A DNA stretch of 39,243 nt from a virus. Both the position numbers and the translations under genes were made by a program. The stretch's first letter is position 1. Each line of letters opens with the position of its first letter. The stretch spans positions 1-39,243 of IMG/VR virus record IMGVR_UViG_3300046028_003776, one strand, 5' to 3'. The notes under the pieces are model-generated. The model had not been told where the DNA came from, searched no databases, and saw nothing but the letters and a program-made list of their open reading frames with translations. This document shows positions 1-39,243 of this stretch, one piece after another.

Positions 1-14
1 ACATCGGGTTTTCC
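1..14. other. left end, possible cos-proximal region
   Basis: The 14 bases beyond the HNH stop codon hold no gene. The heptamer ACATCGG at 1-7 recurs at 39234-39240, near the other end. The terminal HNH and TerS genes suggest the window runs from cos to cos, as in HK97. This is inference: an assembler may also have cut or rotated a circular sequence here, and no overhang can be read directly. Confidence 0.3.
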
Positions 15-359
15 TCAGACGCTGCCGGTATGGCAGCGACCACCCTCCCCCTCTCGCCTCTCAGCGTTCGTCTTCCGTGCGTGGCACCTGATGCACAGCG
101 TCCGCAGGTTCCCGAGCTCGTCGGCCCCACCTCTAGCCTTGGGCACGATGTGGTCTACCTGGGCTTCACGCTTGTCGGTGCAGATGCGTCCGCAGTCCTG
201 GCACTGCCATGCGTCACGGACCAGGGCTGCCTGCCTCAGCCGACGCCAGGCCACTGAGCAATAGCCACGGGCTGCCGCGTTGGGCCTGGTGCTTTCGTCT
301 CGCTGTGGGCGTGACGCACGCAGACGCAGCGGCCTGTGGCATGGGATGCGTTGGGGCAT
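15..359 (-). CDS. HNH homing-type endonuclease beside cos/terminase
   Basis: This 114-residue protein carries an HNH nuclease core with zinc-binding pairs: C53/C56, the catalytic D69-H70, N84, then C89, C92 and H93. In HK97-like phages a small HNH protein encoded at the genome end next to cos works with terminase in cutting concatemers (family knowledge). Here it is the last gene on the minus strand at the left end, and TerS is the first at the right end, so the two would be adjacent on a circular or concatemeric genome. Its ATG overlaps the upstream stop by one base (TAATG). The N-terminal 30 residues are basic and look disordered. Confidence 0.9.
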   Translation of the reverse strand: MPQRIPCHRPLRLRASRPQRDESTRPNAAARGYCSVAWRRLRQAALVRDAWQCQDCGRICTDKREAQVDHIVPKARGGADELGNLRTLCIRCHARKTNAERREGEGGRCHTGSV

Positions 360-715
360 TACGACTTCAGCGACACGATGCCGAGAGTGCCTGTGCTGTT
401 CGTGGTGGCCGAGACGATCTTAAGGAACGACACGGCGAAGACCGCATCAGGCAGAGCGTAGATCCTGCCGTCCGTGCTCGAGGGGGCCAGCGTGATGTCG
501 GCGGCCGAGCCATCTGCCCCGTAGATGCGACGGAACGCATCATCGACACTGGTGCCGCCCCAAGTCTGAAGCGTGGTGGCGTTGGTGGTCATGGTGCCAA
601 GCGACACCACACCGCCAGCCATATCGTCCAGCCTGAGCGTGGTGGCCAGGGTGGTCGTGCTGTGCAGCACGATGTTCACGTCACGCTCGTACCGCTTGAT
701 CTTCACATGGGACAT
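359..715 (-). CDS. hypothetical protein, possible virion accessory
   Basis: I do not recognise this 118-residue protein. It is rich in Thr, Ser, Val and Gly, with alternating hydrophobic residues that suggest beta strands, as in small phage structural or decoration proteins. No signal peptide or membrane segment is visible. It lies between an unknown gene and the HNH gene, distal to the lysis-like block. Its ATG follows a CGGAGC element, and the 79-base gap upstream is one of few gaps on this strand. Confidence 0.6.
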   Translation of the reverse strand: MSHVKIKRYERDVNIVLHSTTTLATTLRLDDMAGGVVSLGTMTTNATTLQTWGGTSVDDAFRRIYGADGSAADITLAPSSTDGRIYALPDAVFAVSFLKIVSATTNSTGTLGIVSLKS

Positions 716-794
716 GGTCTAGCTCCGTGGCTCGGGACTGGCCCGCATCGTGGCCTGAGTCTCAGGGTATGGCTCTGTGCCGTACGTCTTGCAG

Positions 795-1106
795 TTAGGC
801 GGGCTGTCCTGACAGCAGTGCCGCCACCTCTCTCATCGGCAGCACCGCCACGCTGGGCAGCAGCACCGACTTGTCGGACGCCTCCCACATGGCGCTCAGC
901 AAACCTCCTGGCGTGACTTCCGTTAGAACGTCGGCCGACAGCATCAAGACGCCGTCGTTCAACTGGCGTGGCAGCAGGATTAGGTTTTCGTTTCCATGCA
1001 ACGCATGAAGCTCCATAAGTCTCTCAGCCAACTGAGGAGCAAAGAGCAGGCAGTGTAATCGTCCCCACTCTAGGCTGACCGGCAGCGTGACTTCTGCGAG
1101 CGTCAT
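795..1106 (-). CDS. hypothetical protein
   Basis: An unrecognised 103-residue protein, Leu-rich, with no clear membrane segment or catalytic motif. Its start overlaps the stop of the preceding fibre-like gene in an ATGA arrangement, so it is probably translationally coupled to it. The pairing suggests a small partner or chaperone of the upstream virion protein, but only position supports that. Confidence 0.65.
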   Translation of the reverse strand: MTLAEVTLPVSLEWGRLHCLLFAPQLAERLMELHALHGNENLILLPRQLNDGVLMLSADVLTEVTPGGLLSAMWEASDKSVLLPSVAVLPMREVAALLSGQPA

Positions 1107-1963
1107 GCCGTCCTGCCTATTGCATTGAGGAACGTCGTCAGCGCCGTGTTGTATGCGGCGGCCTCCGACGCAGACAGCCCCGCACCGACTGAGTAGGCGT
1201 ACACTCGCCCGGCAAAACTTTGTGCGACGGCATCGGTTCCAGACGCCGAGCCGCTTGCGTACACGGCGAACCTCGCATCTGGGTCTGGCGTCGTTGTCGC
1301 GCCAGTGCTGCCGCCCCCCTCAACGCCGCCCTCGTATATCGAGTTCCGCCCAGCGTTTCGCGTGTTGATGAGATTGAGTCGCCCCGATGTCGCCGAGGGA
1401 GTCCAGTTGATTGCCCGTGTCCCCCAGAAGATGAACTGGCTGCCAGAGTACCTGGCATTGACATGGTACGCCTCGCCAGAACCGGCAGTCTGTATGCCGA
1501 TGATTGGAGATGTGCCTGCGGGAGAGGCATTTACGCCTGTGCATGACACGGCAACGTGTCCGCTCTGCCGGTCGTTGCCTGACGGCAGCAGCGTGCTGAA
1601 TGGCCGTGCGTTCAGCCGCAGGTACTTGTTGCCAGTAGTGTTGTCGAGACTGCCAGCCAAGGTGTAGTCGCCAGACACGAAGCCCACGTTCTCGTCTGTG
1701 CCTAGGCCGAGAACAGTGCCGCCCATCACCGTTGAGCGGTAGAGCGGGACAAGTGCCGCAAGAAGGTTGTCACCACACAGGAGCGACAGCCGGTAGAACT
1801 TGCTCCGCAAACTGGCTTTGTCAATGTCCACGCAGAACTTGCTGACGGCAGACAGCGACGATCCGACGCTGCCGCCGTTGGCGACGACGCGAGCAGCCCA
1901 GTTCGCTGCTTCGGGGTGCAGCGTCTGCCTCGGCCGCAGCGTTCGTGGACTCATGGGGCTCAT
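1103..1963 (-). CDS. putative tail-fibre or receptor-binding-like protein with LamG-like C-terminus
   Basis: This 286-residue protein is rich in Gly, Ser, Thr and Asn. Its last 55 residues (from about 230: ARFAVYASG, then AGRVYAYSVGAGLS, then a helix ending FLNAIGR) resemble the end of the concanavalin/LamG-like domains common in phage fibre and surface-binding proteins. A role in host recognition or virion decoration is inferred from composition and this motif. It sits downstream of the lysis-like genes rather than among the tail genes. ATGA overlaps couple it to the genes on both sides. Confidence 0.6.
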   Translation of the reverse strand: MSPMSPRTLRPRQTLHPEAANWAARVVANGGSVGSSLSAVSKFCVDIDKASLRSKFYRLSLLCGDNLLAALVPLYRSTVMGGTVLGLGTDENVGFVSGDYTLAGSLDNTTGNKYLRLNARPFSTLLPSGNDRQSGHVAVSCTGVNASPAGTSPIIGIQTAGSGEAYHVNARYSGSQFIFWGTRAINWTPSATSGRLNLINTRNAGRNSIYEGGVEGGGSTGATTTPDPDARFAVYASGSASGTDAVAQSFAGRVYAYSVGAGLSASEAAAYNTALTTFLNAIGRTA

Positions 1964-2193
1964 GGCTGTTCTCGCATGTGCTTCATTTCGTACAGCAGTT
2001 TCGTCTGCTCGGTGACTGCCTTGGATATCTCTGACTGCGTCTCGCTCAAGCTGCGGACGAACACTCGATGTTCTTCGACCAACGGGATCAGCACGTCGTT
2101 GCGAAGCACCCAGCCGGCCGCCAGGGCGACGACGACCGAGAAACCATAGTCACGCAGGGCCGTGTAGAGCGTCTCCTTGGTGGCCTCCGTCAC
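1960..2193 (-). CDS. small membrane protein, holin-like candidate
   Basis: A 77-residue protein with a membrane segment near residues 14-28 (GFSVVVALAAGWVL) followed by a charged, heptad-like helix to the C-terminus. I chose the GTG at 2193 because it overlaps the upstream stop as GTGA; an earlier start would run deep into the previous gene. One membrane segment plus a coiled coil and a position next to a candidate lytic enzyme fit a holin-like or spanin-like role, but no family signature proves it. Confidence 0.6.
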   Translation of the reverse strand: MTEATKETLYTALRDYGFSVVVALAAGWVLRNDVLIPLVEEHRVFVRSLSETQSEISKAVTEQTKLLYEMKHMREQP

Positions 2194-2510
2194 GACAGGG
2201 CCTCCAGCATCTCGACACGGTTCTCCAGCCAGCGACGAATCAGGATCTTCACGATCTCGCTGATGATGGCCGCCAGGATGATGCTGGCGATAAACCCCAT
2301 GCCGTACTCGGCACGCTCTTGCCGCTCGATGCTCTTGGCCAGGTGCTGGCCCACCACGGCGGTCTGCTGCGGATCGCACTGGTACAGCACGGGCACGGGC
2401 CACTTGCGGAGGGCACGGCCGATGAGCCGCTCGCCACGCTTGCGGCCGAGCAGGTAACGCTTGGCCGGGAGCTCGTCCCAAACGGCGTTGATGAGTTCTT
2501 GCCTGGTCAT
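2190..2510 (-). CDS. small membrane protein of the lysis-like block
   Basis: A 106-residue protein with a basic soluble N-terminal half and one hydrophobic segment near residues 70-91 (GMGFIASIILAAIISEIVK), then a short charged tail. The ATG at 2510 overlaps the upstream stop as ATGA and is preferred over upstream in-frame starts that run into the previous gene. It lies between the zinc-ribbon lipoprotein and the single-pass protein at 1960-2193. It could be a holin, an antiholin or a membrane anchor; the sequence does not decide. Confidence 0.65.
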   Translation of the reverse strand: MTRQELINAVWDELPAKRYLLGRKRGERLIGRALRKWPVPVLYQCDPQQTAVVGQHLAKSIERQERAEYGMGFIASIILAAIISEIVKILIRRWLENRVEMLEALS

Positions 2511-2782
2511 TTCGGGCAGTCCTTGCAGACGCTTACGGGCTTCTTGCCGGTGCCGTCGCACACGCTGCACTTGATGACGATGCGGCCGTCTCCGACTTTG
2601 CCGGTGCCGTTGCAGTTGTCGCACTCGCCGGCATCAGGCGTCGGCGTCGGCCGGATTTCTTGCCGCATCTGGATCGCCATGCGTGCCGCTTCGCACGCGA
2701 GATCCGCAGACACGCCCTGGTCGTCGGGGATGCTGAGCACGCAGCCGACAAACACGATCACGAATGGGAGCATCCACCTCAT
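2507..2782 (-). CDS. putative lipoprotein with DnaJ-like CxxCxGxG zinc ribbon
   Basis: This 91-residue protein begins with a hydrophobic signal and a lipobox-like site (VFVGC, Cys14), suggesting export and lipidation. The C-terminal half holds two CxxCxGxG motifs (CDNCNGTG near 54-61, CSVCDGTG near 72-79) and a final CxxC, the pattern of the DnaJ zinc-binding domain, with no J-domain. The ATG overlaps the preceding stop by one base (TGATG). Its place directly behind the papain-fold enzyme suggests a role at the cell envelope during lysis, perhaps as a thiol or protein-folding aid. That role is inference. Confidence 0.65.
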   Translation of the reverse strand: MRWMLPFVIVFVGCVLSIPDDQGVSADLACEAARMAIQMRQEIRPTPTPDAGECDNCNGTGKVGDGRIVIKCSVCDGTGKKPVSVCKDCPK

Positions 2783-3711
2783 CACAGAACTCCGTCTAGC
2801 CAGTCCTCTGGCATGAGCGACGGCCGGAAGCCGTTGAACCCGGCCACGGCGTAGGAGTCGCCGCCAGCACACATTGAGTCGATCACGGACGCATCCACCC
2901 AGCCCGACGTTCGCTGGAACGCTGGCGGTGCCTTGTCGTCCACGGGGCCGTCGTAGCAGTCGCCCCACGAGTTAGGCACCCGCAAGGCCGGGCGATCCCA
3001 TCGCAGGTCGCAAGCCATCATGCAGTGGGCCCACGTCCCCATGGGCGTCAGCCAGCCCCCGCCGTACTTGGCATCTCGCTTGAACGTCATCGAGAAGCCA
3101 CGCATCGAGCACAGGTAGACCGGGTAGCCGTTGCTGATCGCCTTGGCACAGTCCTCGAAGTTCCTCACCAGCGTGACTTCGGCCACCTTGTGCTGGGCCG
3201 CATACGGCTCGAGGTTGCTCGGCAGCCCGTCCCGGCCCAGCGTCCGCTCCTCGGTGCCGCTCAGCTGCCTGTCCCACCGCTTGCCGCCGTAGTCCTGGCC
3301 GTAGTGCAGCGTGCCAAAGTCACGAATGGCCTTGGCGGCGTGAAACCCCGTGCTGCCGTCACCGCCACCGTTGCGGGACAGCCCGCGGGCCTCGACACGA
3401 GACAGCCCGTAGACCACGCCTTCAATGCACCGGCCACCCCATGTCTCGGGCTCACGCCGCAGCCAGATGTCACAGGCCGCCAGGATGTCCACGGCCATCG
3501 CCGTGCCCCAGCCGACGCACGAGCCGATGGGCTGCGAGCCACGCCGCCACGCCGGCATGCTCTTCAGCAGCAGCTGCGACAGCGACACGTCGTGCTTGGC
3601 GGTCTGCAACTCAGCCCCGGCCTCAGCCATCGTCGGGCGAGGCAGAGACGCAACGAACGCCTGAGCACCTGTCGGATCCGGCGTGTAGCCAAAGAGCGGC
3701 ACGAAGGCCAT
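2782..3711 (-). CDS. papain-fold (C1-like) cysteine peptidase, candidate lytic enzyme
   Basis: The 309-residue protein shows the papain-clan active site in order: Q60 and C65 in QPIGSCVGWG, H229 in the WAHC segment, and N247 in RVPNSWG, the classic NSWG signature. No signal peptide is visible. Position next to several small membrane proteins makes it the best endolysin candidate in the genome, since no muramidase, amidase or transglycosylase is seen. A capsid-delivered or host-modifying protease is an alternative. The fold call is strong; the lysis role is inferred from context. Confidence 0.75.
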   Translation of the reverse strand: MAFVPLFGYTPDPTGAQAFVASLPRPTMAEAGAELQTAKHDVSLSQLLLKSMPAWRRGSQPIGSCVGWGTAMAVDILAACDIWLRREPETWGGRCIEGVVYGLSRVEARGLSRNGGGDGSTGFHAAKAIRDFGTLHYGQDYGGKRWDRQLSGTEERTLGRDGLPSNLEPYAAQHKVAEVTLVRNFEDCAKAISNGYPVYLCSMRGFSMTFKRDAKYGGGWLTPMGTWAHCMMACDLRWDRPALRVPNSWGDCYDGPVDDKAPPAFQRTSGWVDASVIDSMCAGGDSYAVAGFNGFRPSLMPEDWLDGVL

Positions 3712-3714
3712 CGG

Positions 3715-4326
3715 TCAGCCCCCGTTCATGCCGGCCCAGGCGATTGCCTTGGCAAAGTCGTCGAACCGTTGCCGCATGGACGCATCCACCGGCACCACGT
3801 CTCGGCCGATGGCGGCGTTGTACGCCTCCTCGACGGCGTCTCGCAGGCCGGGGATCTCGCCGGGCTGATGCCGGCCAATCCGACGCCAGGCGATGTCCAG
3901 AGCCAGCGCGGTGAACGCACGCAGCGAGCGGGTGTCGGTGAACGCCACTTCGGTCGTCACGGCGTCGCCGGCCACGACCACGCCAGCCTTCGTCCACGTC
4001 TGTGCCCACAGGGCACGGTCGGCCGGGTTGAGGGCCGCCAGGGCCTTGGCCACGGGCGTCACGAGTCGCTGCATCTCATCACTCGGCGTCGAGACAGGAT
4101 AGGAAGGCACGGCCGGCGTGCTCGGCAGGCTCGGCATCGGCACCTTGCCCCAGGCTGCGGCAATCAGGAGGGCCGCTGCGGCGATTCGGCCGGAGAGGGC
4201 TCCGTGGGCCTTGGCGGCTTCGGTGGCCTTAGCGAGGTACCCAGCGATCTGCTGCCGGTACGGCGCAGCGAGGAGAGCAGCTGCCGCCACCACGGCGGCG
4301 GTGCGTACGAGTGACTCATGGTTCAC
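3715..4326 (-). CDS. membrane-anchored protein with two N-terminal hydrophobic segments
   Basis: A 203-residue protein. Hydrophobic Ala-rich segments lie near residues 8-21 and 47-62, followed by a Pro/Ser linker and a soluble alpha-helical domain of about 125 residues. The GTG at 4326 makes a GTGA overlap with the upstream stop. Two short membrane spans just upstream of the candidate lytic enzyme would suit a holin, but the large soluble domain is atypical. I do not recognise the family. Confidence 0.65.
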   Translation of the reverse strand: MNHESLVRTAAVVAAAALLAAPYRQQIAGYLAKATEAAKAHGALSGRIAAAALLIAAAWGKVPMPSLPSTPAVPSYPVSTPSDEMQRLVTPVAKALAALNPADRALWAQTWTKAGVVVAGDAVTTEVAFTDTRSLRAFTALALDIAWRRIGRHQPGEIPGLRDAVEEAYNAAIGRDVVPVDASMRQRFDDFAKAIAWAGMNGG

Positions 4327-4625
4327 CGGACGGCCTCCACCTGGCTCATCACCCAACGCACGAGATCCTCGCCCGCAGGCGTCTTGAGCACGGCGGCCAG
4401 CTTGCTCACCAACTGGTCGTCCACCTTGGCGTGCGTCTGTGCGGCCAACCACTCGACGGCGTCCGCCACGACGAGAGAACGCCGGTACGGGTCGGGCTCA
4501 GCCATGAACCGCTGGCCGTAGCCGATGAGCGGGGCCCATCGCTGCAGCAGCATCAGCGACTGCCACAGGTTCAGGCCGTTACCGTACTGCTCGAGCTCTT
4601 GGGGCGTGGCACCGTAGTCGGGCAT
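4323..4625 (-). CDS. hypothetical protein
   Basis: An unrecognised 100-residue protein, mostly helical by composition, with no signal or membrane segment. Its ATG at 4625 lies three bases after the preceding stop, with a strong GAGGAGG ribosome site inside the end of the upstream gene. It is coupled by GTGA to the membrane protein downstream, which suggests the two act together. Confidence 0.7.
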   Translation of the reverse strand: MPDYGATPQELEQYGNGLNLWQSLMLLQRWAPLIGYGQRFMAEPDPYRRSLVVADAVEWLAAQTHAKVDDQLVSKLAAVLKTPAGEDLVRWVMSQVEAVR

Positions 4626-4627
4626 GG

Positions 4628-4900
4628 CTAGACCTCCTCATCGGATTCTGCCTCTCCCCCGGCATCCTCTTGCAGTGGCGTCACATTGATCGTCTCGTTC
4701 AGCCAGTCATACGCAGCGTCATAGCTGTCCTTCGCTTCCTCGAAGGCGTCCTTGCGGTCTAGGCGAAACGGCTGCTTGAAAACCTCTTCGTCGATGAGTT
4801 TTCCGCTGCCGTCGGTCATGTAGATGTAGGCGTACTGCTGGCCGTACTCCACGACGATCCGACGCAGCACGTCCTCGCGGCCCTTCGGTGCCATGGTCAT
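4628..4900 (-). CDS. hypothetical acidic small protein
   Basis: A 90-residue acidic protein (tail rich in Asp/Glu) that I do not recognise. A Tyr-rich stretch near residues 17-26 suggests a small beta-rich domain. I chose the ATG at 4900 because it gives an ATGA overlap with the upstream regulator; a start 15 bases earlier is possible. Confidence 0.7.
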   Translation of the reverse strand: MTMAPKGREDVLRRIVVEYGQQYAYIYMTDGSGKLIDEEVFKQPFRLDRKDAFEEAKDSYDAAYDWLNETINVTPLQEDAGGEAESDEEV

Positions 4901-5274
4901 CGGTCCTGCTCCCATAGGTCCGCTAGGTTGCCCTCGTAGCCAACTGCCTCTTTCGTCTCGTGATCCATCGGGATCCGCTGAATGCTGACGTGCCGTGTCT
5001 TCGTCACCCGGCGATCCTCACGGGTGTCGTCGCTCCACGTCGCTTGGATCTGCAGGCAGGCGTCTCGGATCTCGGTGGTCGTCGGATCCCGCTGACGTAC
5101 CGGCTTGGCCCTGAGCTTGCGGTCGTGCCGCCGGGGCAGCTGCCACACGACGGCCAGGCGGATGACTTGGTCCCGGGAAATAGTCCACCGCTCGCACAGT
5201 GCCCTCATTGGCATGTGCGTTGCCCAGTCGGCACGGAACGCCGTCAGGCTGATGGTTGCGGTGTCGCCTCGCAT
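4897..5274 (-). CDS. putative helix-turn-helix DNA-binding protein
   Basis: A 125-residue basic protein. Residues 12-50 fit a helix-turn-helix (ALCERWTISRDQVIRLAVVW). Residues 64-80 carry a motif (P-TTTEIRDACLQIQATW) that recurs at the end of the HTH protein at 8685-8969, so the two are probably paralogous regulators. The ATG at 5274 overlaps the preceding glycosyltransferase by 31 bases; a later start would cut the first helix. The target is unknown. Confidence 0.65.
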   Translation of the reverse strand: MRGDTATISLTAFRADWATHMPMRALCERWTISRDQVIRLAVVWQLPRRHDRKLRAKPVRQRDPTTTEIRDACLQIQATWSDDTREDRRVTKTRHVSIQRIPMDHETKEAVGYEGNLADLWEQDR

Positions 5275-6131
5275 GGCTCCATCCACGACACGATCGTTCT
5301 CATCGACGGACACACATACAGCATCTGCCCAGTGGCCCGGGCGATGCTCTGGTGGAACGGCACATGCTCGCAGTCCGTCGTGCCGTCGTACGTGCCGGCC
5401 AGGTAGGCATCGGTGCGGTAGATCGCCATGCCGCCGAACGCACTCGACACGAGAGCGGGCGGCGATCCCACGGGCGGCATCCATGTGTATCCGAACCCGC
5501 CTCGGCCGCCTCGGTACTGGTCCCAGTAGCAGTCCCGCTGGCCAACGCCACGCAACGCCCACAGGTCATAGTGAGCCCACTGCGGGCCATTGCCGAAGTC
5601 GTACTGAAACAAACTCACGCTGGCCATGCCGTAGGCACCCTGCTTCTCAACGAGGCAGCCGACGCCGTTTACCAGCCCGTGCTGCGAGAAGCCCGCCCAT
5701 AAGTCGAAGTCCATGACGATGACGTAGTCGGAGCGTGCGGAACACTGCCGCACCCACTGCTGACAAGCGTGCCGGTACTCGGCGAGTGCCACGGTGCGGC
5801 GGCCGGCGAACTCACCCGGCAGGTGCGGGCGACCTAAGACCTCGTAGTGAAACGTGGCGTGACTGTGCCGGCGGGAGAACTCGGCCAACACGTCCAGCGT
5901 GTCGTCGGTGCAGTCGTTGCTCTCGATGTGCAGCTGCCATGACTTGCAATGCTGGCCGAGGGCCTCGACTCGCCGCAGGTTGTCGGCCAGCTGCGGGCCG
6001 CAGTTGCGAGCCAGGCCGACGACGGCGATGGACGAGTGCCGCAGCCGCTCGAGCCCCTCGGCGTGGCGGTGGTCGAACTCCTCCGCGAAGTCGTGGTGCG
6101 GCATCCACAGGTCGGCATCTAGGTCAGGCAT
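5244..6131 (-). CDS. glycosyltransferase, GT-A type
   Basis: This 295-residue protein looks like a GT-A-fold glycosyltransferase. It has an N-terminal nucleotide-binding beginning (SSIAVVGLARN), an SNDCTDDT segment near 71-78, and a DxD-type metal site (D141-F-D143) in VIVMDFDLWAG. The pattern resembles CAP59/GT69-like enzymes, but that subfamily is a guess. It follows a GT2-type enzyme with an 8-base overlap (ATGCCTGA) and is downstream of a SAM methyltransferase. A job in modifying virion proteins or host surface glycans is inferred; donor and acceptor are unknown. Confidence 0.75.
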   Translation of the reverse strand: MPDLDADLWMPHHDFAEEFDHRHAEGLERLRHSSIAVVGLARNCGPQLADNLRRVEALGQHCKSWQLHIESNDCTDDTLDVLAEFSRRHSHATFHYEVLGRPHLPGEFAGRRTVALAEYRHACQQWVRQCSARSDYVIVMDFDLWAGFSQHGLVNGVGCLVEKQGAYGMASVSLFQYDFGNGPQWAHYDLWALRGVGQRDCYWDQYRGGRGGFGYTWMPPVGSPPALVSSAFGGMAIYRTDAYLAGTYDGTTDCEHVPFHQSIARATGQMLYVCPSMRTIVSWMEPCEATPQPSA

Positions 6132-6891
6132 ACGGCACTCCTCGCTTGCCGCACAGGGCGGCCGACACGCTCCACGGGAAGTTGGTGGACCGCAGGAACT
6201 GCCGCACTCGGTGCATGTACTCGGCGGCCTTGGGCCCCGCGCGGTGCGTGTGTCCGTAGCCAGCGGTGTCGTCGGTAAACACGGCGCCGTCCTGCGGCAC
6301 GTACACAGCCCCGGCGGTGCCGGCCACGACGCTGTAGGCGATGCAGTCGCTCCACGGCCCCATCTGCCACCACTGGTGCTGGCCGAGCTTGAGCAGCCAC
6401 TGCAACTGGATTGCCGCCCCGATGCCCGTCTCCGTTGGCACGGGCCACTCCCGCAGCCGTCGTCGAACGTCGGCCGGCGTCATGGTTGTCGTTGACTCCA
6501 GCCCGCAACCGACGTGGCCAACGATCTGCCCGGCCGGGCTCGCCACTTGGTAGTCGTGGAACACCACGGCGGCCGTTGGGAACCGTCCCACGCTCTCGAC
6601 GATGCCGGGCAGCAGGCGGTCATCGGCCCCCATGCAGATGACGTGCGAGCCCACGAGCGACGGATACACTGTGGCCGCAGCGGCCTGCCAATCCGCTGCC
6701 TTCTCGTGGTGCCGCACGTAGCGGATGCACGGGTAGACGCCCTGCAGCTGCTGCACGATGCCGGGCGTGTCGTCCGTGCTGGCGTCGTCGATCACAACGA
6801 CCTCGGACGGGTTCTGGCACGCAGCCGACACGATGGCACGGCCCAGCGTGGCCGCCCGATTCCACGTCGGGATGACGACAGACACGCTCAC
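6124..6891 (-). CDS. family 2 glycosyltransferase
   Basis: A 255-residue GT2-like enzyme: the nucleotide-sugar-binding start VSVVIPTWNRAATLGRAI, then VVVIDDASTDDT (near 31-42) and a metal-binding GADD (88-91) are all present. The GTG at 6891 overlaps the upstream methyltransferase stop as GTGA and starts exactly at the first strand of the fold. It belongs to a compact methyltransferase-GT2-GT cassette. No membrane segment is visible, so it probably acts in the cytoplasm. The sugar and target cannot be read. Confidence 0.88.
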   Translation of the reverse strand: MSVSVVIPTWNRAATLGRAIVSAACQNPSEVVVIDDASTDDTPGIVQQLQGVYPCIRYVRHHEKAADWQAAAATVYPSLVGSHVICMGADDRLLPGIVESVGRFPTAAVVFHDYQVASPAGQIVGHVGCGLESTTTMTPADVRRRLREWPVPTETGIGAAIQLQWLLKLGQHQWWQMGPWSDCIAYSVVAGTAGAVYVPQDGAVFTDDTAGYGHTHRAGPKAAEYMHRVRQFLRSTNFPWSVSAALCGKRGVPYA

Positions 6892-7556
6892 AGCGTCGCT
6901 CCCGTGCAGATGGCAAGCCGGTAGTGGCACATCGGGCCAAAGCCCGTGTGGAGCGTCTCGTCGTTCATGCCGAACACAAAGACGTTCCTGAAGTACCGCC
7001 GCAGCGTGGACCGCAGCCCGTCCTCGGTCTTGCAGTTCACATGCCCGGCCCGGCTCAGAGAAGACGCATGCGGCTGCGACTCCAGCGAAGGCATCCCACA
7101 GATGAACGTGCCGTACTCGCCGATGCTCAGGGCCACGTTGCCGAGAAACGCACCCTCATGGTGCGGCGGGATGTGCTCAAGCACGTCCAGGGCGTAGGCG
7201 GCGTCGAAGAGTTTCGGCAGACGATCCGGCACGTAGCGTGGCCCGGCCACCATGTCGTGCTGCATAAGCATCACGTTGCCTGGCCGCTGCCTGGAGCGGG
7301 CCTCGTCGATGAAGGCGGCGTCGAAATCGGTGGCCATGACGTTGCCCACGGCCTGGGCCACGATGCGGGTGGCGAACGCATCGCCGCAGCCGATCTCCAG
7401 CACCCAATCGCAGCCGGCCAGCACACGAGCCACGAACTTATACCGAGCCAGCGTGAAGCCGAGCCGCTTGGCGTCGATCTCGTACGTGTGCGAGCTCATG
7501 GCACCGAGAGCGTGCCGCTCGTAGTCGTTGAACACGGCGTACTGTGGCTCGCTCAC
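6888..7556 (-). CDS. class I SAM-dependent methyltransferase
   Basis: A 222-residue Rossmann-fold methyltransferase with motif I at 52-60 (VLEIGCGDA), an acidic residue ending the second strand (ATDFD), and the later motif FDAAYALDVLEHIPPH. This profile fits small-molecule or sugar methyltransferases rather than DNA methylases. The GTG at 7556 overlaps the rusA stop (GTGA). Followed directly by two glycosyltransferases, it may methylate the sugar they transfer; that link is inference from gene order. Confidence 0.85.
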   Translation of the reverse strand: MSEPQYAVFNDYERHALGAMSSHTYEIDAKRLGFTLARYKFVARVLAGCDWVLEIGCGDAFATRIVAQAVGNVMATDFDAAFIDEARSRQRPGNVMLMQHDMVAGPRYVPDRLPKLFDAAYALDVLEHIPPHHEGAFLGNVALSIGEYGTFICGMPSLESQPHASSLSRAGHVNCKTEDGLRSTLRRYFRNVFVFGMNDETLHTGFGPMCHYRLAICTGATL

Positions 7557-7951
7557 GAGATCCGCACGGTCGTCCGTGCCTCCTGTCCGTAGCTCTTCTC
7601 CACCACCAGGCGGGCCACGTTCGTGTCGTCGCCGATCACGTCCTGTAGTGCGTCCAGCACGGCCTTGGCCAGGTTGTCCACGTCGGGCCTGGGCAACCGT
7701 GGTGCCGTAAGCTTCACGCCGGTTTTGGTCAGGTGCGACTTAGGCCGAGCAAAGACTGCGTCGATCACGACGTTGAGCGGCTCGCCGGTTTCGCCGAGCC
7801 CGGCCGCTCGAGCAGCTGCTGACAGCGACTGCCGGTACGCATGCACCGGGTGCTGGGCTGGCACGTACGCTCGTGCGAACCCGCCCCGGGTCGAGACTCG
7901 TGGCCTCGGCTGCGGGACGGGCTCGCCGGCGATGGTGAACGTGACGGCCAA
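7553..7951 (-). CDS. rusA: RusA-family Holliday junction resolvase
   Basis: A 132-residue protein with the RusA pattern: N-terminal strand ending GEPVPQPRPR, and the catalytic region RPDVDNLAKAVLDAL (D90, D92, N93, D100) with a further Asp in DVIGDD (D109). It cuts four-way junctions made during phage replication and recombination so that branched DNA can be packaged. The only possible start is a TTG at 7951, since an in-frame stop lies two codons upstream. Closely spaced after the secreted protein at 7955. Confidence 0.9.
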   Translation of the reverse strand: MAVTFTIAGEPVPQPRPRVSTRGGFARAYVPAQHPVHAYRQSLSAAARAAGLGETGEPLNVVIDAVFARPKSHLTKTGVKLTAPRLPRPDVDNLAKAVLDALQDVIGDDTNVARLVVEKSYGQEARTTVRIS

Positions 7952-7954
7952 GGC

Positions 7955-8257
7955 TCACCGATAGCGAATCACAGCGAACCAGCCACGCCGCAGCGGGCTC
8001 CAGGCCACGCCGATGTCCACGGGCGTTCGCTGCCCGTAGAAGCAGCACGACCGCTTGGCGTGCTCAGGCGACACGGTCGAGAACCCGATGCCCTCGTACT
8101 GGCCGCAGCTGCTGTGAACCAGCGAGCCACGACGGGCGATCACGACGGCGTGGTCACTGGCACTGACGACCGAGCCACGACGAGCCACCACGGTGGTGTC
8201 GGCGTTGGCGTGAATGCAGACCAGGGCAGCGAGCAGAACCAACAGGCAGCGAAACAT
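7955..8257 (-). CDS. small secreted protein
   Basis: A 100-residue protein with a clear Sec signal peptide (residues 1-19, FRCLLVLLAALVCIHANA, with cleavage after ANA). The mature part of about 80 residues has three Cys (SSCGQY, RSCC) and may form disulfides outside the cytoplasm. A strong GGAGG lies before its ATG. It is not recognised; an envelope or superinfection function is possible. It lies among replication genes, which is an odd place for a secreted product. Confidence 0.75.
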   Translation of the reverse strand: MFRCLLVLLAALVCIHANADTTVVARRGSVVSASDHAVVIARRGSLVHSSCGQYEGIGFSTVSPEHAKRSCCFYGQRTPVDIGVAWSPLRRGWFAVIRYR

Positions 8258-8368
8258 GGCAATCCTCCGTGAGCTCCCGGTATCCGCCGGGACGCACGCA
8301 GGATGCCAAACGTGTCAAGCAAGCCGGGTCGGCGAACTATGCAGCACTTGGTAACGCCGTGCCTCGCG
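8258..8368. other. short intergenic gap with hairpin
   Basis: A 111-base gap on the minus strand with no convincing gene. It has a CCCGG/CCGGG hairpin at 8276-8291 and a TTGACA match at 8313-8318, but no matching -10 at 16-18 bases. The strong ribosome site for the secreted protein lies at its left end. Confidence 0.4.
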
Positions 8369-8596
8369 TCACGCGGCCGTGCGGCGCGGCATCGGCGGGG
8401 TGTTATGCGGCAGGCCCGCCGCTATCGGGTTCCGCATACTCACTGGTTCTCCGCCCATGTATCGCCGGTGCCCACGCGGTTCGCAGTTACGGTTTATCCT
8501 TCCGGCCGCTGCCGCCCCGAGCGACGCATGATCGCCGTCGGGCATGTGAGCTTTCGCCGCCGGCGCGGCGTCATGATTTGTGTAAGAAAAACTCAT
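8369..8596 (-). CDS. hypothetical small protein, weakly supported
   Basis: A possible 75-residue product, Ala-, Gly- and Pro-rich and basic. Its ATG at 8596 overlaps the stop of the 31-residue membrane protein as ATGA, matching the coupling used throughout the strand. There is no recognisable domain, and the composition resembles out-of-frame translation of GC-rich DNA, so it may be spurious. Confidence 0.35.
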   Translation of the reverse strand: MSFSYTNHDAAPAAKAHMPDGDHASLGAAAAGRINRNCEPRGHRRYMGGEPVSMRNPIAAGLPHNTPPMPRRTAA

Positions 8597-8688
8597 GCGA
8601 AGTACTCCACCGCCACCCACATGATGACAACCGCCGCAAGGAACGAATCCGGCGGCATCGCATCCACCAGCGTCATGAGCTCGCTCAT
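8593..8688 (-). CDS. 31-residue membrane microprotein
   Basis: A very short gene encoding one hydrophobic helix (about residues 13-29, DSFLAAVVIMWVAVEYF) with an acidic N-terminus. Support: an ATGA overlap with the HTH gene upstream, an AGGAG element at the proper distance, and a membrane span uncommon in chance translations. A similar 41-residue membrane protein lies at 10053-10178. Function unknown; an envelope or superinfection role is possible. Confidence 0.55.
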   Translation of the reverse strand: MSELMTLVDAMPPDSFLAAVVIMWVAVEYFA

Positions 8689-8969
8689 GCCAAGTCTCCT
8701 CGAAACCGTTCAATCGGCCACGACGAGCGGATGCGTTGGCACGCCTCCTCAATCTCGGCAGGCGTCGGGAAGTACTGCTCGCCTCTTCGCAACCCGCCGG
8801 TAGCCGTCTTGCGTGTTAGCCCCAGCTTGTGCGCGTAGTTGCGGATGCACGTCACAGAGACCTTGTAGTGCACCGCCATCTGCATCAGCGTCACTGCGTC
8901 GTCCGCCCACAGCCGGGCAAACTCCTGCTCATCGGCAGGGGCGAACGACGCTACACGTCCGTACCTCAT
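8685..8969 (-). CDS. helix-turn-helix DNA-binding protein
   Basis: A 94-residue protein. Residues 12-52 form a clear HTH (EQEFARLWADD, TLMQMAVHYKVSVTCIRNYAHKLGL). The C-terminal motif (PTPAEIEEACQRIRSSW) matches the one in the protein at 4897-5274. It probably regulates transcription or recognises a phage site. The ATG at 8969 overlaps the dnaN stop (ATGA). Confidence 0.75.
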   Translation of the reverse strand: MRYGRVASFAPADEQEFARLWADDAVTLMQMAVHYKVSVTCIRNYAHKLGLTRKTATGGLRRGEQYFPTPAEIEEACQRIRSSWPIERFRGDLA

Positions 8970-10069
8970 GCGTCCTCCGCAAGCGGCATGATGACGCCAC
9001 GGTACTCGCCGCACGACAGCGTAACGGCACCGGCAGGCCCGGTCGCATGAATCGAGACGTTCGGCTCCTCGTCGGCCGGCAGCCCTGTCAAGTAATCTCT
9101 CACGAAAACTGGGTCGAGCTTGACCTTGCAGACACTCCCGGCCTGCACCACCGAGCACTTCGCCTTCGACTCGCCGTACTCGCTCGAGCGGGCCGTAAGC
9201 GTGAGCGTCTCGCCGAAGTCGTACGTGACGCCCTTGCTCTGCTCGCTGGCCACCACGGCCGCAGCCCTGGTCGCCGAAAGCAGCTCTTCGCGCTCCACGA
9301 CGTGCGGCTCAGTGCTGGCCTCGGGGAACACGTCACGCCACCGGGGGAAGCGGCCGTCCACGATGCGAGCCGTGAGCACGCCGCCGTCGAACGTGAACAC
9401 CACGTCCGACTTGGTCGCCTCGATCTGCACCGAGCCCTCGCTGCGTTCACTGAGCGTGGCAGCGATGCGAGCCGCAGCGGCCGGCACAAGCGTCGTCGAG
9501 TCGTCCACCGCCTGGTCCGTCTCCGTCTGCACCGCCGACAGCCGCCGACCGTCCGTACCCACGAACGTCGGATCTCCACCCGTCACGTCGATGAGCACCG
9601 CACCCAGGGCGTAGCGGCTGGACTCGCTGTCCGTGGCGTACGACACGGCACGCACGGCACGCACGAACTGATCCGCCGGCAGGCGGCACACGGGCGTGGC
9701 GTCCACCGGATCCCACGTCGGGTACTCGGCCACGTCCTCGGTCGGCAAGTCCCACTTTCCCCTGCCGCACTTGATCGTGACGGTGCTGCCCTTCGGGGTG
9801 AGCGTCACGTCGTCGTCGTGCCGGCAGGCCCGCAGGATGGCCGTCAGCCTGTCGGCCGGCAGCAGCATCGGCTCGCACTGCTCGCCGATCTCACGGTCGA
9901 TGCGGATCTCAAGGTCCGTGCCCGTGATCAGGCCGTCACCGATGCGGACGTTCCGCAGGATGGGCTTCGGGCCCCGCGAGCTCACAGCCCTGGTCACGTC
10001 ACTGAGTGCCGCCAGCAGCGTGCCGGCCGCAATCGTCAAACCGGCTCTCTCCTTAGTTGCCGTCGCCAT
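8966..10069 (-). CDS. dnaN: DNA polymerase III beta subunit (sliding clamp)
   Basis: A 367-residue protein of normal length for bacterial clamps (about 365-380). It shows three-domain clamp features: an N-terminal domain with GTDLEIRID, a central YALGAVLID with FVGTDGRRLS, and the typical C-terminal end EYRGVIMPL. The clamp encircles DNA and tethers the replicase. No phage DNA polymerase is visible, so the clamp probably redirects the host polymerase III or repair enzymes. The ATG at 10069 lies inside the end of a 41-residue membrane protein gene, with an AAAGGA ribosome site. It is coupled to the HTH gene downstream. Confidence 0.9.
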   Translation of the reverse strand: MATATKERAGLTIAAGTLLAALSDVTRAVSSRGPKPILRNVRIGDGLITGTDLEIRIDREIGEQCEPMLLPADRLTAILRACRHDDDVTLTPKGSTVTIKCGRGKWDLPTEDVAEYPTWDPVDATPVCRLPADQFVRAVRAVSYATDSESSRYALGAVLIDVTGGDPTFVGTDGRRLSAVQTETDQAVDDSTTLVPAAAARIAATLSERSEGSVQIEATKSDVVFTFDGGVLTARIVDGRFPRWRDVFPEASTEPHVVEREELLSATRAAAVVASEQSKGVTYDFGETLTLTARSSEYGESKAKCSVVQAGSVCKVKLDPVFVRDYLTGLPADEEPNVSIHATGPAGAVTLSCGEYRGVIMPLAEDA

Positions 10070-10178
10070 GCGTCGAATCCTTTCGCGTCAGAGACACACC
10101 AACCAAAATGCCCAGTGCGAACGTCGCAGCGAGCGTGAACTGCCCAACAGAGATCCAGACCCAATCGGTGATGCTCAT
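10053..10178 (-). CDS. 41-residue membrane microprotein
   Basis: A short gene for a protein with one hydrophobic segment (residues 4-29, split by VGQFTLAATFALGILVGVSL) and a charged C-terminus (TRKDSTHGDG). Its ATG overlaps the upstream stop as ATGA and its 3' end overlaps dnaN by 17 bases, so it is tightly coupled to both. Function unknown. Confidence 0.65.
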   Translation of the reverse strand: MSITDWVWISVGQFTLAATFALGILVGVSLTRKDSTHGDGN

Positions 10179-10435
10179 AGTGCGGCCCCCGCATCGGTGT
10201 CGTCGTCCTCGAGCAGCGGCCACTTCGCCTGGCTGGCCGCCTCAGCGTGCTCGAAGAACACGGCCTGCTTCACCAGCCGAGTCTGCAGCTGCATGATCCG
10301 GTCGGCCGACTCAAGCAGCACGCTGGCCATGAAGTTCAATCGAGCCGTGCCGGCCTTCTCAGTCACCATCGCAGCGGCATTGGCAGACGCCGTGCCGTAC
10401 TCCTTGAGCATCGCAACGAGCTCGTGGTTTCTCAT
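10175..10435 (-). CDS. hypothetical helical protein
   Basis: An 86-residue, largely alpha-helical protein with an acidic tail (EDDDTDAG). No family is recognised. I chose the ATG at 10435 for its ATGA overlap with the LexA-like gene. It lies between a DNA-binding regulator and the clamp, so a replication-related role is possible. Confidence 0.65.
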   Translation of the reverse strand: MRNHELVAMLKEYGTASANAAAMVTEKAGTARLNFMASVLLESADRIMQLQTRLVKQAVFFEHAEAASQAKWPLLEDDDTDAGAAL

Positions 10436-10653
10436 GACACCACCTCGATGTTGCGGGGCTTGCCCTTCACACGGCGGATGAAGCCCTTTCGCTCCAGGGC
10501 GTCGAGATGCACCGTGGCGGCGTGCGGAGACTTCGCACCGATGGCCGAGGCGATCTGCCTGCACGTCGGCGAGTACAGGGCCATGTTGGCCCGAATGAAA
10601 TCCAGCACCTCCTGCTGGCGAGCGGTAAGCCGCTCCTTGGCTGTCTGCGTCAT
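10432..10653 (-). CDS. LexA-type winged-helix DNA-binding protein without peptidase domain
   Basis: A 73-residue protein that matches the N-terminal DNA-binding domain of LexA: LTARQQEVLDFI, then an HTH (PTCRQIASAIG, SPHAATVHLDALERKGFI) and a wing ending KGKPRNIEVV. The autoproteolytic domain is absent, so it cannot be cleaved like LexA. It may bind a LexA-like operator as a decoy, co-regulator or antirepressor. The palindromes at 17852, 18354 and 18699 are candidate targets, but this is not shown. Coupled by ATGA on both sides. Confidence 0.8.
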   Translation of the reverse strand: MTQTAKERLTARQQEVLDFIRANMALYSPTCRQIASAIGAKSPHAATVHLDALERKGFIRRVKGKPRNIEVVS

Positions 10654-11129
10654 GCTGCTCCTCCAATGGCGTTTCCGTTGTCCATCCCAAGGCGGCGAAG
10701 CAGGTACGACACCAGCCGGAACGCAGTGGACATCTCGATCTTCAGGCTTGCGGCCTTATCCGCGATCAGATCGACAGTGCTCTGGAACTCCGCAGGAGTT
10801 GTCATTTCCACCACGGCCTTGAGCTCTTCACGCATCGCAGCGTCTTCCGACTTGTCGATCCTCACGACCTGACGAGGCTCAGATTGTTGAAGCCGCTTCT
10901 TCTCGGAGAACGTCTTGAGCCTGTGAAGGTGCCGATACTCATCACGCACCCACTTCAACTGCGGGTACATGCTTTCGTTGTTTCGCTTCACGTTCTTGAT
11001 GGCGTCATAGAGCACGTCCTGATCCAGGCGGTGCAGGTCGTCGTGCCAAAGACGACGCTCCTCGTCCGTCCAGACACACTGAGGCCACAGCTGGTTGATG
11101 GCCGCCCGGTTCTGATCCCACGTCCTCAT
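10650..11129 (-). CDS. putative helicase loader (lambda P / SPP1 gp39-like)
   Basis: A 159-residue helical protein. The N-terminal half (LWPQCVWTDEERRLWHDDL, VLYDAIKNV, then a Pro before KWVRDEYRH) fits the loose pattern of small phage helicase loaders. It directly follows the initiator-like gene with an ATGA overlap, the order seen for lambda O-P. It would deliver the host replicative helicase to the origin. The functional call depends more on gene order than on a firm family match. Confidence 0.55.
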   Translation of the reverse strand: MRTWDQNRAAINQLWPQCVWTDEERRLWHDDLHRLDQDVLYDAIKNVKRNNESMYPQLKWVRDEYRHLHRLKTFSEKKRLQQSEPRQVVRIDKSEDAAMREELKAVVEMTTPAEFQSTVDLIADKAASLKIEMSTAFRLVSYLLRRLGMDNGNAIGGAA

Positions 11130-11917
11130 AGGTTCCCTCCAACTGGTTCGCGTCGCTTACGTGCATCATGCTTTGCGTTGTCAAACTCCCCGGCCAGGAT
11201 GCGGTCGAGGTATTCAAAGAACCGAGTTACCGCCAGCGGCTTCTCAAAAAACTGGCACGACGGCAGCCGGTGCATTGCTTGGTGTGCCCTGTCCAGCCAT
11301 CCAGGCGTCGCTGCTAGGTCCACCCAAGACGCTGGAGGCACAAGCGGAGTCCACGGCACTGCATTGCCCGTGACGTTCCAGCCGGCAACAAACCGCTGCC
11401 ATTCGTCCGCTGCCCAGCCCTTTTGGCGAAACTCGTCTCTTTCCGGCGGTGTGTGTGTTCTGCATTCGTCTTTTGGAGAAGAAGATAGGGATGGAGATGG
11501 GGATGGGGATGGAGGCGATACTTTTGCGATACCGTTTGCGATCGCCTTGCGATCCTTTTGCGATCCGTTTGCGACAGTTTTGCGATCGCCCCACCGCTTC
11601 CTGTTACCCTCTTGCCCTGCTTCCGACCGTGCCTCTTTCAGGTCTTCGGCACGAGCACGGTGCTCCTCCATTCGGGCATTCCGACGCAGGCCGTCGTCAC
11701 AGACAGGAAACTTCGACGACAGCAGCTGCCACACACGGCCAACGCCTGGCGACACAAGCTCAAGACGCTCGAGATCAGACGGCAGACCGCCGGAATCCCA
11801 CTGGATCACCAGTAGGCGGATGTAATGGCCGACCTCCTCGGCAGTCCACATGGCCGTGGATGCGTAGAAGTCACGGCCAAAGAACGGGATGTAATGGTCA
11901 ACCTGCGTCCTGGCCAT
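11126..11917 (-). CDS. replication initiator-like protein, DUF1376/YdaU type, carrying the iterons
   Basis: This 263-residue protein begins with a DUF1376-like domain (DHYIPFFGRDFYASTAMW, then GHYIRLLVIQWDSGGLP), common beside phage replication genes. The middle holds two copies of an 11-residue repeat (DRKTVANGSQK, DRKAIANGIAK) and a Ser-Pro linker, both encoded by DNA repeats. The C-terminal domain of about 110 residues starts near RDEFRQKGW. Origin DNA inside the initiator gene and a loader gene immediately downstream is the lambda O/P layout. I chose the ATG at 11917, which has a GAGGGGAG ribosome site and overlaps the upstream gene by 20 bases; an ATG at 11941 is possible. Confidence 0.7.
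   Translation of the reverse strand: MARTQVDHYIPFFGRDFYASTAMWTAEEVGHYIRLLVIQWDSGGLPSDLERLELVSPGVGRVWQLLSSKFPVCDDGLRRNARMEEHRARAEDLKEARSEAGQEGNRKRWGDRKTVANGSQKDRKAIANGIAKVSPPSPSPSPSLSSSPKDECRTHTPPERDEFRQKGWAADEWQRFVAGWNVTGNAVPWTPLVPPASWVDLAATPGWLDRAHQAMHRLPSCQFFEKPLAVTRFFEYLDRILAGEFDNAKHDARKRREPVGGNL
11475..11514 (+). repeat. purine-rich tract with four ATGGRG hexamers
   Basis: A G/A-rich tract lies directly beside the iterons. Hexamers ATGGAG, ATGGGG, ATGGGG and ATGGAG fill 11491-11514, encoding a Ser-Pro linker on the other strand. The G runs could form a quadruplex, and the strand asymmetry could ease melting or form an H-DNA structure. Any replication role is inference. Confidence 0.55.
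11515..11590 (-). repeat. iteron array, seven 11-bp phased repeats, probable replication origin
   Basis: On the plus strand the core TTTTGCGAT recurs with GCGA at 11526, 11538, 11549, 11560, 11571 and 11582, and a degenerate GCGAT at 11515. Steps are 11, 12, 11, 11, 11 and 11 bases, close to one helical turn, so all copies face the same side of the DNA. The unit on the coding strand is roughly GATCGCAAAAC. Three units equal 33 bases, which gives the 11-residue repeat in the protein. Such phased direct repeats inside an initiator gene are typical of phage origins (lambda ori in O). Confidence 0.75.
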
Positions 11918-12080
11918 CCTTGGCTCCCCTCTCTTTGGCAATCTTTTCTGACAGCGCGTTGTCCATTAGCCACTTCCGGCGGAACGGCTCCCAGTCGCCC
12001 TGGCCTCCGCTGCAACGCCAGTTGACGTACGCAATGGCAGCCTGAGTTACCAGCGGGTCTTCCTTGTGTTCAGCGGCCAT
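11898..12080 (-). CDS. hypothetical small protein upstream of the initiator
   Basis: A 60-residue helical, charged protein, not recognised. Its ATG at 12080 overlaps the CoiA-like gene by 11 bases, and its end overlaps the initiator gene by 20 and carries that gene's ribosome site. The TQAAIAYVNWR segment and Trp spacing suggest a small helical domain. Position suggests a replication-associated role. Confidence 0.65.
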   Translation of the reverse strand: MAAEHKEDPLVTQAAIAYVNWRCSGGQGDWEPFRRKWLMDNALSEKIAKERGAKDGQDAG

Positions 12081-13236
12081 CCGCGGCCTCCTTGACCATG
12101 TATCCTTGAGACTTGCAGTACTCGATCCACGTTCGATGGATTTTTCGGAGCGGGTCTTCTCGGCCGCGGTCGTGATGCTCGCTCGGCTGCATCTTGCCGT
12201 CTTGTTCGCATTCGTTAAGCATCCGCGTAAGTTGAGCTCTTTCAGCGATTACTTCGCACACAGGTTTAGATCGAGATGCAACATCCAGCTCTGTGCTTGG
12301 CCTGTATTGGCTTGATGACCGCTTTCTCCTTGCGTACTGGCGGTTCCTCTTAATCCTCCTCCACGACTCAAGCAGCTGCTCGCTTTGCTGCTGGATGGTA
12401 ACCATTAGGTTTCCGGGGCTTATCTCTTGCCACGCGGTGCTGACAAGGTCGCCGTTCCGAAACGCGCATTTGTCTGTCGGCATGTCAGCCATAGCGCGGA
12501 ACTGAATAAGCCTCCAGTTAACGCCACCCTTCATAGTGCAAAGAACCTGCATGTCGTTGTAGGAAGACAAGCACCTCCACCTGTCTTCACCAATCCACTC
12601 CCACGCAAGGCCAAGGTAGTGGAGAAAGCACCTTTCCGGCCCTATGTCGTGAATCACGTCAATGGCTTTTTTGCTCAGCAGATCGTGGCACTCAAGAACG
12701 CCGCCGATTGCTTGGTCAATATCAATCGGCAAAGGGTTCTTGTTGGCGAAGTCGCCAGCGGAATCAAAAAGCCACTTACAGGTTATTCCTGTGTTTACGA
12801 GAGAACGCTGCTTCTCTGCGTACGTTGTGCTCAGCGAATGGACAGCCTCGAACGCCTCCATGGTGAACTCGTTGTACGCATCAAATCTGCTATGCCGTGC
12901 AGTCTTGTCTGTGTACTCATGCAGCCAGTTTTGCCGCGAGCCTGCTGCGAGCTTTGCCGCTTTGTGCCAAGGAGTTTCAAAGCCTCCCTTGCATGAAGTG
13001 TCCTTGCGGCCTGGGGCGTGAGCAAAGTGCACAGCAACCTTTTCGCCAGACCGTACTATGAGCCTGTGTTCACACTCAGGACACTTGCACTCCACTGATT
13101 TGTCGCAAAGCGTCTTTACGTCAACCGCAGTCCTTCCCATGTGATCGCGTGGATTTGCAAACTTCTCCTCCGGCGCATACAGCGTCTCCTCGATCTCGCC
13201 ATCGTCGTCATCACGACACTCAATGGCGTCTTGCAT
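12070..13236 (-). CDS. CoiA-like nuclease-family protein
   Basis: A 388-residue protein. Near the N-terminus it has a CxCxxC zinc site (CKCPEC), then AVHFAHAPGRKDTSC and FETPWHKAAKLAA, the HFaH...C...E..H..K pattern of CoiA-like proteins, a group with a predicted nuclease fold involved in DNA processing. The remaining 270 residues are not recognised. G+C is lower than in nearby genes (30 of 60 bases at 12661-12720, against 42 of 60 at 9421-9480), suggesting separate acquisition. The ATG at 13236 overlaps the upstream stop (TGATG). Confidence 0.6.
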   Translation of the reverse strand: MQDAIECRDDDDGEIEETLYAPEEKFANPRDHMGRTAVDVKTLCDKSVECKCPECEHRLIVRSGEKVAVHFAHAPGRKDTSCKGGFETPWHKAAKLAAGSRQNWLHEYTDKTARHSRFDAYNEFTMEAFEAVHSLSTTYAEKQRSLVNTGITCKWLFDSAGDFANKNPLPIDIDQAIGGVLECHDLLSKKAIDVIHDIGPERCFLHYLGLAWEWIGEDRWRCLSSYNDMQVLCTMKGGVNWRLIQFRAMADMPTDKCAFRNGDLVSTAWQEISPGNLMVTIQQQSEQLLESWRRIKRNRQYARRKRSSSQYRPSTELDVASRSKPVCEVIAERAQLTRMLNECEQDGKMQPSEHHDRGREDPLRKIHRTWIEYCKSQGYMVKEAADGR

Positions 13237-13544
13237 CACACCGCCCTCCACACGCTCGCCATCCGCCCGCTCGTCGTCCGCCTGGTGCCGGCCTGCTTGA
13301 TGAGCCCGCGCCGCAGCAGCTCGATCCGTCGTGGCCGTGCCGTGCTGGGGTTCATGCCCAACGCCCTGGCGATCTCCTCGTCGGTGCATCCGTCGCCACG
13401 TTCGGCGATGTACGCCAGCACCGCCTTGTGCAGCCGGTTGAGCGTGGTGCCGTCGAGCGAGTCAGCCGCTGCGGCCGAGGTGGTCGAGCCGTTCACGCTC
13501 GGAGCTCGAGCGGCGAACAGCGGGCCAAAGTCGATGGTGCTCAT
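13236..13544 (-). CDS. winged-helix DNA-binding protein
   Basis: A 102-residue protein with a disordered Ser/Ala N-terminus and a winged helix from about residue 37: LHKAVLAYIAERGDGCTDEEIARALG, recognition region NPSTARPRRIELLRRGLIKQAG, and a wing with TSGRMASVWRAV. This type of short regulator is common in phage early operons. It is coupled by ATGA to the methyltransferase upstream and TGATG to the CoiA-like gene downstream. Targets unknown. Confidence 0.75.
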   Translation of the reverse strand: MSTIDFGPLFAARAPSVNGSTTSAAAADSLDGTTLNRLHKAVLAYIAERGDGCTDEEIARALGMNPSTARPRRIELLRRGLIKQAGTRRTTSGRMASVWRAV

Positions 13545-14440
13545 GCCACGGCCTCCGCATCGAACAGGGTGCGGCTATCCGCCTCGTGCTTCTTTTGAGC
13601 CCCGGCCAGGTTCTTCAACGCCTGGGCGTGGTACTCCGGCTTGAGCTCGCAGCCGTAGAAGCGGCGGCCACGCTGAAGCGACACGTAGCCCTCGCTGCCG
13701 ATGCCGGTGAACGGCGAGAAGACGATCTCGCCTGGGTTGCTGTACAGCCTGACGAGGCGGTCAATCACGCCCAGCTGCAGCGGGCAGATGTGCTTAGTGT
13801 CGTCTTCGCTCTTGGCAGCCGCCGTATTGAGCGTGTCCGTCTCACGCAGCTCGTGCCACGTCCACGCACCTTCGGCCCAGTCGATCCATTCCTCCCGTGT
13901 GATTTCTTTCGGTGCGTCAATCGGCACGGCGTTGTCACCGGCCTGGATGAACTTGATGAGGTAGTCGCCCATGGCACCGCAAGTGATGCTGCGGTCCCGC
14001 TCCAGCGTCACAAACAGCAGCTTGTGGGAGTGCGTCCGAATCGCTTGGGCCTGTGGGTTCTTCGTGTAGAGCCAGTCGTACTGGTACGTCAGACCAGCCC
14101 TCTCGCCGAGACGGATGTTGAGGCCGCGAAAGTCAAACGTGCCTTTCTCGCCATTGCGGGCCAGGCCGGGGATCTGCATGACGTGCACGACAGCGATGCG
14201 TCCTGGCTTCAGCACGCGGGCCAGAGCCCGGTAGAAGTACCGCAGATGAACCTTGGCCTCGCCACGCAGGTCGTTTGAGTTGCCGATGTCTTCGGGCTTG
14301 CTTGTGTAGGCGAACAAGCTCGGGAACGGCGGTGAGAACACGGCAAAGTCAACGGACTGCGGCGGCATCTCTTCCATCATGTGGGTGATGCAATCGCCGT
14401 GGTGAACGTGGTACTTCTGGTTGTCAGCTAGCAGATTCAC
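13541..14440 (-). CDS. DNA adenine/cytosine-N4 methyltransferase, beta class
   Basis: A 299-residue amino-methyltransferase. The catalytic motif SPPF (residues 36-39) comes first and the SAM-binding FSPFTGIGSEG lies near the C-terminus, the order of beta-class enzymes. SPPF fits N4-cytosine or N6-adenine modification. The GTG at 14440 keeps the conserved HHGDC segment and overlaps the helicase gene by 17 bases. It could shield phage DNA from host restriction or mark origins. Recognition sequence unknown; no partner restriction enzyme is visible. Confidence 0.88.
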   Translation of the reverse strand: MNLLADNQKYHVHHGDCITHMMEEMPPQSVDFAVFSPPFPSLFAYTSKPEDIGNSNDLRGEAKVHLRYFYRALARVLKPGRIAVVHVMQIPGLARNGEKGTFDFRGLNIRLGERAGLTYQYDWLYTKNPQAQAIRTHSHKLLFVTLERDRSITCGAMGDYLIKFIQAGDNAVPIDAPKEITREEWIDWAEGAWTWHELRETDTLNTAAAKSEDDTKHICPLQLGVIDRLVRLYSNPGEIVFSPFTGIGSEGYVSLQRGRRFYGCELKPEYHAQALKNLAGAQKKHEADSRTLFDAEAVA

Positions 14441-15875
14441 GGAACATGGCCTCCTGCTCTCGGGTATCGGCCTCGACGCGACGTGCTTTCCGTAGCACGT
14501 TCTCAACCATCGGGCGTTCAACGTCAGACACCGGGATATGCACCATGAGCGGCTTGGTGCTTCCGATGCGGTTCGATCGCTTCACAGCCTGGTAATACTC
14601 CTCGTAGGAGTCCTGTAGGCCGCTAAATACCTGACGTGTGCAGACTTGAAGATTGAGGCCAAAGCCCAGAATCTTCGGCTTGGTGATGAGCACGCGAACG
14701 CGGCCAGCCTTAAAGTCATCGACGATCCGCTGCCGCTCCTCGAGCGGCGTGTTGCCGTCGATGCTCGCCGCCTCCGGCAGAACGGACTCGATTGCCCGCT
14801 GCTCGTCGTTGTAGCGGCACCAGATGATGGTCGATTCGTTCGGCCACTCACGCACCATGTCGGCGATGTACTGCGGCTTGGTGCTGCTCTCGCACTTGGC
14901 CATCCGTGAGAGCTTCGACCTGGTGGTGATGCCGCCGAGCTCGGTCACGAACAGCTGGCCAGTAGTGGCCCTGACCTGTCGCTCCTGCTCGTCGGACAGC
15001 CGCACGTCTTCGATGCAGACGTGGATGGGAGGGATGCTATGGACGTTGTCCTTCCAGCCGTAGGTGCTCGGGTCCGTGAGGAAGATGCACCAGTGCGAAA
15101 GAGCCCGGTAGAAGGGCCGCAGGGCGTGCGGCTTCAGTTCCCAACGCTCCATGGTCTGGCCACGGTTAATGAAGAACCGAGCCAGAAAGGCGTTCACGTT
15201 GGGAAACGCATCCAGAAACACGGCGTGATTGGCGTACTCAATGCGGTCGTTCGGGGCTGGCGTGCCGGTCAGTGCCAGCTTCCACGGGATGCCAGCCCCC
15301 ATCCGCAGACACACTTGCCCCCACTTCCCGTAGTGGCTCTTAAGCATCGACGACTCATCGAGGATCAGACCGCCCAGGTCGCCGCTCGGCGTGTCATCAC
15401 GCAGTGCGTCGTAGTTGGCGATGCCGAGCCGGCCGCCGGGCGTGTTCAGCCACTTCGGCAATGCCTTTGCTGACACCTGCTCAATGGGCAGCGAGTCGCC
15501 GTAGAACTTGGCGGCCTCCTCCATCGTCTGCTTCACCACCATCAGCGGCGAGACGATCAGCACCGGCTTGTCCTGCACGGCCCGGACGTGCCTTGCAAAC
15601 TCGAGCAGCATGAGAGTCTTACCCAGCCCGCAGTCAGCGAAGATGGCAAACTTCCGCTTCCGCACCGCCATGCGGACGATGTCCCTCTGGTAATCGAACA
15701 GCCCGTGCCGTGGCAGATAGTCGCTGTCTTCGTGCGGCTCGCCATCAACGCCAAGAGTTGCGGCGTACTCGTCAGGCACCACGGCCATGCGGCCATGAAT
15801 CTCATACCGCGGCAATGCCTTGATTTTCAGGAACGTCCGGTATGCGTCGATGCTGTCGTCGAGGTAAATCTTCAT
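14424..15875 (-). CDS. SNF2-family DEAD/DEAH helicase-like ATPase
   Basis: A 483-residue superfamily 2 ATPase: Q-motif-like LFDYQRDIV (59-67), Walker A ADCGLGKT (80-87), Walker B-like LILDESS (170-176), TGTP (203-206), and C-terminal helicase motifs (GFGLNLQ, YYQAVKRSNRIG). The SNF2-like pattern suggests a DNA translocase that may aid replication or act with the methyltransferase it overlaps. The ATG at 15875 has AGGA at the right distance; a GTG lies one codon upstream. The unusual DESS in place of DEAH is shared by several phage SNF2-like proteins. Confidence 0.88.
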   Translation of the reverse strand: MKIYLDDSIDAYRTFLKIKALPRYEIHGRMAVVPDEYAATLGVDGEPHEDSDYLPRHGLFDYQRDIVRMAVRKRKFAIFADCGLGKTLMLLEFARHVRAVQDKPVLIVSPLMVVKQTMEEAAKFYGDSLPIEQVSAKALPKWLNTPGGRLGIANYDALRDDTPSGDLGGLILDESSMLKSHYGKWGQVCLRMGAGIPWKLALTGTPAPNDRIEYANHAVFLDAFPNVNAFLARFFINRGQTMERWELKPHALRPFYRALSHWCIFLTDPSTYGWKDNVHSIPPIHVCIEDVRLSDEQERQVRATTGQLFVTELGGITTRSKLSRMAKCESSTKPQYIADMVREWPNESTIIWCRYNDEQRAIESVLPEAASIDGNTPLEERQRIVDDFKAGRVRVLITKPKILGFGLNLQVCTRQVFSGLQDSYEEYYQAVKRSNRIGSTKPLMVHIPVSDVERPMVENVLRKARRVEADTREQEAMFRESAS

Positions 15876-16024
15876 CACGAGTCCTTTCGTGTATTGGCTC
15901 CGTGACGTGGAGCGGACGACGCCGGCCTTGGGTATGGAGTACGAACCAATCCGACGCTGCGGCGATTACGAAGGGATTCACCGCAACCCTGCTCGCCGGC
16001 GCTGCATGACGGCCGGTACGCCAC
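15875..16024 (-). CDS. doubtful 49-residue open frame in a 160-base gap
   Basis: A GTG-started frame fills the gap between the genes at 16038 and 15875 and ends in an overlap (TCGTGATG) with the helicase start. It has no good ribosome site, only a GGGGA about 20 bases upstream, and no domain. It may be noise; otherwise the gap is a leader with no recognised promoter. Confidence 0.2.
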   Translation of the reverse strand: MAYRPSCSAGEQGCGESLRNRRSVGLVRTPYPRPASSAPRHGANTRKDS

Positions 16025-16037
16025 GAGCCTGGCGTTA

Positions 16038-16292
16038 TCAGTCCCCGGTGTATGTGTGTCCTCGGTCCACGCACGCCTTTCGCCTAGGCTCGTACTGGTC
16101 GAGCCGTGTGCGGACCTCGTCATAGTCGCGCTGCCACCGCAGACGCTCTGCGGCGTGCGACTCGGCGGAACGCTGCAAGTCACGAGCGAACGCCGCCATT
16201 CGTGGCATGTGCTGCCGCTCGAGGTAGGCCACGATGGTGTCGATGCCGATGGTGAGCGGCTCGCGCTCGTTGACGTTGGCGTAGCGTGTCAC
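16038..16292 (-). CDS. hypothetical coiled-coil protein
   Basis: An 84-residue charged, helical protein (MPRMAAFARDLQRSAESHA and following) with no known domain. The GTG at 16292 overlaps the upstream stop as GTGA. It is the second of two small helical proteins after the recombination-associated gene; they may form a complex. Confidence 0.65.
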   Translation of the reverse strand: MTRYANVNEREPLTIGIDTIVAYLERQHMPRMAAFARDLQRSAESHAAERLRWQRDYDEVRTRLDQYEPRRKACVDRGHTYTGD

Positions 16293-16567
16293 TCCACCAC
16301 CGCCTTCCGCCGAATGTCCTCGGCCTCCTGGCGGATCTTGGCGGCCTGCTTGGACAGCCGGGCGGCAATCACTTCGATCCGAACGGCGGCCTCGTCCATC
16401 GCAGCCGAACGTGTCTCGTGCCATGCGTCGCGGTCTTCGCGAAGCACGGCACCGTGACGCACAAGCGTTACGCCGCCCATCGGCACCTCGCTGCCCTCAA
16501 GCATCCACCAGCCAACGCCGTCGGCGTCGATCCTGTCTGCGAGCATGGGGATGTACACGTTGCTCAT
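16289..16567 (-). CDS. hypothetical protein with C-terminal coiled coil
   Basis: A 92-residue protein: an N-terminal beta-like segment followed by a long charged helix from about residue 50 (heptads AAVRIEVIAARLSKQAAKI). Not recognised. Coupled by ATGA to the upstream gene and GTGA to the downstream gene. Confidence 0.65.
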   Translation of the reverse strand: MSNVYIPMLADRIDADGVGWWMLEGSEVPMGGVTLVRHGAVLREDRDAWHETRSAAMDEAAVRIEVIAARLSKQAAKIRQEAEDIRRKAVVE

Positions 16568-17304
16568 GCCGTCACCTCGTGCTCAGCGGCCTCGTGCGGG
16601 AACTCCGTGCCGCTGTCCTCGGAGCCGATCAGCATCTCGGCCCGGTGGTGGATCAGGGCCACGAGCTCGTCCTTGGCGGCCTCGCTGAAGACGCCTTCGG
16701 CGTGCCGCTTGTCCACCAGCGTGCGGATGGCGTCCAGCATCTCGAACGTCGTCGCTCGGCTGACCGCCAGGCGGGCCTTGCCCATGGGATCCTCGGGCAC
16801 GACCGGGGGCGCGGGCGTCACCTTCACCACGCTTGGCGGCCTGCTGTGCGAGTGCTCAGCGTCAACGTGCGTCATCTCCTCGGCCGGCGTCGTCTCAAGC
16901 CCGGCATCCATCAGCGTCACGACGAACGCAAACGCTGAGCGGCAGGCCCGGCTCATTGCCCGGGTCTGAGCCATCGCACGGCGTGCAAACACGGGGCGGC
17001 TGGCCCACGTCTTCTCATCGTCGCCGACGAAGCCCTCGGCCTCGGCCAGCACCTTGCCGTCAGAGACACGCACCACCTGGCCAGTGGCGCGGTAACCGCC
17101 CTCCACCTTCTCAACGTCGCGGGCCGACGCCACACACCCAAAGGCGTTGGCAATCGCCTGCCAGCCTTCGACTTGGACGTACCGGCGTCCCTGGATCTTC
17201 ATGGCGGTCTTCACAACCAACTCACGGCACAGCCCGGCGGCGTTGGTTGCCGCCCTGTGGCTTGTGAGTGCCGTGCTCTCAATCACGCTGATTTCCGTGC
17301 TCAT
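16564..17304 (-). CDS. putative phage recombination-associated protein
   Basis: A 246-residue protein with a pattern I know from phage early regions: HVEGW-like VQVEGWQAIANAFGC, then GYRATGQVVRVSDGKVLAEAEG, and WASRPVFARRAMAQTRAMSRACRSAFAFVV, ending TPAEEM. Such proteins usually lie with recombination and replication genes; annealing or mediator activity is suspected, not proven. The C-terminal third is linker-like with a final helical part. The ATG at 17304 has AGGAAAGGA upstream, and a TCGCGAA palindrome lies just before it, so it opens the main early operon. Confidence 0.65.
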   Translation of the reverse strand: MSTEISVIESTALTSHRAATNAAGLCRELVVKTAMKIQGRRYVQVEGWQAIANAFGCVASARDVEKVEGGYRATGQVVRVSDGKVLAEAEGFVGDDEKTWASRPVFARRAMAQTRAMSRACRSAFAFVVTLMDAGLETTPAEEMTHVDAEHSHSRPPSVVKVTPAPPVVPEDPMGKARLAVSRATTFEMLDAIRTLVDKRHAEGVFSEAAKDELVALIHHRAEMLIGSEDSGTEFPHEAAEHEVTA

Positions 17305-17320
17305 CTCTGCGTCCTTTCCT

Positions 17321-17338
17321 GATTCGCGAATCGCGAAT
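17321..17338. promoter_or_regulatory. candidate operator, TCGCGAA palindrome
   Basis: GATTCGCGAATC at 17321-17332 is a perfect 12-bp palindrome, and TCGCGAA is repeated directly at 17324-17330 and 17331-17337. It sits about 17 bases upstream of the start codon of the first gene of the early operon, where a repressor or activator could control it. It differs from the TACCG operators further upstream. Confidence 0.45.
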
Positions 17339-17398
17339 GTCCTAGTGAAATACCGGCTTGCGTCCTGCTCACCGGCTCGTTCGTGCGTCCATGCTGCT

Positions 17399-17445
17399 GG
17401 GGCTCCGCCCCACTCCTTCCGCCGTCCGGTTCCACCAGGCGGCGG
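17399..17445 (-). terminator. two hairpins in the leader after the 17458 gene
   Basis: Downstream of the stop at 17458, the minus strand has a CCGCCG/CGGCGG stem (17419-17424 with 17440-17445) followed by GGGGC-GGA-GCCCC (17399-17411). There is no U-run, so a simple intrinsic terminator is doubtful. An attenuator, pause or RNA-processing element ahead of the early operon is possible. Confidence 0.35.
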
Positions 17446-17457
17446 TCCTTTCTTCGG

Positions 17458-17694
17458 TCAGTGCGTCACGTCCCGGGCCGACACGGCGAGCCATCCGCCG
17501 CCCACGTCCAGCGTGAGCCGCTCGCCGTCGGTCCACTCGATGCGGCCCTGCCACCGCTTGCCGGCGGTGCAGCCGCTGACGAAGTCGCCAACGGCGTAGG
17601 TGGGCTTCGCTGCGGGGCTCGGGGTCTGCTCGCCGAGGCCGGCGATGGCGGCGAGGTATTCGTTTTCGTGGGGGCTGCTGCTGTTTGTCATCAT
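17458..17694 (-). CDS. small beta-barrel-like hypothetical protein
   Basis: A 78-residue protein with a flexible N-terminus and a beta-rich C-terminal part (YAVGDFVSG, then WQGRIEWTDGERLTLDVGG) like small SH3/KOW-like barrels. The ATG at 17694 follows GAAGGAGAG, a strong ribosome site; a second ATG follows at once. A TTGACG-N16-TATAGT promoter lies upstream at 17724-17751. Function not recognised. Confidence 0.7.
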   Translation of the reverse strand: MMTNSSSPHENEYLAAIAGLGEQTPSPAAKPTYAVGDFVSGCTAGKRWQGRIEWTDGERLTLDVGGGWLAVSARDVTH

Positions 17695-17723
17695 CGTTGG
17701 GCTCTCCTTCGGTTGGTGGGGCA

Positions 17724-17751
17724 ACTATACGCCTGTTCACTACGTCGTCAA
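17724..17751 (-). promoter_or_regulatory. sigma70-like promoter P0
   Basis: TTGACG (17751-17746) and TATAGT (17729-17724) are separated by 16 bases on the minus strand, giving an expected start near 17717 and a leader of about 23 bases to the ATG at 17694. Unlike the three promoters upstream, its spacer has no TACCG palindrome, so it may escape their control. Confidence 0.6.
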
Positions 17752-17840
17752 ATCGGATTTACGTGCGTGGCGCACGGGGAAAACGGCAAGTGGGGGAGTC
17801 GAAAACTTGTACACGTCGGATTTGCGGTGGCGGTAATCAC
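17748..17840 (-). CDS. doubtful 30-residue leaderless frame behind promoter P1
   Basis: A GTG at 17840 lies seven bases after the P1 -10 box, the same place as the start codons behind P2 and P3. The frame gives 30 residues with no domain. The parallel position is suggestive, but the product is short and may be chance; the transcript may simply be a leader for 17458-17694. Confidence 0.25.
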   Translation of the reverse strand: MITATANPTCTSFRLPHLPFSPCATHVNPI

Positions 17841-17847
17841 GGCCAGC

Positions 17848-17875
17848 AGCATACCGATAGCGGTAAAGGTGTCAA
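17848..17875 (-). promoter_or_regulatory. operator promoter P1
   Basis: TTGACA (17875-17870) and TATGCT (17853-17848) have a 16-base spacer. The spacer is largely the palindrome TACCG-N4-CGGTA at 17852-17865. A protein bound there would block RNA polymerase. The upstream gene's stop codon (17872-17874) lies inside the -35 box. Confidence 0.7.
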
Positions 17876-18015
17876 CGGGGCAAAACGCCGGCCACGCTGG
17901 CCAGCAGCTCCAGCAGATCGTGCAGGGCTCGAGCAGCCGGTGAATCGGTGCCGAGCTCCTGGCCAATGCGGATCAGCACGAGCGACTGCATGGCGTGGTT
18001 CCAGTGGCGGTGCAT
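17872..18015 (-). CDS. 47-residue hypothetical protein
   Basis: A small gene with a strong AAGGAGGG ribosome site before its ATG. The product is helical and Leu-rich (residues 28-45, ARALHDLLELLASVAGVL), perhaps a small dimerising protein. It ends inside the -35 box of P1. Not recognised; the ribosome site is the main support. Confidence 0.55.
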   Translation of the reverse strand: MHRHWNHAMQSLVLIRIGQELGTDSPAARALHDLLELLASVAGVLPR

Positions 18016-18106
18016 GGCGTGGCCCTCCTTGGCCCGAGAATCCTGTGAGCGATTGCCACCCGTTTCGCAGCTGTCGGCAGGCCGGGTGGCCCCACCGGTT
18101 GTTTGG

Positions 18107-18343
18107 TCAGGCGGGCTTCATTCCAAACTTCTCGACGCACTTTCGGTATTCCACCCGTCCGCCGTGGGTGTCGGTCGTAAACGGCCAGCCCATTGAGTTG
18201 CCGTCGCGGTCAAAATCTTCAATCGAAACGTTGCCGCTAGCGTGCACAGTGAACTTGGTCGTGAATCCTCGGGCATCGATAAGCTTGAAAGTCTTCATCG
18301 TCTCGTCTCCAGGTTTGCGGCTGCGAGTCTCAATCGCTCGCAT
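18107..18343 (-). CDS. hypothetical protein under promoter P2, possibly leaderless
   Basis: The full frame gives 78 residues from an ATG at 18343, six bases after the P2 -10 box and so at the predicted +1. An internal ATG at 18298 has a GGAGACGAG ribosome site and would give 63 residues, starting at a more protein-like region (MKTFKLIDARGF). Both starts may be used. The core is a small beta-rich domain (FTTKFTVHASGNVSIEDFD) with no known function. Confidence 0.6.
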   Translation of the reverse strand: MRAIETRSRKPGDETMKTFKLIDARGFTTKFTVHASGNVSIEDFDRDGNSMGWPFTTDTHGGRVEYRKCVEKFGMKPA

Positions 18344-18349
18344 GCCACT

Positions 18350-18377
18350 AGTCTACCGCTATCGGTAAAGATGTCAA
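18350..18377 (-). promoter_or_regulatory. operator promoter P2
   Basis: TTGACA (18377-18372) and TAGACT (18355-18350), 16-base spacer, containing the palindrome TACCGCTATCGGTA at 18354-18367. The layout is the same as in P1 and P3. The predicted start falls at the ATG at 18343. Confidence 0.75.
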
Positions 18378-18421
18378 CAGGGGATGAGCGATTTTTCTAG
18401 AACCGTGGAAAACGCCGGGAA

Positions 18422-18688
18422 TCAGCGGGCTTTTCGCCGCTTCCGGCTGGGCTTCTCAGCCGACGCCTTGGCCTCGGCCTCAGCCTTGCGGACGTTCGAG
18501 TGGGGGGCGAGCTCGGCCCGCATGGCTCGGCAGCCCTCGACGCTCACCATCCACGCCCGCTCGTTGGCCTTGAAGCCCTCCAGGCGTCCTTCCCGTAGCC
18601 GCAGGCGAATCAGCCCATCGGTGCAGCCGGCGATCCCGACCGCCTCCTCGACGCTGCACCACTTCCCGTCAGGTGTCATCGTGACCAT
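18422..18688 (-). CDS. small HTH protein, excisionase/regulator candidate
   Basis: An 88-residue basic protein with a MerR/excisionase-like HTH at about 9-55 (WCSVEEAVGIAGCTDGLI, then LRLREGRLEGFKANERAW) and a Lys/Arg/Ala-rich tail. It is transcribed divergently from the integrase, a usual place for an excisionase or early regulator. The ATG at 18688 lies six bases after the P3 -10 box, so the mRNA may be leaderless; an in-frame ATG three codons later is an alternative. It could bind the palindromes in its own promoter. Confidence 0.75.
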   Translation of the reverse strand: MVTMTPDGKWCSVEEAVGIAGCTDGLIRLRLREGRLEGFKANERAWMVSVEGCRAMRAELAPHSNVRKAEAEAKASAEKPSRKRRKAR

Positions 18689-18694
18689 GCTCCA

Positions 18695-18722
18695 ACTCTA
18701 CCGCCAGCGGTAGGCAAGTCAA
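18695..18722 (-). promoter_or_regulatory. operator promoter P3
   Basis: TTGACT (18722-18717) and TAGAGT (18700-18695), 16-base spacer, with the palindrome TACCGCCAGCGGTA at 18699-18712. The predicted start coincides with the ATG at 18688. It probably begins leftward transcription of the regulatory and early genes. Confidence 0.75.
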
Positions 18723-18895
18723 ACTGTCCAGCCGCCCGGCCAGCCCAAACCGCCGCCACGGCACGATCCGCAGAACCGGGACCGGCCGCGACGGTAGAGT
18801 GAACTGCCGAGCAGAGTTCTAGTGGAGGCGAGTACACATGAACGCTTGTACAGCGGTGTACACTGGCATGGATGCCAACAAAAGGGAGAGGCACC
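18723..18895. promoter_or_regulatory. integrase upstream region with TGTACA repeats
   Basis: This divergent region holds GTACAC at 18832-18837, TGTACA at 18847-18852 and GTGTACAC at 18856-18863, an 8-bp palindrome, just upstream of the integrase. A TAGAGT at 18795-18800 preceded by CGG resembles half of the P3 operator and -10, but no good -35 is present. Integrase arm sites, an operator or attP could lie here; none can be proven by eye. Confidence 0.4.
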
Positions 18896-19813
18896 ATGAC
18901 GATGCGAGACCTGCTGGAGCGGTACGCACTGCTGCGTTCGCTCAACACTAAGACGATCAAGCTCTACGAGATGCTGCTAGACCGCCTGGATGCGTTTCTG
19001 GGGCGGCATGCGACCACGAGCGACTTGGACGACCTAGTCGTCAGCCGCTATCTCAAATGGCGTGCAGACACGCCCGGATGGAAAGGCCGCAAGCCGTCGG
19101 CCGCAAGCGTCCGCAAGGATCGGGTTATGCTCCAGGCCATCTGGACGTACGCCGCTCGCAAGAGGATCGTGGCCGAGTTCCCCGAGTTGCCGAAGGTCAA
19201 GGTGCCGAAGCGTCTGCCGACAGGCAGGGCGTACACGGCTGACGACGTGGCCACGCTCATCAGGCGAGCCAAACACCGGATCGGAAAGACAGGCGGGCTG
19301 CCGTCGGCCTGGTGGTGGCCGACGCTTATCTACGCTGCCTACTGCACCGGCGAGCGTTTCGAGGCACTGACGAGCCTGCGGTGGGCTCAAGTAGACCTAG
19401 CGGGGAAGCGGGTGGTGTTTCTTGGGGCCACCAGAAAAGGGCAGACACGGGACATAGAACGGCAGATCACGCCAGACTTGGCAGACATGCTTCGGCTGCA
19501 CCAAGGGCCGCCAGACGCACTGGTGTGGCCGTGGGACCGCCGCAGCCGTTCGCAGTGGGCATCGCTCAAGGTCTTGTGTCGCACGGCTGGCGTGCAATAC
19601 AGGGGCTTCCACGGCCTCCGCAGGACGGCCGCCAGCTACGCAGCCCTTGCCGGCGGGACGGCCGCCGCCACGCAGCTGCTTGACCACAGCGATCCCAAAC
19701 TTCAGGAGCGGTACGTGGATCCGCTGATCTGCCCAACGGACAGCGACTCCACCAGGGCCCTGCCGCCGCTCGATCTCACCGAGCCCCCAGGCGGGCCCGG
19801 CAAGCCAAGGTAG
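18896..19813 (+). CDS. int: tyrosine recombinase integrase
   Basis: A 305-residue site-specific recombinase with an N-terminal core-binding helical domain and a C-terminal catalytic domain. Visible catalytic residues are R154 (CTGER), K181 (TRKGQ), H239 and R242 (HGLRRT), H264 (LLDHSD) and nucleophile Y273 (ERYVDP). It would insert the phage genome into the host chromosome, so the phage is temperate. The ATG at 18896 has GGGAGAGG upstream; an in-frame ATG at 18872 lacks one. No tRNA-like attP is seen. It leads a short plus-strand operon. Confidence 0.93.
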   Translation: MTMRDLLERYALLRSLNTKTIKLYEMLLDRLDAFLGRHATTSDLDDLVVSRYLKWRADTPGWKGRKPSAASVRKDRVMLQAIWTYAARKRIVAEFPELPKVKVPKRLPTGRAYTADDVATLIRRAKHRIGKTGGLPSAWWWPTLIYAAYCTGERFEALTSLRWAQVDLAGKRVVFLGATRKGQTRDIERQITPDLADMLRLHQGPPDALVWPWDRRSRSQWASLKVLCRTAGVQYRGFHGLRRTAASYAALAGGTAAATQLLDHSDPKLQERYVDPLICPTDSDSTRALPPLDLTEPPGGPGKPR

Positions 19814-19850
19814 CCCGGCGACATAGACTTACGGAGAAAAGGAGACCACC

Positions 19851-20144
19851 ATGGGCCACATGAAAGACATCGACATCCGCATCCGTTCCGGCGGCAACGA
19901 TGCCATAGCCGCTGTGAGCGAACTGCTGCCACGCTGGATTCCGGTGGCAGAAAGACTCCCAGAGCAAAAAGACGACGACTCTGAGACGAACGTGCTCGGG
20001 TACTACGCAGATTTTCCGCCAGCAATCTTGCTCGTGTGGTACACGGGCCAGAGGTGGGAAGATGGCGACGGCTCAGGAAGAGAGCTCAAGCCGCCAACAC
20101 ACTGGATGCCGCTGCCAGAACCGCCGGAGGCTAAGCCATGCTGA
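19851..20144 (+). CDS. DUF551-domain protein
   Basis: A 97-residue protein with the short DUF551 pattern: WIPVAERLPEQ near 29-39, VLGYYADFPPAILLVWYTGQRW in the middle (beta strands) and PTHWMPLPEPP near the end. Such domains are frequent in phage accessory proteins of unknown role. The ATG has an AAGGAG ribosome site, 38 bases after the integrase. Its end overlaps the next gene by seven bases. Confidence 0.8.
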   Translation: MGHMKDIDIRIRSGGNDAIAAVSELLPRWIPVAERLPEQKDDDSETNVLGYYADFPPAILLVWYTGQRWEDGDGSGRELKPPTHWMPLPEPPEAKPC

Positions 20145-20380
20145 ATCGACGCCAAGCAATAGTCGCATCGTTTTCAGCTGCTGCTGTGGCAGTGCTGCCG
20201 CAGCCAGCGACGGCTGTGCCGCTCATTGCCGGACCTCCGCTCTACGGCCATGACGCCTCGTTGTGGATCGACGCCGAGACGCTGCGTGTCGTTTTAGGGA
20301 ATCAGAAATACTCGATTCCCGTTGCGCTAGCAGGATGGAAAGTGAGACGCCTAACTGATCCGGCACGGGCGAGCGGCTGA
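20138..20380 (+). CDS. small exported protein with Tat-like signal
   Basis: An 80-residue protein that begins with a twin-arginine-like signal (NRRQAIVASF, then an Ala/Val-rich stretch and PQPATA cleavage site), so it may be exported folded. The mature part of about 54 residues has a beta-like segment (LRVVLGNQKYSIPV). It is coupled to the DUF551 gene and is the last gene of the integrase operon. A prophage-expressed lysogenic conversion factor is an inference from this position. Confidence 0.65.
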   Translation: MLNRRQAIVASFSAAAVAVLPQPATAVPLIAGPPLYGHDASLWIDAETLRVVLGNQKYSIPVALAGWKVRRLTDPARASG

Positions 20381-20407
20381 GGGAAAGGGAGAAAACCCCA
20401 GCCGCTC
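20371..20407. terminator. convergent hairpin terminator
   Basis: GAGCGGCTG (20371-20379) and CAGCCGCTC (20399-20407) form a perfect 9-bp stem, with a further GGG/CCC pair inside the loop. It lies where the plus-strand integrase operon meets the minus-strand late operon, so it can end both transcripts. No U-run is present, so it may need Rho or act as a pause. Confidence 0.6.
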
Positions 20408-20421
20408 AAGCCCGGCCCGGC

Positions 20422-20622
20422 TCAGTAAGAAACTGTGCTACGTCTTTCTTCCGCCCTGGCCCGCTGCACCGCCGCCTCGCCCTTAAGCCGGCTGAGCTCC
20501 TTGAGCAACCGCATGACGTGCGCCGCGAGAACGCCGCTTGTGCCCTGGTCCCAGCAGCCAGAGAACTTGCGGGCGTCCCACTCGCACTGCTGCAGGTAGG
20601 CGTCGGTGAGTGGCTCAGCCAT
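20422..20622 (-). CDS. hypothetical protein, last of the late operon
   Basis: A 66-residue protein, mostly helical and charged, not recognised (SGCWDQGTSGVLAAHVMRLLKELS). The ATG overlaps the upstream Nmad1-like gene (ATGGCTGA). It ends just before the convergent hairpin. Confidence 0.65.
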   Translation of the reverse strand: MAEPLTDAYLQQCEWDARKFSGCWDQGTSGVLAAHVMRLLKELSRLKGEAAVQRARAEERRSTVSY

Positions 20623-21166
20623 CCTTGCCCTCGTCGAAAAGCACGATAGCCAGCAGGCTATACGCAGCGAGATCCAGCAGCGTGTCCCGCACGCCCTCGT
20701 GGACGAGCCGCCCGGTGCGGCAGTACGTCTTCAGCCGCTGCACCTTGTCGGCCACCCGCACCATGCAGCCACGCCACGCCTCGATGCCGACGAACTCGGC
20801 CCCTTGGCGGATGTTGGCCAGCGGGTCAGACTCGCTGCCGTAGTCTTGGCTCTTGCTGAGATGCAGCGTGCGGAGCTCTTCGAGCAGGTCGAGAAACGGC
20901 AGCGAGCCGGGCCGCTGCTCGTGCTTGATGCCGTCGCCCTTGAGACGCTGCTGCTGCAGCAGGTGCTCGATGTACGGCTCGTCGGCCACCATGCCGCACT
21001 CGTCGTGTTGCGATTCCTCTGCTTCGGCGACAGGTGCCGCCGGTTCTGTCGTCGGTCGCGACGAGCCGTACCACTCGTCGCTCGGTCGCCCTGCGGCCTG
21101 CATCTCTCGCCGCTTCTCGATGGCCTTGCGGAGTTGTTCGTTGGCGGCCTCAAACGTCGTCGTCAT
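20615..21166 (-). CDS. Nmad1 / DUF1599-like nucleotide-modification-associated protein
   Basis: A 183-residue protein. The C-terminal half resembles the domain found with nucleotide modification genes and in MazG-like proteins: KSQDYGSESDPLANI, GCMVRVADKVQRL, then RDTLLDLAAYSLLAIVL. The N-terminal 60 residues are charged and disordered. It may remove or process noncanonical nucleotides or support base modification. It lies after a metallophosphoesterase, with a 17-base overlap. Confidence 0.75.
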   Translation of the reverse strand: MTTTFEAANEQLRKAIEKRREMQAAGRPSDEWYGSSRPTTEPAAPVAEAEESQHDECGMVADEPYIEHLLQQQRLKGDGIKHEQRPGSLPFLDLLEELRTLHLSKSQDYGSESDPLANIRQGAEFVGIEAWRGCMVRVADKVQRLKTYCRTGRLVHEGVRDTLLDLAAYSLLAIVLFDEGKDG

Positions 21167-22055
21167 TGTCGTCTCTCGGGGAGTCGTGGAAGGATGCTCG
21201 CAACTCGGTATGGTCTACACTCCACCGCAAGAGCATCCACCAGCCGCCCAGCGGGCGAGCCGACATCCCCTTCTCGACGGCCCAGCCGTCGGTCAGACAC
21301 TCCTGCTTGTAGGCGGCACTCCGCACGAGGTGCATCGGCCGAATGCGTGGGATGCCGTTGGGCGACAGCCGCTGACGGCTGGCCTCGATCAGCGTCCGCT
21401 GGTGAACGTGACCGGCATGGATGCAGTCGGCATCAACGTCCACGAGGTAGCGGGAGTAATCGATAACTCCGCGTGTTATCGGACCGCCGCCTCCATATCC
21501 GTGATGGTACCAGAGTCGGTACAGTGCGGAACTCGTCTTGCCGACCTTGGCTCGGAACAGCACCCAGCCCGAGTAGCCAGCGTGCCTGCACTTGCTGCCG
21601 CGTGTTCGCAGTTGCTCGACGAGCCGCGTGGTCAGGCACGTTTCCATTCGCTTTCTCACCGCCGTCTCGTGGTTGCCCGGCGTGATCAGGGCCATCTGCT
21701 CACGGTAGGGCTCAAGCCACTCGGCACACTGCGTGACGATATCGTCGTAGTAGTTGCCCCGCTGGAACTCAGGCCGCACGTCCCACTTGCCGTTGGAGCG
21801 TGGATCGTACTTCCCGCCCATGGCGTCGAAGTGATCGCCGATCGACAGAACGGCGGCGTTGATCTCCTTGGCCTTGCGGAGATCAGCAGAGAGCTTGTCC
21901 CGGTCGCACTTCACTGAGTCCCAGTGCCAGTCGCTGCTCAGCAGCACCCACAGCCGGCTGGCGAAGTCGATGCGTGTGACGCCACCGTCGAGCGTGGTCA
22001 CGAGCCACGGGTCGCTGGCGTTCTTTCGGCGAAACGTGCCGGCCGATCTAGCCAT
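21150..22055 (-). CDS. calcineurin-like metallophosphoesterase
   Basis: A 301-residue enzyme with the metallophosphoesterase motifs in order: SDWHWDS (D42, H44), GDHFDAM (G73, D74), TPGNHE (127-130), YHHGYGGG, and AGHVH near the C-terminus. Possible substrates include nucleotides or DNA ends. The ATG at 22055 makes an ATGGCTAG overlap with the upstream stop and fits the fold start; an earlier start would add a non-conserved tail. Placed at the end of the late operon with the Nmad1-like gene. Confidence 0.88.
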   Translation of the reverse strand: MARSAGTFRRKNASDPWLVTTLDGGVTRIDFASRLWVLLSSDWHWDSVKCDRDKLSADLRKAKEINAAVLSIGDHFDAMGGKYDPRSNGKWDVRPEFQRGNYYDDIVTQCAEWLEPYREQMALITPGNHETAVRKRMETCLTTRLVEQLRTRGSKCRHAGYSGWVLFRAKVGKTSSALYRLWYHHGYGGGGPITRGVIDYSRYLVDVDADCIHAGHVHQRTLIEASRQRLSPNGIPRIRPMHLVRSAAYKQECLTDGWAVEKGMSARPLGGWWMLLRWSVDHTELRASFHDSPRDDNDDDV

Positions 22056-22332
22056 CCTGCACCTCCCTGTAGCCCAGGCTATAGAGCACCTTGCTGATGT
22101 CCTTGCCAGCCTGCTCGACGTGCTCCTCGCTTGCGGTTGGAAAAAGCGCATGGAGTAGTTCGTGCGTCAGAATCGTGAGCTTGTGCCGGCCCGTTAGCCC
22201 GCTGTGAATCAAGATCCTGGGCCGCTTTGACTTCTGGCTGTAGGTGTAGCCGTACGCCTGGCCCTTCAAGTCGGTGAAACGCAGCAGCCACCGCTCGTCG
22301 CCGTTCAAAGTGAAGACGTGATCGTCGGCCAC
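22048..22332 (-). CDS. HELLH zinc metallopeptidase-like protein
   Basis: A 94-residue protein with H57-E58-L-L-H61, the HExxH zinc-peptidase signature, and acidic residues E69/E70 suitable as third ligand. The short length and beta-rich N-terminus (YGYTYSQKSKRPRILIH) resemble SprT/WSS1-like or ImmA-like phage proteins. GTG at 22332 with an AAAGGG element is the start. It could cleave a host regulator or a virion protein; the target is unknown. Confidence 0.8.
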   Translation of the reverse strand: MADDHVFTLNGDERWLLRFTDLKGQAYGYTYSQKSKRPRILIHSGLTGRHKLTILTHELLHALFPTASEEHVEQAGKDISKVLYSLGYREVQDG

Positions 22333-22368
22333 GGCGTCGCCCTTTCGCTGCTTACCGTAGCCGAGCGG

Positions 22369-22824
22369 TCAACCTTCCACCGGGCCCCAGCGTGGCGGAT
22401 CGTCAGGGCATCGCTGGTCAGCCCACGACAACTTGCTCAGCCACTTCCGCTCTCGGGCCACCGGGCATCCGCACAGGCCGCACGCCTTGCCGTCGTAGTG
22501 CGGGCAGGCCGTGCAGATTGCGTGGCGGCGTTCGACCTCGGCCTCGCTCGCCATGGGGGCTCCGGCGGCTACGTGCTGCGCGGCAGCGGCTGCGAAGTTG
22601 CCGGCCTTCTGCAGTAGCGATGGCTGCGACTGCTGCGACGGCTGCTGCTGCTTTCTGTGCCGCATGTAGGCGTCACGGTCAAACGGCGGGATGGTGTGCA
22701 GCGTGATGCCGTACGGGCACTCCTCCGGTGCTCCGACGGCGGCACGCCATTGAGCCACCGCACGGCATGTGCCGCAGGCACCACGAGAGACGCAGTGGAT
22801 GGATTGAAGAAAGTCGTTACTCAA
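22369..22824 (-). CDS. cysteine-rich zinc-ribbon protein
   Basis: A 151-residue protein with two Cys clusters: an N-terminal HCVSRGACGTC and a C-terminal ICTACPHYDGKACGLCGC, spaced like zinc ribbons, joined by a Gln/Ser/Ala-rich linker. This type is seen near phage tail genes, perhaps in assembly or the virion. The only workable start is a TTG at 22824 that overlaps the upstream stop (TTGAGTAA). Confidence 0.65.
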   Translation of the reverse strand: MSNDFLQSIHCVSRGACGTCRAVAQWRAAVGAPEECPYGITLHTIPPFDRDAYMRHRKQQQPSQQSQPSLLQKAGNFAAAAAQHVAAGAPMASEAEVERRHAICTACPHYDGKACGLCGCPVARERKWLSKLSWADQRCPDDPPRWGPVEG

Positions 22825-23371
22825 AGAACCACGCCACAGTCATGCTGATAACGCCGTACGGGCCGCATATCTCACCATTCTTCACAACAAGGTTCAGTTT
22901 GAGGTACACGGTCCCGTCGCCGTTATCGACCACGAAAGGCACCAGCGTTTCCATCTGCGGAAGCGGCCTTGTGGGCAGCGGTTCTGACGGTGTGTTGACC
23001 ACGCACGGGTCAGGTAGCGTGACTGTTCTGTCTTGTCCTTCAATGGTGCCGTGGTCGTCAAACAGTGCGCCCTGAAAGACAGTGGCCCGAGGCTGGCACG
23101 CACCGGAGACGGTGAAGTCACTGCTTCGCACATAACAAACAAGTTCCTCGCCGCAGCAAGAAGATTCGGTACACGGGTTGTCTGGGTCAGGGCAAACCTG
23201 CCCGAAGTCGGGTTGGTTCTGAGCGTCGCATCCGCTGTAACAGTTGCAATCGCAAAGGTCTGGAGCAGGGGGAATGGTGTCGTCGTAGGTATAGGATATG
23301 TACTCAGGCCCATACAGAATCGGGTCGCCGTCTCGGTAGTACTCGCAGGGCGCACAGCACACGCAAACCAT
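22817..23371 (-). CDS. cysteine-rich tail-region protein
   Basis: A 184-residue protein with about 16 Cys in the first 100 residues (VCVCCAPC, CDCNCYSGC, SSCCGEELVC), then a beta-rich C-terminal domain (DNGDGTVYLKLNLVV). Cys clusters could bind zinc or iron or form disulfides in the finished virion. It follows two beta-rich tail-region proteins with a one-base overlap (TGATG). The family is not recognised. Confidence 0.7.
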   Translation of the reverse strand: MVCVCCAPCEYYRDGDPILYGPEYISYTYDDTIPPAPDLCDCNCYSGCDAQNQPDFGQVCPDPDNPCTESSCCGEELVCYVRSSDFTVSGACQPRATVFQGALFDDHGTIEGQDRTVTLPDPCVVNTPSEPLPTRPLPQMETLVPFVVDNGDGTVYLKLNLVVKNGEICGPYGVISMTVAWFFE

Positions 23372-24030
23372 CACGGCACCCGTATGCGGAGGAAGGTGGA
23401 TGTTGCCGTGCCAGCAATGAACACGGCAGACGCTGTGCCAGAGACGACTGCGATGCTGGCCGTGGAGACATCGACCGAGCCAACGACATCAGATGACGCG
23501 GTCGTCTTTGTCACGCCCACCGTAATCTCACACGATGACGTATCGAGCGACGCCGTGACGGTGACATCCGACAGGTAGGAAATGGTCGCCGGGGATGTGC
23601 TGACATCAGTTACCACGGCCTGCGATGCAGTCTCGGAGCAGAACGTACGCTGCTGCGTCTGCGTCACGAACACAGCCGTCCGTGCCTCCAGCTTCGGCAC
23701 GACCAGCCACCAGTTCGTTCCTTCACGCCCGACGATGCAGTCCTCGTTGACGTAGCCCGTGAGCGTGATCGGCCATGACAGGTTGAAGGCGTTGACGGTG
23801 GCCGTCGGTGCGTACTTGAACGTGACGACCTTCGTGCCGCCAATGGGCCACGAGCCCGAGAACGTCGCAGCCCGCACCTGCTTGGGGGCTCGCTCTTCAA
23901 ACCGCTTGGCGAACGTCAGCGGCGAAGCCGCTGGGGGCGTTAACTCGGCCTGACGCACCACGCCCGCAATCCGCTCTGCGGATTCCCTGGTGAACTGCAC
24001 GGCGTCGAGTGGGCCTCTTTTGCGTGCCAT
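23371..24030 (-). CDS. tail-tip or fibre-region protein
   Basis: A 219-residue protein rich in Thr, Ser, Val and Ala, with repeated short beta strands to the end (TVTASLDTSSCEITVGVTKT). An early helical part carries basic residues. Position after the tail proteins distal to the tape measure suggests a tail-tip or fibre part. Not recognised. Confidence 0.7.
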   Translation of the reverse strand: MARKRGPLDAVQFTRESAERIAGVVRQAELTPPAASPLTFAKRFEERAPKQVRAATFSGSWPIGGTKVVTFKYAPTATVNAFNLSWPITLTGYVNEDCIVGREGTNWWLVVPKLEARTAVFVTQTQQRTFCSETASQAVVTDVSTSPATISYLSDVTVTASLDTSSCEITVGVTKTTASSDVVGSVDVSTASIAVVSGTASAVFIAGTATSTFLRIRVP

Positions 24031-24031
24031 G

Positions 24032-24919
24032 TCAGACCGGCGGCGTGCCGAAGAGCGTGGTGAAGTTGGCCACCTGATTCACCCGACGGGGCAGAACCTC
24101 CGGCTGGCCGCTCGTCTGGTTGCCGCTGCCGTCCAGGCCGACAGGGTTGGCCGACGCCACCCACTCGCCGTTCTCAAAATCGAACACCATGGCCCGTCGC
24201 TTCTGGCCGCCGCTCAAGTAGTTCCAGCCCACGTCGGGCAGCTGCAGCACCCAGCCGGTCTGGCGGTACATGAGCTCGATCTGCGTGGCCCAGTACGAGT
24301 ACGTGGCGTTGTTGAAGAGCTCGATGGTGAAGGTGGAGTTCACGCCCTCACACTTCCACGAATACGCCGCACCGCCGAAGTAGTCGCCGTCGTTGACGGT
24401 GTTCGTTGCGCGCATCTGCGACGACGGAAAGGCGGTGTAGTTCTTGCGGATCGTCGCCCGCACCATGGCCTCGGAGGTCGTGATGCCCTCGAAGTAGTCG
24501 TAGGCAGAGTTGGTCAGCGGCCGCAGGTCGGCGTTGCCCGTGCCGTGGTAGTAGTAGAGAGCCGGCACCTGGCTCGGCTGCGACTCAAAAGACCACTCAG
24601 CAGCACGAGACGCCGGTGCCAGCAGTTCGTTGGCCGTCACGTTGCCGTACTCGGCCACAACCTCGACGTGGTACGGCGAGTCGTTGAACCGCTCGTTGAT
24701 GACGATCTTGCGCAGGCCGAGAGCGGACCACGTCGGATGCACGTTGCCGAACGCACTCAGGTCCATATCGACGTTGCTGAGGATGTCCGTCTCAGTCAGC
24801 GGCGTGTTCTGCAGCGTGTTGTCCGTGAGCGTCACGGCCCAGCGGCGAGTCGCTACCGGCTGCGTGCCGAGCGTGAAGTCAGACGAGCGTGCCAGTTCGG
24901 TGACGGATGCAATGCCCAT
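24032..24919 (-). CDS. distal tail-like structural protein
   Basis: A 295-residue beta-rich protein directly after the tape measure gene, overlapped by one base (TGATGG). In siphophages this position is usually occupied by distal tail or minor tail proteins. Aromatic-rich segments (VPALYYYHGTGN, YWATQIELMYRQTGW) suggest beta-sandwich structure. No family match is sure. Confidence 0.7.
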   Translation of the reverse strand: MGIASVTELARSSDFTLGTQPVATRRWAVTLTDNTLQNTPLTETDILSNVDMDLSAFGNVHPTWSALGLRKIVINERFNDSPYHVEVVAEYGNVTANELLAPASRAAEWSFESQPSQVPALYYYHGTGNADLRPLTNSAYDYFEGITTSEAMVRATIRKNYTAFPSSQMRATNTVNDGDYFGGAAYSWKCEGVNSTFTIELFNNATYSYWATQIELMYRQTGWVLQLPDVGWNYLSGGQKRRAMVFDFENGEWVASANPVGLDGSGNQTSGQPEVLPRRVNQVANFTTLFGTPPV

Positions 24920-27864
24920 CAGGTCGGCTCTCCGAATGACGAGTAGCCCACAATGGCCACCGGCTGGTTGAAGTAGTTCGACGCCGCCTGCCCGATGCCC
25001 GTGGCGATCCGCTCGAGCAGCTTGGTCTGCAGCCGCTCCTGAATGAGCCGGGGATCCTGAGCGTTGGCCGTCAGGTTCAGCACCAGGGCGGCACCCTCAG
25101 CGGTGCGGATGTCGCTGCCCGTGATGGTCTGCGAGCCCAGCGTGTTCAGCTTGGTGAGCCGCTCTTCCTGTCGCTTGGCTTCGGCCTCGGCGGCCTTCTG
25201 CTGCTCTTCAAGCACCTTCTGCTGGTACTTGAAGATTTCTTCCTGCACACGCCGCTGCTCGTTAGCGGCGGCCTCGGCGGCTTGGCGTTGCTGGTCGGCG
25301 TACCTCTGCTGCAGCCGCAGGGCGTCTTGCTGTGCCTTTTCTTGATCCCGCTTCGCTTGGTCTGCGTCTTTCTTCTTTCTATCCCGAATGGTCTCTAGGT
25401 GCGTGATCTCCATCTCAAACAGTTCCTGCTGCCGGGCCACCTCGGCATCGAACGTCTCTTTGTTGAGGATGCCGGCGGATGCCTTCTCTTGTGCGGCGGC
25501 GATGCCTTCCTGCAGACGAAGCGCAGCGTTGAACCCGGCTTTTCCAAACTCCTCAGACTTGGCAATCAGCCCGTCGATGTTTTCGTCAACCGCTTGGAAC
25601 GCAGCCTGAAAGCCCTGGCCGAAGCCCTGCTCCAAAGCCTGCTGCTGGTCTTCGAGCTTGCTTTGCAACTGGTCAAGCTCTGCCTGGCGGGCGGCAGCAA
25701 CGTCAGCGTCGGCGGCATTGCCGGCCGCACGGGCGGCGACAAGTTGCTCCGACACCCGGGCCTGCTCACGCTGCACGGCAAGCAGATCCTGCTCCAGCTT
25801 CACGGTCGCACTGTTGGCCTCCAGCAGCCCGTCGATGCGGGCTCGGTCGGCGTCAATCAGTCGCCGCTGCTCGTCCTGCAGCTGCTTCACCTTGCCGATC
25901 TGTGCGTCGTACTCAGCGTTGGCAGCGGCCACGCCACGGCGCAGCGTCTCTTCGTTGATGACGCCCGCCTCGAACTGCTGCCGCAGTTCTTCGAGCTTGT
26001 TCTGGAACTGCAGTGCTGCGTCAAATCCTGCTTGCCCGAACTGGGCGGCGTCGTTGATCGCCTGCGATATCTCGGCCCGCAGACCGGCGACGGTGGCCTG
26101 GGCATCCGCCTCAATCTGCAGTTCGATCTTGGCGTCGTTCTCCAGGCGGTCGATCTCGTCTCGGAACGCATCGCCAGCACGAGCGGCAGCACGCCGAAAG
26201 GTTTCTTCGTTGATCAGCCCGTCGTCCAGCTGTGCCTGCAGTTCTCGGATCGACTCCTGATACTGCAAGGCGGCGTCAAACCCGGCCTGCCCAAAGGCGG
26301 CCGACTCGTCGATGGCGTCGCTCACGCTCTGTCGCACTCGGTCGAGAGACTTCTGCAACGCATCGGCCTCGGCCTGCGATTGCTCAAGCGAGTCAGCGAT
26401 CTGCGACACGCCGCCGGCAGAGCCATCCGCCTCCTCGCCAAACAGACGCAGCGTCCTGCCAAGCAGGTTCAGCTGGCCAACCAGCGGTATCAGATCGACG
26501 ATGGACGTGGCGAGTGCCTGCGACGCCGTCTGATTCTCCTGAGAGAACCTGTTGACCGATGCAGTGATCTCCGTGAACGCCAGCGTTACGTTGGCCGCAC
26601 TGTCAGCAAACGCAGCGGACGACTGATCGGCGAAGCCCTTGGCAGCGATCGACGCCCTGTCGAGCTCGTCGCCGAACCGGGCGATCTGCTCTCGCTGCCT
26701 GTCAGAGATTGCGGCACCGAGCCGCTCGAGCTCTTCGCGTGCCGTCGCCAGTTCGTCAAACACCGGCAGCAGTTCAAGCCCGGCCTTACCGAACAACTGA
26801 AGAGCAACCGCAGCACGGCGGGCCGGATCATCAATCTGCAGCAGTGCAGCGGCCACGTCCGTGAACAGCTGCTCTGGCGTGGCGGAACGCACCTGATCGA
26901 CAGAGATGCCCAGGTCGCCGAACGCCGACACGGCGGCATTCGATCCGGTGCGGGCATCATTCACCGACTTCAGGAAACGATTGAACGAACTGCCCAACTC
27001 GTCAACGCTGGTGCCCGTCTTCACGGCGGCCACCTGCAGCACTTGGATGAAGTCGAACGACACGCCGAGCCGGGATGCCAACTGCGTCAGCCGCTCCACT
27101 TCGGCCTCAAGCGTCAGCAGGTTTCTGCCCACTGCCACGGCAGCGGCCCCGAACGCAGCGGCGGCAGCAGCGGCGGCAGTAAACGGCGTGATGACGGACG
27201 CAGCCGCCGTGCCGAGCGAGGCGAGGTTGGCGTAGATGTCCCCGGTGAAAACCCGCTGCAATCCCTGGGCGGCACTGGAGATGCCAGACAGCCGGCCGGC
27301 GATGTTGCCAAGCGGGCCGGGCAAGGCGGCGAAGATGCCGCTGATCTCGTTGAACTTGAGCCCCTGCACTGATGCCCGCTGCACTTCGTCTGCAAGCGTG
27401 TCTGCGGATTTACTGGCCCGAGCCAAGGCCGCATCCGCCTGGGCGACGCCACGGGCGTACGTCTCGCTGCTGATCGCACCAACACGCACCAGTTCGTTGA
27501 GCCGGGCAATCCGCTCGGCGTGAATCTCTTGCTCTGTGCGGAGTTCTCTGGTGACTCGCACACCTTCCTCGAAGGCGTCGGCAGTCTGACGCACCTCCTG
27601 CTGCAGAGCCTCGAACTGCTTGGCGTACTCGGCGGCGTTTAGCCCGCCGGCGAGTTGCTGCGACAGTTCCTCGAATCGCTGATTCAGAGAAGCCTGAGCC
27701 GTCGCCGCCGCCTGGCTGTCCTTGGCGAACTTGTCAAACACGGCCGTAGTCTTGTCGGCCTGCTGCCCCAGCTTCTCAAGCGCCCGCTCGGCCGGCGTGA
27801 GGTTCTTCACCACGCCCGAGGCGTCGGCGGAAACCTTCATCGCAAGTGAGAGGATGTTGGCCAT
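24919..27864 (-). CDS. tail tape measure protein
   Basis: The longest gene, 981 residues, helical and coiled-coil throughout, with a central hydrophobic Ala-rich segment near 225-255 (AAASVITPFTAAAAAAAAFG). It sits after the tail chaperone frameshift pair, as in other siphophages; its length sets tail length. A repeat of roughly 60 residues begins FGQAGFDAALQ or FGKAGFNAALR at about 26330-26140, 26070-25890 and 25575-25400, showing internal duplication. A charged Gln/Arg/Ala helix precedes the C-terminus. It probably also acts in DNA delivery. Confidence 0.92.
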   Translation of the reverse strand: MANILSLAMKVSADASGVVKNLTPAERALEKLGQQADKTTAVFDKFAKDSQAAATAQASLNQRFEELSQQLAGGLNAAEYAKQFEALQQEVRQTADAFEEGVRVTRELRTEQEIHAERIARLNELVRVGAISSETYARGVAQADAALARASKSADTLADEVQRASVQGLKFNEISGIFAALPGPLGNIAGRLSGISSAAQGLQRVFTGDIYANLASLGTAAASVITPFTAAAAAAAAFGAAAVAVGRNLLTLEAEVERLTQLASRLGVSFDFIQVLQVAAVKTGTSVDELGSSFNRFLKSVNDARTGSNAAVSAFGDLGISVDQVRSATPEQLFTDVAAALLQIDDPARRAAVALQLFGKAGLELLPVFDELATAREELERLGAAISDRQREQIARFGDELDRASIAAKGFADQSSAAFADSAANVTLAFTEITASVNRFSQENQTASQALATSIVDLIPLVGQLNLLGRTLRLFGEEADGSAGGVSQIADSLEQSQAEADALQKSLDRVRQSVSDAIDESAAFGQAGFDAALQYQESIRELQAQLDDGLINEETFRRAAARAGDAFRDEIDRLENDAKIELQIEADAQATVAGLRAEISQAINDAAQFGQAGFDAALQFQNKLEELRQQFEAGVINEETLRRGVAAANAEYDAQIGKVKQLQDEQRRLIDADRARIDGLLEANSATVKLEQDLLAVQREQARVSEQLVAARAAGNAADADVAAARQAELDQLQSKLEDQQQALEQGFGQGFQAAFQAVDENIDGLIAKSEEFGKAGFNAALRLQEGIAAAQEKASAGILNKETFDAEVARQQELFEMEITHLETIRDRKKKDADQAKRDQEKAQQDALRLQQRYADQQRQAAEAAANEQRRVQEEIFKYQQKVLEEQQKAAEAEAKRQEERLTKLNTLGSQTITGSDIRTAEGAALVLNLTANAQDPRLIQERLQTKLLERIATGIGQAASNYFNQPVAIVGYSSFGEPT

Positions 27865-27872
27865 AACTGCTG

Positions 27873-28181
27873 CTACTGTTCAAAGATGCCAGCGAGCTTT
27901 GCGAGCTCTCGGGCCATCTCCTCTGATGTCTGCGGTGGCTTCTCGGTAGGAACGAAATCGGACGCCTTCGGTGCTTTTCCTTTCTCGCTGTACGGCGCGA
28001 GCACGGCACTCGTGAGCAGGCCCGTCTGCTGCCATGGATCCGGCAGAGCGTGGTAGTAGCGTGTGAACGCCACCCACTCACTGAGCTCTTGCGAATCCAT
28101 GCGGCGAGACAACTCCCGCACCGTCATGCCTAGGTGCCCGGCGAGGCGGAAAAGAAACCTCCGCATCGGCCGGGTCTTCAG
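27873..28181 (-). CDS. tail assembly chaperone T-part, read by -1 frameshift
   Basis: This frame continues the upstream chaperone after a -1 shift at 28181-28187, adding 102 residues (KTRPMRRFLFRLAGHLG onward) to the 125-residue first part, for about 227. The C-terminal part has SEEMARELAKLAGIFEQ. Position just before the tape measure and the slippery site match lambda G-GT, where the fusion folds the tape measure. An internal ATG at 28166 could start alone, but the shift better fits the family. Confidence 0.82.
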   Translation of the reverse strand: MKTRPMRRFLFRLAGHLGMTVRELSRRMDSQELSEWVAFTRYYHALPDPWQQTGLLTSAVLAPYSEKGKAPKASDFVPTEKPPQTSEEMARELAKLAGIFEQ

Positions 28182-28555
28182 TTTTTTGCGAGTTCCTCCA
28201 CGTCGCTCTCGGTCATGTTGTTGTGCTTCATGGCCCGCTCGAAGAGCTTCGACACGACGGCCGACGACTTCTTCGCCAGCTGCTCGATGCCCTGCTCGTC
28301 GAAGAGCCGCTCGCCACTCTCGGGGTGGCACAGGCAGCGGGCCAGGTACTTCGTTCGGAAGTTGTCGATGCCCCGCTCCTTGTTGCCGATCCACTCCTTT
28401 TCGTAGGAGTCCCGCTCCTCGACGGTCATCACACGGATGCCGAGCACCAGCGGCTTACCGCTGGCGTCCTTCCACTCCTTCACCGTCACCTTGAGAACGG
28501 ACAGATCGTCCGAGGCGAGAATCTGGGCGGCGAGTTCTTGAACAGTCAGAGCCAT
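28178..28555 (-). CDS. tail assembly chaperone, G-part
   Basis: A 125-residue acidic helical protein (TVKEWKDASGKPLVLGIRVMTV, FERAMKHNNMTESDVEEL). It ends GCA AAA AAC TGA, so the stop follows directly on the slippery heptamer. Most ribosomes stop here; a fraction shift to make the longer fusion. Its relatives keep the tape measure soluble during tail assembly. A ribosome site lies upstream of the ATG. Confidence 0.85.
   Translation of the reverse strand: MALTVQELAAQILASDDLSVLKVTVKEWKDASGKPLVLGIRVMTVEERDSYEKEWIGNKERGIDNFRTKYLARCLCHPESGERLFDEQGIEQLAKKSSAVVSKLFERAMKHNNMTESDVEELAKN
28181..28187 (-). promoter_or_regulatory. -1 programmed frameshift site AAAAAAC
   Basis: In the zero frame it reads xxA AAA AAC TGA, the canonical X XXY YYZ form. 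Slipping back one base joins the chaperone to the next frame without a break. A GC-rich segment follows that could form a stimulatory structure. Confidence 0.85.
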
Positions 28556-28563
28556 GGCATCTC

Positions 28564-28881
28564 CTAGGGTTGGATCCTTAACGTGACGGTGTACCGTGCC
28601 ACGTCATTGGCAATGCCCTGGAGCGTGAACTTCTCGAGCACGGCGGTGCCAGAGTAGGCAAGGCCACCGCCCGCAATCGAAACCGCAGCACGCTTGGCGT
28701 ACTTGGCCGTCGAGATGTTCGCAGTCGTCAGGCACGATATCTCTATAGTGCCAACGTCAAGCGTCCACGTACTCGCACGAGCCAGCGGCAGCGAGCCGCC
28801 GTGAGTCACGCGCAACTCGGTGACTTCACCGAATGACACGCCGTCCCACGTCGCCGTGACGCCCGCTGCGTATGTAGCCAT
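28564..28881 (-). CDS. tail structural protein, tube-like
   Basis: A 105-residue beta-rich protein (ATYAAGVTATWDGVSFGEV, LEKFTLQGIANDVARYTVTLRI), right behind the probable tail tube gene. It could be a second tube, tail terminator or linker protein. There is no hit to a named family by eye. It has a ribosome site before its ATG. Confidence 0.7.
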   Translation of the reverse strand: MATYAAGVTATWDGVSFGEVTELRVTHGGSLPLARASTWTLDVGTIEISCLTTANISTAKYAKRAAVSIAGGGLAYSGTAVLEKFTLQGIANDVARYTVTLRIQP

Positions 28882-28900
28882 GACGGGGCTCCGTCATGGA

Positions 28901-29299
28901 CTACGAACGGGCAATGCGGAACGTCACCTGGCCTCGGATAGCGTCCTGCGTCGCCAGCGTCAGCGTGGAACTCTGGACAGTTCCAGCACGGGCGAGCAGC
29001 TCGGAACCACCCACGACGATCTTGATCGTGCCCGTCGATCGGTCTGCAATCAGCGTCTTCCCAACGTAGTCAAACTGCACGGTTTGCCCGGTGTCGCCAG
29101 ACGCCGAGCCGGCCAGCGGCAGGTCGAGAGTCTTGGCCGTTTCGCCAGCTGTCTGGCCCAGATGGGCCACGTTGATCTTCTCGTCCTCCGCAGTCGGATC
29201 GGTGGCAGAGATGACGACGTTCGTGACGGTGTAGACCGTGTTGGTCGTGGGCCACGTCACCACCGTACCTGCACCATCATGCGGCGTCTCGAAAGACAT
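28901..29299 (-). CDS. probable major tail (tube) protein
   Basis: A 132-residue beta-rich protein (TVVTWPTTNTVYTVTNVVISATD, VNVAHLGQTAG-like segment, VTFRIARS end). It lies between the tail completion gene and the chaperone pair, the usual place of the siphophage tube protein. Assignment is from order and composition, not from a motif. Confidence 0.65.
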   Translation of the reverse strand: MSFETPHDGAGTVVTWPTTNTVYTVTNVVISATDPTAEDEKINVAHLGQTAGETAKTLDLPLAGSASGDTGQTVQFDYVGKTLIADRSTGTIKIVVGGSELLARAGTVQSSTLTLATQDAIRGQVTFRIARS

Positions 29300-29302
29300 C
29301 GT

Positions 29303-29722
29303 TCAAATCTCCTGCCAGAGGATCGAATACTGTTGGTTGACCGTGAGAATCGGCGGCAAGTCGCCTCCCGCCAGCTGCACCACGCCGTCCGATTCCGTGT
29401 CCAGAGACACGTTCCTGACGCTCACGTAGTTTTCCACAGCGGTCCCGTACCCATCCAGAACCGATCGGCATCGGTCGGCGATGTCCCGGGCCTCGCCGTA
29501 CGTCTCGGCGTACACGTCCACCGACAGCAGCACGACGCCCATTCCCATCGGGCCGGATAGCGTCTGCGTCCGCTGGATGCCCGTGCGACGCCAGGTGATG
29601 AACGGCAGATCCGCCGAGGCCGGTGCCACGACGGGGTAGACACGCTGGCCCACGACAGCCGCCACGGCGGGGTCGGCCACCAGGGCGTTAGCCAGCAGCT
29701 GCTCAGGTGACTTGAGTGGCAT
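29303..29722 (-). CDS. DUF3168-type tail completion protein
   Basis: A 139-residue protein with the gp17-like pattern: N-terminal helix (SPEQLLANALVADPAVAAVVGQRVYP), then PFITWRRTGIQRT and VLLSVDVYAETYGEARDIADRCRSVLDGY. This family fits at the head-to-tail end of the tube in SPP1/HK97-like phages. Its place after the gp10-like neck protein agrees. Confidence 0.85.
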   Translation of the reverse strand: MPLKSPEQLLANALVADPAVAAVVGQRVYPVVAPASADLPFITWRRTGIQRTQTLSGPMGMGVVLLSVDVYAETYGEARDIADRCRSVLDGYGTAVENYVSVRNVSLDTESDGVVQLAGGDLPPILTVNQQYSILWQEI

Positions 29723-29727
29723 GGTGG

Positions 29728-30495
29728 CTACCCTCCGATGATGCCGCTGATGGTGCCGGTGCTGGACTGCGTGATTTTGGAAATGGCGGCCTCTATCGAG
29801 ATGCTGAGCTCACGCCGCAGGATCTCGGCCACTTGGTTCTTGGTCTGCTCGTAGGCGGTCTGCACGGGCGGGCGGCCGGCCACACCACCTGGCCGAACTC
29901 CCGGCAGGCGGATTGCCCCCTGGCCCTTCTTGCCCTTCATGAAGAAGGCGTAGGGCTGAGACTTGCTGCCGTCGGGGTAGATGTCGAACGGTCCACGGGC
30001 GGCCAGGCTCGATGCGATGACGGCCCCCTGGCCCTTCACTTGGTGGGCACTGACGGTGGCCACCTTGCCAGACTTCATGCGGCGGGTGTGCGACTTTCGC
30101 TGGTAGGGCTTGTCCGAGAGCTTGGTGACTTCCCGCTCCTTAGTGCCGAACTCCAGCCACCACTGGTGAAAGCCACGCTCCTTGCCAATCCGCACGCTGC
30201 CAGCGGTGGCGGTGCCACGCTCTTTCTGAGACTGCCGGTAGCCGATCAGGCCCACGGCCGCCCCGTCCTTCGGGTACTTAACCGTTTTGTAGTGGGCAGC
30301 CCGCTTGAGATTGCCGGTGGGGCCCACGGGCGTGACTTCTCGCAGCCGCAGGTACGCCGGCCAGATGGCCTTCTCCAAGGCCGCCTCCAGCGTTGCGGCA
30401 AGCCCGGCACGGCCGTCTTGCCCGAACAGGTTCCGCAGCTGCTCGGTCTTTTGCTTCAGGTCGGTGGAGTCCACCGTGATCGAGATGAAGGCCAC
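29728..30495 (-). CDS. HK97 gp10-like neck protein
   Basis: A 255-residue basic protein. A helical start (DLKQKTEQLRNLFGQ) is followed by LREVTPVGPTGNLKRAAHYKTVK and WWLEFGTKE, the pattern of HK97 gp10-like connectors, larger than the usual 120-150 residues because of an inserted basic region (near 160-230). GTG at 30495 overlaps the upstream stop (TAGTG) with a strong AGGAGG before it. It joins head and tail. Confidence 0.8.
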   Translation of the reverse strand: MAFISITVDSTDLKQKTEQLRNLFGQDGRAGLAATLEAALEKAIWPAYLRLREVTPVGPTGNLKRAAHYKTVKYPKDGAAVGLIGYRQSQKERGTATAGSVRIGKERGFHQWWLEFGTKEREVTKLSDKPYQRKSHTRRMKSGKVATVSAHQVKGQGAVIASSLAARGPFDIYPDGSKSQPYAFFMKGKKGQGAIRLPGVRPGGVAGRPPVQTAYEQTKNQVAEILRRELSISIEAAISKITQSSTGTISGIIGG

Positions 30496-30809
30496 TAGAT
30501 CGCCTCCTGGCACAGCAGCTCGTGCTCGGTGCGGTTGCCGTGCTCGAGGATGCTGACGATCTCCAGCGTGCGGCCACGCCACTGCAGACGCATCTGCTGC
30601 GTGAGTCCGGTGAGATACCGCATCCGCACCCGGTGGCTGGCCTCGGTCTGCTGCTGACCCTGCAGGAAGAACTCCCGGGCCGAGATGCCCTCGACGCTGG
30701 CCCAACGCTCAGCGAAGGTGCCCCACGTCTGCGTAGCCTCGCCCATCGGCGTGCGGCTGTCCGTTGCCTGCTGCACCGTCACACGCTCTCGGAGCCGGCC
30801 GGAGTCCAT
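30495..30809 (-). CDS. phage head-tail adaptor (SPP1 gp16-like)
   Basis: A 104-residue protein with the adaptor pattern: GRLRERVTVQQATDSRTPMGE, TWGTFAERWASVEGISARE, then a C-terminal LQWRGRTLEIVSILEHGNRTEHELL. It closes the connector and recruits tail. ATG at 30809 overlaps the upstream stop (TGATG). Confidence 0.88.
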   Translation of the reverse strand: MDSGRLRERVTVQQATDSRTPMGEATQTWGTFAERWASVEGISAREFFLQGQQQTEASHRVRMRYLTGLTQQMRLQWRGRTLEIVSILEHGNRTEHELLCQEAI

Positions 30810-31210
30810 CAGTCTGGCCCCCACAGGATGAGCGTGTAGGTGCCGGTACCGGCCCCGGCCAACAACTGGGGCACGGGTTCGCTGTCAGCCATCTGCGTCA
30901 CGGCCACCTCGCCGTTGGACGAAATGAGCCGCCACGCATTGTCGCCACCATCATTCAGCGTGCGGCGGCTAGAGCCACTCCACGCAAAGGCCAGCTTCAG
31001 CGGCGAGCCCAGCGACACAAGCGTCCCGGCGGCGTTGCGGTACGTGCCGAAGTTGATGGACACGCTCGAGGTTCCGGCGGTGCCGGTGACGGCCACGACT
31101 TCGCCCGAGGTGTACCCGGTGACGGACTGCAACGACTGCACCTTCAGCCTGGCCGTGCCAGACGTGTCGTGGAAGAGGGCGTCAACAGTGATGCGGCCGT
31201 CGATGCTCAT
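30809..31210 (-). CDS. structural protein, tandem paralogue A
   Basis: A 133-residue beta-rich protein whose start (MSIDGRITVDALFHD) matches its upstream neighbour (MSIEGRIAVDALFHE), with matching ends (SYTLVLYGV and TYTLILWGPD). The pair is coupled by ATGA and arose by tandem duplication. The position among connector genes suggests a virion part such as decoration or a neck accessory. Family unknown. Confidence 0.7.
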   Translation of the reverse strand: MSIDGRITVDALFHDTSGTARLKVQSLQSVTGYTSGEVVAVTGTAGTSSVSINFGTYRNAAGTLVSLGSPLKLAFAWSGSSRRTLNDGGDNAWRLISSNGEVAVTQMADSEPVPQLLAGAGTGTYTLILWGPD

Positions 31211-31632
31211 ACGCCGTACAGGACGAGGGTGTACGAAGATTGCGTGCTGCTGGCAGCGCGCACGCGAATCTCCTCTGCCACATATTGCAACTGCGTGACG
31301 CTCGCGATGTCTCCGCCGCTGTAAAACGACGAGAACACTCCCGGTTCCTCAAAGCCTTGTCCGATGCCGATAGCCTCCACGTTGATGTCTTGTCCAAACG
31401 CAGCCAAGACCGACACAGAGGAGAACGTCACGAGCTCGCCGCTGGCGTCACGATACGGAACTCCGCTCTGCGGAAAGAAAGAAACGGGCGTAGAGTTGGA
31501 CGCCGTCCCGCTCACGATTGCCACCTTGCCGGATGCGTACGCCTTGGAGCCCTGCAGCGTGACGACGCTGATGGCGGATCCGTCCTTCTCGTGAAACAGT
31601 GCGTCAACGGCAATCCGGCCTTCAATGCTCAT
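31207..31632 (-). CDS. structural protein, tandem paralogue B
   Basis: A 141-residue beta-rich protein, paralogous to the next gene downstream: shared N-terminal motif (GRIAVDALFH), ALQ/QSL segment after a short loop, a YRDASGELV segment matching YRNAAGTLV, and C-terminal YTLVLYG. It lies just after the connector gp6-like gene. Probably a virion protein; function unknown. Confidence 0.7.
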   Translation of the reverse strand: MSIEGRIAVDALFHEKDGSAISVVTLQGSKAYASGKVAIVSGTASNSTPVSFFPQSGVPYRDASGELVTFSSVSVLAAFGQDINVEAIGIGQGFEEPGVFSSFYSGGDIASVTQLQYVAEEIRVRAASSTQSSYTLVLYGV

Positions 31633-31637
31633 CGGTA

Positions 31638-32228
31638 TTAGTTCCAGCGTTGCGAGTCGAGAAGCGGTTTGACGCCAAACTCAATCTCTTTGCTGATGCT
31701 GCCGGTGAGCACGCTGGAGCGTGACTCGTACCAGTGCCCCACAAGCATCAGGATGGCGTGGCGGATGCCGGCTGGCACGCTCGTGCCGCTGGCCCCGTAG
31801 CCAGCCCACCACGTCACAGCCACGGCGTTGTAGTCGTCGAGGTTCGCCGGCCACGTTCCGGCACGCAGCTGCCGCACCACGCCAGGCGTCGAGTTGCGGT
31901 CGACCCGGTACGCCGTCGTGGACAACGTGGCCGTGGAGTCGTCGCCCAGCGTGTAGGTGAGCGACACCGCCGTGGTCGTGCCGCTCGTGGCAATCGGCGG
32001 CCGGGGCAGCTCGATCTCGTACGGGAACGAGTCCAGCCGCATCGTCCACTGAGTGTTGATCAGCGTGCGGTCAAGGTACTGCTCGCACCACTCACGGGCC
32101 GCCGTGATCAGCGTGCCGATGTACGAGTCATCGTCGCTGATGTCCACACGCAGATGGGCCTTGGCCTCGGATACCGAGACGGGCTCAACCGCCGGCGGCG
32201 TCGCTCTGGTCAGGCTGCGGTACTGCAC
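31638..32228 (-). CDS. phage head-tail connector (gp6-like)
   Basis: A 196-residue protein with the connector pattern: EPVSVSEAKAHLRVDISDDDSYIGTLITAAREWCEQYLDRTLINTQW, opened by helices packing against the portal, and a C-terminal IRHAILMLVGHWYESR. GTG at 32228 follows GAGGA and is the only early start in frame; it overlaps the small gene upstream by 44 bases. Confidence 0.88.
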   Translation of the reverse strand: MQYRSLTRATPPAVEPVSVSEAKAHLRVDISDDDSYIGTLITAAREWCEQYLDRTLINTQWTMRLDSFPYEIELPRPPIATSGTTTAVSLTYTLGDDSTATLSTTAYRVDRNSTPGVVRQLRAGTWPANLDDYNAVAVTWWAGYGASGTSVPAGIRHAILMLVGHWYESRSSVLTGSISKEIEFGVKPLLDSQRWN

Positions 32229-32424
32229 GGGGGCGTCCTCGTTTCCTGGGCGTGGCGTCGGCCGTCTCGGCCCGGTGCTCGATGGCCGCCGTCTCGATGG
32301 TCTGCTGCTTGTCCTCGACGGCGATGCCTCGGCTGATCCAATCGTTCGCCATGCCGTCGGGCACATCCGGCAGCACCTGGCCACGCTTGTAGTGCCGGTA
32401 GCTCATCAGCATCCTTATCTTCAT
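32185..32424 (-). CDS. small phage protein, unknown
   Basis: A 79-residue protein starting MKIRMLMSYRHYKRGQVLPDV, a short pattern common in phage structural regions (a small SH3-like fold is likely), with a basic tail. ATG at 32424 overlaps the glycosyltransferase stop (ATGA). Its function is unknown. Confidence 0.7.
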   Translation of the reverse strand: MKIRMLMSYRHYKRGQVLPDVPDGMANDWISRGIAVEDKQQTIETAAIEHRAETADATPRKRGRPRAVPQPDQSDAAGG

Positions 32425-33158
32425 GATTCCCCCACCCTCCATGCAGTTTCGGGCCGCTTGCTCGTGGACGTGAACTCATTCGCCCACTGGAACACCGGGC
32501 TTGTCAGGTTGCGGCCCGGCCACGTCACGACGTACTCGCCGTGTCCCAGCACGACCCGTGGCGAGACGAAGATCCGGTTGCCGCTCTCTCGCCAGTTCTT
32601 CCACCACCAGATGTCGGGATCGAGCCGGCCTTCGCCCCACGAACCCTCGGGGTCTGGCTTCGACCAGAACCACGGTTTCTTGGTTCGCTTCAGTGCTGCG
32701 GTGCTAATCACCGTCAGGCCGAAGTGGGCTGTGTCCACCTCTTGAATCGGCTCGGCAAACCACGACGGTGGCAGGCTTGTGTGCCCGGCATCCGGCGGTG
32801 CCTCCAGCGTGCCCTTGAGCGTGAGCATCGGGCGGCCGTCTTCTCGCTTGGTTTGCAGCCCCGTGATCGCATCGCACTGAAACGTCATCGCCATGGCGAA
32901 GAGCGTCTCCACGTCTTCCTTCGTGAAGAACGTGTCGTAATCGATGGCCAGCAGATACTCGGCCTTGTCGATGAACTGCTCGAACACCCGGGTGTTCACT
33001 TGGTCCCAGAAGCAGCCCGTGCCCAGCGTCGGCCGGATGCCCAGCGGCATCAGGGCCTGGGCCCAGGCAAAGAAGTTGCTGGTAAAGCCCAGCCGGGGCA
33101 TCGACAGCACGGCCTCGACTCGGATATCCACCTGCGTGTCACCGACACGGACGAGCAT
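32421..33158 (-). CDS. glycosyltransferase-like protein in the head operon
   Basis: A 245-residue protein resembling GT-A enzymes: an N-terminal segment (GFTSNFFAWAQALMPLGI), YLLAIDYDTFFTKEDVETLF with the metal-site D73-Y-D75, and acidic-aromatic segments (LDPDIWWWKNW) near the active cleft. It lies between decoration and connector genes, so a virion-protein modification is plausible. Subfamily and target are not known. Confidence 0.75.
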   Translation of the reverse strand: MLVRVGDTQVDIRVEAVLSMPRLGFTSNFFAWAQALMPLGIRPTLGTGCFWDQVNTRVFEQFIDKAEYLLAIDYDTFFTKEDVETLFAMAMTFQCDAITGLQTKREDGRPMLTLKGTLEAPPDAGHTSLPPSWFAEPIQEVDTAHFGLTVISTAALKRTKKPWFWSKPDPEGSWGEGRLDPDIWWWKNWRESGNRIFVSPRVVLGHGEYVVTWPGRNLTSPVFQWANEFTSTSKRPETAWRVGES

Positions 33159-33179
33159 TGTGGCCCCTCAAATGGAAAC

Positions 33180-33208
33180 GGCTGGCAGAGCGTAGAGCCC
33201 TGCCAGCC
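33180..33208 (-). terminator. hairpin terminator after the capsid genes
   Basis: GGCTGGCAG (33188-33180 region) and CTGCCAGCC (33200-33208) form a 9-bp perfect stem with an 11-base loop, followed on the minus strand by GTTTCCATTT. It could partly stop transcription after the abundant capsid and decoration genes, ahead of lower-level connector genes. Confidence 0.6.
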
Positions 33209-33235
33209 GTCCACTGTGCCGCATGTGTCAAGCGA

Positions 33236-33679
33236 TCAGCCGCTGACGAGCGTGCCGACGTTCTTGGTGGCCGCCGAGACCGGAGCCTCTTCGGCACGGC
33301 CCAGCCGGGCCACGCTGTTCACCGCCACGGTGTTGCCGGGCGAGGTGTACAGCGTCAGGAAGCGACGCTTGCCACGCATGTCCACGTTGAACCGAGCCAC
33401 GTAGCCGACGTTCGCCCCGGTCGTGGTGCCAGCCGCCACCGTGAAGTCGGTGCCGCCCACGAACCCGCTGATGTTCGTCTGGCCGGTGCCGGTCACGTCG
33501 TGCTGCGTCAGCCGGAGCACCGGAGCCGCATTGCTGGTGGTGGACGTGAACGGCGAGTACACCACGTCGATGGAAACGTACTCGAAGCCCAAGGTGTCGA
33601 TCTCGTGGCTGTGGGTGGCCGAGGCCGCCACACTCGCCGTCGCCTTGGCGTCCGTCTTCGTTGCCGCAATCTGGATCAT
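33236..33679 (-). CDS. head decoration-like protein
   Basis: A 147-residue beta-rich, Thr/Ala/Val-rich protein placed directly after the major capsid gene (30 bases), the usual location of decoration or auxiliary capsid proteins. Segments such as FEYVSIDVVYSPFTSTTSN and KRRFLTLYTSPGNTVAVN suggest beta strands. It is followed by the hairpin terminator, consistent with high capsid-level expression. Confidence 0.7.
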   Translation of the reverse strand: MIQIAATKTDAKATASVAASATHSHEIDTLGFEYVSIDVVYSPFTSTTSNAAPVLRLTQHDVTGTGQTNISGFVGGTDFTVAAGTTTGANVGYVARFNVDMRGKRRFLTLYTSPGNTVAVNSVARLGRAEEAPVSAATKNVGTLVSG

Positions 33680-33709
33680 GGGAGCAGTTCTCCGTGGATG
33701 GAACTAGGT

Positions 33710-35020
33710 TCAGGACGCCGCAGTCTTCAGAGCGATCACCGGGCCCGCCTCGCTGGTCGAGCCGAGCGAGTGGAACACGGCGTTGGCCCGCACGATGCCG
33801 GTCACGAGCGTCTGGTCATACTCGACCAGCCGCTCCTGGCTGACACGCAGGGCGTAGCCCTGACGCAGGCCGAGGGCACCCGCCATGGCCATGTCGCCGA
33901 AGAGGCACTTGATCTTCGACGCATCCGCACCGAGCGTGCTGTTCAGGACATGCACCAGGGTGACGGGGTAGCCGAGGAACGTCAGGCCGAAGCCCTGTGC
34001 CACGCTGGCGTTGCCACCCTGGCCCAGATCCAGCCGCTGCATCGCAGCGTGGTAGCCGGCCGGCGAGATGTACCACCGGGCACCGGGCAGGGCGTAACGC
34101 GGAGTCTTCGCCAGCACGGCAAGGAAGTCCTCCTTGTCGAGCGTCTCGAATCCCGTGTTGCCGGGGGCCGCCGTCGCCACGCTGGCGGTGTACGGAGCGG
34201 TGTCGATCTTGACCGCCACGCCATGGTGGCCGCCGAAGGCCGAGGTGCCCGTACCCGTGAACACCGCTTCATCGAGGGCCTTGGCAACCGCAAGGCTGTG
34301 CTCCTGGGCGATCAGGTCGGCAATGCCCACGCCGTCGGCCCACAGTTCGTTGCTGATCTTCGTGGCCACGCCGAACTTCTGGGCGACCAGCTGCACCTGC
34401 GTGCCGGTCATGTCGCTGTAGGTGAACTCGCTGCCTTCGCCGAGCCACGCACCGGTGACGCCGGTGAGCCGCTTCGGGATCATGAGCGTGTCGCTGGCCA
34501 TCGAGAAGTTCTGCAGGGCCGTGGGGGCCACGCCGTACGTCTCGACGTTGCGGATGATCTCGTTCGACACCTCGTCAGGCACGGCGAAGCCGCCGGTGCT
34601 GTTGACGCCTTCGACCATCGTGCGGCTCTCGACGCCGTGGTCAGCACACCACCGACGGGCGTTGTCGTCGCCGGCGAACTTGGCACGCAGCCACATGCCG
34701 AAGCGGTACGCCGTCTCGTGCGAGCGGAACGCCTTGAGCTTGCGGCTGTCCCGCACCGGCTCAATGCGATTCTCGACCGCACGCACCTCGGGGGCCGGCG
34801 AGCAACGCTCGGCCACGCTGCGGAGATTCTTGGCCGACTCGACCACCTTGACCTCGAAGTCGATCGAGGCGGCGAGCTTCTGAGCCCGCTCGGTCAGGCC
34901 GGTGAGCTCCGCATCACGGGACTCGAGATCAGCCTGGTTGTCGGTCTGCAGGGCCGTGAGCGAGTCAATCCGCTCGGCAACGTCGTTGGCTTCGGCGCGA
35001 AGAGTCGAGAGGCGGTCCAT
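33710..35020 (-). CDS. major capsid protein, HK97 fold
   Basis: A 436-residue capsid protein. Residues 1-100 form a charged coiled-coil delta/scaffold-like domain (LRAEANDVAERIDSLTALQ), and the HK97 core starts near residue 138 (STGGFAVPDEVSNEIIRNV); core segments TLMIPKR, WLGEGSEF and ARWYISPAGY are present. The protease two genes upstream probably removes the N-terminal part. GGAG lies seven bases before the ATG. Confidence 0.93.
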   Translation of the reverse strand: MDRLSTLRAEANDVAERIDSLTALQTDNQADLESRDAELTGLTERAQKLAASIDFEVKVVESAKNLRSVAERCSPAPEVRAVENRIEPVRDSRKLKAFRSHETAYRFGMWLRAKFAGDDNARRWCADHGVESRTMVEGVNSTGGFAVPDEVSNEIIRNVETYGVAPTALQNFSMASDTLMIPKRLTGVTGAWLGEGSEFTYSDMTGTQVQLVAQKFGVATKISNELWADGVGIADLIAQEHSLAVAKALDEAVFTGTGTSAFGGHHGVAVKIDTAPYTASVATAAPGNTGFETLDKEDFLAVLAKTPRYALPGARWYISPAGYHAAMQRLDLGQGGNASVAQGFGLTFLGYPVTLVHVLNSTLGADASKIKCLFGDMAMAGALGLRQGYALRVSQERLVEYDQTLVTGIVRANAVFHSLGSTSEAGPVIALKTAAS

Positions 35021-35065
35021 GTGTGATCTCCAGCGGCGTGATTGCCGATGGAGTCCACTGTGCCG

Positions 35066-35236
35066 CTACGCACCCGGCCTCTTGCAGAACCTGACTTGCG
35101 AAAGTGTTGTTTTCACAAACGCCACCGCACGAGCACCGCACCGTGGGCAACGCAGATACCGCTGCCGTTCATCGCCGCAGGCACGACTAGAGCGACACCG
35201 CAACTTCTCGCCGCAGGTGCAGCGGGCCTCAGACAT
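35066..35236 (-). CDS. Ogr/Com-like zinc-finger protein
   Basis: A 56-residue protein with C6, C8, C14, C20, then C30 and C33. The layout CTCGEKLRCRSS, RYLRCPRCGARAVAFV resembles the Ogr/Delta and Com zinc fingers: CxCG, an arginine-serine stretch, Y-x-x-C-x-x-CG and a hydrophobic strand. In P2 Ogr activates late transcription; in Mu Com binds mRNA. The start overlaps the protease stop (ATGTCTGA). Being between protease and capsid is unusual. Confidence 0.7.
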   Translation of the reverse strand: MSEARCTCGEKLRCRSSRACGDERQRYLRCPRCGARAVAFVKTTLSQVRFCKRPGA

Positions 35237-35888
35237 TGCGGAGCCTCAGCATGGCGGCCCACGCCTGGGCGACGCCACGCATGGCTGAACGCACAGCAGG
35301 CGGGGCCGCTGGCTCACCCTGAGACGCAAGCCATGCCTCGTAGGAACGCATGGCCACGCCGACGCTGCTCGCCGGATAGGCGGGCGTGAGCACTACGGAA
35401 ACGTCGTAGAGTTGCCGCACCTCACGAATCTGGCGGATCGGGCCGTCGTCATCCTTTGTCCACTGCTCGCCAGAGCGCAAGTCGAGAGTGAACGCAAACG
35501 ACGCTCCACGCAGGTCACGACGGCGCACGAGCTCAAGGGTGTCCCGGCCCACCTGAGTGTCAGGCGGCACGATCTCCATCCGCAGCCCTTTGCCGTCGCT
35601 GGCGAGCTCGAGCGTGCCAGACGACGTGCGGCCGAGGATCAGGTCAGAGTTGTGGTTGAGCAGAGCCACCGTGTCCTGCTTGCCACGTTGCCGGCTGAGG
35701 ATCTTGTCGAACGCACCCGGCAGGATGACTTCACGAAACTCCGTGGAGCCTTCACGCAGCGGCAGGCTGAGGCGGTTGTACACCGCAGCGTACCCGGCGA
35801 TGACCTGCATGCCGTTGGCACGAGTCTCCAGCGTCAGGTCGGCCTCGGGCACCTCGTCAAATGCAAGGCACCGGCGTTCAATCTCCAT
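35229..35888 (-). CDS. HK97-type prohead protease
   Basis: A 219-residue serine protease of family U35: catalytic H79 in LLNHNSD and S130 in GASFAF, with the early VIAGYAAVYNRLS strand. It cleaves the N-terminal delta domain of the capsid protein during maturation. The ATG overlaps the portal gene by 11 bases. It is followed by the zinc-finger gene instead of directly by capsid. Confidence 0.92.
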   Translation of the reverse strand: MEIERRCLAFDEVPEADLTLETRANGMQVIAGYAAVYNRLSLPLREGSTEFREVILPGAFDKILSRQRGKQDTVALLNHNSDLILGRTSSGTLELASDGKGLRMEIVPPDTQVGRDTLELVRRRDLRGASFAFTLDLRSGEQWTKDDDGPIRQIREVRQLYDVSVVLTPAYPASSVGVAMRSYEAWLASQGEPAAPPAVRSAMRGVAQAWAAMLRLRNV

Positions 35889-37173
35889 CGGTCTGCTCCT
35901 CTGGTTCGGCGTCGTCCTCGAGCTCGTCGGCCGGGCTGTCCTCGGCTTCGACCACGGGCGGCTCGGCCACCGGCTCCGGTGCAGGCGGCTCCTCGCCGGC
36001 CTTGTCCAGCGTGGTCATGTTCAACTGAATGAAGTGCTTGTCGCCCTCGGGGCCGAGCGGGTTGAGATTCTCCATCTCACGCACTTCGTTGATGCTCATC
36101 CAGCCGTTCTGGATCGCCGACACGTAGTAGGCCGAGCGGCTCGCATGGTCGCCACGCAGCAGGCCGCTGACGTTGTGCTCGGCAAAGTACGTGGCGTCGT
36201 CGTCGATCAGGTCGCGGGCGATGGCCGCTTCCCAACGCTTGAGGTGCGGCAGCAGGCAGTGCTGCACGAACTCGGTGCCCTGCACCTCAATGTTGGAGTA
36301 CGTGCTGCGGGTGAGATCCTGAATCATGTGCGGCGGCACACGAAACGCCCGGCAGATCTCGATCACCTGGTACTGGCGAGTCTCAAGGAACTGGGCCGCC
36401 TCGTTGCTCTGCGATAGCTCGTGGGCCTTCACGCCGTTGGGCAGGATCGCAGTGCGGTGGGCTCGATCCGCGCCACGGTGCATTCGCTCCCACTGCTCAC
36501 GCAGACGCTCGGCCGCCTCGACGGGGATCGGGTTGTCGCTCTCCAGCACGATGCCGGGCCGGGCACCGTTGCCGAAGTAGGTGGCCCCGTGGGCTTCCAA
36601 CGCCTGAGCCAGGCCGATGGCGTTCTGAAACAGCCGGTACGTCGGGATCGGGTGGATGCCGTCGCTCGTCGTGTACCGCAGGGCGAAGATCTGCTCTTGG
36701 CGGTACACCGTCTGCCGGCCATCCGGCTCACGGTACAGGTAGCGAATCTGGCCGTTCTCCAGCCGTTCCTCCTCCATGCGTGAACTGTGCAGCGGCCAGA
36801 GCTCGCCCACCGTGCCACGGGGGCCGGGCCGCTTCTCGGCGTACGACGCTCCGTAGTGCAGGTAGAGACCGGTCATCCAATCCCGAAACTCCTGAGCCGT
36901 CTGCCACGGATTCGGCTGCGTGTGCAACAGACGGTACAGCGGGTGCTCGGGAACCTTACGCTTGCCGCCCGTAGCCACCCGCTCGTACAGATGCAGCGGC
37001 AGAGACGATACCGAATCCGAAATGACACGGATGCACGCCGTGTAGGCCGAGCAGGCCATCGACGTGTCGGCGTTCACCCGGATGCCCGAAGACGTGCGGC
37101 CACCGCCCATCTCGCTCCAGTCGATGCCACGGAGCTCGTGCATCCGGTAGTCGTTGGTGGCTGTCTCGCTCAT
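35878..37173 (-). CDS. portal protein, HK97 type
   Basis: A 431-residue portal: TSMACSAYTACIRVISDSVSSLPLHLYER, then YLHYGASYAEK, GARPGIVLESDNPI, and FRVPPHMIQDL near the crown. It forms the dodecameric ring through which DNA enters. The ATG at 37173 overlaps the TerL stop (ATGA). A Pro/Glu/Asp-rich tail ends the protein. Confidence 0.93.
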   Translation of the reverse strand: MSETATNDYRMHELRGIDWSEMGGGRTSSGIRVNADTSMACSAYTACIRVISDSVSSLPLHLYERVATGGKRKVPEHPLYRLLHTQPNPWQTAQEFRDWMTGLYLHYGASYAEKRPGPRGTVGELWPLHSSRMEEERLENGQIRYLYREPDGRQTVYRQEQIFALRYTTSDGIHPIPTYRLFQNAIGLAQALEAHGATYFGNGARPGIVLESDNPIPVEAAERLREQWERMHRGADRAHRTAILPNGVKAHELSQSNEAAQFLETRQYQVIEICRAFRVPPHMIQDLTRSTYSNIEVQGTEFVQHCLLPHLKRWEAAIARDLIDDDATYFAEHNVSGLLRGDHASRSAYYVSAIQNGWMSINEVREMENLNPLGPEGDKHFIQLNMTTLDKAGEEPPAPEPVAEPPVVEAEDSPADELEDDAEPEEQTDGD

Positions 37174-38717
37174 AGCGTGATGATGTCCCAGGACTGGTCT
37201 GCTGGCTTCGCAGTCGCCGTAGCGTGGAGCCCAAGTGCCATCACAAGGCTCACGATTCCGTCTATCCGCTCCGTTGACTTCTGCTTGCTCGGCTTGATGT
37301 TTCCGGCGTAATCGCTCTGGATCGCCACGTTCGCCGCCATCCACGACAGCACTGGATGGCCGCCGTGCCGGATCTTTTCCGAGAGCACGAGGTTCTCCAA
37401 CTGCTTTGCGGGGCTCGACATTGAGGCGTAGCCCTGACCAAAGCCTGTCACATTGATGCCTTCTCCTTGCAGTTGCGTAGCCAGCTGCGTGGCGTTCCAG
37501 CGGTCAATCCCCAGCTGGCGGATATTGAACTGCTGCGACAGTTGCACGATGTCTCGCCGGATCACGTCGTAGTCGGTGACGTTCCCATCGGTGGCACGGA
37601 TGTGCCCGTCACGGATCCAGCCGATGTAGTCCACCTTGTCCCGCTGCGTCCGCTCGGCCGCGTTCACCTCGGGCACCCAGAAGTACGGCAGCACGTCGAA
37701 GGTGCCGTCGTCGGCCTGGCTCACGAGCACCAACGCCGACAAGTCCGTGGTGCTGGCCAAGTCCAGCCCGGCGTACCACTCACGCTTCTCGAGCTCGTCA
37801 CGCAGCTGGCCGCCGCACTTCGCCCACGCATCGGGCGACAGCCACCGCACGTCCTGCGTGGTCCAGACGTTCAGCCGGTATCGCAAGAAGCTATTGAGCT
37901 TGGACGGCGACTGCTCGGCCTCACGGGCGTCGGCTGCGAACGACTCCACCGTGATTGTCTCGCCCAGCGACGGGTTGGCCTTGTGCCACGTCTTCGGGTC
38001 TTTCCAATCGTCCTCGGGTGATGCGGCGTAGATGCAACCGAAGAAGGCCGGGTCTACAGACGGGTCCGCAATGCACCGCTCGGCGTAGGCGTGCTGCTCC
38101 CAGCAGATACTCTTGCGGTCGTAGCCGGCCGTGGTGATCGACAGCAGCAGCGGCGACCGGCGAGCCGCACCGCCGTACCGCAGTGCGTCCCATAGCCGCC
38201 GGTCACGCTGAGCGTGGAGCTCGTCAAACAGCAGGGCGTGGATGTTTAGCCCCTCGGCCCGGAACGCATCGGCCGACAGCACCCGGTAAAACGAGTTACT
38301 GGCCTTGTGAATGATGGTCTTGCGGCTGTCGATCACCTCGAGGTGCTTGCTGAGAGCAGGCGACGCTCGCACCATCGAAGCCGCCTCACGGTAGATGATG
38401 CCCGCCTGCTCTCGGTCGCAGGCCGCACCGTAGACCTCGGCCCCCGGCTCAGAGTCAAACGCCGTCATGTACAGAGCGATGCCGGCCAGCGTGGTGCTCT
38501 TGCCCTGCTTCTTGGGTAGCTCGATGTACCCAACTCGATGCTGGCGGATGCCCTCTGGCGTGAGTCGGCCGAAGAGCTCACGCATGACGTGGTGCTGCCA
38601 CGGCAGGAGCTTGAACGGCTTGCCGGCGTTCTGCCCCTTGCTGTGCCGCAGGATGTTCTCGAAGAAGTGCACGACACGGCGGTAACGCCGCTGCCCTTCT
38701 TCGCAGAGATCAGGCAC
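37170..38717 (-). CDS. terminase large subunit
   Basis: A packaging motor ATPase/nuclease of HK97 type: PFKLLPWQHHV, Walker A ELPKKQGKST, Walker B LLFDELHAQ and nuclease acidic residues beginning GLDLASTTD, with a DRWNATQL segment near the end. It cuts and translocates concatemeric DNA. I chose GTG at 38717 (GTGCCTGA overlap with TerS), giving 515 residues; a GTG at 38771 would add 18 residues but overlaps TerS by 62 bases. Confidence 0.92.
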   Translation of the reverse strand: MPDLCEEGQRRYRRVVHFFENILRHSKGQNAGKPFKLLPWQHHVMRELFGRLTPEGIRQHRVGYIELPKKQGKSTTLAGIALYMTAFDSEPGAEVYGAACDREQAGIIYREAASMVRASPALSKHLEVIDSRKTIIHKASNSFYRVLSADAFRAEGLNIHALLFDELHAQRDRRLWDALRYGGAARRSPLLLSITTAGYDRKSICWEQHAYAERCIADPSVDPAFFGCIYAASPEDDWKDPKTWHKANPSLGETITVESFAADAREAEQSPSKLNSFLRYRLNVWTTQDVRWLSPDAWAKCGGQLRDELEKREWYAGLDLASTTDLSALVLVSQADDGTFDVLPYFWVPEVNAAERTQRDKVDYIGWIRDGHIRATDGNVTDYDVIRRDIVQLSQQFNIRQLGIDRWNATQLATQLQGEGINVTGFGQGYASMSSPAKQLENLVLSEKIRHGGHPVLSWMAANVAIQSDYAGNIKPSKQKSTERIDGIVSLVMALGLHATATAKPADQSWDIITL

Positions 38718-39180
38718 CGTGGAGCTTGAAGAACTCTTCGACTTCGTCGGTTGGCTTTTCTTCCTTGGCACCGAGCCGTGTCCTGCTGGTTGGTGTCAAC
38801 CCAAACTCGCCCATTAGCGACGCCTGCAGGCTCACTAATCCACGATACAAGGGCCCCGCCGGGTTGGGTTTCACGCCGCCCAGGTCGGTGTGCATCACCG
38901 GACCACTGGCCCGGAGCTCCATCAGGCACGCCTGCGTGGCAGCGTACACCTCGCACAAAGTGGCCAACGCCTCGCCGTCGGCAGTCGTTAGCGTGCCGAG
39001 GCCAGACAGGATCGGCACGAACTCGTTCCACTTCTCAACGGCGAGCGGTTCGACCAACAGCCGAGCCGGCATGGGGGGGACGCCTGGCGGTGCCGGCAGA
39101 TCCGGCCGGATCTTTCGCTTGCCACGATTGCCAGCCAGCCGCTTGGCGGCCTCGGGCATCGGCTTCGGTCCTCGCTTCAT
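38710..39180 (-). CDS. terminase small subunit, P27 family
   Basis: A 156-residue protein with the P27-type pattern: an early GPKPMPEAAKRLAGNRGKRK, a central TADGEALATLCEVYAA helix region, and SLMGEFGLTPTSRTRL near the end. It recognises cos or pac and regulates the large subunit. The ATG follows a TGAGGTGG ribosome site. It is the first late gene next to the right end of the window. Confidence 0.92.
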   Translation of the reverse strand: MKRGPKPMPEAAKRLAGNRGKRKIRPDLPAPPGVPPMPARLLVEPLAVEKWNEFVPILSGLGTLTTADGEALATLCEVYAATQACLMELRASGPVMHTDLGGVKPNPAGPLYRGLVSLQASLMGEFGLTPTSRTRLGAKEEKPTDEVEEFFKLHGA

Positions 39181-39243
39181 CGGGCCACCTCAAAAACGCT
39201 GCGGAAATGTGCGGACGCGCACGCGCGAGGGAAACATCGGCTT
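39181..39243. other. right end, possible cos-proximal region
   Basis: The 63 bases upstream of TerS have no gene. They include a GC-rich alternating stretch near 39213-39229 (GGACGCGCACGCGCG), a segment with dyad character, and ACATCGG at 39234-39240, which is repeated at 1-7. A cos site between HNH and TerS is expected here. Confidence 0.35.

Follow-up and report, generated by a model that had tools for sequence, protein, structure and literature searches.

Phased 11-bp repeats inside a DUF1376-type phage gene suggest a replication origin embedded in its putative initiator

The DNA analysed here is a virus record of 39,243 nucleotides (IMG/VR record IMGVR_UViG_3300046028_003776), which we refer to in its full length as the window. 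On its minus strand lies a DUF1376-type gene whose protein linker is encoded by a regular array of short direct repeats, with an unstable, C/T-rich tract beside it. The features needed to follow the argument are these (positions are those of the window):

11126 to 11917, minus strand: DUF1376-type gene, proposed replication initiator with its own origin; ATG at 11917, 263 aa
11663 to 11896, minus strand: DUF1376 domain, predicted order H-H-H-strand-strand, pLDDT about 90-97
11591 to 11620, minus strand: motif AGQEGNRKRW, closing the long helix that follows the DUF1376 domain, conserved as protein
11515 to 11590, minus strand: seven phased iterons in the protein linker, coding-strand steps 11, 11, 11, 11, 12 and 11 bp
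11468 to 11514, minus strand: C/T-rich tract of 6-bp period, (CCATCC)n, encoding (SP)n, nearly G-free and, read along the coding strand, adjoining the array on its 3' side
11458 to 11497, no strand: candidate unwinding element of low stability, ranking sixth among the least stable non-overlapping 40-bp segments in the 39-kb record
10650 to 11129, minus strand: overlapping downstream gene, 159 aa, predicted to be all-helical

The gene matched PF07120 in a six-frame search of the window (E 4.9e-8), and although its score of 26.7 bits lies below the Pfam cut-off of 30.1, its membership of the DUF1376 family is very likely. A match to phrog_3992 ('primosomal protein', E 2.5e-12) and fold matches in BFVD to DUF1376 models at 1e-7, as well as to Lin1244-like and 'Replication protein' models, agree with the first-pass annotation, which had placed the array inside a DUF1376-type gene. 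There are 27 viral relatives of the gene. The predicted order of the DUF1376 domain is compatible with a winged helix; the domain gave no match to a solved structure, and a PDB fold search with the flexible full-length model returned no winged-helix match. Homology and context point to the protein as a putative initiator, and our literature search found no papers tying DUF1376 or Lin1244 to origins. The host was sought via prophage relatives, of which one genome scan gave none and a second gave distant ones only.

The downstream gene had been described as loader-like, a label that found no support in the searches: its product gave no significant match in Pfam, PHROGs, PDB sequences or PDB folds. 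Two lambda P-DnaB chains appeared as noise only (E 6-7), and loader homology was rejected on these searches; a helicase-loader role of the gene is possible. Several other genes on the minus strand of the window were noted. A full-length homologue of the DNA polymerase III beta-clamp (DnaN; phrog_947, E 1e-55) is encoded at 8966-10069, in the phage replication region, and a 73-aa protein at 10432-10653 consists of a LexA-type DNA-binding domain alone, without the protease part. Adjacent, overlapping genes for an N6/N4 DNA methyltransferase and an SNF2-type helicase lie at 13541-15878. On the plus strand, 18872-19813 encodes a Phage integrase family protein, so the phage is probably temperate.

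Seven GCGA cores start on the plus strand at 11515, 11526, 11538, 11549, 11560, 11571 and 11582, in steps of 11, 12, 11, 11, 11 and 11 bp, exactly as the first-pass annotation had given them. TRF independently reported periods of 11, 22 and 33 at 11515-11590, and a separate repeat search of the window also gave 11-bp repeat families. Because the DUF1376-type gene lies on the minus strand, the iteron unit reads (G)ATCGCAAANN on the coding strand. Exact copies of TTGCGATC are confined to the array, and the rest of the window holds scattered one-mismatch copies only. When chains of any tetramer at 11/12-bp steps were counted, the maximum was four in 100 first-order Markov genomes and again four in 1000 codon-order shuffles of the DUF1376-type gene, and seven was never reached; seven copies at such steps are far beyond chance. 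A change in GC skew, also looked for at the array, did not occur there.

The array encodes part of a low-complexity linker, in which two 11-residue repeats (DRKTVANGSQK and DRKAIANGIAK) stand in frame. Each spans 33 bp, equal to three iteron units, which is how the first-pass annotation had accounted for them. The dependence could also run the other way: a repetitive protein linker, or neutral slippage, could have produced the DNA repeats as a by-product, in DNA without a role. A period of 11, however, is not a multiple of three, and the units pass through all three reading frames. We further pooled the linker DNA autocorrelation over 43 non-redundant DUF1376 genes, most of them IMG/VR sequences, and found peaks at lags 11/12, 22/23 and 34/35; the profile was flat at lags 10, 13 and 14, and a control region was without signal. 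The linker autocorrelation exceeded both codon-order and synonymous-codon shuffles, with lags 11, 22, 23 and 34 beating the synonymous shuffles, which again speaks against a by-product. Also at odds with it, the Arthrobacter phage PrincessTrina carries ATCGCAA units outside, 3' of its initiator-like gene 51.

A more direct measure came from a codon alignment of 12 relatives with the same units, in which we counted different codons at positions where two sequences share an amino acid. Such synonymous differences amounted to 9% for the array and 11% for the tract. The domain and the C-terminal part each gave 38%, and the gene outside the array about 38–40%, so that synonymous sites are four times more conserved in the array than in the rest of the gene; no other segment of that size was as low. 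In a separate cluster of 17 Lin1244_N proteins, whose genes carry GTTCAAC arrays, the corresponding values were 7% for the array versus 39% for the domain. These comparisons show that the array is selected as DNA. The period that is no multiple of three, the synonymous shuffles and the synonymous constraint together rule out a protein-repeat or slippage source, and we consider DNA without a role an extremely improbable explanation of the repeats.

The expectation of conserved 11-bp steps in relatives that keep the protein also held, as the array is present and phased in every close relative with a complete linker. Two relatives (L012 and L014) have one additional unit, inserted as 12 bp, and in two others (L021 and L022) CAAGCAAANNN replaces ATCGCAA with the 11/12-bp spacing kept. 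The iterons of the window contain GATC, a possible methylation target, and the swapped unit in L021 and L022 is without GATC.

Beside the repeats lies an unstable element. The segment 11458-11497 falls within the least stable 0.05% of all 40-bp windows of the record. Across 95 distinct loci, the 110-bp segment 3' of the array has a median stability percentile of 6.8 within its contig, and the 5' side lies at the 50th (3' versus 5', p 1.3e-13, n=95); the window's own 3'-side segment is at 1.7% (least stable end), although low linker stability could partly reflect amino-acid composition. A 6-bp-periodic tract was significant in 40/58 genes, two of the 58 being non-DUF1376 controls. In 34 of the 40 genes with a significant tract, its coding strand is rich in C and poor in G, and in 18 of 24 genes the tract is located on the 3' side of the chain.

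This polarity bears on a further explanation. Phased 11-bp repeats also serve, as is generally known, as partition and repressor sites, and a protein that binds within its own gene could thereby regulate itself; on that view the DUF1376 protein, or another phage repressor, would bind the array as a regulatory operator or as a centromere-like site. A polar low-stability segment and a constrained 6-bp tract are, however, features that one expects at an origin and not at an operator. Of the genes near the array that were examined, none was noted as ParM- or ParA-like. Gene order in relatives likewise follows the expectation for an origin, with a helicase, loader or primase-type gene coming next in 13/20 relatives (DnaB_C in eight, an IstB/DnaC-type AAA match in four, a primase zinc ribbon in one). 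In named phages a cII-type gene precedes the DUF1376 gene, or a DnaC/DnaB gene follows it. The C-terminal domain of YdaU is common to lambdoid O proteins, and that of Acetobacter phage phiAX1 to mycobacteriophage RepA-like initiators. We judge an operator or centromere-like site to be unlikely.

The arrangement in the window recurs in many phages. In a chain test of 57 DUF1376 genes, 38 had significant chains at 11/12-bp steps, versus 1 to 6/57 for other steps, and about a third showed no significant phased chain. Since eight of the 38 chain-positive genes have 12-bp steps only, at least five of these being the 6-bp tract, the 30/57 genes with a true 11-bp step are the safer count. Named phages with such arrays include Bordetella phage IFTN2 (five copies of GTTCAAC at 11 bp), Sinorhizobium phage phiLM21 (four copies of GTTCAAC) and Acetobacter phage phiAX1 (six copies of GTGCAAA at 11/12 bp).

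We also searched viral contigs for DNA patterns of three copies at a fixed step, blind to the protein. ATCGCAA at 11 bp was found in 55 viral contigs, in 40 of which it lies in a DUF1376 ORF, always on the coding strand (40/40). GTTCAAC at 11 bp occurs in at least 120; among the 120 loci listed, 116 fall within ORFs that are 100 aa or longer, without exception on the coding strand (116/116), and 84 are DUF1376, with many of the remainder Lin1244_N. The same unit at control spacings gave six loci at 10 bp, three each at 13 and 14 bp, and nine at 8 bp. Tandem repeats of it at 9 bp (51 contigs) and 15 bp (102) were set aside as controls, because both spacings are multiples of three and in-frame protein repeats are their probable source. 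CAAGCAA at 11 bp was present in at least 120; the proteins concerned mostly have N-terminal domains of other, helix-turn-helix-like kinds. On this evidence the phased array is widespread in DUF1376 genes and found in other initiator-like families, and no one-off variant of lambda; the unit differs between phages (ATCGCAA, CAAGCAA, GTTCAAC) and the spacing appears constant. A variant spacing was seen in another family, where DUF6291-type proteins at three loci (L143, L145 and L147; PF19808 matched for L145) have ATCGCAA repeats at 10-bp steps and share a GNLKRW/GNLKKW motif.

Which part of the protein would read these units is suggested by a short motif that sits just before the array. Within the window it lies in AGQEGNRKRW, and its conservation is at the level of protein, as synonymous differences come to 44% here compared with 9% for the array. 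When loci were picked by iteron sequence alone, GxxxRW (nearly always GNxxRW) was found at 44/54 ATCGCAA loci versus 2/120 of the GTTCAAC loci listed, and GxxSAxxR at 95/120 of the GTTCAAC loci listed versus 0/54 ATCGCAA loci (Fisher p about 1e-28 and 1e-25, respectively, uncorrected for relatedness). Genes picked regardless of iteron gave the same picture, as two or more TTCAA were present in 10 of 13 with the SA motif versus none of 23 with the RW motif (p 1e-6). The short motif at the end of the domain, GNxxRW or GxxSAxxR, thus appears to predict the iteron present.

These associations raise the alternative that the array is an origin whose iterons are read by the short helix motif, or by another protein, and not by the winged-type DUF1376 domain. 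The same cores do occur with differing N-terminal domains (DUF1376, Lin1244_N, DUF6291 and replisome-organizer-like), and in L021 and L022 unit and motif change together while the domain stays similar. On the other side, CAAGCAA arrays are found in proteins without the motif, so the motif-iteron rule is not universal and there would be no universal reader; moreover, a motif and an array inherited as one cassette could give the same association. We regard a reader other than the DUF1376 domain as a reasonable possibility, though less likely than not. A broader proposal, which we offer tentatively as a plausible one, is that a wide class of phage initiators (DUF1376, Lin1244_N, DUF6291 and others) has 11/12-bp iteron origins embedded in coding sequence, and that in part of this class a short, portable motif closing the N-terminal domain sets the iteron that is read, GNxxRW for ATCGCAA and GxxSAxxR for GTTCAAC, in a simple recognition code that would move between unrelated domains together with the array. 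The association of motif and iteron would make the evolution of new origin specificities testable where a gene carries its own binding sites.

Repeated sites of the initiator type thus seem to lie inside the coding sequence of a putative initiator. As the same layout is kept across many phages while the site sequences change, a replication start inside the initiator gene is the most likely meaning of the locus. We infer that the array and the adjoining tract form, with high probability, a phage replication origin within the initiator coding sequence, at which the DUF1376 protein would bind, open the tract and recruit a helicase or its loader. Copies of the DUF1376 protein would occupy the iterons along a single face of the helix, each turn presenting one core; their assembly would strain and open the adjacent tract of low stability and strand asymmetry, 3' of the array; and a helicase or helicase loader would be brought in by the C-terminal domain, so that replication would start there. 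If correct, this proposal would assign a role to a large family of domains of unknown function and make origins predictable to base resolution, from sequence alone, in very many phages and prophages. It would also explain low-complexity linkers such as SPSPSP, NQNQNQ and NDRSTTVQ as protein read-outs of the origin.

The first-pass annotation had likened the locus to the lambda O/P plan. One half of that comparison is upheld, since a phased and constrained array lies inside an initiator-type gene; the other half is not, the proposed loader gene being without a match. In lambda O and ori-lambda too, the initiator gene itself contains the iterons, placed between the N-terminal and the C-terminal part, and an unstable region adjoins them; in several phages DUF1376 genes occupy the O position after cII. 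The four lambda iterons are inverted-repeat sites of 18-19 bp, spaced by 20-24 bp and bound by O dimers (PMC5043065); their annotated starts are 39034, 39054, 39078 and 39101, and in the same chain test lambda gave no 11/12 chain. In contrast, the window has short, direct, asymmetric cores every 11/12 bp, and so has neither the 18-19-bp iterons nor the 20-24-bp steps of the lambda O family proper; the unstable region is A+T-rich in lambda and a C/T-rich 6-bp repeat in the window. Gene 38 of SPP1 contains direct repeats and an unwinding element (oriL) and is followed by helicase-loading functions (PMC6316719). Compared by its published description, gp38/oriL (with gp39 as loader and gp40 as helicase) resembles the window in having repeats and a candidate unwinding element in an initiator-type gene, and differs in that no loader homology was found for the next gene of the window.

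In their binding sites, iteron plasmids and Vibrio cholerae ori2 offer another parallel. Iteron plasmid initiators and RctB bind as monomers to short direct repeats in helical phase beside an unwinding region (PMC5043065, PMC5395669), and TGATCA, an inverted repeat, is part of each RctB 12-mer (PMC5395669). The 11/12-bp steps resemble the RctB 12-mer array of ori2. Plasmid and ori2 iterons, however, are not known to lie inside the initiator gene, and their initiators are two-winged-helix Rep proteins, not DUF1376. PrincessTrina (KU160660, L032; 2970-3070) shares with the window ATCGCAA units in 11-bp steps (84% identity over 66 bp), a 6-bp tract (AACCAG) after the array and the sequence YGNHTRWH in the protein of the upstream gene 51, which has no DUF1376 and no Pfam match. 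Its array differs in position, lying 3' of gene 51, between genes 51 and 52, and not inside; the array contains the annotated start of gene 52, a sign that this gene may have been miscalled. By analogy, the plan at this locus would work like ori-lambda in O and SPP1 oriL in gene 38, but with a DUF1376 domain, 11/12-bp direct iterons and a 6-bp tract.
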